From Vibrio bathopelagicus (GTDB lineage Bacteria; Pseudomonadota; Gammaproteobacteria; Enterobacterales; Vibrionaceae): DNA of 64,000 bases. Of this stretch, positions 1-64,000 are shown one piece after another; the stretch's first letter is position 1, and every line of letters begins with the position of its first letter. The DNA is taken from NCBI RefSeq assembly GCF_014879975.1, contig NZ_CP062500.1, forward strand, positions 2,170,001 through 2,234,000. The letters run 5' to 3'. The position numbers and the translations under genes were made by a program. The notes below the pieces were generated by a model that saw only the letters and a list, made by a program, of their open reading frames with translations, ran no database searches and was not told the origin of the DNA.

Positions 1-348
1 TACCAAGCCTTTAAGTTCATGTGGATCACGGGGCTTGAGTGGGCGTTAGAAAATCCAGTTGCGATGAAGTTCTTCACCAATGTTCATTTCGATCCGACGA
101 CTCAAACTCGAGAAGTCATCGTCTCACAGATGTTCGCATCGCTAGATGAAATTGTTTTGAAAGGACAAGAAGCTGGTGAACTGATGGTGTTAGACATCAA
201 CCTTGTTAGGCACTTCATTCACAGCCACTTTTTGATTTGTGCAAACTGGTTGATTGAGCAGAATGAGTTACCACCAGAGCAGTCAACCAAGTACATCAGC
301 GATAGCTTTGACATGTGCTGGCGTGCCGTCGGCGGCCAAAAATTGTAA
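1..348 (+). CDS. TetR/AcrR-type regulator, C-terminal part (5' truncated by window)
   Basis: The reading frame is open from base 1 and ends with TAA at 346-348, giving 115 residues of a protein whose start lies outside the window. The visible part is all-helical in character, with a Trp-rich first helix and a late segment reading ICANWLIE. This is the pattern of the ligand-binding/dimerisation half of TetR-family repressors; the DNA-binding helix-turn-helix would be in the missing N terminus. Ligand and targets cannot be inferred. Assignment to TetR is by general resemblance only. Confidence 0.55.
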   Translation, partial: YQAFKFMWITGLEWALENPVAMKFFTNVHFDPTTQTREVIVSQMFASLDEIVLKGQEAGELMVLDINLVRHFIHSHFLICANWLIEQNELPPEQSTKYISDSFDMCWRAVGGQKL

Positions 349-392
349 TTATCCCATTCCTCAAAAGGTCCGGTATTCCAAAAATGATCGAG

Positions 393-416
393 AGCGCCTT
401 ATTGGCGCTTTAATTA
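393..416 (+). terminator. Probable terminator after the TetR-type gene
   Basis: Stem AGCGCC / GGCGCT with a 5-base loop, followed by an A/T-rich run starting TTAATTATTT. The stem is short and the T run is interrupted, so this is a modest terminator. It lies 45 bases after the stop codon. Confidence 0.55.
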
Positions 417-819
417 TTTGGATACATTTTAGTCACTTCATCATATTGACTTTCAGCACCTTCTTTCAGTAACATCGCACCATCATTTCAAAAGAGAATA
501 ACGCCATAATGAAGTACTAACATCCTGACATCCGATTTATTTTTATAAAAATCATTTGGACTCTCGGGGTTAGTGGGCGTTACTTCGTCATCTATTTCTT
601 GAAAAATCAAGCTATTGAAGAGCAGTCGATTTAAGACTAATCTCTTTAAGATCAGCACCTTGAACAAAGAAAGCATTTCAGCAAGATAATCTCTATCTTT
701 TGCTGTCATCCTACTTAAGTAACGTCTTTGGCGATCTAAACATAGAATCCCACGTAGGAATCTATGCAGAAAAGCGCCTCACCCCTTTTACTCGTTTACA
801 CGTAAAGGGAGGTATTTTT
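417..819. other. Intergenic region before the ABC-F gene
   Basis: About 400 bases with no supported gene. A minus-strand frame at 488-709 has no ribosome-binding site and unremarkable composition. The in-frame upstream extension of the ABC-F gene (from 700) is considered untranslated because a strong Shine-Dalgarno sequence sits at the later start. Long leaders are common upstream of antibiotic-inducible ABC-F genes, but no clear attenuator hairpin was found. Confidence 0.4.
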
Positions 820-2394
820 ATGCCTACTATATTAGCCAACAATCTCTCATTCCAACTCGATACTGGTGAGTGGTTATTCAAAGACATCACCTTGAGTTTG
901 AGCAGTCGCCTGACAGGCTTAGTCGGAAGAAATGGGGCTGGAAAGTCATTACTACTTTCGTTACTGGTCGGGAAAACACAACCCACATCAGGCAGTGTTT
1001 CCAAACAAGGCTCGATCGGCTTTTACTCCCAGTTACCTTCAGAGCTCTTGGATAGCGCAATCAGCATTGCTGACTTCTTGGGGATCACCGAAAAGTTAGA
1101 CGCATTACACGCCATAGAACAAGGAAGCTGTGAACTTCAGCACTTCAATATCGTTGGAGAGGATTGGGATTTACAAGCGAACACCAAGCAACTTTTAGCC
1201 ACATTGAAAATAACCAATGGGTTGACCACACCGTGCAATACATTGAGCGGTGGGCAACTCGCTCTTTTACAGCTTCATCGGTTATTCGCATCAAACTACG
1301 ACATACTGATTCTCGACGAACCTTCAAACCATTTGGATAGCGACGGACGTAATTGGTTACTAGAGCAGTGCCAGTTGTTTGAAGGCAAAGTGCTTATCGT
1401 CAGTCACGATCGAAACTTATTGAGACACATGGAAGGGATCTATCACCTCAACAGTTTAGGTATGCGTTTCTACAAAGAGAATTACGATGATTACTTCACG
1501 CAAATGTCGAGTCAAAGTGAAGCACTGGATAAGCAGATAGCGCATCATCAATCGGAAAAGAAACGACTCGAGCGCCAAGCTCAGACTAACAAGGAAAAAG
1601 CACAACAACGTGAGTCTCAAGGTAACCGACTCCGAAAATCGGGTAGCCAACCCAAGATATTATTGGATGCCATGAAAGACAAAGCCGGACGAACGCAGGG
1701 AGCATCAGCCACTAACCAAAATAACTTAAAGGAGCAAAACCAAAATAAACTCCAGTCTCTTAAAGAACAACATGAGCAACTGAAACCGCAGGCCTTGTAT
1801 CTACAGCAGAGTAATAGCAAGAAAAAGAACGTGCTATTAACTATTGAAGAATGTCGCCTAAGTTTTGGTTCTGGTGCTCCTATTAGCTTCTCTCTCTCAC
1901 AAGGGGAACGATGCTATCTAACCGGGGCTAATGGGTGCGGAAAATCGACACTGTTAAAAGCCATTCATGGCCAACACTCGAACTATATCGGCTCCATTAA
2001 GCGCTTAGGGGCAACGGTATACTTGGATCAACACTTTGGCCTGTTAGACACCAACGACACCATGTTCGATAGTTTGATGACACACAGCTTTGGGTTAACA
2101 GAAAGTGACGCTCGAACCTTACTCGCTGGAATAGGGTTCAGGCGAGACTCCGTATACCGAAAAGTGGCACATTTAAGTGGTGGTGAAAAAATGAAACTGG
2201 CGATGTTGATCGTTAGCCATAAACAAGACACCCCGCTTCTCTTGCTCGATGAACCGGACAACCACCTAGACATAGACTCAAAGCAAATATTGGCGTCCGC
2301 TTTGCGTGAATACAAAGGTGCATTTATCTTGGTGAGTCATGATAGCGACTTTGTTGAAGAAGTCGGCGTCAGCCAAAACCATATACAGCTTTAA
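820..2394 (+). CDS. ABC-F family ATPase (ribosome-associated type)
   Basis: A 524-residue cytosolic protein with two ABC ATPase domains and no membrane segments, the layout of ABC-F translation factors that act at the ribosomal E site. The first domain has Walker A GRNGAGKS at residues 36-43, then LSGGQ and a Walker B LILDEPSNHLD. A long charged Lys/Gln/Glu linker (about 225-320) follows. The second domain has GANGCGKS, LSGGE and LLLLDEPDNHLD. The start was placed at ATG 820 because GGGAGG lies 5 to 11 bases upstream, although the frame is open to 700. It does not closely resemble EttA, Uup, YheS or YbiT as I remember them, so the subgroup is open. It could be a housekeeping factor or an antibiotic-resistance (ARE) type. 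Confidence 0.85.
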   Translation: MPTILANNLSFQLDTGEWLFKDITLSLSSRLTGLVGRNGAGKSLLLSLLVGKTQPTSGSVSKQGSIGFYSQLPSELLDSAISIADFLGITEKLDALHAIEQGSCELQHFNIVGEDWDLQANTKQLLATLKITNGLTTPCNTLSGGQLALLQLHRLFASNYDILILDEPSNHLDSDGRNWLLEQCQLFEGKVLIVSHDRNLLRHMEGIYHLNSLGMRFYKENYDDYFTQMSSQSEALDKQIAHHQSEKKRLERQAQTNKEKAQQRESQGNRLRKSGSQPKILLDAMKDKAGRTQGASATNQNNLKEQNQNKLQSLKEQHEQLKPQALYLQQSNSKKKNVLLTIEECRLSFGSGAPISFSLSQGERCYLTGANGCGKSTLLKAIHGQHSNYIGSIKRLGATVYLDQHFGLLDTNDTMFDSLMTHSFGLTESDARTLLAGIGFRRDSVYRKVAHLSGGEKMKLAMLIVSHKQDTPLLLLDEPDNHLDIDSKQILASALREYKGAFILVSHDSDFVEEVGVSQNHIQL

Positions 2395-2426
2395 CCTTCG
2401 TAAATTCGTTCACTTAGTTTAGTTAA

Positions 2427-2456
2427 GCGAGCATCGTTCCGGTGCTCGCCTTTCTT
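2427..2456 (+). terminator. Terminator of the ABC-F gene
   Basis: Seven-base stem GCGAGCA / TGCTCGC around a 9-base loop, followed by CTTTCTT. It lies 33 bases after the ABC-F stop codon and just before the LRR-kinase gene. Confidence 0.75.
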
Positions 2457-2508
2457 GATTGAGACAAGTAAACTACGCGCCTCGAACATCTATTCATAAG
2501 GCTAAGGT

Positions 2509-3747
2509 TTGCATACTCTAGAACAATTAAAATCAGGGCAACTAAACGGTATTACGCGCTTACAACTGTCAGAAGGTCTCACCGAGTTTCCTTTAGAGAT
2601 CTTAGAACTCGCTGACTCTCTTGAGATTCTAGACCTTTCAGGTAATCAACTGTCAGATTTACCAGAAGAGTTATCACAGCTGGCCAACCTGCGTATTATC
2701 TTCGCGTCGAATAACCTGTTTACGCACCTTCCTGATGTTCTAGGTACACTTCCTAAGCTTGAAATGGTTGGCTTCAAAACTAATCAAATCAAAACCGTTG
2801 GCGAGCAGTCTCTGCCCGCTCAATTGCGTTGGTTGATCCTGACAGATAATGCAATCGAGGTTCTTCCTCACTCTTTAGGTGAAAGACCACGCCTGCAAAA
2901 ACTCGCATTGGCGGGTAACAAGATTCGCGTTTTACCAGAAAGCATGGAAAACCTATCAAACCTTGAGCTAGTTCGTCTGTCTGCAAACCAACTGACTGAA
3001 TTCCCGGAGTTCCTTATCAAGCTACCAAAACTGGCTTGGTTAGCGTTTGCGGGTAACCCGTTTTGCAAACACCCAAGTAGTTTAGATAGCGTGCCTGCCG
3101 TGAGTTCGCAATGCTACTCACTCAATCAAGTGCTTGGCCAAGGTGCGTCTGGTGTGATTTCTCATGCTAACTGGTTAAACCGTGACTTTGATTTCCCACA
3201 AGAAGTGGCCGTTAAAGTATTCAAAGGCGAAGTCACCAGTGACGGCTACCCACATGATGAGTTGGAAGCGTGTCTGCAGGCTGGACATCATGGCAACTTG
3301 GTAAAATCTATCGCTCAAGTCGAGGAACAAGACTACCTAGCTTTGGTGATGGAACTCATTCCAAGTAGTTACTACAACCTAGGGTTGCCACCGACACTCG
3401 AGACTTGTACGCGTGATACTTTCCCAGAAGGTTTCGAACTTCCAATCGCGCAAATCGACAACATCGTTACCCAAATGATCAATGTATTTAATCACCTGCA
3501 TGACAACAAGGTTTGTCACGGTGATTTATACGCGCACAACACCTTAGTCAATGAGCAAGGTCAGATGATCTTTGGTGACTTCGGAGCTGCGACTATCTAC
3601 GGTTACCTAACTGAAGAGCAGCAACAAGGCATTCGCCGAATTGAAGCACGTGCATTGAAGTACTTTATTGAAGACCTACTGACGGTTTGCGCTGCAAGCG
3701 ACATCAACTCAGAGCTGTATAAGAAACTCGAAAGCTATCACGCATAA
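2509..3747 (+). CDS. Leucine-rich-repeat protein with C-terminal Ser/Thr-type protein kinase
   Basis: A 412-residue cytosolic protein. Residues about 14-190 are roughly seven leucine-rich repeats of the LxxLPxxLxxLxxLxxLxLxxNxL type. Residues about 203-400 are a eukaryote-like kinase domain with all catalytic elements visible: glycine loop GQGASG (210-215), Lys236 in AVKVF, helix-C Glu251 in DELEA, catalytic loop HGDLYAHN (Asp339, Asn344) and DFG (357-359). HGD replaces the usual HRD. The start is TTG with TAAGG seven bases upstream. It stands alone between two terminators, so no partner is suggested by context. Similar LRR-kinase proteins occur in many marine gammaproteobacteria; substrate and role are not known to me. 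Confidence 0.85.
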   Translation: MHTLEQLKSGQLNGITRLQLSEGLTEFPLEILELADSLEILDLSGNQLSDLPEELSQLANLRIIFASNNLFTHLPDVLGTLPKLEMVGFKTNQIKTVGEQSLPAQLRWLILTDNAIEVLPHSLGERPRLQKLALAGNKIRVLPESMENLSNLELVRLSANQLTEFPEFLIKLPKLAWLAFAGNPFCKHPSSLDSVPAVSSQCYSLNQVLGQGASGVISHANWLNRDFDFPQEVAVKVFKGEVTSDGYPHDELEACLQAGHHGNLVKSIAQVEEQDYLALVMELIPSSYYNLGLPPTLETCTRDTFPEGFELPIAQIDNIVTQMINVFNHLHDNKVCHGDLYAHNTLVNEQGQMIFGDFGAATIYGYLTEEQQQGIRRIEARALKYFIEDLLTVCAASDINSELYKKLESYHA

Positions 3748-3789
3748 GAGCTACATGCTTAAGCGCTCAATCAAGTTTCTCCAGAAATG

Positions 3790-3822
3790 AAAAAGCTAAC
3801 GTTGATCGTTAGCTTTTTTCTT
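3790..3822 (+). terminator. Terminator of the LRR-kinase gene
   Basis: AAAAAGCTAACG / CGTTAGCTTTTTT hairpin with a 5-base loop and a T-rich tail. The A run on the left lets it work in both directions, which suits the convergent gene ending at 3881. Confidence 0.9.
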
Positions 3823-3880
3823 TTTGCGTATTGATGAACCCAATCAGACTCAAGCTTGGCTTCTTTCTGTTACGAATGAC

Positions 3881-4318
3881 TTAACTAGCTTCCACTTGAA
3901 CAAGCTTAAGGTAAGAGTGGAGTTCTTGATTCTTATACTCCACTGCCGAATGAATATTAAGGTCTTTACACGCGACAACATCAAACTGGTAACGATTGTC
4001 ACCTTTATTGATTTCAACTTGCAGCAACCCGCTTTTCAGCAACCAATGACCTTGTGTTTCAAATCGGTCAAACAACCGATATTCCGTTAGACTACCATCA
4101 GAATGAAAGTGAACCTCGGTAATGTACCCTGCGGGGCAACTTTTTACCCAAGTCCGCCCTAATACATCTTCCTCAACAAAGTTTCTTTTGCTCTCGCACC
4201 ACTTTAAATAATCGGCACTCTCACTCAGATCTCTATCAAGGTCATTCTTAGACAATAACGTTTGGTCTTGTTGTTCACGATAGTAAAGCTGAAGCAGTGT
4301 CTGTTGGTTATTACTCAT
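3881..4318 (-). CDS. Conserved hypothetical protein, 145 aa
   Basis: A 145-residue soluble protein without signal peptide or membrane segment. The N-terminal 45 residues are hydrophilic and probably helical; the rest alternates in a beta-strand-like way (for example HFHSDGSLTEYRLFDRFE), resembling small lipocalin-like or META-like folds, but I do not recognise the family. It lies between the LRR-kinase terminator and yqfB on the same strand as yqfB, 50 bases downstream of it, so the two could be cotranscribed. Function unknown. Confidence 0.65.
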   Translation of the reverse strand: MSNNQQTLLQLYYREQQDQTLLSKNDLDRDLSESADYLKWCESKRNFVEEDVLGRTWVKSCPAGYITEVHFHSDGSLTEYRLFDRFETQGHWLLKSGLLQVEINKGDNRYQFDVVACKDLNIHSAVEYKNQELHSYLKLVQVEAS

Positions 4319-4342
4319 TAATCGCCATCCCTAGCTAGTCAG

Positions 4343-4363
4343 TCCAATCCAATCCAATCCAAT
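4343..4363. repeat. 5-bp tandem repeat TCCAA x4
   Basis: Four perfect copies of TCCAA plus one base, in the 50-base gap between the hypothetical gene ending upstream and yqfB. Confidence 0.85.
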
Positions 4364-4368
4364 AAGGC

Positions 4369-4686
4369 TTAAGCTACCAATTCATAAGAGACCACATAAA
4401 GCTCAGAGATCCCTGGGTAAATATCTTGAATCACACCCTTCAGGACTTCTAGCGTCATGTTCTCTTGTTGAGCATGGAATTCGCCTAAATCATCAAACAG
4501 GATTGGTTCAACGCTAATGATCTTAAGGTTACAGAACACACGTCCTTGCTCTAGCGTTGATACTTCCACAACACTACCCGGCTGGTAGTCGCACTCAGAT
4601 TCATCACGAATAGTAATCGTCTTTTTGCCTGAAAGGATATCGGTTTCAAAACGTTCGAAGAACGTCATAGTAGTAGGTGCGCACAT
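4369..4686 (-). CDS. yqfB: N4-acetylcytidine amidohydrolase, ASCH domain (YqfB)
   Basis: A 105-residue single-domain ASCH protein that closely matches my recollection of E. coli YqfB, which hydrolyses N4-acetylcytidine to cytidine and acetate in nucleoside salvage. Shared blocks are TFFERFETDILSGKKTITIRDESE near the N terminus (Lys/Thr catalytic region), HAQQENMTL in the middle and IQDIYPG near the end. The start was set at ATG 4686 (MCAP...), with an alternative at 4668 (MTFFERF). The frame stays open upstream through the 7-bp tandem repeat, but that extension has no family counterpart and only a TTG start. Single gene downstream of the rplT terminator. Confidence 0.88.
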   Translation of the reverse strand: MCAPTTMTFFERFETDILSGKKTITIRDESECDYQPGSVVEVSTLEQGRVFCNLKIISVEPILFDDLGEFHAQQENMTLEVLKGVIQDIYPGISELYVVSYELVA

Positions 4687-4784
4687 AGAAAACCTAGTAT
4701 TAGTTAAAGGTAATATTGAGGCTAAGTTATATAACAGAAAGGAGAGCGAAGCGAATGAAATATAGGAGGATAGACCGCTAAAGT

Positions 4785-4865
<81 letters not shown>

Positions 4866-4894
4866 GAATGAGGCAGAGCCAAATAGCAGGCAAT

Positions 4895-4922
4895 AAAAAA
4901 GGAGAACCGAAGTTCTCCTTTT
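4895..4922 (-). terminator. Terminator of the thrS-infC-rpmI-rplT operon
   Basis: On the minus strand, GGAGAAC / GTTCTCC around a UUCG tetraloop, followed by a run of six T. It lies 26 bases beyond the rplT stop. Confidence 0.93.
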
Positions 4923-4947
4923 CTTAAACCTTTAAGCTAACTCTAAA

Positions 4948-5301
4948 TTATAGAGATGCTTTCGCTTTTTCAACTAGAACAGCAAATGCTGCTTTGTCGA
5001 ATACTGCGATGTCGGCAAGAATCTTACGATCGATCTCGATAGATGCTTTCTTAAGACCGTTGATGAAACGGCTGTAAGATAGACCATTTTGACGAGATGC
5101 CGCGTTGATACGTGCAATCCAAAGTTGACGGAATTGACGTTTCTTGTTGCGACGGTCACGGTAAGCGTATTGACCAGCTTTGGTAACTGCTTGGAAAGCT
5201 ACGCGGTAAACACGTGAACGTGCTCCGTAGTAACCTTTAGCTTGTTTTAGAACTTTCTTATGACGTGCACGAGCTTGTACACCACGTTTTACGCGAGGCA
5301 T
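4948..5301 (-). CDS. rplT: 50S ribosomal protein L20
   Basis: A 117-residue basic protein matching L20 over its full length ([16 protein letters not shown] start, [24 protein letters not shown]). L20 binds 23S rRNA early in assembly of the large subunit. In E. coli it also represses its own operon by binding the rpmI leader. It is last in the thrS-infC-rpmI-rplT operon, 42 bases after rpmI, followed directly by a strong terminator. Confidence 0.98.
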
Positions 5302-5343
5302 TATGCTTCTCCTAAACTAAACGAATTTATAAACTAAAAAGAA

Positions 5344-5538
5344 TTAAGCGTATGGCATCATACGTAGAACTTGAGCAACTTCACATTTAGGAAGGATCGA
5401 GTTCGGACGAAGCTGACGCTTGTTCTTAGTAGTACGCTTAGTCAGGATGTGACGTTTACCAGCGTGCTTAAACTTAATACCACCAGCAGTTTTCTGGAAA
5501 CGCTTAGCAGCACCTTTGTTGGTTTTCATCTTAGGCAT
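5344..5538 (-). CDS. rpmI: 50S ribosomal protein L35
   Basis: A 64-residue highly basic protein with the L35 signature ([35 protein letters not shown]). It is a small large-subunit protein, third in the operon. The 104-base spacer before it carries two mutually exclusive hairpins that could be the control site for rpmI-rplT expression. Shine-Dalgarno GCGGAG lies upstream of the start. Confidence 0.98.
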
Positions 5539-5587
5539 GATGAATAACTCCGCATTGTTGAGTTGTTAATAACATAGTAATTAGGGC

Positions 5588-5616
5588 GAATAAAACCCTA
5601 CAGCCTAGGGCTGCAA
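5588..5616 (-). promoter_or_regulatory. Alternative hairpins in the infC-rpmI spacer (candidate L20 operator/attenuator)
   Basis: On the minus strand two stems share bases: CAGCC/GGCTG (5601-5605 with 5609-5613) and CCCTA/TAGGG (5596-5600 with 5606-5610), the second followed by TTTTA. In E. coli, L20 represses rpmI-rplT translation through a structured site in this region. That this is the Vibrio equivalent is inference; the stems are only 5 bp each. Confidence 0.35.
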
Positions 5617-5642
5617 GGTTTAATTACTTGTAAAGCCGTTAA

Positions 5643-6194
5643 TTACTTCTTTTTAGGGGCCAACACCATGATCATCTGGCGACCTTCAATTCTCGTTGGG
5701 AAAGATTCGACAACTGCAAATTCTTCAGTATCTACTTTCAAACGATTAAGAACGTCAACACCGATTTCTTGGTGAGCCATTTCGCGGCCACGGAAGCGAA
5801 TTGTTACCTTCACTTTGTTGCCGTCTTCTAGGAAACCAGTCAGGTTGCGTAGTTTTACCTGATAGTCTCCAATATCAGTTCCAGGTCGGAATTTAATTTC
5901 CTTGATCTGAACCTGCTTTTGCTTTTTCTTCTGTTCTTTCGCAGCTTTGCTCTTCTCGAAGAGGAACTTACCGTAGTCCATCACACGACAAACTGGCGGC
6001 TCGGCGTTAGGGCTGATCTCTACAAGATCCATACCAGCTTCATTTGCAGCTTCCATCGCTTCAGCGATTGTTACTACACCAACAGCTTCGCCGTCTGCGC
6101 CAGTTAGACGCACTTCACGAACGCCACGAATGTCACCGTTTAAACGGTGCTGGTTTTGTTTGGCCGGTTGTTGGCCACGTCTTCCGCCTTTAAT
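5643..6194 (-). CDS. infC: Translation initiation factor IF-3 (AUU start)
   Basis: IF-3 binds the 30S subunit and checks the start codon. The protein is 183 residues beginning with an ATT start at 6194 (then [22 protein letters not shown]). GGAGGAATAG is placed ideally just upstream, inside the last codons of thrS. An N-terminal domain with the conserved [21 protein letters not shown] is followed by a Lys-rich linker helix and a C-terminal domain ending VLAPKKK. Starting at the first ATG/GTG instead would delete the first 27 residues of a conserved domain. AUU is the known autoregulatory start of infC in enterobacteria. thrS ends two bases upstream. Confidence 0.97.
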
Positions 6195-6196
6195 AG

Positions 6197-8125
6197 CTAT
6201 TCCTCCAGATTAAGCTTACGGCTTGAAACCTCGGCTTGGATGTATGAAATAAAGTCATCCACTTTAAACTTGCCAAGGTCCTTGCCTTTACGTGTACGTA
6301 CTGCTATTTCGCCGGCTTCCATTTCTTGGTCACCACACACAAGCATGAACGGTACACGTTTCAAAGTATGTTCGCGGATTTTAAAGCCAATCTTCTCATT
6401 TCTCAAGTCTGCTTTGACTCTAAATCCACTTTTTTGCAGTTTTTTCGCAATTTCTTGTACATATTCAGACTGTTTGTCTGTAATGCCCATAACAATTGCT
6501 TGTTCTGGCGCCAACCACGTTGGGAAGAAGCCAGCGTATTCTTCAATAAGAATACCGATGAAGCGTTCTAGTGAACCTAAAATAGCGCGGTGGATCATAA
6601 CTGGCGTGTGACGCTCGTTATCTTCACCTACGTAAGTTGCACCTAAACGTTCTGGTAATGCAAAATCGAGCTGCACTGTACCACATTGCCATGCGCGGTC
6701 CAAACAATCATGCAAAGTAAATTCAATCTTAGGTCCGTAGAACGCACCCTCGCCTTCTTGAATCTCGTATGCAATCTCCATCGCCTCAAGCGCTTGCTTA
6801 AGATCGGCCTCTGCACGGTCCCACATTTCGTCTGAACCTACACGCTGTTCTGGACGAGTAGATAGCTTAACAACAATGTTTTCGAAACCGAAAGTTGTGT
6901 AAGTATCGTAAACCATTTCAATACAAGCTTTAACTTCTTGCTGAACTTGGTCTTCAGTACAGAATACGTGAGCATCATCTTGAGTGAAACCACGAACACG
7001 CATAATGCCGTGAAGTGCGCCAGACGGCTCGTTACGGTGACATGAGCCAAACTCAGCCATACGTAGCGGTAGATCACGGTAAGATTTCAAACCTTGGTTA
7101 AAGATTTGAACGTGACCAGGACAGTTCATTGGCTTGATCGCGTATTCACGGTTCTCAGAAGAAGTAGTGAACATCGCTTCAGCGTACTTATCCCAGTGAC
7201 CAGAACGTTCCCAAAGAACACGGTCCATCATTAACGGGCCTTTAACTTCTTGGTAATCGTACTCAGTCAGTTTCTGACGAATAAATACTTCTAGCTCACG
7301 GAAGATAGTCCAACCGTTGTGATGCCAGAACACCATGCCTGGTGCTTCTTGCTGCATGTGGAATAGATCTAAGTGCTTACCGATTTTACGGTGATCACGC
7401 TTAGCCGCTTCTTCTAGGCGCACTAGGTGGGCCTTAAGCGCTTTCTTATCATGGAATGCAGTGCCGTAGATACGTTGAAGCATCTTGTTGTCACTGTTAC
7501 CACGCCAGTAAGCACCCGCTACGTTAAGTAGCGTGAAGTGTTGGCAGAAGCCCATATGTGGAACGTGTGGACCACGACACATATCGATGTATTCTTCATG
7601 ATGGTACAGGCCTGGACGATCGTCTTTAGAAACGTTCTCATCCAAGATTTCGATTTTGTAAGTCTCGCCGCGAGCTTCGAATGCGTCACGCGCTTCCTGC
7701 CAGCTAACTTTCTTCTTAACAACCTGATACTTGGTCTTCGCTAGCTCTTTCATACGCTTTTCAATCTTTTCTAGATCTTCTTGCGTTAGAGAGTGCTCAA
7801 GGTCGATATCGTAGTAGAAACCGTTATCGATGGTAGGACCAATCGCCATTTTCGCTTCTGGAAAAAGCTGCTTAATCGCGTGGCCTAAAAGGTGAGCACA
7901 AGAGTGACGAACGATCTCAAGGCCATCAACTTCATCTTTAGCAGTGATGATTTCTAGGCTTGCATCGTTTTCGATAAGGTCACAAGCATCAACACGCTCA
8001 CCATCTACACGACCAGCAATGGTCGCTTTCGCAAGACCAGGACCGATTGATAGGGCAACATCTAAAGTTGATACAGGGTTGTCAAATTGACGCTGACTAC
8101 CGTCAGGAAGAGTAATAATTGGCAT
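6197..8125 (-). CDS. thrS: Threonyl-tRNA synthetase
   Basis: A 642-residue class II synthetase, the same length as E. coli ThrRS. Order of domains: TGS domain (about 1-60), editing domain with HxxxH (HSCAHLLGH), class II catalytic core with motif 2 ([15 protein letters not shown], then [12 protein letters not shown]) and motif 3 near GSLERFIG, and a C-terminal anticodon-binding domain. The start was set at ATG 8125 (MPIITLPDG) rather than the longer frame to 8164, since all ThrRS begin here. First gene of the operon; its stop is 2 bases from the infC start, so translation is probably coupled. In V. cholerae N16961 this operon is, as I recall, on chromosome II; its neighbours here are chromosome I-type genes. 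Confidence 0.98.
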
Positions 8126-8529
8126 TATTTGTCCTTTACAGTGGTGTTGCACACCAAGCAACACATGAAAATGTTTAATATATGTTTTTCAACCAACAAG
8201 TATGTTGATCGGAGATATATGCATAATAAAGATACCCACATAGAAGCAAATACAGATGCCCCATTTGTGAGTAGCCGAACATTGTAACGAAATTATATGA
8301 AATGACAATGACAGAGAGAACTGGCCTACTCTCCAACTACTTCGTTTAATAATAACGTACCATTTCAGCAATAACTTCGCTGATCCCTTCAATCCCTCTT
8401 TCCAATCGAGCAGCATCAACTTAACTATTATCCCTATCTCTTGTGAGTTCGCTCTTTCAACTTATCTCTTACAAACTAGACATTTAGAACTAAGCTATAT
8501 AGAAGCAACGGAATGCGGATGAGGTGCAT
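8126..8529. other. Divergent intergenic region between thrS and the DUF3187 gene
   Basis: About 400 bases holding promoters for two divergent genes. It contains a short minus-strand coding remnant (described separately). I could not identify a ThrRS-type operator with confidence. Confidence 0.4.
8346..8420 (-). pseudogene. 24-codon coding remnant (possible gene tail)
   Basis: A minus-strand stretch between two in-frame stops reads VDAARLERGIEGISEVIAEM then VRYY and stop. The composition is strikingly protein-like (LERGIEGISEVIAEM as an amphipathic helix) and resembles the last helix of PLP-dependent MocR/aminotransferase-fold proteins. There is no start codon or gene body. It is best explained as the decayed 3' end of a lost gene; chance is also possible. 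Confidence 0.25.
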
Positions 8530-9513
8530 ATGGGAAAACAGGCTATTTTTTTATCGCTCATACCACCTTTATCGTTAATAGTAGCCGCAGCAATGTATGC
8601 TCCCGCTTCATGGGGCAACAAAGATTACGGCCCGCTAATTAGTTATACCCAATCACCATTACAGTCTGTTCGTCTTACTCCAATGCTCCGATCTGGCTTT
8701 CCACTCGAAGAGAATAAGGTTGAAGTGTTTACTGCTTTCACCGCCGCGAGTATCTGGGCTAACTCTCACGACTACCATTTGGATTATTATCAAAACCAAC
8801 TTCAGACAGGACTGCGATGGCAATTAACTAAAGCATGGCAAGTCGAGCTCAATTATCGTTGGTTATACGCCGCCAACAACCACCTAGATAAAGTTACCAT
8901 CAACTTTCATGACCTATTTGACATCGACCAAGCAGGACGAACTCGTAAAGAGCGACACCAATTTGATATCTACGCACCAGACCACGACATTAATATTAGA
9001 GACTTCTCCGGCGACACGCTGACTAGCGCTTTCACGCTCTACACTCAATACCAAATCATAGACCTTGAAAACCACGGTTTATCCTTTGGTGCATCCCTTT
9101 ATTACAACAATGTCGGCCACGGCGCCTTCGAAGGAAGCAGCAACGAGCAAAGCGCTCAATTCAACTATTCATACCAACTCGACATCAATACCTTTTACAC
9201 AAGCTTAGGGCTCGCCAATCAGTCTAATCGAGAGGTAGAACATGGCTTTTCACATAAGAAAACAACATGGTCATGGATGGGAGGATATCAACTCACGCTA
9301 TTTGAAAACCATGAGTTGCACCTTGAGTATCGTTGGTATGAAGGCGCAGAAGACGGTGACACTGAGTTTTCAGAAGCCGCAAATGAAATGATGTTTGGAT
9401 ATCGCTACCTGATGCAACGTTCAGCCGTCGAGATATCCATTATCGAGAACATCTTCAACATGGACAACTCCACCGATGTGGCCTTCCAATTGGCCTATCG
9501 TCACCAGTGGTAA
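8530..9513 (+). CDS. DUF3187 family outer-membrane protein
   Basis: A 327-residue protein with an N-terminal signal peptide (hydrophobic stretch FLSLIPPLSLIVAAAMYAPA) and a body rich in aromatic, alternating strands (QVELNYRWLYAA, LHLEYRWYEGAED, AFQLAYRHQW). The terminal Trp suits an outer-membrane beta-barrel. The general pattern matches the DUF3187 family found mainly in Vibrio and relatives; function unknown. ATG 8530 was preferred over GTG 8524 because GAGG sits 5 bases upstream of the ATG. Confidence 0.8.
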   Translation: MGKQAIFLSLIPPLSLIVAAAMYAPASWGNKDYGPLISYTQSPLQSVRLTPMLRSGFPLEENKVEVFTAFTAASIWANSHDYHLDYYQNQLQTGLRWQLTKAWQVELNYRWLYAANNHLDKVTINFHDLFDIDQAGRTRKERHQFDIYAPDHDINIRDFSGDTLTSAFTLYTQYQIIDLENHGLSFGASLYYNNVGHGAFEGSSNEQSAQFNYSYQLDINTFYTSLGLANQSNREVEHGFSHKKTTWSWMGGYQLTLFENHELHLEYRWYEGAEDGDTEFSEAANEMMFGYRYLMQRSAVEISIIENIFNMDNSTDVAFQLAYRHQW

Positions 9514-9536
9514 ACACGTTTCAGGTCAAGAGAGTA

Positions 9537-9570
9537 AAATAAAAAAAGCCGAACTGAAAAGTTCAGCTTT
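9537..9570 (-). terminator. Terminator of the Spo0M-like gene
   Basis: AAAGC-GAACT / AGTTC-GCTTT stem with one mismatched pair; on the minus strand it is followed by a run of seven T, so it serves the gene ending at 9606. Rightward activity for the DUF3187 gene would be weaker. Confidence 0.75.
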
Positions 9571-9605
9571 GGAAGCCTATATCGGTTCTTTATCCGTCAG
9601 AACAA

Positions 9606-10349
9606 CTACGCACTCATGATTCTTGAGACTGCGTTGCGAATGTCTGAGTCAGCCGCGTTTGCAGGCAAGCTGAATGAGATGTATTGGTCGCCACGAAAGC
9701 TCATTGAGCGATCGATTTCTGCTAAGCAATGAACCATAGAACCATCTACGATGAATGACAGTTCGATCTCTTTGTTGTTCATGAAGCCGCCGCTGCGAAA
9801 TTCAATCTCTTGGTAGCAACCAGAACGAGAAGCAAAGCTGTTGCCTTTCAGGAAGCCCTTCTCTACGTCTGCTTTCACCATTGCCATGCCCGATGCTTCG
9901 ACACCTTGGATAATTTTAGCGACCGTTGGCAGTGGGTGAACAGAGATAAAATCGCGGTCTTTAGGGTCAATCGCGAAGCCGATATCTAGGTTGGTTTCTA
10001 CCCACACGTGACATTGATTCATTTTTGCGTTCAACGCGGTGACTGGCGTTTCATCATTCAGTTTAAGACGGAATGGAACCAGTTTAGTTTCGCCCGGTTG
10101 AATAATGAAAGGCTCTACGGCTTGAATACGACCTAGTGAAAAAGTTTCGTAGCTGGTGCTGTCTTCCGTTTCAACTTTCACTTCTGTGTTAAGAACCAAG
10201 TTGATCAGGTCAATTTGTTGCTCAACGTCGCCGCCAACAATGTGAACATTGCCAGACAACTCTCCACCTTGGAAAACTTCAATATTATCTAAGACAGTAT
10301 CAACCTTTGCTGCACCGATGCCCAACGAGGCCTTTAATTTCTTAAACAT
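9606..10349 (-). CDS. Spo0M-family (arrestin-like) protein
   Basis: A 247-residue cytosolic protein of the Spo0M family, which has an arrestin-like beta-sandwich. The opening FKKLKASLGIGAAKVDTVLD and the strand pattern ELSGNVHIVGG...IDLINLVLNTEVKVE are typical. Named after a Bacillus sporulation-control protein; in gammaproteobacteria its role is not established. A monocistronic minus-strand gene facing the hut cluster, with its own terminator. Start ATG 10349 with GGGAAAT-type spacing upstream. Confidence 0.85.
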   Translation of the reverse strand: MFKKLKASLGIGAAKVDTVLDNIEVFQGGELSGNVHIVGGDVEQQIDLINLVLNTEVKVETEDSTSYETFSLGRIQAVEPFIIQPGETKLVPFRLKLNDETPVTALNAKMNQCHVWVETNLDIGFAIDPKDRDFISVHPLPTVAKIIQGVEASGMAMVKADVEKGFLKGNSFASRSGCYQEIEFRSGGFMNNKEIELSFIVDGSMVHCLAEIDRSMSFRGDQYISFSLPANAADSDIRNAVSRIMSA

Positions 10350-10502
10350 ATTATTTCCCTTTCTAATTATCTGATTTACGAATAGTTATTGCGTGACAAT
10401 TTGCGACACTTGCCTCACAGAATCAAGCAATTTGCCCCATCTATGTTGAATAAGATCACATTGCCTGAGGAAATGTTGAAATCGTGAAAAATTCCGTTAC
10501 TC

Positions 10503-10520
10503 TATTTGTATAGTCAAATA
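10503..10520 (+). promoter_or_regulatory. Candidate HutC autoregulatory site
   Basis: Inverted repeat TATTTG-N6-CAAATA immediately before the hutC ribosome-binding site, containing TTGTATA. That heptamer also occurs in the palindrome before hutI. HutC repressors are known to bind TTGTATA-type palindromes in other bacteria; binding here is inferred. Confidence 0.45.
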
Positions 10521-10530
10521 AGGTTTCATT

Positions 10531-11244
10531 ATGTCGAAAGCGCCGCTCTACCTTCAGATAAAACAGTTCATAGACGACAATATCAGTAGTGGTCACTGGC
10601 CAGTGGGTTACCAGATAACCACCGAACTCGAACTCACAGAACAGTTCAATGTGAGTCGAATGACGGTCAATAAAGCCATTCGAGATCTTGTGTCTGAAGG
10701 CAAGCTGATCAGGAAGCCAAGGCTGGGCACTTTTGTTTGTGAACCAGACGAAAAAGCGCAATCTCCGCTGCTTGATATCAACAACATCGCGCAAGAAATC
10801 AAAGACCGCGGCCAAACGTATACTAGCCAAGTTATCAAACACGATAGCATTAAGGCTGATGAAAGCACCGCCACACGGTTAGGCGTGATGATTAATGCAG
10901 AAGTATTTTATAGTGAAATCATCCACTTTGCCGACAACGAACCAATACAATTGGAAGCGCGTTGGGTGAACTCGCTAGCTGCTCCCAAATACCTAGAGCA
11001 GGACTTTTCAACCTCTACACCCAACGAATACCTTTCAAAAAGCTGCCCGTTGAGTGCTATCGAGCATACGGTTGAAGCCATTATTCCAGACACTCAGATC
11101 AGAACGTCACTAAAGCTATCTGAATCAGAGCCTTGCCTACTTTTGAATAGAAGAACATGGAGCAAAGAGCGTCTCATCAGCTTTGCATTGCTCTACCATC
11201 CAGGTTCTAAGTACAAATTAAGCTCCAAGATACTTCTAGATTAA
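10531..11244 (+). CDS. hutC: Histidine utilisation repressor HutC (GntR family)
   Basis: A 237-residue GntR/HutC-type regulator: winged helix-turn-helix at about 3-70 (PLYLQIKQFIDDNI, VSRMTVNKAIRDLVSEGKL) and a UTRA effector domain at about 90-235. By analogy with other HutC proteins it represses hut genes until urocanate binds. It lies 113 bases upstream of hutI on the same strand. A TTGTATA-containing palindrome occurs before both hutC and hutI, consistent with autoregulation and operon control. Confidence 0.93.
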   Translation: MSKAPLYLQIKQFIDDNISSGHWPVGYQITTELELTEQFNVSRMTVNKAIRDLVSEGKLIRKPRLGTFVCEPDEKAQSPLLDINNIAQEIKDRGQTYTSQVIKHDSIKADESTATRLGVMINAEVFYSEIIHFADNEPIQLEARWVNSLAAPKYLEQDFSTSTPNEYLSKSCPLSAIEHTVEAIIPDTQIRTSLKLSESEPCLLLNRRTWSKERLISFALLYHPGSKYKLSSKILLD

Positions 11245-11318
11245 AGAACATCATCCTGATCGCTGATCACATTTTTGCAACATCAACTTGATTCGGGTCA
11301 GCATTTAGCCTATTTATT

Positions 11319-11328
11319 TGTATATACA
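11319..11328 (+). promoter_or_regulatory. Candidate HutC operator upstream of hutIGUH
   Basis: Perfect 10-base palindrome TGTATATACA within TTTGTATATACATTT, 29 bases upstream of the hutI start, matching the TTGTATrTACAA-like pattern reported for HutC operators. Inferred from sequence only. Confidence 0.55.
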
Positions 11329-11357
11329 TTTAATGTTTAGCAAAGATCTAGGTGATT

Positions 11358-12608
11358 ATGAATTTGATCCTCAAAAACGCACGAGTGGTCTCCATGAGTT
11401 CGGGAACCGATGGTTATCAGCCGTCTTCCCCTCAAGATATCGTTATCGAGAACGGTAAGATCGTGTCCATGTCTCGTTCAAATCACGAGGTACTTGCTTC
11501 TGAGTTAGAGCAACCGAACATTGATGATTCTTTGGATTACGTCACCTATGACTGCAAGAACAAGCTAGTAACACCGGGATTAATTGATTGCCACACTCAC
11601 CTCGTATTTGCGGGTAATCGTGCCAATGAATTTGAGCAGCGTTTGAATGGTGTGTCTTACACCGACATCGCCAAGCAGGGCGGCGGCATTCTAGCGACAG
11701 TCACCGCGACACGCGTAGCGCAAGAGTCTGAACTGGTTGAAATGGCTTTGCCTAGACTCGATGGCCTAATAAGAAGTGGCGTAACCAGCATCGAAGTAAA
11801 ATCTGGCTATGGTTTAACACTTGATGATGAACTCAAGATGTTACGCGCTGCGAAAGCGTTAGAGAATCATCGCCGAATTAAGATCACCACAACTCTCCTT
11901 GCAGCACATGCTGTGCCGCCCGAATACAAAGAGCAACCGGACAGCTATATTGATCTGGTTTGCCAAGAGATCATCCCTAAAGCGGCTGAACAAGGCCTAG
12001 CCGATGCTGTTGACGTGTTCTGCGAATCTATCGGCTTCAACCTAGAACAAACCGAACGTGTATTTGCAGCAGCCAAAGAACATGGGCTCGCGATTAAGGG
12101 CCACACAGAACAGCTTTCTAATATGGGTGGCAGTGCGCTTGCAGCAAAATACGGCGCACTCTCTGTTGACCATGTTGAGTACCTTGATGAAACCGGAGTC
12201 AAAGCGCTGGCTGAATCAGGCACAGTTGCCACCTTGCTACCCGGCGCTTTCTATTTTTTGAAAGAGACTCAGCAGCCGCCCGTTGCCCTACTTCGTGAGC
12301 ACAACATACCAATGGCGATCGCGACCGACCTCAACCCCGGCACTTCTCCCTTTGCTGATTTAACACTAATGATGAACATGAGCTGCACTCTGTTTGGCAC
12401 GACGCCTGAAGAAGCACTGCGTGGCGTGACTTGTCATGCTGCGGCTGCCATTGGCGGCTCACAAACCAAAGGCAAAATCGAAATCGGTTATGCCGCAGAT
12501 TTGGCTATCTGGAATATCGACCACCCTGCTGACTTAAGCTATCAAGTCGGTGTTCCTCATCTGCATAAACGCATTGTTAACGGCGAGGTGTGTCATGACT
12601 CAATCTAA
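11358..12608 (+). CDS. hutI: Imidazolonepropionase
   Basis: A 416-residue amidohydrolase that opens imidazolone-5-propionate to N-formimidoyl-L-glutamate, third step of histidine degradation. Metal-binding H79-x-H81 lies in [13 protein letters not shown]; later ligand regions are AHAVP, KGHTEQ and ATDLNPG. ATG 11358 is preferred over GTG 11352 because the Shine-Dalgarno TAGG is correctly spaced for it. Its 3' end overlaps hutG by 14 bases, so the two are translationally linked. Confidence 0.96.
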
Positions 12609-13641
12609 GTCCAACGGCATTCAAAAGAACGCAACAGCCGTACATAATTTTGTATGGACGGGACGCAATGATCTTGAAGATGGCGAACTTAGCACACGTG
12701 TACATCACATTACCAAACAAGTGCAAAGTAGTGATTTAAGTAACGAGCTTACTGATAGCGCTATCGCTTTGATTGGCTTTGCTAGCGATGCAGGTGTGGC
12801 AAGGAATAAAGGACGCGTAGGCGCGAAACAAGCACCTAACCTGATTCGTCAAGCGTTGGCGAATATGGCTTGGCACAGTGACGCTTATATCACGGATCTT
12901 GGTGATATCGAGTGCAATGATGGCCAGCTCGAAGTCAGCCAAAAACAGTGTGCTTCTGTTATTGCTAATGCTTTATCAACAAACAAAGTGATTACCCTTG
13001 GCGGTGGTCACGAAGTCGCTTGGGCATCTTTCCAAGGCCTAGCTGAGCATTTACATAAAGCGAAACACCTAAATAAAATTCAATCTGAGCACAAACCTAA
13101 AATAGGCATCGTTAACTTCGATGCTCACTTTGATCTTCGTGAATTTGAAAGCGACATTGCTGATGTTAAACCCAGTTCAGGTACACCTTTTAACCAGATA
13201 AATGACTACTGCCACAAGCATCAGTGGCAGTTTCATTACGCTTGTCTTGGCGTTAGTGCAGCCAGCAATACCAAAGCACTGTTCAACAAAGCCGACCAAC
13301 TGAGTGTGTGGTATGAACACGACCGCAACATGACCCAAGTAAACCAAATCGCTCAATTGGTTAAGTTGCAAAAATTCATCGCTGAGTGTGATTACCTCTA
13401 TCTCACCATTGATCTTGATGTTTTCCCCGCAGCTACAGCGCCGGGCGTAAGCGCACCAGCAGCAAGAGGCGTGAGTTATGAAGCGCTCGCTCCTTTTCTA
13501 GAACAGATTTTCAAACACAGTGAAAAACTCATTATCGCGGACATTGCGGAATATAACCCAGACTACGACGTCGATGGCCAAACGGCTCGATTAGCGGCAC
13601 GTTTGTGTTGGGACATAGCCAGTGCAATGGCCAGCGACTAA
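12595..13641 (+). CDS. hutG: Formimidoylglutamase
   Basis: A 348-residue ureohydrolase (arginase fold) that hydrolyses N-formimidoyl-L-glutamate to L-glutamate and formamide. The binuclear Mn motifs are visible: [14 protein letters not shown] and TIDLDVF. A 45-base longer frame exists, but ATG 12595 overlaps the hutI end in the usual operon manner and begins MTQSKSNG. Followed by an unusual 60-base hexanucleotide repeat before hutU. Confidence 0.95.
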
Positions 13642-13656
13642 TCCAGCTATACCGAT

Positions 13657-13716
13657 AACTACAACTACAACTACAACTACAACTACAACTACAACTACAA
13701 CTACAACTACAACTAC
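13657..13716. repeat. 6-bp tandem repeat AACTAC x10 inside the hut operon
   Basis: Ten perfect copies of AACTAC fill most of the 108-base hutG-hutU gap. On the opposite strand they create Val- and Cys/Ser-repeat frames that are artefacts. Confidence 0.97.
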
Positions 13717-13749
13717 AACGATATAACGTGAAACAGAAGGAATTCCAAA

Positions 13750-15444
13750 ATGACGGAACACCACAACAGTGACCCTCGTCTCGACACGACTCGCGAAATT
13801 CGCGCACCTCATGGCACCACTTTGCGCGCTAAATCTTGGTTAACAGAAGCACCACTGCGTATGCTGATGAATAACCTAGACCCTGATGTGGCAGAACACC
13901 CACATGCACTGGTTGTGTATGGTGGTATTGGTCGCGCTGCGCGTGATTGGAAATGTTATGACAAGATTGTTGAAGTATTAGAACGTTTAGAAGACGACCA
14001 AACGTTGCTTGTTCAATCAGGTAAACCTGTGGGCGTGTTCCCAACTCATAAAAACGCACCTCGCGTACTGATCGCGAATTCTAACCTTGTTCCACACTGG
14101 GCGAACTGGGAGCACTTCAACGAGCTCGATAAAGAAGGCTTGATGATGTACGGCCAGATGACAGCAGGTAGTTGGATTTACATTGGCTCACAAGGCATCG
14201 TTCAAGGTACTTACGAAACATTTGTCGCTATCGCGAAGAAGCACTTCCAAGGCGAAGCAAACGGTAAGTGGGTTCTAACAGGTGGCCTTGGTGGTATGGG
14301 CGGAGCTCAGCCTCTTGCGGCAACTATGGCTGGCTTCTCAATGATCGCGGTTGAATGTGACGAATCACGAATCGACTACCGCTTGCGTACTGGCTATGTA
14401 GACAAAAAAGCCACCAGCATTGATGAAGCGATGGCAATGATTAAAGAATCAGACACGCCAATTTCTGTTGGCTTACTTGGTAACGCAGCAGACGTATTCC
14501 CAGAGCTTGTTGAACGTAATATCACGCCAGACGTAGTGACTGACCAAACCTCTGCCCACGATCCACTGAATGGCTACTTACCGCAAGGTTGGACGATGGA
14601 GAAAGCAGCTCAAGAGCGTTTAGTTGATGAAGCAAAAGTGGTGAAAGCCGCTAAGCAATCAATGGCTATTCAAGTACAAGCGATGCTAGATCTACAATAC
14701 CGCGGCGCTGCGACCGTAGATTATGGTAACAACATTCGCCAAATGGCACTGGAAGAAGGCGTGGAAAACGCATTTGATTTCCCAGGATTTGTTCCTGCTT
14801 ATATTCGTCCTCTGTTCTGTGAAGGCATCGGTCCATTCCGTTGGGCTGCCCTATCTGGTGACCCAGAAGACATCTACAAAACAGATCAAAAAGTAAAAGA
14901 GCTGATTCCAGACAACCCACACCTGCACAACTGGTTAGATATGGCACGTGAACGCATTCAGTTCCAGGGCCTACCAGCTCGTATTTGTTGGGTTGGCTTG
15001 AAAGATCGTGAACGTTTGGGCCAAGCATTCAATGAAATGGTTAAAAATGGTGAACTGAAAGCACCCGTTGTTATCGGTCGTGACCACCTAGATTCAGGCT
15101 CAGTAGCGAGCCCGAACCGTGAAACAGAAGGCATGATGGATGGATCAGATGCCGTATCAGATTGGCCTCTATTGAACGCCCTTCTAAATACTGCAGGCGG
15201 CGCAACATGGGTTTCTCTGCACCATGGCGGTGGCGTTGGCATGGGCTTCTCACAACACTCAGGTATGGTGATTTGTTGTGACGGTAGCGAAGATGCATCA
15301 CAACGTATTGCTCGCGTACTTCACAACGACCCAGCAACCGGCGTTATGCGTCATGCTGATGCGGGTTACGATATTGCCAAGCAGTGTGCTAAAGAGCAGA
15401 AGCTTGATTTACCAATGCTAAACAAAGAACTTCGTCGCCTTTAA
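13750..15444 (+). CDS. hutU: Urocanate hydratase
   Basis: A 564-residue urocanase converting urocanate to imidazolone-5-propionate with tightly bound NAD+. Visible features: [14 protein letters not shown]-binding turn, DQTSAHDP and the C-terminal-third block [22 protein letters not shown] that carries the conserved active-site region. Length matches the family (about 555-565). AAGGA lies 8 bases before the ATG. hutH starts 14 bases after the stop. Confidence 0.97.
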
Positions 15445-15458
15445 TGTCTGGAGAAAAC

Positions 15459-16991
15459 ATGTTGAATTTATTACTTAAACCAGGACTTCTAGGCCTACCA
15501 GAACTTCGTAAGATTAGTCGTAGCCCTGTGAACTTATCACTCGATCCAGCAGCAATTCCTGATATTGAAGCGAGCATGCACGTTGTCGAACAAGTGATTG
15601 CTGAAGATCGCACTGTGTATGGGATCAATACGGGTTTTGGCTTGTTAGCAAATACCAAAATCGCCCCTGAAGATTTAGAAGTACTACAGAAAAGTATCGT
15701 GCTTTCTCACGCAGCGGGCATTGGTAAATTCATGTCGGATGAGACTGTGCGTTTGATGATGGTGCTCAAGATTAACAGTTTGTCTCGTGGTTACTCTGGT
15801 ATCCGACTCAAGGTCATCAACGCTCTTATCGATCTAGTGAACGCGCAGGTTTACCCGTGTGTACCACAAAAAGGATCAGTTGGCGCTTCTGGAGATCTCG
15901 CTCCTCTTGCACATATGAGTACAGTTCTACTAGGTGAAGGCCAAGCTCGCCACAACGGCAAGATCATAACAGGCTTAGAAGCAATGCAGATCGCCGGCTT
16001 AGAGCCTATAACGCTAGCACCTAAAGAAGGTTTGGCGCTGTTAAACGGTACTCAGGCATCAACTGCATTTGCATTAGAAGGTCTTTTCGCAGCAGAAGAC
16101 TTATTCGCGTCTGCAACCGTGTGTGGTGCAATGTCTGTTGAGGCAGCGCTAGGTAGTCGTCGTCCATTTGATCCTCGTATTCACCGCGTTCGTGGTCATC
16201 GTGGCCAAATGGATGCAGCACTTGCTTACCGCCATATGCTTGATCAAAAGAGCGAAATTGGTGAATCACATACTTGCTGTGAAAAGGTTCAAGACCCTTA
16301 CTCGCTGCGTTGCCAACCTCAAGTGATGGGTGCGTGTTTACAGCAGATTCGCAACTCAGCAGAGACGTTAACGATTGAAGCGAATGCCGTATCCGACAAC
16401 CCGCTTGTTTTCGCTGACGATGGCGACATCATTTCGGGCGGTAACTTCCACGCAGAACCTGTCGCAATGGCAGCCGATAACCTTGCACTAGCGATAGCTG
16501 AAATCGGTAGCTTGTCAGAGCGTAGAATGGCGTTGTTGATTGATAGTGCGCTAAGCAAACTTCCACCTTTCTTGGTCGATAACGGCGGCGTGAACTCGGG
16601 TTTTATGATTGCTCAAGTAACGTCTGCAGCACTCGCTAGTGAGAACAAAACCTTGGCTCATCCGGCGTCAATAGACAGCCTGCCTACTTCTGCAAACCAA
16701 GAAGACCACGTCTCAATGGCTACCTTTGCAGCTCGTAGGCTTAGATACATGGCTGAAAACACCCGTGGGATATTGGCAGTAGAATATTTAGCAGCGGCAC
16801 AAGGGCTAGATTTCCGAGCTCCGAATCTATCTTCTCCTCGTGTGGAAGAAGCGAAACAGATTCTGCGTGAAAAAGTCAGCTTCTACGACAAAGACAGATA
16901 TTTTGCACCGGATATTGAACAAGCTAACCTGTTGCTCAAATTGTCCGTTCATAATCACCTAATGCCAGAAGGTACTTTGTGTAGCTTTTAA
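15459..16991 (+). CDS. hutH: Histidine ammonia-lyase
   Basis: A 510-residue lyase that removes ammonia from L-histidine to give urocanate, the first step of the pathway although last in the operon. The Ala143-Ser144-Gly145 triad in [11 protein letters not shown] autocyclises to the MIO cofactor; Tyr54 lies in [11 protein letters not shown] 15459 (MLNLLLKPG) was chosen over ATG 15444 because GGAG is 5 bases upstream and family members begin this way. Confidence 0.97.
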
Positions 16992-17032
16992 AGCAAAAAC
17001 ATTCTGAACAACACCCATTAGAGTGTCATATA

Positions 17033-17059
17033 AACAAGGGCTATTAATTAGCCCTTGTT
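17033..17059 (+). terminator. Hairpin after hutH (terminator-like, no T run)
   Basis: Perfect 11-base stem AACAAGGGCTA / TAGCCCTTGTT with a 5-base loop, 41 bases after the hutH stop. There is no T tract, so it may protect the 3' end or act with Rho rather than terminate alone. Confidence 0.5.
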
Positions 17060-17217
17060 GCATTGAGCCAAAGGCCATATCTCCCTTAAAATCGTCACAT
17101 ACCATCCAACGTATTTATCTAATTGACTGATATATAAGCAAAGTTAACTGGATAGACCATTAGAACGAAGTTAGTTAGCTATAATCCACCCCAGATTTGA
17201 TGACTAATAGCGATACT

Positions 17218-17943
17218 ATGTTTCTGACACCTTACTTTTCTACTGAAGACAATCAATTTCAATTCACTCGTGAACAGGCTAGCCACTTTGCTAAAAAAGT
17301 AGCCGCTGACTTCAACCCAATTCACGATGAAGACAACAAGCGCTTCTGCGTGCCTGGCGATCTTTTGTTTGCAGTACTGCTGCAAAAAGAAGGCATCAGC
17401 CAAAAAATGCGTTTTGATTTTTCAGGTATGGTGGGTAACGGTATTGCGCTTAGCGTTGACAACAAGTGTGAGAAAGAAAGCTCACTGGTTGACGAAAAAG
17501 GCAAAGAGTACCTACACATGTCTTGTGAAGGTGAAAAGAGCCACGATCAAGCATTCATTGAGCACGTAGTAACAAACTACGTTAAGTTCTCTGGTATGAA
17601 CTTCCCACACATCATGGTTCCTCTTATGGAAGAGCAACAGATGATGATCAACTGCCAACGCCCTCTTGTTATTTACGAGAGCATGGAAGTTGAATTTACT
17701 CGCCTAGACCTATCTCACCCAGAAGTTGAATTCTCTGGTGCAACTTTTGATGTTGAAGGCAAGCGTGGCATCGTGACACTAAACTTCGATTTCAAAGAAG
17801 ATGGCGAAGTTGTCGGTAAAGGCGTGAAACGCATGGTAGCAAGTGGCCTTAAGCCATACGACCAAGCTTCTGTCGACGACCTAGTAAACCGCTTCAACGA
17901 ACGCAAAGAGATGTTTCTAGCTCAGTTCGCAGCTGCTGCTTAA
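17218..17943 (+). CDS. DUF3581 family protein
   Basis: A 241-residue soluble protein recognised as DUF3581 from its opening (MFLTPYFSTEDNQFQFTREQ) and the block FNPIHDEDNKRFCVPGDLLFAVLL. That block resembles the (R)-specific hydratase hot-dog motif N-P-x-H-x-D, with GDLLF following. A hot-dog enoyl-CoA hydratase/dehydratase-like fold is therefore plausible; function unproven. An ATG 18 bases upstream (17200) is an alternative start; neither has a strong Shine-Dalgarno. Not part of the hut operon. Confidence 0.8.
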   Translation: MFLTPYFSTEDNQFQFTREQASHFAKKVAADFNPIHDEDNKRFCVPGDLLFAVLLQKEGISQKMRFDFSGMVGNGIALSVDNKCEKESSLVDEKGKEYLHMSCEGEKSHDQAFIEHVVTNYVKFSGMNFPHIMVPLMEEQQMMINCQRPLVIYESMEVEFTRLDLSHPEVEFSGATFDVEGKRGIVTLNFDFKEDGEVVGKGVKRMVASGLKPYDQASVDDLVNRFNERKEMFLAQFAAAA

Positions 17944-17952
17944 TCAGCATCC

Positions 17953-17978
17953 TTATTTACACCACGTGATGTAAATAA
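17953..17978. other. Inverted repeat after the DUF3581 gene
   Basis: Perfect 9-base arms TTATTTACA / TGTAAATAA around CCACGTGA, starting 10 bases after the stop codon and just before the terminator. Could be an mRNA 3'-end stem or a protein-binding palindrome. Confidence 0.5.
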
Positions 17979-17996
17979 CTCTAGAACAAGATCAAT

Positions 17997-18034
17997 AAAG
18001 CCCAGCTTGATAATCTCAAGCTGGGCTTTTTTAT
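17997..18034 (+). terminator. Strong bidirectional terminator
   Basis: Fourteen-base perfect stem AAAGCCCAGCTTGA / TCAAGCTGGGCTTT, 5-base loop, then a T run. It separates the converging DUF3581 and methyltransferase genes. Confidence 0.95.
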
Positions 18035-18070
18035 TTCGATTCCGTTTACATCAAGCTACTCAATCCAGGC

Positions 18071-18532
18071 TTAAATCCAGCGTCTAACCTTTTGTTTGTA
18101 ATCAACATATTCCGCACCGAATAATTGCTCTAGAGCGCGCTCTTCTGGCTTAATTTGGAACTGAGTCATGTAAATCACGAATACAAAGCTAAGCAAAACA
18201 CTGAACAGGTTTTGGAAGAAGTAACCGAAGCAAAACAGTAGGATGAATAACCCTAAATACATTGGATTTCGTGTGTAGCCAAAAATGCCGCTGTCCACGA
18301 CTGACGAGGCGGTTTCGACTTTGATCGGATTAACGGTGGTTTTCTGTTTTCGAAACTCCCATATGCCTGATATTCCAATGATGCCACTCAATGCAATCCC
18401 GATACCGAGCACAACCATTCCATAAGGCAGTGCCAATGTCCCTAGGCTCAACTCCTGAGCGCAGAAGTACGAGGCTATAAATACAATAATGAATAGTGCG
18501 ACGGGTGGTACTTTTAACTCTAAAAATCTCAT
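18071..18532 (-). CDS. Isoprenylcysteine carboxyl methyltransferase-family membrane protein
   Basis: A 153-residue integral membrane protein with four or five hydrophobic segments. It ends with the ICMT/PEMT SAM-binding region: GIFGYTRNPMYLG, then KPEERALEQLFGAEYVDYKQKVRRW. The R-N-P-x-Y and E-E motifs are those of phospholipid/isoprenylcysteine methyltransferases. The bacterial substrate is unknown. ATG 18532 has AAGGAAAG ideally spaced; the longer frame to 18556 lacks this. It lies downstream of ydiJ behind a terminator, so it is probably expressed separately. Confidence 0.85.
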   Translation of the reverse strand: MRFLELKVPPVALFIIVFIASYFCAQELSLGTLALPYGMVVLGIGIALSGIIGISGIWEFRKQKTTVNPIKVETASSVVDSGIFGYTRNPMYLGLFILLFCFGYFFQNLFSVLLSFVFVIYMTQFQIKPEERALEQLFGAEYVDYKQKVRRWI

Positions 18533-18567
18533 AGCTTTCCTTATTAACAATTCCATTGTTAGTTTAG

Positions 18568-18593
18568 AAAAAAGCCCAGCAATTGCTGGGCTA
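18568..18593 (-). terminator. Terminator of ydiJ
   Basis: GCCCAGCAATTGCTGGGC palindrome, followed on the minus strand by a six-T run; six bases after the ydiJ stop. Confidence 0.93.
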
Positions 18594-18599
18594 AATGTA

Positions 18600-21500
18600 T
18601 TAAAGAATTTTGATTAGCGCCTGTAATGGGTGGGCAAGCTTCTCACCCTCAAAACGCTTCACTTGGCTTCGACAGGAATAACCCGTCACTAAGCAACGCT
18701 CTTTCGGTAAGTCTTGCATCCTTGGCTTCCAACTTAAACCATATATATCTTTCGACATTTGTAGCTTATCGACTTCGTGTCCGAAAGTGCCCGCCATGCC
18801 ACAACAGCCAACAGGAACGCTGGTTAACGCAGCGCCAAAATGTTTAAAGATAGCGCCCCACTCTTTTTCAGCGTTTGGCATTTTGGTTTTCTCAGTACAG
18901 TGAGCGAACAAGTACCACATCTCTTCACTTGCAGAACGCGCTTCAAACCCACCTAGTGATGGTAGCAACCATTCGTGCACTGTTAACACATCAAAGTCTC
19001 CGCGCTTGTCAGCCAAGATCTCGACGTATTCATCGCGATAACAAAGCACAAGTGCAGGATCGACGCCCACCAAAGGAATACCGATATCAGCAACCATCGA
19101 CAAGAAATCAGCAGTTGATTTCGCTTCACGCGCAAAACGACTTAAGAAGCCTTTGATATGCAGTGCTTTGCCATTTGGTTTAAACGGCAGTAATACCGGA
19201 GTTTTGCCAAGCTTTTGAGCCAGAGTGACGAAGTCTTCAACCACCTCGGCATCATAGAAACTCGTAAATGGATCTTGAACGATCAACACATGCTGCTTTT
19301 TCTGCTCAGAAGAGAGCCCTTCTAGATATTGAAGATCGAAGAGTTGCAGCTCTTTGCTTGCCAAACGATTTTTCAGCGTAGGCACCGACATCAATGGTGC
19401 ATCGACATAACCCACCGTTTTCGCAGTTGCCGTTTGTATCCATTTTTGACCCAATGCAGCGTTCACTACTTTTGGCGCTTTCGCCATTAATGGCAACATG
19501 GTTTCAATGTTCGCCACCAAGTAATCTTTTGCTGGGCGTTGGTAGCGCGAGTAATAGATATTTAAGAATCGTGAACGGAAACTCGGCACATCGACTTTAA
19601 TCGGACATTGGCTCGCACACGCTTTACACGCAAGACAACCGTTCATCGCTTCGTGGACTTCATGAGAAAAATCGTATTCATGGCGTTTGTTCATTGTGTT
19701 ACGAACACGTTCCACCATGGTTTTAACCGGAGTATTGTCCTTCAGCGCTTCTTGCTCTAAATCGAGAATATCGACGCCTTGTTCCGTTAACTGGCGCAAC
19801 CACTCTCTTACTAAGCCTGCGCGGCCTTTTGGTGAATGACGACGGTCAGCAGTAACTTTCATCGAAGGACACATTGGCGAGCTAGTATCGTAGTTGAAGC
19901 ACAAACCGTTGCCATTACATTCCATCGCTTGTTTGAAGCTATCACGAACTTGTACGTCGATCTGACGGTCATAGAAGCCACGCTTGGTATCGGTGACTTT
20001 CACCAATTCTGCGTCGCTTTCTAATGGCGTACAGATCTTGCCTGGGTTCATCTTGTTGTGCGGGTCAAACGCGGCTTTAACTCGTCTTAACTCAGTAAAC
20101 AGCTCTTCACCAAAGAAGTCAGGGCCATACTCAGAACGGAAACCTTTACCATGCTCACCCCACATTAAGCCGCCGTATTTAGCCACCAGCTTAACCACTT
20201 CATCAGAGACTTCGTGCATCAGTGCTTCTTGCATTGGGTCACACAGATCAAGTGCCGGACGCACGTGTAACACACCCGCATCAACGTGACCAAACATGCC
20301 GTAGTTCAACTCTTTGGAATCGAGCAGGACTCTGAATTCAGAAATGAAGTCCGCCAAGTTTTCCGGTGGTACACAGGTATCTTCAGCAAAAGCGACTGGC
20401 TTAGCTCGGCCTTTCGCCGCACCTAACAGACCCACCGCTTTTTTACGCATATTGTAGATTCGGCCAATGCTCGCTAAGTCGCTGCACACTTGGAAGCCAA
20501 TCACACCCGCTTCTTCAGTTTCCACCATGCTTTCAAGTTGTGCAGTCAGCGCTTGAACTTGTTGTTCAACTTCCGCTTCGTCTTGGCCTGCAAACTCAAC
20601 CATGTTGATGCCAAGCATCTCTTTATTTGGAACATCCATCAGTAGGTCGCTCACGGTGTGCCAAACAATGTCTTGCTTCGCTAGGTTCAATACTCTTGAA
20701 TCGACCGTCTCTACTGATAACGCTTTAGCTTCTACCATAAACGGAGCATTACGTAGCGCTGAATCAAACGTGTTGTATTTCACGTTAACCAGTGTGCGCG
20801 CTTTTGGAATCGGCGTTAGGTTCAGCTTTGCTTCCGTAATGAATGCTAATGAACCCTCTGCGCCACACAGGACACGAGTAAGATCAAAGCTATCATCTTC
20901 TTCGTTAATCGCATTCTTTAGGTCATAGCCCGTAAGAAAGCGGTTTAACGGAGGGAATTTGTTGAGGATTTGATCGCGCTTATCTCGACAAACGGCTTCA
21001 GTTACTGCAAGTGCATGGTGAGCGAATTCACCTTCAGCAGGCAAACCGTGTGATAAATCGGATTCGAGACATGAACCATCTGCGAAGACCGCTTGCAGCG
21101 ACAACACATGATCAGAGGTTTTGCCGTACTTCAATGACCCCTGACCAGAAGCATCGGTATTGACCATGCCACCTAAAGTTGCTCGGTTACTGGTTGAAAG
21201 GTCTGGAGAGAAGAAGTAACCGTAGGGACGTACAGCATCGTTCAATTGATCTTTAACGACACCAGACTGAACTCTCACCCAGCCCTCTTTTTCGTTAATT
21301 TCAAGAACGTTATTCATGTGTCGTGACATGTCAACAACGACACCTTTCGTCAAGGATTGACCGTTAGTTCCGGTACCGCCACCACGAGGTGAAAAAGTCA
21401 CTCGTTCGTAAGCGGACTGAGCGCCCACTTTACCGATCAAAACAACATCGTTTGTTGTCTTAGGAAGAATGACCGCCTGCGGCAATTGCTGATACACACT

Positions 21501-21635
21501 GTTATCAGTCGCCACGGCCAAACGGCTCGAATATTGAGACTCAATGTCGCCAGTAAAGCCCGCTATTTTTAGTTCATCTAAAAAGCGTACGACAACTGGA
21601 TCGACATCAGCATTGAGTTGAAGTCTTGGTAACAT
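18600..21635 (-). CDS. ydiJ: FAD/Fe-S dehydrogenase YdiJ (D-2-hydroxyacid oxidase type)
   Basis: A 1011-residue fusion very similar along its length to E. coli YdiJ (about 1018 aa). N-terminal FAD-binding PCMH domain (TFSPRGGGTGTNGQSLTKG, TLGGMVNTDASGQGS), FAD-linked oxidase C-terminal domain (MFGHVDAGVLHVRPALD, WGEHGKGFRSEYG), then a ferredoxin-like 4Fe-4S part (CLACKACASQCPIKVDVP) and a C-terminal CCG-type domain (VGCCGMAGTFGHE). Such enzymes oxidise D-lactate or D-2-hydroxyglutarate and pass electrons to the respiratory chain. E. coli YdiJ is reported to act on D-2-hydroxyglutarate; the substrate here is inferred. Monocistronic, divergent from DUF3334. Confidence 0.95.
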   Translation of the reverse strand: MLPRLQLNADVDPVVVRFLDELKIAGFTGDIESQYSSRLAVATDNSVYQQLPQAVILPKTTNDVVLIGKVGAQSAYERVTFSPRGGGTGTNGQSLTKGVVVDMSRHMNNVLEINEKEGWVRVQSGVVKDQLNDAVRPYGYFFSPDLSTSNRATLGGMVNTDASGQGSLKYGKTSDHVLSLQAVFADGSCLESDLSHGLPAEGEFAHHALAVTEAVCRDKRDQILNKFPPLNRFLTGYDLKNAINEEDDSFDLTRVLCGAEGSLAFITEAKLNLTPIPKARTLVNVKYNTFDSALRNAPFMVEAKALSVETVDSRVLNLAKQDIVWHTVSDLLMDVPNKEMLGINMVEFAGQDEAEVEQQVQALTAQLESMVETEEAGVIGFQVCSDLASIGRIYNMRKKAVGLLGAAKGRAKPVAFAEDTCVPPENLADFISEFRVLLDSKELNYGMFGHVDAGVLHVRPALDLCDPMQEALMHEVSDEVVKLVAKYGGLMWGEHGKGFRSEYGPDFFGEELFTELRRVKAAFDPHNKMNPGKICTPLESDAELVKVTDTKRGFYDRQIDVQVRDSFKQAMECNGNGLCFNYDTSSPMCPSMKVTADRRHSPKGRAGLVREWLRQLTEQGVDILDLEQEALKDNTPVKTMVERVRNTMNKRHEYDFSHEVHEAMNGCLACKACASQCPIKVDVPSFRSRFLNIYYSRYQRPAKDYLVANIETMLPLMAKAPKVVNAALGQKWIQTATAKTVGYVDAPLMSVPTLKNRLASKELQLFDLQYLEGLSSEQKKQHVLIVQDPFTSFYDAEVVEDFVTLAQKLGKTPVLLPFKPNGKALHIKGFLSRFAREAKSTADFLSMVADIGIPLVGVDPALVLCYRDEYVEILADKRGDFDVLTVHEWLLPSLGGFEARSASEEMWYLFAHCTEKTKMPNAEKEWGAIFKHFGAALTSVPVGCCGMAGTFGHEVDKLQMSKDIYGLSWKPRMQDLPKERCLVTGYSCRSQVKRFEGEKLAHPLQALIKIL

Positions 21636-21856
21636 TTGCTTCCTGCCCCTACTTCGCTGATCCTATCAGCATTGGGTTATCTGAGATTTTTAATAATTTT
21701 CTTTGAATTTCGTCACTTTACTACTATTAAGATCATATAAAAAGATGATCAAATCAGAATCTGAATGCAAGAATGGAGAAATAGTCACTTTCGTCTTAAT
21801 TCAGTCGCGATATACTGAATAACATTTTGTTAAGACATCTCCATGAGCACATAACA

Positions 21857-22540
21857 ATGAAAAAAAACAAAACAGTCACAACTGAAGATATTCTTCTTAA
21901 GCTATGCCAATCAGTATCAAGCGTACTCACTTCAGCGACGGCTTCTCAGGTGTCCTATTCAGCTATGGTGCAAAAGATTAACAAGACAAGTCTGAAGCCA
22001 GACTTTGGTTGCTTCGTTTTATTTGACGGCGGCTTTTCTGGTCTTGTTGTTATCAATTTTACGTCTAAAGCGGCGCTAGAGATCTATACCAATTACATGC
22101 GTAACATGGGCATGCCAGAAGATGAGCTCGCAGTGCTTCACACGTCTGACGAAGTGGGCGATGTTTTGGGCGAGTTAATGAACCAGTTGGTTGGTGATTT
22201 CACGAATAAAATTCGCAAGGAACTGCAAACTAACATCACGCAGAACCAACCGAAAATGCTGGCACTGAACAAGCAAGTGAACCTTTCAGTTGATACTAAC
22301 CTCGATCGTCCACAAGCTCGTCGTGTGACTTTCTCAACTGCAAACAACAACATCTTCTATCTTGAACTTGCAATGGATAAAACGGAATTCATCCAATTGG
22401 AAGAATTTGAAATCGCTGAAGACGAATGTCCAGATAGCATTCTTGAAGCGACTCAGAAAAAAATGCAAGAAGCGAACAAACCAGCAAAAAGCTCAGGTAA
22501 CGATGCAGCAGCAGATCTCCTCGATGAACTTGGGATCTAG
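21857..22540 (+). CDS. DUF3334 protein with CheC/CheX-type phosphatase signature
   Basis: A 227-residue soluble protein. Residues about 45-175 show the CheC/CheX/FliY signature exactly: Asp102-X3-Glu106-X2-Asn109-X22-Pro132. Glu and Asn are the residues that dephosphorylate CheY-P in that family. After a Lys/Glu/Asn-rich linker (about 185-215) the protein ends ADLLDELGI, closely like the CheY-binding C-terminal peptide of CheZ (DDLLDSLGF). I recall the family as DUF3334, limited to Vibrio and relatives, without known function. Monocistronic: 221 bases from divergent ydiJ, own terminator after it. ATG 21857 was chosen because an upstream TTG start would add ten unconserved-looking residues; no strong Shine-Dalgarno is seen. 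Confidence 0.85.
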   Translation: MKKNKTVTTEDILLKLCQSVSSVLTSATASQVSYSAMVQKINKTSLKPDFGCFVLFDGGFSGLVVINFTSKAALEIYTNYMRNMGMPEDELAVLHTSDEVGDVLGELMNQLVGDFTNKIRKELQTNITQNQPKMLALNKQVNLSVDTNLDRPQARRVTFSTANNNIFYLELAMDKTEFIQLEEFEIAEDECPDSILEATQKKMQEANKPAKSSGNDAAADLLDELGI

Positions 22541-22580
22541 TTTGCTAAAGCTCTAGCCATAATGACAAATTGTGTCACTA

Positions 22581-22612
22581 ACGCCATCAATGCTCTTGAT
22601 GGCGTTTTTTAT
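22581..22612 (+). terminator. Terminator of the DUF3334 gene
   Basis: ACGCCATCAA / TTGATGGCGT ten-base stem, loop TGCTC, then T6. Lies 41 bases after the stop. Confidence 0.95.
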
Positions 22613-22748
22613 TGCGCCTCAACATTGCCTTCCACACTCCCATCAGTGCCCTTTTAATACAATCCAAACCAGTTTGGGCTTTCTGTTATCTGACAAAACA
22701 TGTAAAATGTCGGACTTTTCAAAATTTGCGGTAATGATTAAGTAGTCG

Positions 22749-23438
22749 ATGGATAAGAAAAAAGCCCTAAAGAAAATAGCCAAGTGTCTTGAGCTTGGAA
22801 ATTCAGCGAACGTCAACGAAGCGGCCAATGCAATAAAGATGGCGCATAACTTGATGCTGAAATATGGTCTCGAGAAAGACGATATTGAATTTATCAAAAT
22901 GGGGAAAACTCAATCCAGTCACCTGTTGCCGGCAAATATCAGCTCTACTCTGTTGCGCGTTATTCGTGGTATCAATACTAAGTTTGGCGTAGAAGCCGTG
23001 TTACTGAACCACAAAGGCCTTAAGCGTGTGGAATTCATTGGCGAAGCCGACCGCGCGATCTTTGCTGCCTTTGCTTTCGACATCATTTATCGTGAATTGA
23101 ACGAGCATACTGGTCAATTCAGAAACAGCTTTGCAGGATCAGGTACAGGTTCACTCGAAGTCACTCGTCGCGTAAATTCTTACGTTTCTGGCTGGGTAGA
23201 AGGTGCGCTTGAAAAGTTGCCAACCATTACCCCGGACGACGAGTCAAACAACAAAATCAATAACTACATTGATAAAGAATTTGAAAATATTGACCGTGAA
23301 ACATTCAAACAACAACTAAGAGAAGCGATGAAAAACCTCACAGCTGACTACGAAGTTGGCTTGAAAAAAGGTCGCAAGTTGTCTGTTAATCGTCCAGTTG
23401 GCGGTGCCCAAGCAGTTAAAAAGATAACTAAATCATAG
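22749..23438 (+). CDS. DUF2786 domain protein
   Basis: A 229-residue soluble protein whose first 40 residues are the DUF2786 helical motif (KKKALKKIAKCLELGNSANVNEAANAIKMAHNLMLKYGL). The middle part has an alternating pattern around FIGEADRAIFAAFAFDIIYRELNEHTGQF, and the last 50 residues are strongly basic and charged (LKKGRKLSVNRPVG). DUF2786 proteins are found in bacteria and phages with no settled function; the basic tail would suit nucleic-acid binding. Monocistronic. Confidence 0.82.
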   Translation: MDKKKALKKIAKCLELGNSANVNEAANAIKMAHNLMLKYGLEKDDIEFIKMGKTQSSHLLPANISSTLLRVIRGINTKFGVEAVLLNHKGLKRVEFIGEADRAIFAAFAFDIIYRELNEHTGQFRNSFAGSGTGSLEVTRRVNSYVSGWVEGALEKLPTITPDDESNNKINNYIDKEFENIDRETFKQQLREAMKNLTADYEVGLKKGRKLSVNRPVGGAQAVKKITKS

Positions 23439-23552
23439 TGCCACTTTACATTGCTTCAACGTATTGATAAAAACCATCATTAAGACTTACAGGACTAATT
23501 GTTGTCATTCGTTACTTATATGTTTGACAGAAGTACATGATGGAGAAATACG

Positions 23553-24221
23553 TTGAAAAAAATCACACTAGCCCTAGCGCTTACTGTCGCTCTAACGGGT
23601 TGTCAGGCAACTCAACGCCAAAACGCTACAACTGGTGAATCTGAGACTAACTCTGCAACTCAAGGCGCTCTAATTGGTGCAATCGCCGGTGCCGTTGCTG
23701 GTGCTGCTACTGGTGACAACTCTAAAGATCGTGGTAAACGCGCACTGATTGGTGCGGCAGGTGGTGCAGCTGTTGGTGGTGGTATTGGTTACTACTTTGA
23801 TCGACAAGAAGCAGCACTTCGTGAAGAGTTAATGAACTCTGGCGTTCAAGTAGAGCGTGTTGGTGAGAACCAACTTCTACTTCGTCTAGAAAACGGCATT
23901 GGCTTCGAATCAAGTTCTTACGCTTTAGAATCAAGCATTCACAACACACTTCGCGGTGTTGCTCGTATCTTAGTTGAATACCCAGACACTAGCCTAGTCA
24001 TCGAAGGTCACACTGACAGTACTGGCAGCGAATCATCGAACCAAATCCTTTCTGAGCGTCGTGCTGAATCTGTTCGTGCATTCTTGATCTCTCAAGATGT
24101 TGCAGCAGGCCGTGCCATTGCTCGTGGTAACGGTGAACGTTACCCTCTATGTGACAACAACACGTCTCAAGGTCGAGCTTGTAACCGTCGCGTAGAAATT
24201 CAAATCTTGCCGCTTAAGTAG
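23553..24221 (+). CDS. OmpA-family lipoprotein (YiaD-like)
   Basis: A 222-residue lipoprotein: signal peptide with lipobox LTGC (lipidated Cys17), a glycine-zipper segment at about 39-80 (GALIGAIAGAVAGAATG, GAAGGAAVGGGIGYYF), and an OmpA-type peptidoglycan-binding domain at about 110-222 (EGHTDSTGSESSNQILSERRAESV, NRRVEIQILP). It should sit in the outer membrane inner leaflet and tether it to peptidoglycan. The start is TTG at 23553 with TGGAGAAA eight bases upstream and an ideal signal peptide directly after it. A long structured 3' untranslated region follows. Confidence 0.92.
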   Translation: MKKITLALALTVALTGCQATQRQNATTGESETNSATQGALIGAIAGAVAGAATGDNSKDRGKRALIGAAGGAAVGGGIGYYFDRQEAALREELMNSGVQVERVGENQLLLRLENGIGFESSSYALESSIHNTLRGVARILVEYPDTSLVIEGHTDSTGSESSNQILSERRAESVRAFLISQDVAAGRAIARGNGERYPLCDNNTSQGRACNRRVEIQILPLK

Positions 24222-24228
24222 CACGATT

Positions 24229-24364
24229 AAAGCCCAGTTACCTTTATCTATTGAATTAACCACTATATAGTTGCTTGTCAGTCGTATGGCTTATTTTAAG
24301 CGTTACGTTTTAACACTCAGCCACATAGCGTATTCATACTGATACATCGGCACTGGGCTTTTTT
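24229..24364 (+). ncRNA. Structured 3' UTR / possible sRNA with long-range terminator stem
   Basis: AAAGCCCAGT (24229-24238) pairs perfectly with ACTGGGCTTT (24352-24361), and the second arm runs into TTTTTT. The 113-base loop can form a further TAT-GGCT / AGCC-ATA stem. It begins 8 bases after the OmpA-like stop and ends 15 bases before the next start. It may be a long-loop terminator or a 3'-UTR-derived small RNA. Confidence 0.4.
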
Positions 24365-24378
24365 ACGAGACTTATCTT

Positions 24379-25509
24379 TTGCTTATCTTATCCAACTTCC
24401 GGTCATCGGCACTTCTTAGAACTCTATTTCTAGCCCTAGTATTTTCCACGATACAATTGTTCATCCCACATTTCGTTCATGCTGAAAGCAGTGCTGAACT
24501 TTCATTAGATTCACAACCTCAAGAGCTACAACCTCTAGACTCAACGTCTCAGTATCAATTAGCCCAATCGTATGAACTGGGTACTAACGTGCCTAAAAAC
24601 ATCGATGATGCATTTTATTGGTACTCGCAGTCAGCGGACAATGGCAATGCAGATGCGCAATTTAGACTGGGCGAATGGTACTTGGCGGGGACAAGCGTAG
24701 AGCAGGATAACAAACTGGCCTTGGAGTGGTTCATCAAAGCGGCGCTACAAGGTAACAAGCGTGCTCCCAACGAGGTGGCAAAGATCTATGAATCCTCACT
24801 TGATAAAAAGCTACTGCAACCGTTAGATTCAGCGCAGTTATGGTATGAAGCGGCCTTAAAAGACAATCCTGATGCAGAAGAGGGGTACAATCGCGTTCTG
24901 GAAGCACAATTCAACCAACAGCGTGCCAAACAAATCTCTTCGATTGAACAGCTCAATGACGACATCGACACAGAAACCAACACAAGTCAGGAGTTACCTG
25001 ATCAACAACGACCTAATCAAGGGCTATCAAGCTTATCCCCTTCCGTTCAGCCCTATAATGGCCAAGCGACAAGCTCTAATCTAACAAGCTCTGACTATAT
25101 GATTGGCGCAGTGCTGGCCGTTTTGATTGCAATAGCAAGTATCAGCGCGACTCTAGTTATCTCGCGAAAGAGACAGGTTCTGAAATCTGGTGAGTTGAAT
25201 CAGCAGCAACAAACACTTGAAGCACAGCTTAGCGCCAAAGATTTCACTATTAAGCAACAAAAGCGCCAGCTTCAAACCATCTATAACGAATTGAATAAGC
25301 AGAAAAACAACAAAGGTCTGAATGCTTTGCAAGTAGCCTGCGCTCTATTTGGGTACACACCTAGCTCTATTCCTGACCAAAAAAGCATTAAGATTCGATA
25401 CAAACAGCTCTCTAAAATCTATCACCCTGATGGTCATGGATGTGACGAAGAAATGAAACGTTTGAACAATGCGCTAAAAACCATCTTACAAAATGTTACA
25501 AAACCGTAA
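24379..25509 (+). CDS. Sel1-repeat / transmembrane / J-domain protein
   Basis: A 376-residue protein. N-terminal signal or anchor (about 10-35, ending FVHA), Sel1-type TPR repeats at about 57-165 (AQSYELGTNVPKNIDDAFYWY, FRLGEWYLAGTSVEQDNK), a low-complexity linker, a transmembrane helix at about 240-262, a Gln-rich coiled coil at 270-310 and a C-terminal J domain with His349-Pro350-Asp351 (SKIYHPDGHG). This puts Sel1 repeats in the periplasm and a DnaK-stimulating J domain in the cytoplasm. It starts at TTG 24379 with GAGA upstream; no ATG is available at the N terminus. Client and role unknown. Confidence 0.75.
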   Translation: MLILSNFRSSALLRTLFLALVFSTIQLFIPHFVHAESSAELSLDSQPQELQPLDSTSQYQLAQSYELGTNVPKNIDDAFYWYSQSADNGNADAQFRLGEWYLAGTSVEQDNKLALEWFIKAALQGNKRAPNEVAKIYESSLDKKLLQPLDSAQLWYEAALKDNPDAEEGYNRVLEAQFNQQRAKQISSIEQLNDDIDTETNTSQELPDQQRPNQGLSSLSPSVQPYNGQATSSNLTSSDYMIGAVLAVLIAIASISATLVISRKRQVLKSGELNQQQQTLEAQLSAKDFTIKQQKRQLQTIYNELNKQKNNKGLNALQVACALFGYTPSSIPDQKSIKIRYKQLSKIYHPDGHGCDEEMKRLNNALKTILQNVTKP

Positions 25510-25644
25510 ACAACCACACATATTCATTTTCCAAGATCGCAAAGATACCGATTTTATTAGTGTTGCAATCGATCCCCCTCTCAAAAACGGGTAACAAACT
25601 ATTAACTAATGGGTCTTACTTGTGTCATAATTTGCGCCGAAAAT

Positions 25645-25669
25645 ACACCTGACTTAAACAGGTGAGGAG
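25645..25669 (+). promoter_or_regulatory. Hairpin abutting the Shine-Dalgarno of the zinc-ribbon gene
   Basis: CACCTG (25646-25651) pairs with CAGGTG (25659-25664), whose last base is the first base of GAGGAG, the ribosome-binding site of the next gene. The arrangement could modulate ribosome access. Sequence-based suggestion only. Confidence 0.35.
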
Positions 25670-25674
25670 AAAAT

Positions 25675-25863
25675 ATGTTCACAATAGAAGGCGTTTGTGA
25701 TTGGTGCAAAAAGCCAAGCCTAGTAAAAAAGCACGACTACCTAGATGGTAAGTGTCATCATGCATGTAAAGAGTGCAATGATATTGCAACCATTGATGTT
25801 CGCCAGTTCAATATTGGTGAAATGGAAATGAGAACAAAACTCTCCCAAGCGACACTGAGATAA
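25675..25863 (+). CDS. Small Cys-rich zinc-ribbon-like protein, 62 aa
   Basis: A 62-residue protein with C8-x2-C11 and C27-x3-C31-x2-C34 plus His20, His28 and His29: the spacing of a small zinc knuckle or ribbon. It has an excellent Shine-Dalgarno (GAGGAG) and its own terminator, so it is very likely expressed. I do not recognise a named family. It could be a small regulator or a ribosome/RNA-polymerase-associated zinc protein, without further evidence. Confidence 0.8.
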   Translation: MFTIEGVCDWCKKPSLVKKHDYLDGKCHHACKECNDIATIDVRQFNIGEMEMRTKLSQATLR

Positions 25864-25884
25864 GTAACACCGTTGAAATATAAG

Positions 25885-25908
25885 AAAGCGCCTAAGGCGC
25901 TTTTTTTG
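25885..25908 (+). terminator. Terminator of the zinc-ribbon gene
   Basis: AAAGCGCC-TAA-GGCGCTTT hairpin followed by a long T run, 22 bases after the stop. Confidence 0.95.
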
Positions 25909-25920
25909 TATCTGAGACTT

Positions 25921-25983
25921 ATCTTCTTATCTTCTTATCTTCTTATCTTCTTATCTTCTTATCTTCTTATCTTCTTATCTTCT
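25921..25983. repeat. 8-bp tandem repeat ATCTTCTT x7.9
   Basis: Seven perfect copies of ATCTTCTT (25921-25976) plus seven of eight bases of another. It starts 13 bases after the zinc-ribbon terminator. Confidence 0.97.
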
Positions 25984-26036
25984 ATACAGATGTATACAGT
26001 ACTTTTCTGTAAAAACCACTGTATACACCTGTATAG
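25982..26036. promoter_or_regulatory. 19-bp inverted repeat with LexA-like half sites
   Basis: CTATACAGATGTATACAGT (25982-26000) faces ACTGTATACACCTGTATAG (26018-26036), 18 of 19 bases complementary, 17-base spacer. Each arm carries ACTGTATACA, the same sequence that opens the SOS box 160 bases downstream. Function unknown; may be an extra operator array. Confidence 0.6.
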
Positions 26037-26195
26037 AAATCACATTTTTTCAATTTATGAGACAAAATAGAAAAATCAGTCAAATTCAATTTTCAATTAA
26101 ATATCAACAACTTAAGTAAAAATCACTTACTCCATTGCAAGAAAACGACCAATAATCCCACAAAAACCGCTTGATCTTATAAGTAACAAAAACTA

Positions 26196-26211
26196 CTGTA
26201 TACACATACAG
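26196..26211 (+). promoter_or_regulatory. LexA (SOS) box
   Basis: CTGTATACACATACAG matches the gammaproteobacterial LexA consensus CTGT-N8-ACAG exactly and is flanked by TA, 21 bases before the start of the SulA-like gene. Confidence 0.85.
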
Positions 26212-26232
26212 CATGCATATAAGGACAGCAAA

Positions 26233-26640
26233 ATGATTCAAGCACACGTTAAAGCCCAACACTCTAGCCCGCTAACTCACTGCGCATTTACATCCGTCTC
26301 TCGTGAAACAAAAAGTTCAAACGAAGAAGCGTTGTTTGCCAAAATGGCGTTGCTGTCCAATCAACATCAGTGGTTACTGTTTACGGCTCAAACACCAAGA
26401 CCATCGGCTAAACAGCTGCAGCAACATAATGTTTGCTGTGATCGTGTTATTCACATGAAAGCCTCTAATCAAATGACAGAAGTAGAAACCGTCGAGAAAG
26501 CCATTCGATCTAAGAATGCGAGCGCGATTGTTGCGAGTGCTTCGATTGATCAATTCAGTCAGCAATACCTAAGAACATTAGGAATGCGCTTTCAGTGTGA
26601 AGTCTTCTTTATTGATGCCAATTCAGAGCGTATTCACTAG
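26233..26640 (+). CDS. SulA-like SOS cell-division inhibitor
   Basis: A 135-residue RecA/SulA-fold protein. The segment LLSNQHQWLLFTAQTPRPSAKQL, followed by VIHMKASNQMTEVETVEKAIRSKNASAIVA, lines up with my recollection of E. coli SulA ([40 protein letters not shown]), which blocks FtsZ polymerisation after DNA damage. A perfect LexA box directly upstream supports SOS control. It is shorter at the C terminus than E. coli SulA, so sensitivity to Lon may differ. AAGGA lies 8 bases before the ATG. Confidence 0.8.
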   Translation: MIQAHVKAQHSSPLTHCAFTSVSRETKSSNEEALFAKMALLSNQHQWLLFTAQTPRPSAKQLQQHNVCCDRVIHMKASNQMTEVETVEKAIRSKNASAIVASASIDQFSQQYLRTLGMRFQCEVFFIDANSERIH

Positions 26641-26765
26641 ACCACCTTGCTTAATAACATTTTGGCTCAAAAACATAGCCCATAAACATAGCTTAATCTT
26701 TTAGCTAACAAACTTAAGTTAACTTGACAGCATAGCTCCAAAACACAGTCCAAATATACTGCCTT

Positions 26766-26818
26766 CCCCTGCCCTACAATTCGCCAATTTTTTAGCGGAT
26801 TGTTAGGCGGGGGTTTTT
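26766..26818 (+). terminator. Long 19-bp hairpin terminator
   Basis: Arms 26766-26784 and 26795-26813 pair at 17 of 19 positions (including G-T pairs) and are followed by TTTTTA. It lies 125 bases beyond the SulA-like stop and may end that transcript or an unrecognised small RNA. Confidence 0.8.
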
Positions 26819-26835
26819 ATTTGATCAACAGAATT

Positions 26836-26851
26836 AGCAATCGTTTGCTTT
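26836..26851 (+). promoter_or_regulatory. PurR box upstream of purC
   Basis: AGCAATCGTTTGCTTT matches the PurR operator pattern ACGCAAACGTTTGCNT at the key GCAA-CGTTTGC positions. It lies 28 bases upstream of a TATAAT element and 100 bases upstream of purC, as expected for purine repression. Confidence 0.75.
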
Positions 26852-26878
26852 TTATCTGGAAGCAAATAGTAGATTGGG

Positions 26879-26884
26879 TATAAT
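26879..26884 (+). promoter_or_regulatory. purC promoter -10 element
   Basis: TATAAT preceded by GG, 67 bases before the purC start and downstream of the PurR box. No good -35 hexamer is visible at 16-18 bases. Confidence 0.55.
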
Positions 26885-26950
26885 GCCCGTCTAATCATGT
26901 GCACACCGCACTTCTCTGTATGACGTTTGATAAAAGATAGGAATGTCTAA

Positions 26951-28054
26951 ATGAGCCTTGCTGATCAAGTTCTTGCCGTAAATGATGACCTACCAATCCG
27001 TACTGATAAACCTGTCCACAGTGGCAAGGTTCGTTCGGTCTACTGGTTAACTGAAGAAGATAGCCAACGACTAATTAAAGAGAAAGGCTACAATGTAGCG
27101 CCAGATGCGCCTTTAGCAATCATGGTGATCAGTGACCGTATCTCTGCGTTTGATTGTATTTGGCGTGGTGAAGGTAATCTTAAAGGTGTTCCTGGTAAGG
27201 GAGCAGCTCTGAATGCTATCTCTAACCACTGGTTCAAATTGTTTAAAGACAACGGCCTTGCTGACAGTCACATTCTTGATATCCCTCACCCATTCGTTTG
27301 GATTGTACAAAAAGCTCGCCCTGTCATGATCGAAGCGATTTGTCGTCAATACATCACAGGATCTATGTGGCGTGCATACGCGAACGGCGAACGTGAATTC
27401 TGCGGTATCGAGATGCCTGAAGGCCTTGAGAAAGACAAAAAGCTACCTGAGCTTCTAATCACGCCTTCTACAAAAGGGATTTTGAAAGGAATTCCTGGCG
27501 TACCAGAAGCTGACGATGTGAACATCACTCGCAACAACATCGAAGACAACTTCGCAGCCTTCAACTTTACTCAAGCAAGTGACATTGCGCATTACGAGAA
27601 ACTTCTAAAAGAAGGCTTCAACGTAATTAGCCAAGCACTCGCAAACGTCGATCAAACCTTTGTCGATACGAAATTTGAGTTCGGCTACGTGAACGATGCT
27701 CAAGGTAAAGAAAAGCTTATCTACATGGACGAGGTAGGTACTCCAGACTCATCTCGCATTTGGGATACTCAAGAGTACAACAAAGGCAACATCGTCGAGA
27801 ACTCAAAAGAAGGTTTCCGTCAGTTCCTACTTAACTACTTCCCTGATGCCGACATTCTGTTGAACAAAGAACGTATGCCAGAGCGTGAAGCATTAGCGCG
27901 TGACAATGAACTTCCTTTGGATGCATTAATGTCTCTTTCTCGTACTTACCTTGATATTGCGGCGAAAATCACCGGTGGCGAGATTGTATTAAGTAACAAT
28001 CCGAAACAAGAAATCATTGATGTGCTTCGTGCCGATTACGGGCTAATCGATTAG
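26951..28054 (+). CDS. purC: Phosphoribosylaminoimidazole-succinocarboxamide synthase
   Basis: A 367-residue SAICAR synthetase (purine synthesis step 8: CAIR + aspartate + ATP). It is the long form typical of Vibrio rather than the 237-residue E. coli form. Visible: [10 protein letters not shown] near the N terminus, [12 protein letters not shown], the conserved [16 protein letters not shown] segment and [15 protein letters not shown]. Monocistronic with PurR box upstream and a strong terminator downstream. Confidence 0.96.
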
Positions 28055-28122
28055 TCGACTATTCGCAAGCTAGAAAGTTAGTCAGCTAAGAAGCTAGCTA
28101 GTAAGCACAAATTTCAGATACT

Positions 28123-28152
28123 AAAAGGGCCTCAATATTGAGGCCCTTTTTA
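28123..28152 (+). terminator. Terminator of purC
   Basis: AAAAGGGCCTCAATATTGAGGCCCTTTTT, a near-perfect palindromic hairpin with flanking A and T runs. Confidence 0.95.
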
Positions 28153-28227
28153 CAATGTAGATTTCATTGAAACTATTGAATGGCTACCGCTAACCGTGAA
28201 GGTTTGTGATCAAAGCTTGGTTGATGC

Positions 28228-28605
28228 TCAAAGCTTGATAGTGAACTCTTCACCAGAATTATCTGCAATCACCAAATGACTACGTGATTCTATGTACTCA
28301 ATTTGCTCATCTTCAAGCGAATATGGCATCACAACTTTCAGCTCATTAATCCCTTCTAACTTTGCTAGCTTAAGCAAAGTGACAATATTAGATTCATCGC
28401 TTTTACGTGTAGACATTGATTTCAATGCCATTTGCCATAAGCGATCTTCTGGGCTGGCTAGCTCTTTGATGCTATCCCTCCAGACGGTACTGAATACTGG
28501 TGCAATAGTGGTGAGTGCTTCCAGAAAAGTCCATTTTTTACTGCATGAGGCGCCAAGAAATGTTGTGTAATCGAACTCTACACGCGTCTCTTCCTGTTTA
28601 TCCAT
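28228..28605 (-). CDS. Conserved hypothetical protein, 125 aa
   Basis: A 125-residue acidic soluble protein, start MDKQEETRVEFDY at ATG 28605 with GGGGG six bases upstream (an extra upstream GTG was rejected). Contents: a short N-terminal strand, a helix around TFLEALTTIAPVFSTVWRDSIKELA, and a C-terminal alpha/beta part ending YIESRSHLVIADNSGEEFTIKL. No motif I recognise. Single gene between the purC terminator and the helicase gene. Confidence 0.65.
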   Translation of the reverse strand: MDKQEETRVEFDYTTFLGASCSKKWTFLEALTTIAPVFSTVWRDSIKELASPEDRLWQMALKSMSTRKSDESNIVTLLKLAKLEGINELKVVMPYSLEDEQIEYIESRSHLVIADNSGEEFTIKL

Positions 28606-28808
28606 GATGTCCCCCGACACTTTGGCAACACAATATACTCAATATCTATCAACTCTTTCTATATAGCAATAGGATATAGAAGAATGGTCTTTTATGACCT
28701 TTTGATTGGTTAAAAAGGCATATAAAAATCAAGTTTGTAACAAAATAAGCACTTAAATATCATATATGCACCTATTTGATTAATATTTTAGAGATAAAAC
28801 TTATCCAT

Positions 28809-31196
28809 CTATTTGATATCAATTATCCGGCTCGCTTTTTTGTACTGAATACGCCACCCAGACCATGTTGGCAGTTCCCAACGTTTTGGTGATAACTTCC
28901 GACTACCCGATTGATAATGAACGTAAATCAGCTTTCTTGCGGGAAAGTATTCAACATCCAATTGTAAATCAGCAAGGCTCAATGAAAACGGGTATTTTTC
29001 CGAGAACTCTGAGTAAGCCCATGTGGGAATTCCATCAAACGGGATATCAGAATGTTCAAACATTTCTAGCTCTCCGACATCCGTCACGCCTAATACTTCG
29101 AGTTGTTCTATAAACCATAGTTCAAAGTTCAGTTGCTCGATCTCGGGTGTATATTTTGTCTCTTCATCGAGCCCAAGCTTCACATACAGTTGCCAATGTT
29201 TGATCTCTCGAGTACGAGCCTCTGCAAAACCGGGAAGCTGAACGCCGCTCACGACAAGATCGACAATCGGCTTCAATGATAACTGACCTTCAGCCGCGAC
29301 TTGCTTAGTCGCAATCGTGCGGCCTGCGTACACCAAAGCCATCTCAGTAAATACACCATCATTATTGACCACGGTTTCGCCTTGTTGCCATTCACCTAAC
29401 TCCGCTTCAACGGCGAGATCTAAAGGAATCGGCGCAGTCACTGTCGCTAGGGTCAGTGTTTGTTTAACGCCTCTTCCCGGCAGGCTGTGCGTGTCCAGCA
29501 CCAACATCGCTTGCGCCTTGTCAGGGAAACGATTCTGACGACCGAGTACCACTTCTAGAATCCCATTGGCAAATGCTTCTTTTCGTTTCAGTCTGCGCAC
29601 AAACACCAGCTCAGGGTGCAGTTGGATAATAGTATTAAGTAGCTCAATACGCTGGTAACGTGATGCAGCTTCTAACTGAGGAAGTTCAAACACCTCACGC
29701 ATTTGCTTGGCCAACCCTTGAGCTTCATTCAGTGCTTGTTGGTCTATTTCTAGAGGCGGATAATCACGACCACGAACAATCTGAATTAACAGGGATAAGT
29801 CACAGCCTTCTTTTTCTTGTTGAGCGAGCGCTTCAAGATGTTCTGCATTGCTCGGTAATTGATACAAGCGAGCAGGAACGGACAGCGCCGCCGTGAGATC
29901 CACCATGGCCTCTTTGAGTGCTTTGGTTTTGATTCGAGTAACAATATCGGCGTACAAAGCGTCAATCGGCAGCGGGTAAAGCTTTTTACCGTGCTCCGTG
30001 ATTTGATGCTCGGTATCAATCGCTTCCATCATCAACAAGGTTTGAGTCGCGCTGTATAGCGATTTCTCTGGGATAGGATCGAGGAAAGATAGGCTATCAA
30101 GTGGTGCTCTACAGCAGGCAGCTGCAAGCATTGGTTCTGTCAGTTCTTCGCGCTGCAGTTCAGGAGGCGTGACCAACTCTAATGCGGCATGTTCGCCATA
30201 TAGACGAACGCAGACACCATCCATTACCCTACCCGCGCGGCCAGCTCGTTGTTTGGCACTGGCTCGTGATATGGATTTGAGCATCAGAGTCGTTCTGCCG
30301 TTGCGTTGAACAGTTCGTCTTTCCAATCCTGAATCTATCACCACACCGATGTCAGGAATGGTTAACGAGGTTTCTGCAACGTTGGTGGCAAGGATGACTT
30401 TTCGCAAACTGTCGTCGTTATCGGTATTGGTGTAGGCATTACGACCAGATAACGCTAAGTCTCGTTCTTTATCACTCACCGATGCATGCAATTTCACCAC
30501 TTGGATATCTGGATTCTTTGCCAAGGCTTGCTCACATTGCACAATCTCTTTTTTACCCGGTAGGAAAACCAACATATCGCCGTGTGAAGCAATGAGCTGA
30601 TGATTCACTTCTTCAGCAATGCGTTGTTCTAGATGCCGACTATCTGGCAGAGTTCTGGACTCATTCGCTCTATGTTCTATCTCGACCTGATAAGTTCGCC
30701 CTTCACAGCTTATTCGATTCGCATCCAAATACTGAGCAAGACGTTCCCCTTCGATGGTTGCAGACGTGATCACCAAACGATGACTCGCATTCTGTTTAAG
30801 GATCGCCACCAGCAGATCAATGTCCCAACGTCTCTCATGAAATTCATCAACAACAATGACATCGAAATTTGCGAGCCCATCTTCTGATAACCAGCGCAGC
30901 GCGATACCGGGAGTCACAAACACAACGTTGGTGTGCTCGTTATATTCCGATTCAAGCTTAATCGCATAGCCAATCTTGCTACCCAATTTTTCACCCGACT
31001 GCTGCGCGAGATATTTAGCTAATGACGTACAGGCGATTCTTCTCGGTTCCACCACCAAGACTCGGCCATGCTCAGATGCCCAGATCGGTAAACGTGTTGA
31101 TTTGCCCGATCCAGTTTCAGCTTCGACGACAAGATGAGAATTTAAGAGTTGTTCATGGAACGTGTTTTGATAAGAATCGATGGGGAGTGATGACAT
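28809..31196 (-). CDS. DEAH-box ATP-dependent helicase (HrpB-like)
   Basis: A 795-residue SF2 helicase. Motifs: AETGSGKST (26-34), PRRIAC motif Ia, VVDEFHERR with DEFH at 117-120 as in HrpB, SAT at 145-147, then the C-terminal RecA domain (ATNVAETSLTIPDIGVVIDSG, AKQRAGRAGR), followed by HA2/winged-helix regions and an HrpB-like C-terminal domain. It may be HrpB itself or a divergent paralogue: the N-terminal MSSLPI fits HrpB, but DEFHERRWDIDLL differs from my recollection of E. coli (DEFHERSL). Start at ATG 31196; six extra upstream residues are possible. Cellular RNA substrate unknown. Confidence 0.88.
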   Translation of the reverse strand: MSSLPIDSYQNTFHEQLLNSHLVVEAETGSGKSTRLPIWASEHGRVLVVEPRRIACTSLAKYLAQQSGEKLGSKIGYAIKLESEYNEHTNVVFVTPGIALRWLSEDGLANFDVIVVDEFHERRWDIDLLVAILKQNASHRLVITSATIEGERLAQYLDANRISCEGRTYQVEIEHRANESRTLPDSRHLEQRIAEEVNHQLIASHGDMLVFLPGKKEIVQCEQALAKNPDIQVVKLHASVSDKERDLALSGRNAYTNTDNDDSLRKVILATNVAETSLTIPDIGVVIDSGLERRTVQRNGRTTLMLKSISRASAKQRAGRAGRVMDGVCVRLYGEHAALELVTPPELQREELTEPMLAAACCRAPLDSLSFLDPIPEKSLYSATQTLLMMEAIDTEHQITEHGKKLYPLPIDALYADIVTRIKTKALKEAMVDLTAALSVPARLYQLPSNAEHLEALAQQEKEGCDLSLLIQIVRGRDYPPLEIDQQALNEAQGLAKQMREVFELPQLEAASRYQRIELLNTIIQLHPELVFVRRLKRKEAFANGILEVVLGRQNRFPDKAQAMLVLDTHSLPGRGVKQTLTLATVTAPIPLDLAVEAELGEWQQGETVVNNDGVFTEMALVYAGRTIATKQVAAEGQLSLKPIVDLVVSGVQLPGFAEARTREIKHWQLYVKLGLDEETKYTPEIEQLNFELWFIEQLEVLGVTDVGELEMFEHSDIPFDGIPTWAYSEFSEKYPFSLSLADLQLDVEYFPARKLIYVHYQSGSRKLSPKRWELPTWSGWRIQYKKASRIIDIK

Positions 31197-31380
31197 ACAG
31201 AGGGTAACTAACAAAAAAGTGTGAGCAAAGTATAACGAATTATGGCGTTAGAATTCGAGAAGTGTGGGACATAAGTAAGAATATCATTTTGTTTGCTAAG
31301 ATCGGAGGGAAACTATTTACAATTGAATAACTAAACCGTTATCATTTTTCAGTTACTCTTTCTCCCATATTAGGCATCCA

Positions 31381-33069
31381 ATGAACAACGATAAACGCCC
31401 TCTATATATCCAGTATGCAGGTCCCGCTCTACTTAGTACTCCTCTTCTAAACAAAGGCAGCGCATTCTCTGCTGAAGAACGTAGCTCTTTTAACCTTGAA
31501 GGTTTGTTACCTGAGACAACGGAAACAATCCAAGAGCAAGTTGGACGTGCGTACAAGCAATACTGTAACTTCGAAAGCGATATGGATAAGCATATCTACC
31601 TTCGTAACATCCAAGACACAAATGAAACGCTTTTTTATCGCTTAGTTCAAAACCACATCTCTGAAATGATGCCTATCATTTACACGCCAACGGTTGGCGC
31701 AGCATGTGAGAACTTCTCAAATATTTACCGTCGTGGCCGTGGTCTATTTATTTCATACCCGAACCGCGATCGTATCGATGATCTACTGAATAATGCGACA
31801 AACCACAACGTTAAAGTTATCGTGGTTACGGATGGTGAGCGCATTCTTGGTTTGGGAGACCAAGGTATCGGTGGTATGGGTATTCCAATTGGTAAGCTAG
31901 CACTTTACACCGCTTGTGGCGGTATCAGCCCAGCTTACATGCTACCAATCGTACTCGATGTTGGTACTAACAACCCTCAACGTCTTGCAGACCCAATGTA
32001 CATGGGCTGGCGTCATCCTCGTATCACAGGTGCGGATTACGATGCATTCGTTGAAGAGTTCATCCAAGCAGTTCAGCGCCGTTGGCCAGATGCATTAGTT
32101 CAGTTCGAAGATTTCGCACAAAAGAACGCAATGCCACTGCTTGAGCGTTACAAAGATCGCATCTGTTGTTTCAACGATGATATCCAAGGTACAGCAGCAG
32201 TGACTGTGGGTTCTCTACTTGCAGCATGTAAAGCAGCAAACAGCAAACTTTCAGACCAACGTATCACCTTCTTAGGTGCAGGTTCTGCTGGTTGTGGTAT
32301 TGCTGAAGCTATCATTGCTCAAATGGTGTCTGAAGGTATCAGTGACGAGAAAGCGCGTTCACAAGTTTACATGGTTGACCGTTGGGGTCTTCTACAAGAA
32401 GGCATGCAAAACCTACTTGATTTCCAACAGCGCCTAGTACAAACCAATGCGAACACCAAAGATTGGGAAAGTGACGGCACTGGCTTCTCTCTACTCGACG
32501 TTGTTCGTCATGCTAAACCAACTGTATTGGTTGGTGTATCTGGCGCTCCAGGTCTGTTCAGCAAAGAAGTCATCAAAGAGATGAACCTTCACTGTGAACG
32601 CCCTATCGTGTTCCCACTATCAAACCCAACAAGCCGTGTTGAAGCAACACCAAACGACATTATTCGTTGGACTGATGGCCAAGCACTTGTTGCGACAGGT
32701 AGCCCGTTTGAGCCAGTAACTCATAACGGTACCACTTACCCAATCGCTCAGTGTAACAACAGCTACATCTTCCCAGGTATTGGCCTTGGTGTATTGGCTG
32801 TGAATGCTTCACGCATCACTGATGAAATGCTGATGGAATCAAGCCGTGCGCTTGCAACGTGTTCTCCACTGGCTATCAATGGTTCGGGCGCACTACTTCC
32901 ACCATTGGAAGAGATCCACACAGTATCGAAAAAGATTGCTCTTGCGGTTGGTAAGAAAGCGATTGAACAAGGTGTTGCACTAGAGATCACTGAAGAAGCA
33001 TTACAACAAGCGATTGACCAGCACTTCTGGCAGCCGGTTTACCGTCGCTACAAGCGTACTGCATTCTAA
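31381..33069 (+). CDS. maeA: NAD-dependent malic enzyme
   Basis: A 562-residue malic enzyme that decarboxylates L-malate to pyruvate with NAD+. The large-form architecture (about 560 aa as in E. coli MaeA/SfcA) is clear: N-terminal domain with [13 protein letters not shown] and [12 protein letters not shown], substrate/metal region [24 protein letters not shown], catalytic FEDFAQKNA...[12 protein letters not shown], then the Rossmann motif [15 protein letters not shown] and [13 protein letters not shown]. Monocistronic with its own terminator. Confidence 0.96.
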
Positions 33070-33116
33070 TAAAGTGGGCTGTGTTCTAAATAAAGAGCAT
33101 AACCTCTCTTAATCTG

Positions 33117-33146
33117 AGCCTCTGCAATTGCAGGGGCTTTTTTCTT
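33117..33146 (+). terminator. Terminator of maeA
   Basis: AGCC-CTGCAATTGCAG-GGCT hairpin with a T-rich tail, 48 bases after the stop. Confidence 0.92.
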
Positions 33147-33241
33147 TACACTGTCTTGTCTTTTTAACTGATTTTTCTCATTTTTATTTGTTATTATCGA
33201 GCACTCAAAAAATAACGCTCAGTCAAAGGACCTTACCGAGA

Positions 33242-33994
33242 GTGAAATTCGATTCTCAAATTTTCCGTAACAACTTACTTAAGTCTTGCAAGAAACTGCA
33301 AGGTTTTCTGTATGGCTCTTTCCTCGTCTTTCTGGTGGGCAGCGCTGCGGTTATTGCAATCGATTATTGGGTTTCATGGCAGGCAGAAGATCGCATCATC
33401 TACGAGATCGATGAAGTGCCTGAACGCGAAGTAGCCGTTGTGCTTGGCACCAGCAAGTATTTAGGCAGAACACTCAACGACTATTACAAATATCGAATTG
33501 AGGCCGCGATTGAGCTGTTTGATCGTGAGAAGGTCAATCAATTCCTGCTGAGTGGCGATAACGCTCATCGTTCTTACAATGAACCTTGGACGATGAAACG
33601 CGATCTATTGAGAGCAGGTGTCCCCGACGAACGTATCAATCTGGATTATGCTGGCTTTCGAACGTTGGATTCCATTGTTCGTGCGAAGAAGATATTCGAT
33701 ACTGATAACTTTCTGATCATTACTCAAAAATTCCACTGTGAAAGAGCGCTATTTATCGCAAACTCTTATGATATTCATGCGCAATGTTTGGCGGTTTCCG
33801 GCCCAACTCACCACTCAGGTATCTCAATACGTTTAAGAGAAGTACTTGCACGAACCAAAGCGTTTCTTGACCTATATATTATGGGCACAACACCCAAGTT
33901 TTTAGGGCCAAAAGAACCGATTCAACCGAACCCAAAACAAGAATCATCACCGATTCCTAGCCCGATTGCAGACCCAGCAGATACCGATGTGTAG
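33242..33994 (+). CDS. sanA: SanA-type (YdcF/DUF218) envelope protein
   Basis: A 250-residue protein with one N-terminal transmembrane helix (about 20-45, FLYGSFLVFLVGSAAVIAIDYW) and a DUF218 domain facing the periplasm (AVVLGTSKYLGRTLNDYYKYRIEAAIELF, LLSGDNAHRSYNEPWTMKRDLL, LIITQKFHCERALFIA). E. coli SanA is needed for the envelope barrier to vancomycin at high temperature; the exact reaction is unknown. Start GTG 33242 with AAGGA upstream; an extended frame upstream looks untranslated. The last 35 residues are Pro/Ser-rich and probably disordered. Confidence 0.88.
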   Translation: MKFDSQIFRNNLLKSCKKLQGFLYGSFLVFLVGSAAVIAIDYWVSWQAEDRIIYEIDEVPEREVAVVLGTSKYLGRTLNDYYKYRIEAAIELFDREKVNQFLLSGDNAHRSYNEPWTMKRDLLRAGVPDERINLDYAGFRTLDSIVRAKKIFDTDNFLIITQKFHCERALFIANSYDIHAQCLAVSGPTHHSGISIRLREVLARTKAFLDLYIMGTTPKFLGPKEPIQPNPKQESSPIPSPIADPADTDV

Positions 33995-34239
33995 AAATCT
34001 ACACATTTTAAATTTGTTGCCTCACACTTCCCCACTGTTACACAAAAACACACCAACACGCCTTTATTAACTTAAGTAACATTCTCCCAACAAAGTCTGA
34101 CCCTACATCAAGCCATACACCTCGAAGCTTTTTACTTTGAGAGCGGTATAACTTGAAAACAAGATACCTCGAAAATAATAAGCACCACTCAATGAAGTCG
34201 GTGCACCAATAAAACGAGGATAAACAAAAGGAGCGTCTT

Positions 34240-35610
34240 ATGACGGCACTTGTTACTACACTGAAACATTGGTTGTTTACCCGCAACAGCATGATACTCA
34301 TCGGCAATTTCACGTTATTTGCACTTTTGATCAATACCCTCCCTTTCGAAACACAAGTGAACACTGGCCTAAGTATTCTCGTATTTGTGGCTATCTTATG
34401 GTTAACCGAAGCTATCCACGTCAGCATCACTGCACTACTGGTTCCGTTACTCGCTGTGTTGTTCGGTGTATTTAACACGCCTGCTGCTTTGGCTAACTTT
34501 TCTAACCCAATCATCTTCCTATTTATGGGGGGTTTTGCCCTTGCCGCCGCGCTCAACAAGCAAGAGCTCGATAAAGCGATTGCTGACAAAGTGCTGATGC
34601 TCGCGAAAGGAAAAATGTCGGTGGCGGTATTCATGCTATTTGGTGTGAGTGCCGGATTATCGATGTGGATTTCAAACACAGCGACCACTGCTATGATGCT
34701 GCCTCTTGTTCTAGGCATCATGAACAAAGTCGACCAAAGTGAAGACCGCAACACCTACGTTTTTGTACTATTAGGTATCGCTTACTGTGCATCGATCGGT
34801 GGTATTGCAACCGTGGTAGGTAGCCCTCCGAACGCAATCGCAGCCGCAGAAGTAGGTTTGAGCTTCACTGAATGGATGGCACTTGGCCTACCGATCACGA
34901 TGATCTTACTGCCAGTCGCGATGATTATTCTGTATGTGATGACTAAGCCAAAGCTTGACCACAAATTCGAGCTAGACCACGCCCCTGTTGAGTGGACGAA
35001 TAGCAAAAAAATCACGCTATCTATCTTCTTGTTAACGGTAACGCTTTGGATATTCGGCAAGCCAATCAACGCTATGATCGGCGGCTTCTCTAAATTCGAT
35101 AGCTTGGTTGCGATTGGCGCAATTGTACTGCTTGGCGCTTCTAGAGCGGTTGAGTGGAAGGATGTTGAGAAGACTACGGATTGGGGAGTATTAATCCTAT
35201 TCGGTGGCGGTATCTGTTTGAGTAACATTCTTAAAGCGACAGGCACCAGCGTATTCCTAGCGCACTCTCTAAGTGGCTTTTTAGAAACAGCAGGCGTACT
35301 TCTAACAATTCTTGCAGTCGTCGCGTTCGTTGTATTCCTAACTGAATTCGCAAGTAACACAGCCAGTGCCGCGCTTCTGGTGCCGGTATTCGCAACCATT
35401 GCTGAAGCGCTAGGTATGTCGCCAGTTATCTTGTCAGCTCTAATCGCTGTTGCCGCTTCTTGTGCCTTCATGCTGCCAGTTGCGACACCGCCTAATGCGA
35501 TTGTATTTGCTTCTGGTCACATCAAGCAGAAAGAGATGATGCGAATCGGTATGGTGCTGAACCTAGTTTGTATCGTAATACTGACACTGTTCGCTTGGAT
35601 TTTCTGGTAA
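34240..35610 (+). CDS. DASS-family Na+/dicarboxylate symporter (VcINDY-like)
   Basis: A 456-residue inner-membrane transporter of the divalent anion:sodium symporter (SLC13) family. The two signature Ser-Asn-Thr motifs lie at 145-147 ([10 protein letters not shown]) and 372-374 ([12 protein letters not shown]); each ends a re-entrant hairpin, and the PPNA elements (SPPNAI at about 196, TPPNAI near 427) complete the two sodium sites. Size and motif layout match the V. cholerae INDY protein, which imports succinate, fumarate and malate. Strong Shine-Dalgarno AAAAGGAG. Its product malate would feed the neighbouring malic enzyme, but the two are separate transcription units. Confidence 0.92.
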
Positions 35611-35746
35611 GCACTCACGCCTTATAGACTGATGTTTATAGACAACTACTTATAGGAAAGAGCTCATAGGCGAACGTTTATAGACAAGTATTACAGGTAA
35701 AGCTCCACATAAACTGGTTGTAGTTCCCCTAGCTCAACCAGTACAA

Positions 35747-35821
35747 AATGCCCGCTCAGTGTGAAGCTAATACTCAGTTTGAAGCGGTCACTCAGTTTGA
35801 AGCAGTCACTGAGCGGGCATT
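35747..35821. repeat. Inverted repeat enclosing three 18-bp tandem repeats
   Basis: AATGCCCGCTCAGTG (35747-35761) is perfectly complementary to CACTGAGCGGGCATT (35807-35821). Between and partly within the arms are three 18-base units at 35754, 35772 and 35790 (consensus ACTCAGTTTGAAGCGGTC); the second and third differ at one base. Confidence 0.85.
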
Positions 35822-35851
35822 CAAAAAACCAATAAAACGCTTTTCCCTTTT

Positions 35852-35875
35852 GGTGGCTCCTCGCCACCTTTTTTG
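35852..35875 (+). terminator. Terminator between transporter and glpM
   Basis: GGTGGC-TCCTC-GCCACC hairpin followed by T6. Plus-strand orientation; 240 bases beyond the transporter stop. Confidence 0.85.
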
Positions 35876-35963
35876 TTTCTATCTCTTAGCCTTCCGAGTT
35901 GCTTAGACTACTTAGCCGAACGACACAGCCAACTTATTCATCAATCCACCAGCTCACCCATGA

Positions 35964-36314
35964 TTAGATTGCATTGGGTACTAAGCGCGTCCAACCTAAC
36001 AACAGCATAGAAGCACACATAACCCAAACGACAGTGGCTAATGAGAGTGTTGATACCAAGTTGTAGCGATAACTGAACACATAAACCGCGCCAAGATAAG
36101 CTGCGTATGGTACAAGCGAAAACAGCCCAAATAGCGCCGTAGTGCGTAACTCCACCATAGTTTGTTCAGTGCCTACAATGTAGTGAGCAATCAAAGCAAA
36201 AGTGGGAAACAACGGCACAAGACCAGCGATGTAAAAGCTCTTACTCTTCGACAACAGCGCAATCAGTAAAACGGCAGCCGCACCAAGCAAACATTTAAAA
36301 AACAGTGAGATCAT
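35964..36314 (-). CDS. glpM: GlpM family membrane protein
   Basis: A 116-residue four-helix membrane protein that matches GlpM strongly, especially FYIAGLVPLFPTFALIAHYIVG and the adjoining LVPYAAYL. E. coli GlpM was linked to glycerol-3-phosphate metabolism and alginate in older work, but its activity is not established. Located alone on the minus strand downstream of a diguanylate cyclase, 122 bases from it. Confidence 0.9.
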   Translation of the reverse strand: MISLFFKCLLGAAAVLLIALLSKSKSFYIAGLVPLFPTFALIAHYIVGTEQTMVELRTTALFGLFSLVPYAAYLGAVYVFSYRYNLVSTLSLATVVWVMCASMLLLGWTRLVPNAI

Positions 36315-36436
36315 TTCAATACGTTATCCAACAAACCAACAAAGGCTCTAGAGGGTAAACTCATATAGCGCCTATAAAAACGCCACACGTCACATATGCA
36401 CGTGTGGCTTATCAAGTAATCAACACAATTTTCAGA

Positions 36437-37732
36437 TTAGTGACTCAAGATCACCTGATTTCGCCCTGAGTGCTTGGCTTGATATAAGGCTTCATCAGCG
36501 CGGGCGATCGTCTCTGTCACCCTCTCTTGCTTCATCTCTGCAATGCCAATACTGCAAGTGAGCAAGTCACCATGGATCCAAAGGTGTTGGCTGACCAAAA
36601 GTCGAATTTTCTCCGCCTTTCTTTGTGCTTCACCCGCTTCGGTTTCAGGGCAAAAAACAATGAACTCTTCACCGCCCCAGCGCACCAATTTATCTGTCGC
36701 ACTGATAGAGCTGCCCACCACCATGCTGAATTCACGTAAAATATGGTCGCCCATCTGGTGCCCGTATTTGTCATTCACACTCTTAAAGTAATCAATATCC
36801 AAATACAGCATGCTCAGCTTTCCATGTCCTTGCTTCACATACTGTGACTGCATCTTCAACCAATCACGAATCGCGTGCCGGTTGAGTATTCCTGTTAACT
36901 CATCTCGGTGAGCCATCTCTGAAAACTCAAAATTTTGCTCTCTCAATGCTCGGTTGACGTTCTTCAGGTGATGATGTCTTTTCTCTGCGATCACCATGCG
37001 TTTTCTGGAATTGTGCAGCTCTGAAAGTAAGAACACGGTGCCCGTACCGACCCAGACAAACAGTAAGATCATAAACAGGCTTTCACCCGTGATATACGTG
37101 CCTTCGAACTCAATACTGCGTATGACAATTCGATGGTGGCCAAGCTTCGCGCCCGATGCCGTCGCGAATTCCACCATATTAACGTTCGAATACTCTGGCG
37201 CAGAGTGCTCTAACGCTATATCGTTATCGGCTAACCACCATGTCATCACTTGTAAATTGCCGATCGGAATTTCAATAACCCCGCCATCCACGCCAGGCGA
37301 AAACTCCATGCCGTTATACTTATGCGTGTACTCGTCGTCAGGAACGGAGTAAGCCGGATTATAATTACGTAGATAGGTTCTTAAACGGCCGCTAGAATCT
37401 GCTTCCGCATGGTAATCAATATTGACTCTAAAGGTATGATACTGGGAAAGGTCAAGGCCAACCGTGATGTCTGGGTTGATACGAATCGATAGGCCGCAAT
37501 AAGGCCACGGATACTCCGACTCTTTAAGCTCACAGTCGAGAATATACTGCCCATTTTCATAGGATAATTGGGACGTACTAACGCCTCTATCCACCTGATC
37601 GCTGGTCGCAATAAATTCATATTTATCAGGCGTAATTGCCGTTATCACACGATTCCCGCTCACACGGTAATACTGCACAATGGCAAGTGTTGCGATAACT
37701 AGAAAAATAACAATCTTATGGATCCACTTCAC
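36437..37732 (-). CDS. Membrane diguanylate cyclase with periplasmic sensor domain
   Basis: A 431-residue GGDEF protein. TM1 at about 5-24, a periplasmic domain of about 190 residues (beta-rich, reminiscent of carbohydrate-binding modules), TM2 at about 216-238 (SLFMILLFVWVGTGTVFLLS), a short coiled coil and a C-terminal GGDEF domain (DELTGILNRHAI, DIDYFKSVNDKYGHQMGD, active-site RWGGEEF). The intact GGEEF predicts cyclic-di-GMP synthesis. No RxxD inhibitory-site motif is evident just upstream of GGEEF. Monocistronic, divergent from DUF2797. Confidence 0.92.
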   Translation of the reverse strand: MKWIHKIVIFLVIATLAIVQYYRVSGNRVITAITPDKYEFIATSDQVDRGVSTSQLSYENGQYILDCELKESEYPWPYCGLSIRINPDITVGLDLSQYHTFRVNIDYHAEADSSGRLRTYLRNYNPAYSVPDDEYTHKYNGMEFSPGVDGGVIEIPIGNLQVMTWWLADNDIALEHSAPEYSNVNMVEFATASGAKLGHHRIVIRSIEFEGTYITGESLFMILLFVWVGTGTVFLLSELHNSRKRMVIAEKRHHHLKNVNRALREQNFEFSEMAHRDELTGILNRHAIRDWLKMQSQYVKQGHGKLSMLYLDIDYFKSVNDKYGHQMGDHILREFSMVVGSSISATDKLVRWGGEEFIVFCPETEAGEAQRKAEKIRLLVSQHLWIHGDLLTCSIGIAEMKQERVTETIARADEALYQAKHSGRNQVILSH

Positions 37733-38034
37733 GTCAAATCTTCCGGCTTAATATCCCTATAGTTGGGATTTCACGATAAAAAATAAGTTGGCGAACTAGT
37801 GATATTAATGCCAATAATTCACTAAGAAACGTTATATCACGCCCTAACAAAATGTCATACTATAATTTCATCCGCATATTTACTGCCAATTATTCACGTC
37901 ACGAATCAAGTAATATTGCGTATAAAAACAGGCTCCATTTGTTATACTCATCGCATAATCATCGTTAACCGTAGCGTCTGCTGACAGAGCATCCGAGTCG
38001 ACGAAATAATAATCAAAATACAACGAGTAATGTC
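37733..38034. other. Divergent intergenic region (diguanylate cyclase / DUF2797)
   Basis: About 300 A/T-rich bases holding two divergent promoters. Nothing else recognised. Confidence 0.4.
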
Positions 38035-38859
38035 ATGTCTTTATTAGCAAAAGGAACACTCAAGAAAATGAGTGCTTCGCTCGATGGTGCGGTTACCTAC
38101 CGTTTACCTGTCGGTGAAGAGTTTGTAGAGCTAAACCCTCTGATTGGTAAAACCATCAACCTCACTCACACCGGTAATATTTTTTGCTGCTCGTGTGGTA
38201 AGAAAACCAAGAAAAGCTACTCTCAAGGCCACTGCTTTGTGTGCATGAGAAAGCTAGCAAGTTGCGACATGTGCATCATGAAGCCAGAGACTTGCCACTA
38301 CGATGAAGGCACGTGTCGTGAGCCAGAATGGGGCGAAGCGAACTGCATGGTTGATCACTTCGTTTACCTGTCGAACACATCAAGCCTTAAAGTGGGTATC
38401 ACTCGTCATACTCAAATCCCTACTCGCTGGATCGACCAAGGTGCTACTCAAGGCCTACCAATATTGAAAGTGAAAACACGTCAGATTTCTGGCCTGATTG
38501 AAGTTGAGTTAGCAAAACACATCGCTGACAAAACTAACTGGCGCACGCTGCTAAAAGGCGACGGTGACGATATGGAGTTGGTAGAAAAGGCCAAAGAACT
38601 CTTGCCATTGGTTGAGGATAAAATCCAAGAGATCAGAGCGAAGTTTGGTGACGATGCTATCGAGATCCTAAGTGAGAACATCACTTCACTCAGCTACCCA
38701 GTTGAACAGCACCCAGTGAAGATTGTCTCGCATAACTTTGATAAGAACCCAGAGGTGACAGGTGTACTTCAAGGCATTAAAGGCCAATACCTAATCCTAG
38801 ATACGGGCGTGATTAACATCCGTAAATTTGGCTCTTACGAAGTTGAAGTTTCTGCATAA
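38035..38859 (+). CDS. DUF2797 family protein
   Basis: A 274-residue cytosolic protein. The N-terminal third contains a zinc cluster (FCCSCGKKTKKSYSQGHCFVC, then CDMC and ETCHYDEGTC) and the middle has a GIY-YIG-nuclease-like stretch (HFVYLSNTSSLKVGITR) that lacks a clear catalytic set. The family is recognised as DUF2797; no function is known. A zinc-binding nucleic-acid protein is a reasonable guess. Monocistronic, followed by an 8-bp repeat and a perfect bidirectional terminator. Confidence 0.85.
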   Translation: MSLLAKGTLKKMSASLDGAVTYRLPVGEEFVELNPLIGKTINLTHTGNIFCCSCGKKTKKSYSQGHCFVCMRKLASCDMCIMKPETCHYDEGTCREPEWGEANCMVDHFVYLSNTSSLKVGITRHTQIPTRWIDQGATQGLPILKVKTRQISGLIEVELAKHIADKTNWRTLLKGDGDDMELVEKAKELLPLVEDKIQEIRAKFGDDAIEILSENITSLSYPVEQHPVKIVSHNFDKNPEVTGVLQGIKGQYLILDTGVINIRKFGSYEVEVSA

Positions 38860-38892
38860 TTTGTAGAACTTAAACGTTTCCCCTAGTGAGAA

Positions 38893-38932
38893 CCGTTTAG
38901 CCGTTTAGCCGTTTAGCCGTTTAGCCGTTTAG
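38893..38932. repeat. 8-bp tandem repeat CCGTTTAG x5
   Basis: Five perfect copies of CCGTTTAG between the DUF2797 stop and its terminator. Confidence 0.97.
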
Positions 38933-38948
38933 CTAATGGCCAAAAACT

Positions 38949-38984
38949 AAAAATGCCCTGAAGCCAACACTTCAGGGCATTTTT
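38949..38984. terminator. Perfect bidirectional terminator
   Basis: Fifteen-base perfect arms AAAAATGCCCTGAAG / CTTCAGGGCATTTTT, 6-base loop, between converging genes. Confidence 0.97.
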
Positions 38985-39024
38985 GTTAGGAATGCGTTTC
39001 GATTTTAAACGTTAATTCAAGGAA

Positions 39025-40275
39025 TTAAAGCGCTACCACATCGCCAAATACGCGATTCTTGCCAGCCGCTTTCGCTCGGTAAAGAGATTGGTCAGTTAGG
39101 TTAACAAGCGCGTCGATAGAAACAGCGCCTTCGCAAGCTCGACTATCACTCACTCCGATACTCACGCTCACATTAAAACGAACTTGCTCATCAATCTTAA
39201 ATTCGGTTCGATTAAACTGTTGGCGGATCAGATCAGCGACTTGATGCGAAACTTGAGATGACGCGTTAGGGATAAAGACAATAAACTCTTCACCGCCCCA
39301 TCGACCCGTCACACCACCCGCTTTCTCGACATTACGCTTAGTAATATCGGCCAATGCGCAAATAACCTCGTCACCCACCATGTGCCCATAAGTATCATTG
39401 ATCAATTTAAAATCATCGATATCAAGCAGCATACACACGAGATGAGTATCAGAGACTAGATGCTCCCTTAACCATTCATAAATCGCCCTGCGGTTAAGCA
39501 AGTCGGTCATTTCATCGTAATTCGCGTGGTGAACCAATTGCTTTTCCAACATCACCTTTTGAGTCACGTCTTCGAGCACCACCTGAACGGCTGGCTGACC
39601 TTTCCAAGTGATTGCATTATCGTAAATGTTGAAGAACCGATGAACGCCATCTAAGCCAATATTTTCAACAACCGTGCTCGTTCCCGATAACTCACCAGAC
39701 ACGATCGCTTGATAGTGGCTACGAATACCTTGGGTATCTTCCTGTGGCACTAAGTCGAGGATAGATTCTAGCTTTAAGACTTGCTCAATCGACTCACCAC
39801 CTTGCAGTTTTACCCATGATTGATTGGCCATCAACGGCTTGAAATCTCGGTGAACCAAGATGCCCTGACCTGATTGCATGATCATATCGTGGTACATCTG
39901 GTCTTGCTCACGCACCACATTTTGCAGCTGAATCGCAGGAGAAAGATCGATGACCGTCACTTGCAATGCTGGCCTGCCTTGCCACTCAGTCACATGGTCA
40001 ATAGAAAACACCGTGGACTCTCTGCCATTGCGGTCAACATTGGTAAAGGTGTGTACCTGAGGATCTCGTTGACCACCGACGGTTTCTAGGTAGTTTTTAT
40101 AGACTGCGACATGAAACTCTTCTGGAATGAGATCCAGAAAGCTATCTATTTTAGACAGTAGTTCTTCGGGGGATAGGTACCCATAGATACGCGCATAATT
40201 AGCGTCAACGCTAACCACATTCATATCTTGAATAATTATTACACCGTACGTGGATTCGAAATTTATTGAAGACAT
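39025..40275 (-). CDS. PAS-PAS-GGDEF diguanylate cyclase (cytosolic)
   Basis: A 416-residue protein without membrane segments: two PAS-like sensory domains at about 8-120 (VDANYARIYGYLSPEEL) and 128-245 (GILVHRDFKPLMANQSW), and a C-terminal GGDEF domain (DEMTDLLNRRAI, DIDDFKLINDTYGHMVGD, GRWGGEEF). The intact GGEEF predicts c-di-GMP synthesis. ATG 40275 (MSSINFEST) has GGAG eight bases upstream and is preferred over the longer frame to 40356. Ligand unknown. Confidence 0.92.
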   Translation of the reverse strand: MSSINFESTYGVIIIQDMNVVSVDANYARIYGYLSPEELLSKIDSFLDLIPEEFHVAVYKNYLETVGGQRDPQVHTFTNVDRNGRESTVFSIDHVTEWQGRPALQVTVIDLSPAIQLQNVVREQDQMYHDMIMQSGQGILVHRDFKPLMANQSWVKLQGGESIEQVLKLESILDLVPQEDTQGIRSHYQAIVSGELSGTSTVVENIGLDGVHRFFNIYDNAITWKGQPAVQVVLEDVTQKVMLEKQLVHHANYDEMTDLLNRRAIYEWLREHLVSDTHLVCMLLDIDDFKLINDTYGHMVGDEVICALADITKRNVEKAGGVTGRWGGEEFIVFIPNASSQVSHQVADLIRQQFNRTEFKIDEQVRFNVSVSIGVSDSRACEGAVSIDALVNLTDQSLYRAKAAGKNRVFGDVVAL

Positions 40276-40603
40276 GACCAACTCCGCACTCTCGCTATAC
40301 TTCACAAACTGGAGCATAACTACATATCCTGCCAACGCTTCCACATAATCCTTCACGCGTTAGGGGAATTTAATATTGCAACTAGTATATCGTACTGATA
40401 CAGGCTTCTCTACAATTCTAGCGCTAACACCAGTTATCAAAAGTAGACAAGTCTTTCATTCCTATTACTCGCGTCAAAAAACACAAATAGATAAGCTATA
40501 CCAATGTAAGTATTACCTTTTTCTACTTTTGACTTTGAGCTGAGTTAGCACTCTAGTGTTCACCGCCTCAAACTTGTTCGCTATTCTTTTAAACTGGCGC
40601 GCG
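40276..40603. other. Intergenic region with spaced inverted repeat
   Basis: About 330 bases. TCAAAAGTAG at 40437-40446 and CTACTTTTGA at 40523-40532 are perfect complements 76 bases apart. No gene or clear terminator. Confidence 0.45.
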
Positions 40604-41488
40604 TTATTCATTCCAATCGGAAAAATAAGAAACTAAGAAATCAATCGCGAGTCGTGCTCTCTGTGGAAGGAAGCGACGGTTTTGGTATACGATCCAACTG
40701 CTTGTTCCTGCTCCCCAATACTCTTCTAACACTGGAACCAGTTTTCCATTGGCAAGACCGCCATTGAAGCTGCTTTTAGGGAGGTAAACAATGCCAAGTC
40801 CCTCTTCACAAGCTTTAAGCACGGCGCTCGAGTTATTGCTTTTCCAACGTCCATGCACTCTTACAGCATTTAACGGTTTTCCATCTTTCTCAAACAACCA
40901 CTGATCACTGTTGGCAATAATACAGCTGTGTAGCTTCAACTGCTCAGGCTGGGTTGGATAACCAAATTGTTCGATGTAAGTCAGGCTCGCAGCCGCTGCC
41001 ATCGGACGATCAACAAGTTTCCTTGCCACCAAACCCGAATCATCTAACCGACCATAACGAATCGCGAAATCGATACCATCTTCGATGAAGTTAACCATGT
41101 TGGTATTGAAGTTCATTTCGATGGTCAAATCAGGGTGGTCTTTCGCAAATTCCATCAGCGCCGCTGCGACATGATTCTCGGCAAACGCACCCGCCGCACT
41201 CACGCGTAAAGTACCGCTCAGCTGAGCTTGTTGAGACGTCACTTGTTCATTCGCCTGTTGCAGCCCGATAACCAGATCTTTGCATTGTTGATAATAGGTA
41301 TGCCCAGACTCGGTCAAGCTCACCATACGTGTTGAACGCGCCAACAACGCCACGCCTACCCTTTCTTCTAGTCTCGAAACTTGGCGACTGACATGGCTGG
41401 TACTGCAACCCAGTTGTTTCGCGGCCGCAGAAAAACCGTGACACTCTGCGACCGCCACAAATTCATTAATACCTTCAAAGCTATCCAT
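40604..41488 (-). CDS. LysR-family transcriptional regulator
   Basis: A 294-residue LysR regulator: winged helix-turn-helix at 1-60 (FSAAAKQLGCSTSHVSRQVSRLEERVG) and an effector-binding domain with LRVSAAGAFAENHVAAAL. It belongs to the large AaeR/DmlR-like subgroup common in Vibrio. It is divergent from a PfpI/DJ-1 gene across a 215-base gap that contains an 18-base perfect palindrome, so it likely controls that gene. Effector unknown. Confidence 0.92.
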   Translation of the reverse strand: MDSFEGINEFVAVAECHGFSAAAKQLGCSTSHVSRQVSRLEERVGVALLARSTRMVSLTESGHTYYQQCKDLVIGLQQANEQVTSQQAQLSGTLRVSAAGAFAENHVAAALMEFAKDHPDLTIEMNFNTNMVNFIEDGIDFAIRYGRLDDSGLVARKLVDRPMAAAASLTYIEQFGYPTQPEQLKLHSCIIANSDQWLFEKDGKPLNAVRVHGRWKSNNSSAVLKACEEGLGIVYLPKSSFNGGLANGKLVPVLEEYWGAGTSSWIVYQNRRFLPQRARLAIDFLVSYFSDWNE

Positions 41489-41578
41489 ACTTCACCTACT
41501 AACATCTAACTCATTCGCGTCCCACAAGTTCGCATCCTACTAGTTCACACCCGACTCATTCATATCTTCACATCCAAC

Positions 41579-41596
41579 TATTGCTATATAGCAATA
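41579..41596. promoter_or_regulatory. 18-bp perfect palindrome in the LysR-PfpI intergenic region
   Basis: TATTGCTATATAGCAATA, fully palindromic, midway between the two divergent starts. A likely regulator-binding site, presumably for the adjacent LysR protein. Confidence 0.6.
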
Positions 41597-41703
41597 ATGT
41601 TTTGCGTATTACCGATATTATCACCCATACGATTTGCAATTAATATAACGACATCAGCAATTCAATTATGCTTAGACAAACATCAGCCCTGAAGGAACGA
41701 ATC

Positions 41704-42375
41704 ATGAAAAAAATACTAATCCCAGTGACTAACTACGCAACACTAGGCGATACAGATCAAGCGAACGGTACTTACGCTCCAGAACTGACTCATGCATTGA
41801 AAGAGATCATGGCTGCAGGTTTTGAGTACGACATCGCTTCTATCAAGGGTGGTAAAGGCCCACTGTATGGAACTGATATTGAAGGTGATTCAGTAAACGC
41901 GGAAATCTTGGCTGATGATGATTTCCAGAACCGTATCAATAACACGATTCCGGTAAGCCAAATTAACGTAGAAAGCTACGATGCTATCTTCTACCCAGGT
42001 GGTTTCGGTTTGCTTTCAGACCTAGCAACCGACGAGCAATTCGCTGCTATTGCGGCTAAGCACTATGAGGATGGTGGTGTGATTGCATCAGTATGTCACG
42101 GCCCTGCGGCGCTGCTTCCGGTTGTTCTGAGCAACGGTGAGAAGTTACTGAGCTCTAAATCTGTGACTGGTTTTACACGTGAAGAAGAAATCGACTTTGG
42201 CACCATCAACGACATTCCATTCCTATTGGAAGAGTCTCTTGCTCGCAGCGCAGCGCGCTTCAACAAGGTTCAACCTTGGCAAGAGCTTGTGATTGTTGAT
42301 GAGCGAGTAATTACAGGTCAAAACCCGACGAGCGCACACGCTGTGGGTGTGGCGATTGTTGAGCAGCTTTCTTAG
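41704..42375 (+). CDS. Type 1 glutamine amidotransferase-like (DJ-1/PfpI) protein
   Basis: A 223-residue DJ-1/PfpI-fold protein with YPGGFG (97-102) and the nucleophile elbow Cys131-His132 in ASVCHGPAAL. Related proteins (Hsp31/HchA-like, YhbO-like) act as glyoxalase III, deglycase or protease-like stress enzymes; which applies here is not certain. Start ATG 41704 with AAGGAACG upstream. Divergent from its probable LysR regulator. Confidence 0.9.
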   Translation: MKKILIPVTNYATLGDTDQANGTYAPELTHALKEIMAAGFEYDIASIKGGKGPLYGTDIEGDSVNAEILADDDFQNRINNTIPVSQINVESYDAIFYPGGFGLLSDLATDEQFAAIAAKHYEDGGVIASVCHGPAALLPVVLSNGEKLLSSKSVTGFTREEEIDFGTINDIPFLLEESLARSAARFNKVQPWQELVIVDERVITGQNPTSAHAVGVAIVEQLS

Positions 42376-42486
42376 TCGAGTAGCTGTCTTAATTAAGTAG
42401 TTGTCTGATTAAGTAGCTGTCTTGACTAATTAACGGGCTTAATCGAATCACTGGCGTTACGCAGGTAAGTAATAAGCGCGGTGAAA

Positions 42487-42540
42487 CAAAAAAGAGCATA
42501 CTTCCTACTCAATATTATTGAGAGAAGTATGCTCTTTTCT
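42487..42540. terminator. Two-tier bidirectional terminator
   Basis: Outer arms AAAAGAGCATACTTC (42490-42504) and GAAGTATGCTCTTTT (42524-42538), with an inner CTCAAT-ATT-ATTGAG hairpin in the loop. It separates the converging PfpI and class V PLP genes. Confidence 0.93.
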
Positions 42541-42562
42541 AATTCTGTAACAGCTAAAATTG

Positions 42563-43801
42563 TTAGTTATTACTTCGTAAAATTCCTTCAAGCACATTGA
42601 ACAACAAATCGATCTCTTCAATCGAGTTGTAATGCATACAACCAATACGCACCACGCCCTGCTCTTCAATACCTAGCTGCTTTACCAGCCCTAGTGCGTA
42701 GAAGTGACCATTCCACACACAGATATTATGCTCACCCAACTTCTTGGCGATGAACTCTGGAGAGTAGCTATCAAAGGTAACCGCAAAGGTTGGGGTTCTT
42801 AGGTTTGAATCAAACTCAGTTTTCCCGTAAAGCTTGGCACCTTCAAGATCGGACAAGCGCTTAAGGAAGTACTCACTGAGTTGGCTTTCATGCTTATTAT
42901 AAAGAGCGTAACTTTGCTCTAAACGAGAACGCAATGAATCGGTTGGATCACCAAACTGCGCCAAATAATCCACCGCCGCAATCACACCAGCAAGGCCTTC
43001 AAAACTTTGGGTGCCTGTTTCAAATCGACCTGGGCCGATGTTAGTCGCAGGCTCGACCTTGTAAGGCTTTAAAGTATGCAGCCATTGAGGCGCAACATAA
43101 GCAATGCCAACATGCGGGCCGAAGAACTTATAAGCTGAACACGCTAAGAAATCACAATTCAGTTGCTGAACATCAATCAAGTGATGCGGTGCGTAATGCA
43201 CGGCATCGACATAAACCTGCGCACCATGCTGATGTGCAAGCTCAATAACTTTCGCCATGTCGACAATAGACCCTGTGGTGTTCGAAGCAAACGTCACCGC
43301 GACAAGCTTGGTTTTCTCGTTAAGCAGCGATTCAAAATGCGCCATGTCCAAACTGCAATCCGACTCGTCTACGCGAACTTGGCGAACGACAGCGCCTTTG
43401 TCGTCTGCCGCTTGCTGCCAGCTCGATACATTTGAGTAATGGTCTAACGCAGTGACGATAACTTCATCGCCCTCTTTCCAATCGCGGCTGATCGCTCGGC
43501 TAAGTTGGAAGGTCAGAGATGTCATGTTCGCACCGAACACAACGTTGCCAGAAGACTCCGCATTAAGCAGTGCTTGCGCCGCTTCTCTTGCTTGCTGCAT
43601 TAAGCTTGTGGTCTTTTGGCTAGAAAAGTAATGCCCGCCTAGATTTGAATTGAAATGCCCTAGGTATTCCGTCATCGAAGCTAAAACATTCTCAGGCACT
43701 TGAGACCCGCCCGGCCCATCAAAAAAGGTCACAGGCTTACCGTTATGATATTGTCCTAGAGCACTAAACTGTTGGCGTACATCATTAAGAGTGAAGGACA
43801 T
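42563..43801 (-). CDS. Class V PLP enzyme (cysteine desulfurase-like)
   Basis: A 412-residue fold-type I PLP enzyme of aminotransferase class V. Visible: DGPGGSQVP near the N terminus, cofactor region VDAVHYAPH (199-206) and Schiff-base Lys225 in ACSAYKFFGPHVG. It resembles the 'cysteine desulfurase-like protein' subfamily (TIGR01976 as I recall) rather than IscS/SufS: no desulfurase Cys loop is evident. The start ATG 43801 lies inside the end of the dioxygenase gene (17-base overlap), so the two are cotranscribed and probably act in one pathway. Confidence 0.85.
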   Translation of the reverse strand: MSFTLNDVRQQFSALGQYHNGKPVTFFDGPGGSQVPENVLASMTEYLGHFNSNLGGHYFSSQKTTSLMQQAREAAQALLNAESSGNVVFGANMTSLTFQLSRAISRDWKEGDEVIVTALDHYSNVSSWQQAADDKGAVVRQVRVDESDCSLDMAHFESLLNEKTKLVAVTFASNTTGSIVDMAKVIELAHQHGAQVYVDAVHYAPHHLIDVQQLNCDFLACSAYKFFGPHVGIAYVAPQWLHTLKPYKVEPATNIGPGRFETGTQSFEGLAGVIAAVDYLAQFGDPTDSLRSRLEQSYALYNKHESQLSEYFLKRLSDLEGAKLYGKTEFDSNLRTPTFAVTFDSYSPEFIAKKLGEHNICVWNGHFYALGLVKQLGIEEQGVVRIGCMHYNSIEEIDLLFNVLEGILRSNN

Positions 43802-44441
43802 TGCGCGCATCCTTAGCCGTTAGAACAAACACATCCATGTAGCCCATCTCATCGTGGTCAATGGTACGAATCGGTTGTGCATTGTGCCAAAGCTTACTGT
43901 CTGCCAGCATCGCAACCTCACCATCGCCTAACACTTTTCTAAAGAATGGCGCTTCATGTGAGTCTTGATACAACATGATTTCACCACCTACAATGTTATG
44001 TCGATTAACACCGATCAAAGCGATATGGTCAAAACCATCTTGGTGAACCCCTTCTGGAGCAACTTGTGTTTCTTCAAAAATAGCGGCAATGCGGATTTGA
44101 TGTATTTCGATTTCTTGTCCGTCTTCAAGCCCGTTGGTTTCAATAAACAGTTCACACATCTCTTGCATGCCTTCGCTGCTTAGGATTTGTGCTTCAATCG
44201 GCTCGAACTGACGAACAACGTCACCTTGAAAGTGATTAATGTCTTCAGACTGAACAAAGTTATGTTTGTCTTGCTCAACGACTTGTCCATTACTGAATTC
44301 AACCACTGAGTACCTTCTCAATCGGAACTGACCATCCGCATGCTCTGTGCTTGGTAGCTTAGAGAATGATGGTGACAACTCCTTAACTGCGTGGTTACTG
44401 AGGTGGGTAATATGTAGGGTATTTTCGTGAGCATGTAACAT
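43785..44441 (-). CDS. 2-oxoglutarate/Fe(II) dioxygenase (2OG-Fe_Oxy_2, amino-acid hydroxylase type)
   Basis: A 218-residue dioxygenase. Metal ligands His133-x-Asp135 lie in PEGVHQDGFDH, and the distal ligand His186 in SKLWHNAQPIRTI is followed by Arg192 for 2-oxoglutarate. The block VHQDGFDHIALIGVNRHNIVGGEIMLY is typical of the family containing bacterial L-isoleucine 4-hydroxylase and related free amino-acid hydroxylases. AAGGAG precedes a double ATG; ATG 44441 has better spacing than 44444. First gene of a two-gene operon with the class V PLP enzyme. The substrate is probably an amino acid, not identified. Confidence 0.85.
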   Translation of the reverse strand: MLHAHENTLHITHLSNHAVKELSPSFSKLPSTEHADGQFRLRRYSVVEFSNGQVVEQDKHNFVQSEDINHFQGDVVRQFEPIEAQILSSEGMQEMCELFIETNGLEDGQEIEIHQIRIAAIFEETQVAPEGVHQDGFDHIALIGVNRHNIVGGEIMLYQDSHEAPFFRKVLGDGEVAMLADSKLWHNAQPIRTIDHDEMGYMDVFVLTAKDARNVLHS

Positions 44442-44693
44442 CATCGACTCCTTAATGATTGTTAATTTACTTTCGATATTTAACGTTTTATTTACATAAA
44501 GGATACTTGAAGATCTTGCCAAATCAACATTAAACAACCATTTATCCCGTCAGATTTAATAATTCAGACACTAAATCTAATTTGAAATCCAAAAGCAGTG
44601 TATAACACCAGAATAAAAGATGACCAACTCTTAAAACTAGCACACTCCACTAGCCAGTTATAAACCCCTACAAATTTAAATTTAACGATATTA

Positions 44694-44786
44694 TTAACTA
44701 GTGGCTGATGTTTCATATTGTGTCAGCCCTTTCACTTCAATACGCCAGCCTTCTTGCATGAGTTCAGGTATCACGCTCGCCATCAT
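44694..44786 (-). pseudogene. 30-codon coding remnant
   Basis: Minus-strand frame MMASVIPELMQEGWRIEVKG then LTQYETSATS and stop. SVIPELMQEGWRIEVKG is protein-like (helix followed by a strand) and recalls regions of large SNF2-type proteins, but it has no upstream gene body: stops precede the ATG. Probably the tail of a lost gene. Confidence 0.25.
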
Positions 44787-44924
44787 TCATTTCTATGCTT
44801 TTGCACAGCGAAATACGACCTACCTATCAATCGCCAAGCTATTGATTATTTACACAACAAAGTGAAATTGGTTAATTTATCAGTACGCCAGAAACCAAAC
44901 GCCTTTGCTTGCGCGTCTGGAACA

Positions 44925-44949
44925 GGTCGAGTTCGGGGGGAACTCGACC
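44925..44949. repeat. 10-bp perfect hairpin with G-only loop
   Basis: GGTCGAGTTC / GAACTCGACC arms around GGGGG. No T tract follows, so not a standard terminator. Confidence 0.7.
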
Positions 44950-44991
44950 GCCCCAAATCAATTTGCTTCCTTTAAAAGGCTAAGACTTCAC

Positions 44992-45031
44992 TGATCTTTT
45001 CAGTCACGAAAAAGTCTGTCTCTATAAAATT
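44992..45031 (+). repeat. Diverged direct repeat, left copy
   Basis: About 40 bases beginning TGATCTTTTCAGTCACGAAA that align to 48325-48364 at roughly 80% identity with one single-base gap. In the right copy this sequence encodes the end of an open frame; here a one-base insertion breaks it. Confidence 0.6.
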
Positions 45032-45361
45032 CCTACCTAAAATACCTATCGTTATGCTCAATAACACAACTGAATAGCGACAATACTCATTTTCAAATGG
45101 CGTGCCGCCTAATTCGAATTAATGATGTGGTTTATGTGAAATGCTTGAAGGGGAATATTGCGAAAGGAATTTGTTTTGTGGTTTCAGGCAACTAAGAGGT
45201 AAGCGTTTGAGCGGGTCTGAACAATGGAGGTTGCTTCAAAATCATCGGCATGTATTCACAAATATTAGGCGTTCATCGCCAACACGTTTATGCCCCTTTA
45301 TCAGTCTCGCCAAAAAGCCTACGTTCTCGGTCGGGTGGATTTTGACCAAATATAAATAATC

Positions 45362-45400
45362 TGACACCCAAACCTCACAAAGTACGAAAAATGGGTGTCA
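45362..45400. repeat. REP-like inverted repeat
   Basis: TGACACCCA (45362-45370) and TGGGTGTCA (45392-45400), perfect 9-base arms, 21-base spacer. Resembles repeat units associated with Y1-type (RAYT) transposases, but no such gene is present. Confidence 0.5.
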
Positions 45401-45592
45401 TAGTACCGTTCTTGGCTTAAATGAACTCGCTAATTTTTGTCATGTAAATAGATTTAAAAGCGTTACAAACTTTCAAGACTGCATTGAATTATATTGCCTT
45501 GATCAAGTGTTTAAAATCTTCGCTAAGAGCGTTTGAGATGCTTTAAAGGCAGTTTTTGATAGCTAACTCACACGTTTTACATAATAGGAATA

Positions 45593-45634
45593 ATGAGCAT
45601 CGATTTTTGGTATGCTCTTTTTTATTTTTTATGA
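45593..45634 (+). promoter_or_regulatory. Attenuator-like hairpin with overlapping 13-codon mini-frame
   Basis: GAGCAT (45595-45600) pairs with ATGCTC (45612-45617), followed by TTTTTTA: a short intrinsic terminator 30 bases before the 549-aa gene. A 13-codon frame MSIDFWYALFYFL spans the hairpin, with AGGA close upstream. Could be the terminator of a lost gene or an attenuator of the next one. Confidence 0.35.
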
Positions 45635-45646
45635 AAGTAGACTCTT

Positions 45647-47296
45647 ATGAGATATCAATCTGCCCCCGTCATTCCAGAAGAAAGACAAGAAACCACAAGA
45701 GAACGTGCTGCTCGTCAACGTCAAGAGCATCAAGAAGAGTTGAGATATACCGCGAGCGATGAGAAACGATGGAAGGAGAATCGTGAAAGGGTTCTTCGAG
45801 ATAGACAAGAGGCGGGGTTAGGTCAAATCTCTGAACCAGAGCCAGTATTGACCCTTCCCTTAGCGAAAGATGAACAGCTACGCCAGTATTGTTCAAAGTT
45901 CGATAACTTTATTTTCTTTTTTCCCAACTCACCAAACTTTGGCGAGCAAGGAATCAACCTTAGAGCAATTAACGAATTCAAAAGCTACTTCAATAAACCA
46001 CCAAAAATCATCATTCTCACGGACGATGACGAAGAAAGCACGGGCTTTACTCAGACAGTTAGCTTTAAAGCCAAGTGGAAAGACGGCTATGAAATGAGAA
46101 GTCAACTGCACTCGTTTTATCAAGAATTTGGCGGGGAAGGAGCGACAGTCGAGAACAATGTAACAAACCAAACCGTACTTAAGCTTGCATCTAACATTGA
46201 AGGTTGTCCAACTAATGCGTCTGAGCTAGGTGAGGCGTTAACAGCGTTTAGTGAGGGTCAAGCGGTTGTTTACACAATGTCCGATGACACTCACGGTCCA
46301 GAAAAAACGGGATTGTTTGAAAACTATTCGGAATACCCACTTGAAGACACGTTTACGTTCGTTCTCACTCAAGAAGGTAAAGATACCGCACAAGATAAGT
46401 TTAAGAAGCTTTGCCCTGACTGGGAAGAACAATCGTATGATTTTGAAAGACTAATCGATAAAAAAACGCATCAAGGTAAAAGCTTATTGTTGTCAGGTGC
46501 GAGAGATTCTTACGCACAGGTTGCAGACTATGAAACCGGTGAGGTTATTGAGGTGCACATGAGGGATAAAGATCATAAGCCCGATAAACGCACAATCTAT
46601 GAAAATGGTAAAGAAAAAGACTACCCATGCGGCGTCGATGACAACGCAATTTATCGAACATTGATTTCCAACAATGCGATAAAAGAGTCTGAGTTATCTC
46701 AAGCTATCCAACGAGGGCTTAACTCAATACTGAATCACGACCAACTCTACCTTGTTTACAACTATGGTTATCATCAGGTACCAGCAGAACATCGGCAAGA
46801 TCTGATTGAAACACAACACTACGCCTTCGAAAACTTGAGTAAGAAAGCCGTTGTACTTGTTGTGGGAGACAAACACATCCCTGACTTGGGCTCTTACGAT
46901 TCTATCTCCATTGATAGCCCTGATTTGATTGAAGCTCTCAACAGTCGTGCAGATAGATCTCTGTTTGTAACAGTAGGTAGATTGCCAGCTAATGTAAATA
47001 ACTATCTGATAAAGAGAGTTAATCTAGTTTTAGCTGAAGGAAAAGGTTCAATATCAATTGCTCAAGAGTTCGGCGTCGATTATGTCATTCTTCCTCAAGA
47101 AAGCGGTCTAAAAACGGACTACCACCCTTCTGGAAAAGAGTTAATAGAATGCTCAAATGGTTTATATAACCCTAGTGAAGGTGCGACACTACTTAGAAAA
47201 ATAGCAGAGGGTGCCTATGCTTCATCATATAAAGCAATGTGTAGCGATCAAAGCCTGGTATTAGAAACCTTCTCGGGCTTGTATCAAAGCATTTAG
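45647..47296 (+). CDS. Unrecognised 549-aa soluble protein (accessory)
   Basis: A 549-residue cytosolic-looking protein without signal peptide or membrane segment. Residues 1-60 are a charged Arg/Gln/Glu-rich helix (RERAARQRQEHQEEL). A region around 85-160 looks alpha/beta (FIFFFPNSPNFGEQG, KIIILTDDDEE). The last third (about 370-549) has Rossmann-like strands and a glycosyltransferase-GT-B-like acidic stretch: VVLVVGDKHIPDLG, SLFVTVGRLPANVN, LVLAEGKGSISIAQEFGVDYVILP. That resemblance is weak. Codon use and A/T content differ somewhat from the neighbouring core genes. A/T-rich promoter region, weak Shine-Dalgarno. An IS903-type inverted repeat begins one base after the stop codon. Family and function unknown. 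Confidence 0.65.
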   Translation: MRYQSAPVIPEERQETTRERAARQRQEHQEELRYTASDEKRWKENRERVLRDRQEAGLGQISEPEPVLTLPLAKDEQLRQYCSKFDNFIFFFPNSPNFGEQGINLRAINEFKSYFNKPPKIIILTDDDEESTGFTQTVSFKAKWKDGYEMRSQLHSFYQEFGGEGATVENNVTNQTVLKLASNIEGCPTNASELGEALTAFSEGQAVVYTMSDDTHGPEKTGLFENYSEYPLEDTFTFVLTQEGKDTAQDKFKKLCPDWEEQSYDFERLIDKKTHQGKSLLLSGARDSYAQVADYETGEVIEVHMRDKDHKPDKRTIYENGKEKDYPCGVDDNAIYRTLISNNAIKESELSQAIQRGLNSILNHDQLYLVYNYGYHQVPAEHRQDLIETQHYAFENLSKKAVVLVVGDKHIPDLGSYDSISIDSPDLIEALNSRADRSLFVTVGRLPANVNNYLIKRVNLVLAEGKGSISIAQEFGVDYVILPQESGLKTDYHPSGKELIECSNGLYNPSEGATLLRKIAEGAYASSYKAMCSDQSLVLETFSGLYQSI

Positions 47297-47297
47297 A

Positions 47298-47671
47298 GGC
47301 GTTGTCGACTAAATCAGTTGAACCTTTCCCCAATCCAGTGACCTGATCCCATGTAGTAGAAGCATAGTGATGTTATGGGTAAGTCAAAAAAGAAGATAAC
47401 TAACTGGAATGAATACGATGAAGCCTTGTGCAAACGAGGTTTAGTAACGTTTTGGATTGACGACTCGGCCGTTGAAGCGTGGCAATGCAAGAGCCATCAT
47501 GGCAAACATGGTAGAGGCTTTCAATTTTCTGATACTGCGATTGAAACAGCATTGATGAATATCCCTTTGCGTTCCCCTGACTACACCAGTATCAGCAAGC
47601 GTTCAAAGACCGTTCAGGTAAAATACAAGAATAAATCTGATCTGACCCAGTTAGACTGGACACTAAGCTAA
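47298..47671 (+). mobile_element. IS903-group (IS5 family) remnant
   Basis: The left terminal inverted repeat GGCGTTGTCGACTAAATCAG begins at 47298 and matches the IS903 end (GGCTTTGTTGAATAAATCAG) at 16 of 20 bases. It is followed by a truncated transposase gene. No matching right end was found downstream, so the element is an immobile fragment. Confidence 0.75.
47375..47671 (+). pseudogene. Truncated IS903-type transposase
   Basis: 98 codons. KKKITNWNEYDEALCKRGLVTFWIDDSAVEAW, GRGFQFSDTAIETALM and PLRSPDYTSISKRSKTVQVKY follow the IS903 transposase N terminus in order. About 23 residues (the FNLSLRALQGF segment) are missing in frame between two Leu-Met dipeptides, suggesting deletion between TTGATG microhomologies. 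The DDE catalytic domain is absent; the last 13 residues are unrelated. Non-functional. Confidence 0.85.
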
Positions 47672-47780
47672 GCGACTTTTACCATACTTTTAATAATTCA
47701 TGTTTTACTAAATTAGTAATATTGCTAAAACGGAATTGTCCAATTGTGAGTTTAAGAGGCCTTAACTCCCCTTGTGCAAA

Positions 47781-48167
47781 CTAAAACATACAAGCTTCTT
47801 CAAGGTCGATTTCATAATCAACAGACGGCAGGTTTACTGACTGTTTATTCGTAGCATTCAGTAGTTCAACTTTAGCGGGCTTCCCTACTTCGTTTGTATA
47901 GATAGTCGCTAGATAAAGCTTATCTGAACGGTGAAACGCATCGTGAAAGCTCACTCCTTTGTTTAGCAGGCTGGCCAGCAATGGTTTGGTTACCGGAATG
48001 TAAGCCCACTTAATGCACTGGCCGTTGTCGTAGTCCCCACTCCAATACACCATAAACCTTTGAGTGTTTTCATTCTTAACCGAGAAGCACTTCGGCCCTA
48101 AGACGTCTTGATACACTTCCAGTAGTTCCAATTTACCTAGCTGAGTGCCTGTTGGGAGTAAGTTCAT
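47781..48167 (-). CDS. Unrecognised 128-aa protein (accessory)
   Basis: A 128-residue soluble protein, start ATG 48167 with GAGGAACG well spaced. The first half is strand-rich (LGKLELLEVYQDVLGPKCFSVKNENTQRFMVYWSGDY), the second includes helix LLASLLNKGVSFHDAF and ends acidic (DYEIDLEEACMF). I recall similar small proteins annotated with DUF numbers near 6575 but cannot confirm. It lies convergent to the transposase remnant inside the repeat-bracketed accessory stretch. Function unknown. Confidence 0.6.
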   Translation of the reverse strand: MNLLPTGTQLGKLELLEVYQDVLGPKCFSVKNENTQRFMVYWSGDYDNGQCIKWAYIPVTKPLLASLLNKGVSFHDAFHRSDKLYLATIYTNEVGKPAKVELLNATNKQSVNLPSVDYEIDLEEACMF

Positions 48168-48270
48168 GCTCGTTCCTCATATTTCTAACGTTGCTATCAA
48201 ACATTCCGCGTAATCTTATAATTAAACACTGTTTTTATATACAGCTATTTCGACGTATTTTGATATACCC

Positions 48271-48367
48271 GTTCGAAATCGGAACGGCGGCAGCAACAAT
48301 CCTTGAAGAAGACGATGGTTTAGCCGATCTTTCAGCCACGAAAACGTTTGTCTCCAATAAATTCTAA
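48271..48367 (+). pseudogene. 3'-end gene remnant
   Basis: About 31 codons with protein-like composition (IGTAAATILEEDDGLADLSA) ending at a TAA. Upstream sequence in the same frame is A/T-rich and unlike coding DNA. The family could not be named; the IG-x-AA-x-x-L pattern recalls the last helix of LacI-type regulators. Confidence 0.35.
48325..48364 (+). repeat. Diverged direct repeat, right copy
   Basis: CGATCTTTCAGCCACGAAAA and the following 20 bases align with 44992-45031 at about 80% identity. The two copies bracket 3.3 kb of accessory DNA. Confidence 0.6.
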
Positions 48368-48478
48368 TCTAGAATTTCTCATTGGTTTTTATATTTAAAA
48401 ACCAATAAGTTATACACATCACATGCTAGAAATGGCAATTAACTTGAACCTTCACAGCGAGTTAGAAGCGAATCGTCA

Positions 48479-49108
48479 TTACTTAAGCTGTTGCAAGTAT
48501 TTATAGGCGGTAGGTTCAGATATGTTTAATTTATTAGCAATTTTTCCAACAGCTCCCTTTAATAAAAATATCCCTTCATTATTTAGATCCGTAACAATAG
48601 CAATTTTGTCTTCCTTCGATAGTTCAGATAGCGTTACAGGGTAAGCTTCAATTACTTTATCGATACGAATATCAACCATCTCAGGGATACTAACTCCAAT
48701 ATGCTCATCAACACTATTGTCTTCCTCATTTGGCACATAACCAGCAAGAAACGAGTCAATAAATTTCTTAGCATTTAAAAACTGCTCTACAACCATGTTG
48801 ATACACAAAGCACCAACAATTCTCTTATTCTCGTCACGAATATAAAGAGTTGCGCATTTTAACTTTTTACCGTCCTTCGACAGACCTACATAGTTGTATT
48901 CATAATCAACCGAATTAGCTGTCGCTATTGATTTGACTACAAGGTTGGTCACAGGATCTCCAACCACCCTACCGCTTATATGTCCATTTCTAAGCTTGTA
49001 TATGGATGACTCTATATCTCTGAGATCGTGTAACACTACTTCGACATTTTCTCCCAAAAAGTCAGCAAGCATATCAACAATCGGTTCATACGGGACTAAG
49101 TAGTTCAT
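48479..49108 (-). CDS. YheO/DauR-type transcriptional regulator (PAS + HTH)
   Basis: A 209-residue regulator with an N-terminal YheO-like PAS domain (about 5-115: LADFLGENVEVVLHDLRDIESSIYKLRNGHISGR, KKLKCATLYIRDENKRIVGALCINM) and a C-terminal helix-turn-helix (about 160-209: KGAVGKIANKLNISEPTAYKYLQQLK). Relatives include DauR, which controls D-arginine catabolism in Pseudomonas. It is divergent from the symporter-lyase-RidA cassette across 200 A/T-rich bases with repeated 13-base sites, so it very likely regulates that cassette. Confidence 0.88.
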   Translation of the reverse strand: MNYLVPYEPIVDMLADFLGENVEVVLHDLRDIESSIYKLRNGHISGRVVGDPVTNLVVKSIATANSVDYEYNYVGLSKDGKKLKCATLYIRDENKRIVGALCINMVVEQFLNAKKFIDSFLAGYVPNEEDNSVDEHIGVSIPEMVDIRIDKVIEAYPVTLSELSKEDKIAIVTDLNNEGIFLLKGAVGKIANKLNISEPTAYKYLQQLK

Positions 49109-49133
49109 TAAATCGCTCCATTTCTTCAGTTAA

Positions 49134-49186
49134 TAAAAAATTATCATAAAAATTGATCCAATACATTAAATTATAAAAAATTATCC
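49134..49186. promoter_or_regulatory. Two 13-bp direct repeats, probable DauR-type operator sites
   Basis: ATAAAAAATTATC occurs exactly at 49134-49146 and 49174-49186, 40 bases apart (close to four helical turns). A related inverted ATAATTTTTT lies at 49226-49235. All are in the regulator-symporter divergent promoter region. Confidence 0.5.
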
Positions 49187-49308
49187 AAAAATACCACTTT
49201 AGAGATCAAAATCACTGTTTGCTTATAATTTTTTCTCCATAATCACCCCAAATTCAAGTATGCGTATAATTTATTATTACCCCTAATTACCAACAAGAGT
49301 GAAACATT

Positions 49309-50544
49309 ATGTTAAAAAAGCTAGAGCCTTACCGCTCATCAATAGTCTTACTATTGGCGCTTATTATTGGCGCAATCTTTGGAATTACTGCACCAGAACT
49401 TGCACTTAAGGTAAAACCAATAGGTCAAATTTTTCTTAACCTTTTATTTATGGTCATCGTTCCTTTAGTTTCACTTAGTGTTATGTCTTCAATTGCGGGC
49501 ATGACTGACTTGAAGAAACTTGGCAAGATTCTAGGCTTAGTACTGGCGATTTCAATTGCGATGGCATTTTTCCCATCACTGGGAATTGTTGGTATAGCTC
49601 AGCTGTTTGACCTATCTCAAGGCGTGACCATCGACTTAAGCCAAGAATTTACAGGCGGTGCAGGTGGCATGGATTTTGTCAGCATGTTTACGACCAACGA
49701 CTTTGTAGGCTTATTATCGAAATCGAACATTCTTGCGCTTATTATCATGTCTGTACTGGCGGGAATTGCGATTAGCCAAGCCGGTGAGCAAGGTAAGAAA
49801 ATTGCTGAGTTAGTTGATGCAGCTAACGCTATAGTGATGAACATCGTTGGCCTTATTATGAAACTCGCTCCTGTCGGCCTTGGCGCATTCTTTGCTGCAA
49901 CAATGGCATCTCAAGACAGTTCAATCTTAGCTCCTCTTGCTACAGTTATCGGCCTACTGTGCGGATACATGGTTATTTATTACGCAGTTGGCGCAACTGT
50001 CTACTCATACATCGGTGGTGGCACTAATGGCGTTAAGCAGTTCTGGAAATACGCAGCTGCCCCATCAATTACAGCGCTAGGTACGTGTTCTTCTCTTGGC
50101 ACTCTACCAGTCACTATCAAAGCGGCTGACAGTATGGGTATCAAAAAAGAAATATACGATATCTGTATCCCACTCTTCGTAAACCTTAATAAATCCGGCG
50201 TTGCTATTACTGCGGCAATCAAAGTGGTCTTTATCTACGCAGTTTTAGGGCTTCCGTTTAGTTTTGATGTATTCGTTATGACCATGGTTATTGCTGTGCT
50301 ATCGGCAATCATCATCGGTGGTGTACCGGGCGGCGCTTTCTTAGGTGAGATTTTCATTGTCACTACGCTCGGCCTTCCACTTGAAGTAATTCCAGTACTC
50401 GTAGTAATCGGCACTATATGTGATGCACCTGCAACAGTACTCAACGTTGTGCACGACATTAACGCAACACAAATCGTAGAACGCTTCATGGGTAAAGAAA
50501 AACAACCTCAAGAACTATCACAACCTGCTGAACAATTGGCATAG
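49309..50544 (+). CDS. Dicarboxylate/amino acid:cation symporter (DAACS family)
   Basis: A 411-residue inner-membrane symporter of the GltP/SstT/DctA family, with eight helices and two re-entrant loops. Recognisable family segments: LNLLFMVIVPLVSLSVMSSIAGM, the Ser-rich hairpin GTCSSLGTLPVTIKAA and GVPGGAFLG. The NMDGT-type motif of glutamate transporters appears as NLNKSGVAI, which suggests a substrate other than glutamate or aspartate. First gene of a three-gene set; it ends 10 bases before the lyase gene. The substrate is probably the amino acid that the lyase cleaves. Confidence 0.9.
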   Translation: MLKKLEPYRSSIVLLLALIIGAIFGITAPELALKVKPIGQIFLNLLFMVIVPLVSLSVMSSIAGMTDLKKLGKILGLVLAISIAMAFFPSLGIVGIAQLFDLSQGVTIDLSQEFTGGAGGMDFVSMFTTNDFVGLLSKSNILALIIMSVLAGIAISQAGEQGKKIAELVDAANAIVMNIVGLIMKLAPVGLGAFFAATMASQDSSILAPLATVIGLLCGYMVIYYAVGATVYSYIGGGTNGVKQFWKYAAAPSITALGTCSSLGTLPVTIKAADSMGIKKEIYDICIPLFVNLNKSGVAITAAIKVVFIYAVLGLPFSFDVFVMTMVIAVLSAIIIGGVPGGAFLGEIFIVTTLGLPLEVIPVLVVIGTICDAPATVLNVVHDINATQIVERFMGKEKQPQELSQPAEQLA

Positions 50545-50553
50545 GATAAAAAA

Positions 50554-51741
50554 ATGACTAGTAAACATATCGAAACAAAATTAGTTACCGCAGGTCGCAA
50601 ACCTCGTTTTCAACAAGGTTCTGTAAACGCTGTAGTTCAACGTGCATCGTCACTTGTGTTTAACAGTGTTAAAGAGAAAAAAGACGCAACAGCAAACCGT
50701 GCAAAAGGTGAATTATTCTATGGACGTCGCGGCACTCTGACTCACTTCTCTCTACAGGATGCTATGTGCGAGCTAGAAAATGGTGCGGGTTGCGCGCTAT
50801 ACCCATGTGGTGCAGCTGCCGTAACAAATTCTATATTGTCATTCGTTGCCTCGGGCGATCACGTTCTTATGACGGGTGCCGCTTATGAGCCAACTCAAGA
50901 TTTCTGCAATATCATTCTTAAAGACATGGCTGTAGAAACAACATACTACGACCCAACAATTGGTTCTGAAATTGCTGACTTAGTAAAACCTAATACAAAA
51001 GTAGTTTTCTTAGAGTCACCAAGTTCAGTAACTATGGAAGTTCAAGACATTCCAGCTATTGTCAAAGCGGTTCGCGCTGTATCTGAAGAAGTCGTTATTA
51101 TGATCGACAACACTTGGGCTGCAGGTATTCTATTCCCTGCACTGGAATTCGGTATCGATATTTCAATTCAAGCTGGCACTAAATACATCGTTGGCCACTC
51201 AGACGCAATGTTGGGTACGGCCGTAAGCAACGAGCGTTGTTGGGATCGTTTACGTGAGCGTTCTTACCTTATGGGTCAGATGGTTGATGCAGATACAGCT
51301 TACACCGCTTCACGTGGTTTACGTACTATGGGAATTCGTTTAGCTCAACACGAGAAAGCTAGTATCGAAGTGGCTAAATGGTTAACGGAACGCCCAGAAG
51401 TTGCAACAGTTAACCATCCTGCACTACCAAGCTGTAAAGGTCATGAATTCTACGTTCGCGATTTCAAAGGCTGTAATGGTCTATTCAGCTTCGTCCTAAA
51501 TAAAAGACTCAGCCAAGAAGAACTTGAAGAATATTTAGACAATTTTAAACATTTCTCAATGGCATATTCATGGGGCGGTTACGAGTCGTTGATTCTTGCT
51601 AATCAACCTGAAGAGCTGAATGCTATTCGCCCTGCAAACCCTGTTGATTTTGAAGGTACTTTAGTACGAATCCATGTAGGTCTAGAAAACGTATCCGATC
51701 TTATTGAAGATCTAGAAAACGGCTTCACGCGCATTTATTAA
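50554..51741 (+). CDS. metC: Cystathionine beta-lyase-like PLP enzyme
   Basis: A 395-residue Cys/Met-metabolism PLP enzyme. [10 protein letters not shown] (56-65) holds the cofactor phosphate and MetC-specific residues, [10 protein letters not shown] gives the PLP-N1 aspartate, and Lys210 in [12 protein letters not shown] is the Schiff-base lysine. It is close to MetC, which beta-eliminates cystathionine to homocysteine, pyruvate and ammonia. In this setting it may act on another S-containing or D-amino acid imported by the symporter. It sits 10 bases after the symporter gene and 41 bases before ridA. Confidence 0.9.
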
Positions 51742-51782
51742 TTATTTTTCACATCATCACACGATGATATTTGGGAGTTTTC

Positions 51783-52157
51783 ATGGAAATTGTATTCTCG
51801 ACACAAGCACCTGCAGCAGTCGGCCCTTTTTCTCAAGCTATCAAGTCTAACGGTATGCTTTACCTTTCTGGTCAGCTACCTCTAGACCCAGAAACAATGA
51901 AGTTTTCTGCTAGTAACGTGACGGGGCAAGCTGAGCAAATTTTCCGTAATATAAGTTCCGTTATTGCGGAAGCTGGCTGCGAAAAAGAGAGCATTGTTAA
52001 AACGACAGTATTCTTGTCTGATATGAATAATTTTGCTGAGTTCAATGCCGCTTACTCTGAGTTTTTTGGCGAACATAAACCGGCCCGTTCATGCGTAGAG
52101 GTTGCTCGTTTACCATTAGATGCTCTAGTAGAAATAGAATTGATCGCAGAGCTTTAA
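51783..52157 (+). CDS. ridA: RidA-family enamine/imine deaminase
   Basis: A 124-residue RidA protein (YjgF/YER057c/UK114 family). The hallmark C-terminal ARSCVEVARLPLDALVEIELIA contains the substrate-binding Arg, and the N terminus APAAVGPFSQAIKSNGMLYLSGQLPLDP is typical. RidA hydrolyses reactive 2-aminoacrylate and related imines made by PLP beta-eliminases, which fits its place directly after the lyase gene. Start ATG 51783 with GGGAG upstream; a TTG four codons earlier is unlikely. Likely a specialised paralogue of a housekeeping RidA elsewhere. Confidence 0.93.
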   Translation: MEIVFSTQAPAAVGPFSQAIKSNGMLYLSGQLPLDPETMKFSASNVTGQAEQIFRNISSVIAEAGCEKESIVKTTVFLSDMNNFAEFNAAYSEFFGEHKPARSCVEVARLPLDALVEIELIAEL

Positions 52158-52181
52158 TTATCATTGGTAACAGACGATTCA

Positions 52182-52208
52182 AAGCCTCGCAAATGCGAGG
52201 CTTTTTCA
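52182..52208 (+). terminator. Terminator of the symporter-lyase-ridA cassette
   Basis: AGCCTCGC-AAAT-GCGAGGCT hairpin plus T5, 26 bases after ridA. Confidence 0.95.
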
Positions 52209-53488
<1,280 letters not shown>

Positions 53489-53569
53489 ATCTGAGTTTGC
53501 AGATTTGATTATCGAAGCCCTCGCACCAATAGATGCAGGGCGTCATCACATTTTGTTATAAATCCCTAG

Positions 53570-53600
53570 AGCCCAGTGGTATATCCACTGGGCTTTCTTT
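53570..53600 (+). terminator. Terminator of trxB
   Basis: AGCCCAGTGG-TATAT-CCACTGGGCT hairpin followed by TTCTTTT. Confidence 0.93.
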
Positions 53601-53621
53601 TGTATACTAGCCGCCCTCAAC

Positions 53622-53640
53622 GAATAATAATTATCATTAA
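53622..53640 (+). promoter_or_regulatory. Fur-like sequence before cydD
   Basis: GAATAATAATTATCATT resembles overlapping Fur hexamers (GATAAT on the minus strand). It lies 10 bases before the cydD start. A/T-rich chance similarity is possible. Confidence 0.3.
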
Positions 53641-53649
53641 GCCTTCATA

Positions 53650-55434
53650 ATGGATAAGAAAAAACAACGCAGCTTGAATAAGTGGCTTAAGCAACAGAGC
53701 AGTTTAGCGAAACGCTGGCTCATGATTGCGATTGGCCTTGGCGTACTCTCAAGCGTGTTTTTAATTGCTCAAGCAGCTCTTCTCGCCTCTATTCTTCACC
53801 AGCTGATCATCGAGAATGTCGATAAATCTGAACTGGTTGGTCATTTCGCTGGCTTGGCATTATCGGTCGTTGGCCGAGCTGGCTGTACATGGGGACGTGA
53901 AATCGCTGGCTATCGCTGCGGTGAACAGGTTCGTATTTACATCAGGCAGCTCATTCTCGATAAATTACGAGAGCTTGGCCCTGCCTATATCAAAGGTAAA
54001 CCTGCAGGTACTTGGGCAACCTTGTTGTTAGAGCAAGTAGAAGACATGCAAGATTTCTTCTCTCGCTACTTACCTCAGATGTCTCTGTCAGTGATGATTC
54101 CGTTTATCATTCTTGTGGTCGTGTTCCCAATCAACTGGGCGGCAGGTTTGATCTTCTTGATTACCGCACCACTGGTACCGATGTTCATGGCACTTGTCGG
54201 CATGAAAGCCGCAGACGCAAACCGTAAAAACTTCAAAGCGCTTCAACGTCTTTCAGGTCACTTTTACGACCGTTTGCAGTCAATGACAACCATTCGTCTA
54301 TTTGATCGCACGAACGCTGAAACAGAGGTACTTAAAGGTGCTTCAGAAGTGTTCCGAACTCGTACTATGGATGTGTTGAAAATCGCTTTCTTGTCTTCTG
54401 CGGTTCTTGAGTTCTTCACCTCAATCTCAATTGCGATGACGGCTGTTTACTTTGGTTTCACCTACATTGGTGAGCTTAACTTCGGTCACTACGGTGCAGG
54501 CATTACGCTATTCGCAGGTTTGTTTATCCTTATCTTGGCGCCAGAGTTTTACCAACCTCTGCGTGACTTAGGTACTTTCTACCATGCGAAACAACAAGCG
54601 GTTGGCGCTGCTGAAAGTATTGTTGAGTTCCTAGAAACGGACATTACTAAAGTTAAATCAGGTGACACTCAACTCGATTCAGCTCAAGGCATCAATATTG
54701 AAGCTCAAGATCTAAAAGTGTTAAGCCCTGAAGGTGTTCAATTAGTTGGCCCTATCTCGTTTGCATTGAACACTCGTCAATCGACAGCACTTGTCGGCCC
54801 AAGTGGTGCGGGTAAAACCAGCTTGATCAACGCCATCCTTGGTTTCATGCCTTATGAAGGAAGCTTGAAAATCAATGGTATTGAACTGCGTGACTTAGAC
54901 TTGGCATCTTGGCGTAAAGCCATTAGCTGGGTTGGTCAAAACCCATTACTACTGCATGGCACCATTCGTGACAACGTCACGCTAGGTAAGCATGATATCA
55001 CTGACCAAGTTGTCGAGAATGCACTTGAGCAATCATTTGCTAGTGAATTTGTAAACGAGCACGGCTTGGATTACATGGTCTCTGATCGTTCTGGCGGCTT
55101 GTCTGTTGGTCAATCACAGCGTTTGGCGTTAGCTCGTGCAATGATTCAAGACGGTCAGTTCTGGTTGTTAGATGAACCGACTGCCAGCCTAGATACTCGT
55201 AGCGAACAGTTAGTGATGAAAGGCATCAATAGCAACATTGAAAGCCGCACTGCACTGCTTGTGACGCACCAACTCGCTCCTCTTAAATCAGTCGATAATA
55301 TTCTGGTTATGCGCGATGGTGGTCTGGTTGAACAAGGTCATTACTCTCAGCTTTCAACTGCGGGTGGTTTGTTCGAAGAGATGCTTAACGCGAACTTAGC
55401 TCAACAAGATAATAAGGGTAATTTAGATGCGTGA
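53650..55434 (+). CDS. cydD: CydD, subunit of the CydDC ABC transporter
   Basis: A 594-residue half-transporter: six-helix type IV exporter domain (about 20-330) and a C-terminal ATPase with VGPSGAGKTS, the variant signature LSVGQSQRLALARAM and WLLDEPTASLD. CydDC is required to assemble cytochrome bd oxidase. It was first described as a cysteine/glutathione exporter to the periplasm, and later work assigns it haem transport. It overlaps cydC by 8 bases, so the two subunits are translationally coupled. Confidence 0.96.
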   Translation: MDKKKQRSLNKWLKQQSSLAKRWLMIAIGLGVLSSVFLIAQAALLASILHQLIIENVDKSELVGHFAGLALSVVGRAGCTWGREIAGYRCGEQVRIYIRQLILDKLRELGPAYIKGKPAGTWATLLLEQVEDMQDFFSRYLPQMSLSVMIPFIILVVVFPINWAAGLIFLITAPLVPMFMALVGMKAADANRKNFKALQRLSGHFYDRLQSMTTIRLFDRTNAETEVLKGASEVFRTRTMDVLKIAFLSSAVLEFFTSISIAMTAVYFGFTYIGELNFGHYGAGITLFAGLFILILAPEFYQPLRDLGTFYHAKQQAVGAAESIVEFLETDITKVKSGDTQLDSAQGINIEAQDLKVLSPEGVQLVGPISFALNTRQSTALVGPSGAGKTSLINAILGFMPYEGSLKINGIELRDLDLASWRKAISWVGQNPLLLHGTIRDNVTLGKHDITDQVVENALEQSFASEFVNEHGLDYMVSDRSGGLSVGQSQRLALARAMIQDGQFWLLDEPTASLDTRSEQLVMKGINSNIESRTALLVTHQLAPLKSVDNILVMRDGGLVEQGHYSQLSTAGGLFEEMLNANLAQQDNKGNLDA

Positions 55435-57148
55435 TTTACTGCCTTACCTGAGACTCTATAAAAAGCATTGGTTCGGCCTGTCACTAGGCATGCTATTGGC
55501 TTTTGCTACTCTGTCGGCTTCTATCGGCTTGTTAACGCTGTCGGGTTGGTTTATTTCAGCTTCTGCGGTTGCGGGCCTTACGATTGCGCGTGAAACCTTC
55601 AACTACATGCTGCCGGGTGGCGGTGTACGTGGTTTAGCAATGAGCCGTACTGCGGGTCGTTGGGGTGAACGTGTTGTCAGCCACAATGCAACATTCAAAC
55701 TGTTAACTGATTTACGTATTTTCTTCTTCAAGAAGCTGGCTCCGCTGATCCCAGGCCGTATTTCAAACCTTCGTGACGCCGATCTACTGAACCGTTTGGT
55801 TGCCGATGTCGACGCAATGGATCACGTGTACCTGCGCTTAGTCAGCCCAGTGACGGTTGGTGTGTTCGGGATTTTCTTCCTGACTCTGTTCTTGATGTGG
55901 TTCGATTCTTCCCTTGGTTTGATCTTGGGTTCTATCCTTCTGATCATGCTTTTGGTTTGGCCAATCTTGTTCTACAAGCTGGGTAAGCGTAACGGCGGTG
56001 AACTGACACAAAACAAAGCTGATCTTCGTGTGACTACGCTAGATTGGATTGAAGGCTACAGCGAGCTGACTCTGTTCGGTGCTGAAGAGCGTTACCGTAA
56101 TGCGATTCTAGAGACTCAACGAAAGTTGATGGCGAATCAGTTTGTGAATGCCAACCTAACCGGTATGGCGTCAGCAGCTCTGATGTTGTTCAACGGTCTG
56201 ACGCTTGTTCTTATGCTTTGGCTTGCTGCTGACGGCGTTGGTGGTAATGCACCAGACCCGTTCATCGCGCTAATGGCGTTCGCAACCATGGCAAGCTTTG
56301 AACTGCTGATGCCGATTGCAGGCGCGTTCCAGCATTTAGGTCAAACCCTGTCTTCTGCGCGTCGCTTGAACGAAGTTATTCTGTCAGAGCCTGAAGTTCA
56401 GTTTGCTGAAGAGAAACTCGACATCAGCAAGCCGCTGGATATTACGTTCTCAAACGTAACGTTCAACTACCCTGATTCTGAGCGCAGTGTTCTGAACGCT
56501 ATTGACCTAACGATCCCTGCCACGAACAAGGTTGCGATTGTTGGCCAAACAGGTTCTGGTAAATCGACTCTGATTCAGCTTCTGACTCGCTACTGGGATC
56601 CTAAAAAGGGTTACATCTCTATTGCAGGTATTGAACTGACGCAGTGGAATGAATCGCAACTTCGTGAATCGATCAGTGTAGTAAGCCAACGTGTCGACAT
56701 TCTAAATGGTACTTTGCGTGACAACTTGTTGATTGCAAGACCAGAAGCAACCGATGATCACTTAGCAAATATCCTAAAAGACGTGGGTCTTGAAAAGCTG
56801 CTTGAGAACAACGCGCTTGATAGCTGGTTAGGTGACGGTGGTCGTCAACTGTCTGGTGGTGAGAAGCGCCGTATCGGCATCGCACGTGCGATTCTTCATG
56901 ACGCCCCTATTCTACTTCTAGATGAGCCAACAGAAGGCTTAGATAAGCAAACAGAACACAGCATCATGACGCTGTTTGAGAAGCACTTCGAAGGCAAGAC
57001 GGTTATCTTCATCACTCACCGCTTGATTGGATTGGAATCGATGGACTCTATCGTTCTGATTGAACAAGGCGAGATTGTTGAAAATGGCTCTCACGAGAAG
57101 CTGTTAAACGAAGAAGGACGTTACTTCCAACTTCGTCAGGCAATTTAG
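55427..57148 (+). CDS. cydC: CydC, subunit of the CydDC ABC transporter
   Basis: A 573-residue half-transporter partner of CydD: exporter-type membrane domain (about 15-310) and a C-terminal ATPase with VGQTGSGKST, LSGGEKRRIGIARAI and LLLDEPTEGLD. CydC has the canonical signature while CydD carries LSVGQ, as expected for a heterodimer with unequal ATP sites. Followed by a perfect bidirectional terminator. Confidence 0.96.
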   Translation: MRDLLPYLRLYKKHWFGLSLGMLLAFATLSASIGLLTLSGWFISASAVAGLTIARETFNYMLPGGGVRGLAMSRTAGRWGERVVSHNATFKLLTDLRIFFFKKLAPLIPGRISNLRDADLLNRLVADVDAMDHVYLRLVSPVTVGVFGIFFLTLFLMWFDSSLGLILGSILLIMLLVWPILFYKLGKRNGGELTQNKADLRVTTLDWIEGYSELTLFGAEERYRNAILETQRKLMANQFVNANLTGMASAALMLFNGLTLVLMLWLAADGVGGNAPDPFIALMAFATMASFELLMPIAGAFQHLGQTLSSARRLNEVILSEPEVQFAEEKLDISKPLDITFSNVTFNYPDSERSVLNAIDLTIPATNKVAIVGQTGSGKSTLIQLLTRYWDPKKGYISIAGIELTQWNESQLRESISVVSQRVDILNGTLRDNLLIARPEATDDHLANILKDVGLEKLLENNALDSWLGDGGRQLSGGEKRRIGIARAILHDAPILLLDEPTEGLDKQTEHSIMTLFEKHFEGKTVIFITHRLIGLESMDSIVLIEQGEIVENGSHEKLLNEEGRYFQLRQAI

Positions 57149-57186
57149 TACCTTGTAGGTTATAAAGAAAGCCCTTCCCCTCTATA

Positions 57187-57219
57187 TAAAAATCCGAGTA
57201 TTGCTACTCGGATTTTTTA
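57187..57219. terminator. Bidirectional terminator between cydC and nrdF
   Basis: AAATCCGAGTA / TACTCGGATTT arms with loop TTGC and A/T runs on both sides; it ends two bases from the nrdF stop codon. Confidence 0.95.
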
Positions 57220-57220
57220 T

Positions 57221-60333
<3,113 letters not shown>

Positions 60334-60341
<8 letters not shown>

Positions 60342-60732
60342 GATGTTTCCAAAATTGTTTTAACCCGTTACGAACGATTTCAACATCGGTCTGGGTTCCT
60401 GATAGTTCGAAACGATATAAGAGTGGGACATTGCACTTTTCGGCGACAATCGCGCCACCACGAGCAAATAGCGCCCCAAAGTTTCGATTTCCCGTTGCAA
60501 TCACACCTTTAATCAATGAGCGATTTTTCGGGTTATTCAATATGCGTATGATAGATTTAGGTACAGCTCCCCGTCCCTCGCCATCAGCATAAGTTGGGCA
60601 TATGAGTACGAATGATTGTTCAATCTCGAGCAGCCCTTCATCGTCCTCAATAGGAAGCCTAATTGCTGACATTCCTAACTGTTCTACAAATCGCTTTGTA
60701 TTTCCTGAGGCACTCGAGTAGTAAACAATCAT
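60334..60732 (-). CDS. nrdI: Flavodoxin-like NrdI
   Basis: A 132-residue FMN protein that generates superoxide to oxidise the Mn site of NrdF. Phosphate-binding loop [16 protein letters not shown] (about 4-19) and the NrdI-specific [18 protein letters not shown] are present. Overlaps nrdH by 4 bases (ATGA) and nrdE by 8. Confidence 0.95.
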
Positions 60733-60953
60733 TGTCCCAAAGAACTAATCATGTCAGGCCTAAAGCCCGACCAGTGCCGATCATTGGCAACAACCACTGG
60801 TGCCTGTCGATAACCCATTGATTGAATCCTCTCCATTGCTGCTTCATCGAGTGTCAAATCAACAACAGTATGCTCGATGCCTTTGCTCTGTAATGCCTTC
60901 ACTGTCGCTGTGCATTGAACACATTGTGGTTTCGAGTAGACGACGATATCCAT
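60729..60953 (-). CDS. nrdH: Glutaredoxin-like NrdH
   Basis: A 74-residue thioredoxin-fold electron donor to NrdE, with the redox motif Cys-Val-Gln-Cys at residues 11-14 and the C-terminal WSGFRPDMISSL typical of NrdH. Start ATG 60953 (MDIVVYSKPQC) is preferred over an upstream in-frame start. First gene of nrdHIEF, with a Fur-type box about 25 bases upstream. Confidence 0.95.
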   Translation of the reverse strand: MDIVVYSKPQCVQCTATVKALQSKGIEHTVVDLTLDEAAMERIQSMGYRQAPVVVANDRHWSGFRPDMISSLGQ

Positions 60954-60977
60954 ATAGTACAACCTCACTTAAATCTT

Positions 60978-60996
60978 AATGATAACCATTATCAAA
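60978..60996 (-). promoter_or_regulatory. Fur box upstream of nrdHIEF
   Basis: TGATAA-CCA-TTATCA dyad within AATGATAACCATTATCAAA, matching the Fur consensus, 25 bases upstream of nrdH. Confidence 0.75.
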
Positions 60997-61089
60997 TATA
61001 ACTTAGCACATATAGTATTTATAGATCTAATTTTGTCAATATATTGGTCTGCACACCAAAAACCCTAGACAATACATGGTTGATATACA

Positions 61090-61108
61090 AATGATAATCA
61101 ATATCATT
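61090..61108 (+). promoter_or_regulatory. Fur box upstream of sufABCD
   Basis: AATGATAATCAATATCATT, a near-perfect 19-base Fur dyad, 31 bases upstream of sufA. Confidence 0.82.
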
Positions 61109-61139
61109 TAATCGAAGTGATCAACTATGGAGCAGTAAG

Positions 61140-61508
61140 GTGAGTATTCCGAGTTCTGGTTCTAACGAAATATCAATACATGACATGCAGTGGCAAGGCG
61201 TCACTTTGAGTGCCACCGCGGCGCAGAGAATTGTGCAGTTATCCGGTGGTAAACAACATTTTCACCTGACCGTTAAACCCTCTGGTTGTACAGGTTTTGC
61301 GTATGTTGTGACGCTGATAGACGCCCCATCCGATAACGATATCAAGTATGAGTCACATGACATCGTATTCTTTGTCGCGTTGAAGGCTCTACCTATGGTC
61401 GATGGCACTGAGATTGATTTTGTACGTCAAGGGCTGAATAGCAATTTTGTATACAACAACCCCAAAGTAAAAAATCTTTGTGGATGTGGTGAGAGTTTTG
61501 GAGTTTAA
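61140..61508 (+). CDS. sufA: SufA, A-type iron-sulfur carrier
   Basis: A 122-residue A-type carrier with three conserved cysteines: one in [10 protein letters not shown] and two in the C-terminal CGCGESFGV. It accepts clusters from SufBCD and passes them to apoproteins. Start is GTG 61140 with GGAG and TAAGG upstream. First gene of sufABCD; sufB follows after 2 bases. Confidence 0.94.
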
Positions 61509-61510
61509 GC

Positions 61511-62989
61511 ATGTGTGCAGTTGAAACGCAGCCTGAAGTTGAAGATATGCTGCAAAGCACTCACTATCGTGAAGGTTTTTACACAGAGCTATCTTCAGAT
61601 ACTTTATCAAAAGGGATTAATGAACAGGTTGTTCGAGCAATATCTGCAAAACGTAACGAGCCGGAATGGATGTTGGAATTTCGCCTGAAAGCGTTCAAAC
61701 AGTGGCTAGAAATGGAAGAGCCACATTGGCTCAAAGCCGACTACCCTGAGCTTAATTACCAAGATTACAGTTACTATTCTGCGCCGAGCTGCTTGAGTTG
61801 TGACAATGCTCCTAACGGTGAAAGTGCCCGTGACGATGGTTCAAATGAGTTCTTAACCGAAGAAGTAGAAACAGCATTTGAAGCGCTCGGCGTCCCTGTT
61901 AGGGAAGGTTCTGAAGTTGCTGTAGATGCCATTTTTGATTCGGTTTCTGTCACCACTACTTATCGAAAAGAACTTCAAAAGCTAGGGATTATCTTCTGTT
62001 CATTTAGTGAAGCTATTCAAGAATACCCAGACCTTGTTCAACAATATTTGGGCACGGTCGTCCCACCAAAAGACAACTTCTTTGCTGCATTGAATGCCGC
62101 CGTCGCCTCTGATGGCACTTTTGTCTACATTCCTAAAGGCGTGAGATGCCCCAGAGAACTCTCAACCTACTTTAGAATCAATCAAGCGAAAACAGGCCAA
62201 TTTGAACGCACCATTCTCGTCGCCGATCAAGATTCTTACGTAAGCTACATTGAAGGCTGCTCTGCTCCTATGCGAGACAGCTATCAACTCCACGCCGCGG
62301 TCGTAGAGGTGATCATTCATAAGAACGCTGAGGTTAAATACTCTACTGTACAAAACTGGTTTTCTGGCGAAGAAGGCTCCAAAGGCGGGATTCTTAACTT
62401 TGTAACCAAGAGAGCTGTTTGTGAAGGTGACCACAGCAAAATGTCTTGGACCCAATCCGAGACAGGCTCTGCAATTACTTGGAAATACCCAAGCGTCATT
62501 TTAAAAGGTGACTATTCTGTCGGCGAGTTCTTCTCTGTCGCTCTTACCAATGGGGTTCAGCAAGCAGATACCGGAACTAAAATGATCCATATCGGAAAAC
62601 ACACGCGTTCTACGATCATCTCAAAAGGGATCTCCGCAGGCAAAAGCCAAAACAGCTACCGCGGGTTGGTTAAAGTGACTTCCAACGCTGAAGGGGCTAG
62701 AAACTTCACCCAGTGTGATTCCATGTTAATTGGAGATGAATGTGGCGCACACACCTTCCCTTATATCGAAGTAAAAAATCCATCCGCTCATGTTGAGCAC
62801 GAAGCCACAACATCTCGAATTGGCGAAGACCAACTCTTTTACTGTGTCCAGCGAGGCATCAGTGAAGACAACGCTATTTCAATGATTGTGAATGGCTTTT
62901 GTAAAGACGTATTTTCAGAATTACCTCTCGAATTCGCTGTTGAAGCCCAGAAGCTTTTATCAATCAGCCTCGAGCATAGTGTGGGATAG
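61511..62989 (+). CDS. sufB: SufB, Fe-S scaffold subunit
   Basis: A 492-residue scaffold protein. Family blocks [53 protein letters not shown] and the C-terminal beta-helix region [19 protein letters not shown] are clear. SufB assembles nascent clusters in the SufBC2D complex. Two bases separate it from sufA and from sufC. Confidence 0.97.
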
Positions 62990-62991
62990 AC

Positions 62992-63738
62992 ATGTTAGAA
63001 ATTAAAGATTTGCACGTTAGCGTTGAAGAAAACGCTATCCTAAAGGGCATTAACCTAACCGTTAAACCAGGTGAGGTTCACGCGATTATGGGGCCAAATG
63101 GTTCAGGAAAAAGCACACTATCGGCGACACTAGCAGGCAAAGACGATTACCAAGTCGACAGCGGTGAAATTATTTTTAAAGGTCAGGATCTCACTGAACT
63201 TGATCCAGAAGAGAGAGCTGGTGAAGGCGTATTTTTGGCTTTCCAATACCCCGTTGAAATTCCTGGGGTGAGCAACAAACTGTTTCTCAATACCGCACTC
63301 AACGAGATTCTCAAATACCGAGGCCTAGAACCTATTGACCGCTTTGACTTTGAAGACCTGCTCGAAGAAAAAGCACAATTGTTGAAAATGCCTCCACTCC
63401 TATTGCAACGCTCCGTTAATGAGGGCTTTTCAGGTGGCGAGAAAAAGCGCAATGATATCTTGCAAATGGCTGTACTTTCCCCCGATCTTTGCATACTTGA
63501 CGAGACCGATTCAGGCCTTGATATTGATGCGCTGAAGGCAGTGTCAGAAGGTGTGAACGCGCTACAGAATGAGCAGCGAGCCTTTATTCTGATTACACAC
63601 TATCAACGAATCCTCAACTACATCAAGCCCGATTTCGTCCATGTGTTATACAAGGGGAAAATCGTAAAATCTGGCGACCATACGTTAGCTCACGAGTTAG
63701 AGGAGAAAGGCTATGGATGGATCATTGATGAAGAATAA
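62992..63738 (+). CDS. sufC: SufC, Fe-S assembly ATPase
   Basis: A 248-residue soluble ABC ATPase: Walker A GPNGSGKS (34-41), signature FSGGEKKRNDIL, Walker B LCILDETDSGLDID, with the SufC-specific Lys152-Arg/Glu salt-bridge region around EKKR. It powers rearrangement of SufB-SufD. Its end overlaps the sufD start by 26 bases. Confidence 0.97.
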   Translation: MLEIKDLHVSVEENAILKGINLTVKPGEVHAIMGPNGSGKSTLSATLAGKDDYQVDSGEIIFKGQDLTELDPEERAGEGVFLAFQYPVEIPGVSNKLFLNTALNEILKYRGLEPIDRFDFEDLLEEKAQLLKMPPLLLQRSVNEGFSGGEKKRNDILQMAVLSPDLCILDETDSGLDIDALKAVSEGVNALQNEQRAFILITHYQRILNYIKPDFVHVLYKGKIVKSGDHTLAHELEEKGYGWIIDEE

Positions 63739-64000
63739 GCTCTCATTGCTTGATTCATTTCAAACCCTTGTTCAACCGAATGAGTGGCAGAATAAGCAAT
63801 GGTCTAAATTGCTTGGTGTCGGCCTCCCTTCTTCTAAACATGAAGACTGGAAATACACACCGTTCAACCGTTTAGAACAGCTTGAGCTAATAAGGGCACC
63901 AGCACAACCTGCAGCGAATACGCCATACAATGAATTCAGCTTGGACATTGACGCTTATCGACTCGTTTTCGTAGACGGATACTTCTCTGCAAGATACTCA
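63713..64000 (+). CDS. sufD: SufD, Fe-S assembly subunit (3' truncated by window)
   Basis: The first 96 codons of sufD are visible, in the frame one base behind sufC's. Proof is the block GLPSSKHEDWKYTPFNRLEQ, the conserved SufD N-terminal motif (LPTRKHENWKYTP in E. coli). ATG 63713 has AGGAG eight bases upstream, with ATG 63728 as an alternative. SufD pairs with SufB in the scaffold complex. It overlaps sufC, so translation is coupled; sufS and sufE would be expected next. Confidence 0.93.
   Translation, partial: MDGSLMKNKLSLLDSFQTLVQPNEWQNKQWSKLLGVGLPSSKHEDWKYTPFNRLEQLELIRAPAQPAANTPYNEFSLDIDAYRLVFVDGYFSARYS

Follow-up and report, generated by a model that had tools for sequence, protein, structure and literature searches.

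Here, we provide comparative genomic evidence that the DUF3334 protein of Vibrio bathopelagicus is likely a phosphatase of response regulators that is related to CheX and bears, on a flexible linker, a CheZ-like peptide for docking CheY. Its receiver is probably the flagellar CheY, and in a few bacteria that lack CheZ, DUF3334 may have assumed its role. This explanation rests on features observed in the sequence, on their conservation, and on patterns of co-occurrence and gene loss, from which we infer catalysis, binding to CheY and which receiver is served. The gene is located in the window, i.e., the stretch of 64,000 nucleotides of the V. bathopelagicus genome that was analyzed here, with the following features (positions are those of the window).

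21857..22540 (stop codon included), + strand: DUF3334 protein of 227 aa, ORF with ATG start
22007..22243, + strand: match to Pfam CheX (PF13690), residues 51-129, 34.4 bits at a cut-off of 27
22160..22252, + strand: CheC/CheX/FliY-type signature D102-x3-E106-x2-N109-x22-P132, from the sequence
22430..22510, + strand: variable linker, residues ~192-218, with high column entropy in relatives
22511..22537, + strand: putative CheZ-like C-terminal docking peptide ADLLDELGI, residues 219-227, from the sequence pattern

A divergent CheX-type core

A second in-frame start codon, TTG at 21827, lies upstream of the ATG. In the Pfam scan, the window protein scored 390.8 bits against the DUF3334 profile. 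The PF13690 match was found at E<=0.01 in all 63 members of our alignment, a chosen subset of 93 non-redundant DUF3334 proteins, and the cut-off of this profile was exceeded in 23/23 DUF3334 genomes scanned. The window protein remained below the cut-off of the Pfam CheC profile (14.7 vs 22 bits), reached 17.4 bits against a cut-off of 280 with the NCBIfam model for Thermotogales CheX, and was not matched by the CheZ profile PF04344 at E<=10 in the Pfam scan. As judged by profile and active site, DUF3334 belongs to the CheX family, in which it is divergent, and it possesses a CheZ-like peptide but no membership in CheZ. The first-pass annotation had described the protein as an apparently unrecognised phosphatase, which is not supported given the above-cut-off PF13690 match. 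In addition, some database records of relatives are named "Chemotaxis protein CheX" or CheY-specific phosphatase, and the DUF3334 core is therefore not unknown. These existing CheX-type names leave out the tail, and a full-text search for DUF3334 or PF11813 found no literature for either term.

D102, E106, N109 and P132 are present with the spacing of the CheC/CheX/FliY signature, as had been read from the sequence at first pass, but the D/S assumed for the first position is not conserved among relatives, in which N is common. E106 and N109, the conservation of which had been proposed as a check, are invariant in 63/63 aligned members. Among the matches listed, E-x2-N-x22-P occurs in 120/120 proteins of a Vibrio-like set (of 4724 found) and likewise in 120/120 obtained with a query from family f174 (of 398 found). 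With [DSNT] at the first position the signature is present in 153 of 154 locus-derived proteins (L127 is the exception). Of these 153 proteins, 91 have D and 62 have N at residue 102; Vibrio-like members carry D there, and the others mostly N (107/120 among the matches listed for the f174 query). When 376 reading frames of at least 150 codons from around DUF3334 genes in other genomes were searched, [DSN]xxxExxNx22P matched 30 DUF3334 frames and one unrelated frame, and with [DS] at the first position just six frames matched, five of which were DUF3334. These results support a CheC/CheX/FliY-type active site that occurs far outside Vibrio, too. Conventional CheX of Vibrio and relatives differs in that 21 instead of 22 residues precede the proline (117/120 among the matches listed).

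An AlphaFold2 model calculated from 68 sequences has an alpha-beta layout (mean pLDDT 79.9, pTM 0.71), in which the long helix 98-123 bears both E106 and N109. Alignment by hhalign to conventional CheX of Vibrio and relatives was weak (probability 3.9%, E 0.011), despite which its register places E106 and N109 opposite the catalytic Glu and Asn of CheX. CheX was absent from the six matches at E<=10 in a PDB sequence search with the window protein, and a PDB search with the family profile gave three matches at E<=10, with an unrelated protein at the top (E 0.2) and a CheC/FliN fusion protein second (E 0.59).

The V. bathopelagicus genome also encodes a conventional CheX of 153 aa beside pgi and zur (L086). 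From the V. cholerae gene context, we take VC0377 to be such a conventional 153-aa CheX beside pgi and zur, and not DUF3334. VC0377 and DUF3334 share membership in the CheX family, and VC0377 is placed in a motility setting, as vc0377 carries a suppressor mutation in a motW context (PMC8789113).

A CheZ-like C-terminal peptide

The protein ends in ADLLDELGI, as had been pointed out in the first-pass annotation, and the comparison with CheZ made there is supported by a similar ending that extends far beyond Vibrio. CheZ of V. bathopelagicus itself has the C-terminus VDDLLSSLGF, and most CheZ examined end in DDLL(S/A)SLGF, as compared to (D)DLL(D/S)xLG(I/L) in DUF3334; DUF3334 mostly terminates in I or L where CheZ has F. 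A variable linker in front of the terminal peptide is common to both proteins. Relative to CheX, linker and C-terminal peptide are additional elements of DUF3334, and none of 120 conventional CheX relatives among the matches listed (of 1551 found) has the tail. The AlphaFold2 model predicts helices at residues 192-206 of the linker (block pLDDT 53-72) and, with low confidence, at residues 217-224 of the tail (block pLDDT 53-64).

The strict terminal pattern was found in 126 and the loose pattern in 138 of the 154 proteins. Most members keep the tail also after removal of redundancy (<88% identity, n=93), with the loose pattern in 77 and no tail in 16 proteins, which answers the earlier proposal to check its conservation. 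In the 77 tailed proteins, the last eight positions (D L L D E L G I/L) have entropies of 0-1.7 bits vs 2.3-3.6 bits at the sixteen positions upstream, a contrast that is partly built in because a protein was included only if its last seven residues fitted a pattern, although the set allowed at each position is wider than the residues mostly found. The length of the linker is variable. Codons of the tail vary synonymously, e.g., all six Leu codons are used at position -7, so that selection acts at the protein level.

The strict tail was present in 117/120 proteins among the matches listed in the Vibrio-like set and in just 13/120 among those listed for the f174 query. Fifteen of the 16 tail-less proteins belong to family f174 and one (L134) to family f177, and all retain the E/N pair. 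The idea that DUF3334 and CheZ lost their tails together was considered and rejected, because CheZ keeps its own tail in 16/16 genomes with a tail-less DUF3334; the DUF3334 tail is thus dispensable where CheZ is present. This dispensability agrees with a helper role of DUF3334 but also cautions against regarding the tail as essential for family members. Five tail-less proteins (L123, L126, L128, L129, L132) have a shorter terminal motif, e.g., PEEIMAQAGIV. Such ends are similar to the PD-x-IL motif that long members have in a proximal position, and they bear a faint resemblance to the N-terminal peptide of FliM.

Whole genomes were searched with a degenerate DNA pattern for D[LF][LFIM]xx[LF]G[LFIM] followed by a stop codon, and with the reversed pattern as control. 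The V. bathopelagicus genome contains three matches, namely CheZ, DUF3334 and one that does not end an ORF of 60 codons, and a single match to the control pattern. Twelve further DUF3334 genomes from other genera have 32 matches (12 DUF3334, 10 CheZ and 10 others) and five control matches. Eight of the 10 CheZ matches were assigned by coordinates, including that of G515, and two by eye. Nine of the 10 other matches (all except G287:C42) were examined; none ends an ORF of at least 120 codons, and the longest ORF that any of them ends has 118 codons. One genome (G321) has no CheZ for the pattern to match, and the CheZ of G232 escapes the pattern because it ends in DALLSSLGF.

Co-occurrence with CheZ and genomes that lack CheZ

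DUF3334 was detected in 4/274 genomes sampled across the class and in 151/394 genomes (26/114 genera) sampled across the order; CheZ is encoded by 272 of the same 394 genomes. CheZ is also present in 147 of the 151 DUF3334 genomes, while 125 genomes have CheZ without DUF3334, a co-occurrence with a Fisher p of ~7e-26 in which related genomes are not phylogenetically independent. Within the genus of V. bathopelagicus, DUF3334 is encoded by 27/32 genomes. Four of the five DUF3334-less genomes are also devoid of CheZ, FliM and any CheX match, and the fifth (G425) has CheZ, FliM and CheX. Another genome of this genus (G558) shows two partial DUF3334 matches that possibly represent a split gene, and G426 harbors a tandem pair of DUF3334 genes (L155, L200), both with tail-like ends.

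Of the four DUF3334 genomes without CheZ, three belong to family f174, with G321 and G644 in one genus and G571 in another, and the fourth, G566, belongs to family f181. All four are drafts of 90-99% completeness, so that a single absent gene could reflect an assembly gap; here, cheZ is missing from within a sequenced cluster. In these clusters (loci L256 in G571, L257 in G321, L258 in G644 and L259 in G566), genes were named by eye, and cheY and the start of cheA were additionally located by tblastn. The gene order is fliA-cheY-cheA-cheB in G321 and G571, and cheY-cheA-cheB with a different gene ahead of cheY in G644. The gap between cheY and cheA measures 103 bp in G321, 72 bp in G644 and 87 bp in G571 and contains no CheZ remnant. 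In G566, ~720 bp lie between the two genes, with no ORF of 110 codons and no similarity to CheZ. Relatives G375 and G359 have the order cheY-cheZ-cheA, with cheZ at that very place.

In each of the four cheZ-less genomes, the CheX profile matches DUF3334 and nothing else at E 0.01, and DUF3334 ends in DDLLASLGL in G321 and G571, DDLLAALGL in G644 and LLLDELGI in G566. FliM was found in three of the four; it was not found in G321, though flhA- and flhF-like genes are present there. A marginal CheC match in G321 (22.3 vs 22 bits) was discarded as a candidate, as it is a receiver-containing response regulator. It is tempting to propose that DUF3334 is a CheY-P phosphatase resembling a chimaera, the CheX-type core of which acquired a CheZ-type docking tail by convergence, and that it replaced CheZ outright at least twice, i.e., in two genera of family f174 and separately in one genome of family f181. 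We hold this wider proposal only tentatively and give it slightly under an even chance.

Proposed function and alternative explanations

CheZ and CheC/CheX are unrelated proteins that perform the same chemistry. Both CheX and CheZ insert an amide (Asn99 and Gln147, respectively) to orient a water molecule, and an acidic side chain of each pairs with the receiver lysine (PMC3035606). DUF3334 has an Asn in a CheX-type site where CheZ uses Gln147 (PMC3035606). One face of CheY is common to CheZ and FliM, and the FliM N-terminus binds there (PMC3774744). The function proposed for DUF3334 follows by analogy with CheX and CheZ (PMC3035606, PMC3774744). Briefly, the terminal helix would dock on flagellar CheY at its alpha4-beta5-alpha5 face, like the tail of CheZ, and thereby raise the local concentration. 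The core helix would then insert N109 into the active site of CheY-P, where N109 would orient the attacking water and E106 would pair with the active-site lysine, leading to hydrolysis of the phosphoryl group. DUF3334 would work beside CheZ in most of its carriers and is the sole recognisable CheZ/CheX-type enzyme in a few genomes.

The same chemistry could serve a different receiver, such as a CheY paralogue, the receiver domain of CheV or that of a hybrid kinase. This possibility was already raised in the first-pass annotation, and it fits the fact that most carriers have a CheZ already. It is also in agreement with several gene neighborhoods (most neighboring genes were named by eye): in Enterovibrio, Salinivibrio and Grimontia (L073, L074, L076, L084), the gene directly upstream of DUF3334 encodes a large protein with a receiver, and Pfam identifies the one in L076 as a hybrid histidine kinase that contains both a receiver and an Hpt domain; a receiver protein is encoded nearby in Photobacterium (L068-L070, L080); and, by eye, an NtrC-like gene precedes DUF3334 in L205, L207 and L208 of family f174. 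These neighborhoods, however, vary between lineages. DUF3334 of Vibrio has dld-like and DUF2786-like ORFs nearby, an MCP gene is divergently adjacent in L189, L190, L215, L193 and L217 (two families), and cheY-cheZ lie ~2.5 kb upstream in L211. Chemotaxis genes were recognised in 6/29 neighborhoods surveyed, which comprise 29 of 31 loci (L199 and L210 were left out because a longer frame overlaps DUF3334). Gene neighborhood was rejected as a pointer to the receiver, since no single partner follows from lineage-dependent contexts. The tail that DUF3334 has in common with CheZ, the co-occurrence with CheZ and FliM, and the retention of cheY and DUF3334 where cheZ is lost rather point to flagellar CheY, and we regard a different receiver as unlikely.

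Alternatively, DUF3334 might bind CheY without a catalytic role, so that the tail holds, places or competes for CheY in the way FliM does with its N-terminus on the same CheY face (PMC3774744), and hydrolysis would be incidental. Most carriers could leave hydrolysis to CheZ, but invariance of the E and N residues even in tail-less members fits catalysis better than mere binding, which renders this alternative improbable. Even harder to sustain is the view that only the CheX core matters and that the tail is coincidental or meant for another partner. In its favor, the tail is absent from one clade and the motif is short; of the 35 matches found in whole genomes, 11 belong to neither CheZ nor DUF3334, vs six matches to the reversed control. 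Yet none of the 10 examined matches of this other kind ends an ORF of at least 120 codons, and among the examined matches in the 13 genomes the motif terminates such ORFs only in DUF3334 (13) and CheZ (11). A coincidental tail thus seems very improbable to us.

If a phosphatase with a CheX-type core and a CheZ-type peptide is the correct reading of DUF3334, the joining of these two parts would make the CheY-docking tail a portable module. Vibrio and many related genera would possess a further enzyme for signal termination, and DUF3334 would point to a way in which some flagellated bacteria can do without CheZ.

As a separate observation, response regulators of similar appearance are encoded in L088 (second contig of V. 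bathopelagicus), L070 (6088-7068) and L260 (646-1671), each with a receiver and a C-terminal part and beside a PAS or PAS-GGDEF gene. The C-terminal part reached just 14 bits with the CheX profile in L088, matched CheC marginally in G321 and had no match in L070. Regulators of this kind are located near DUF3334 in Photobacterium.
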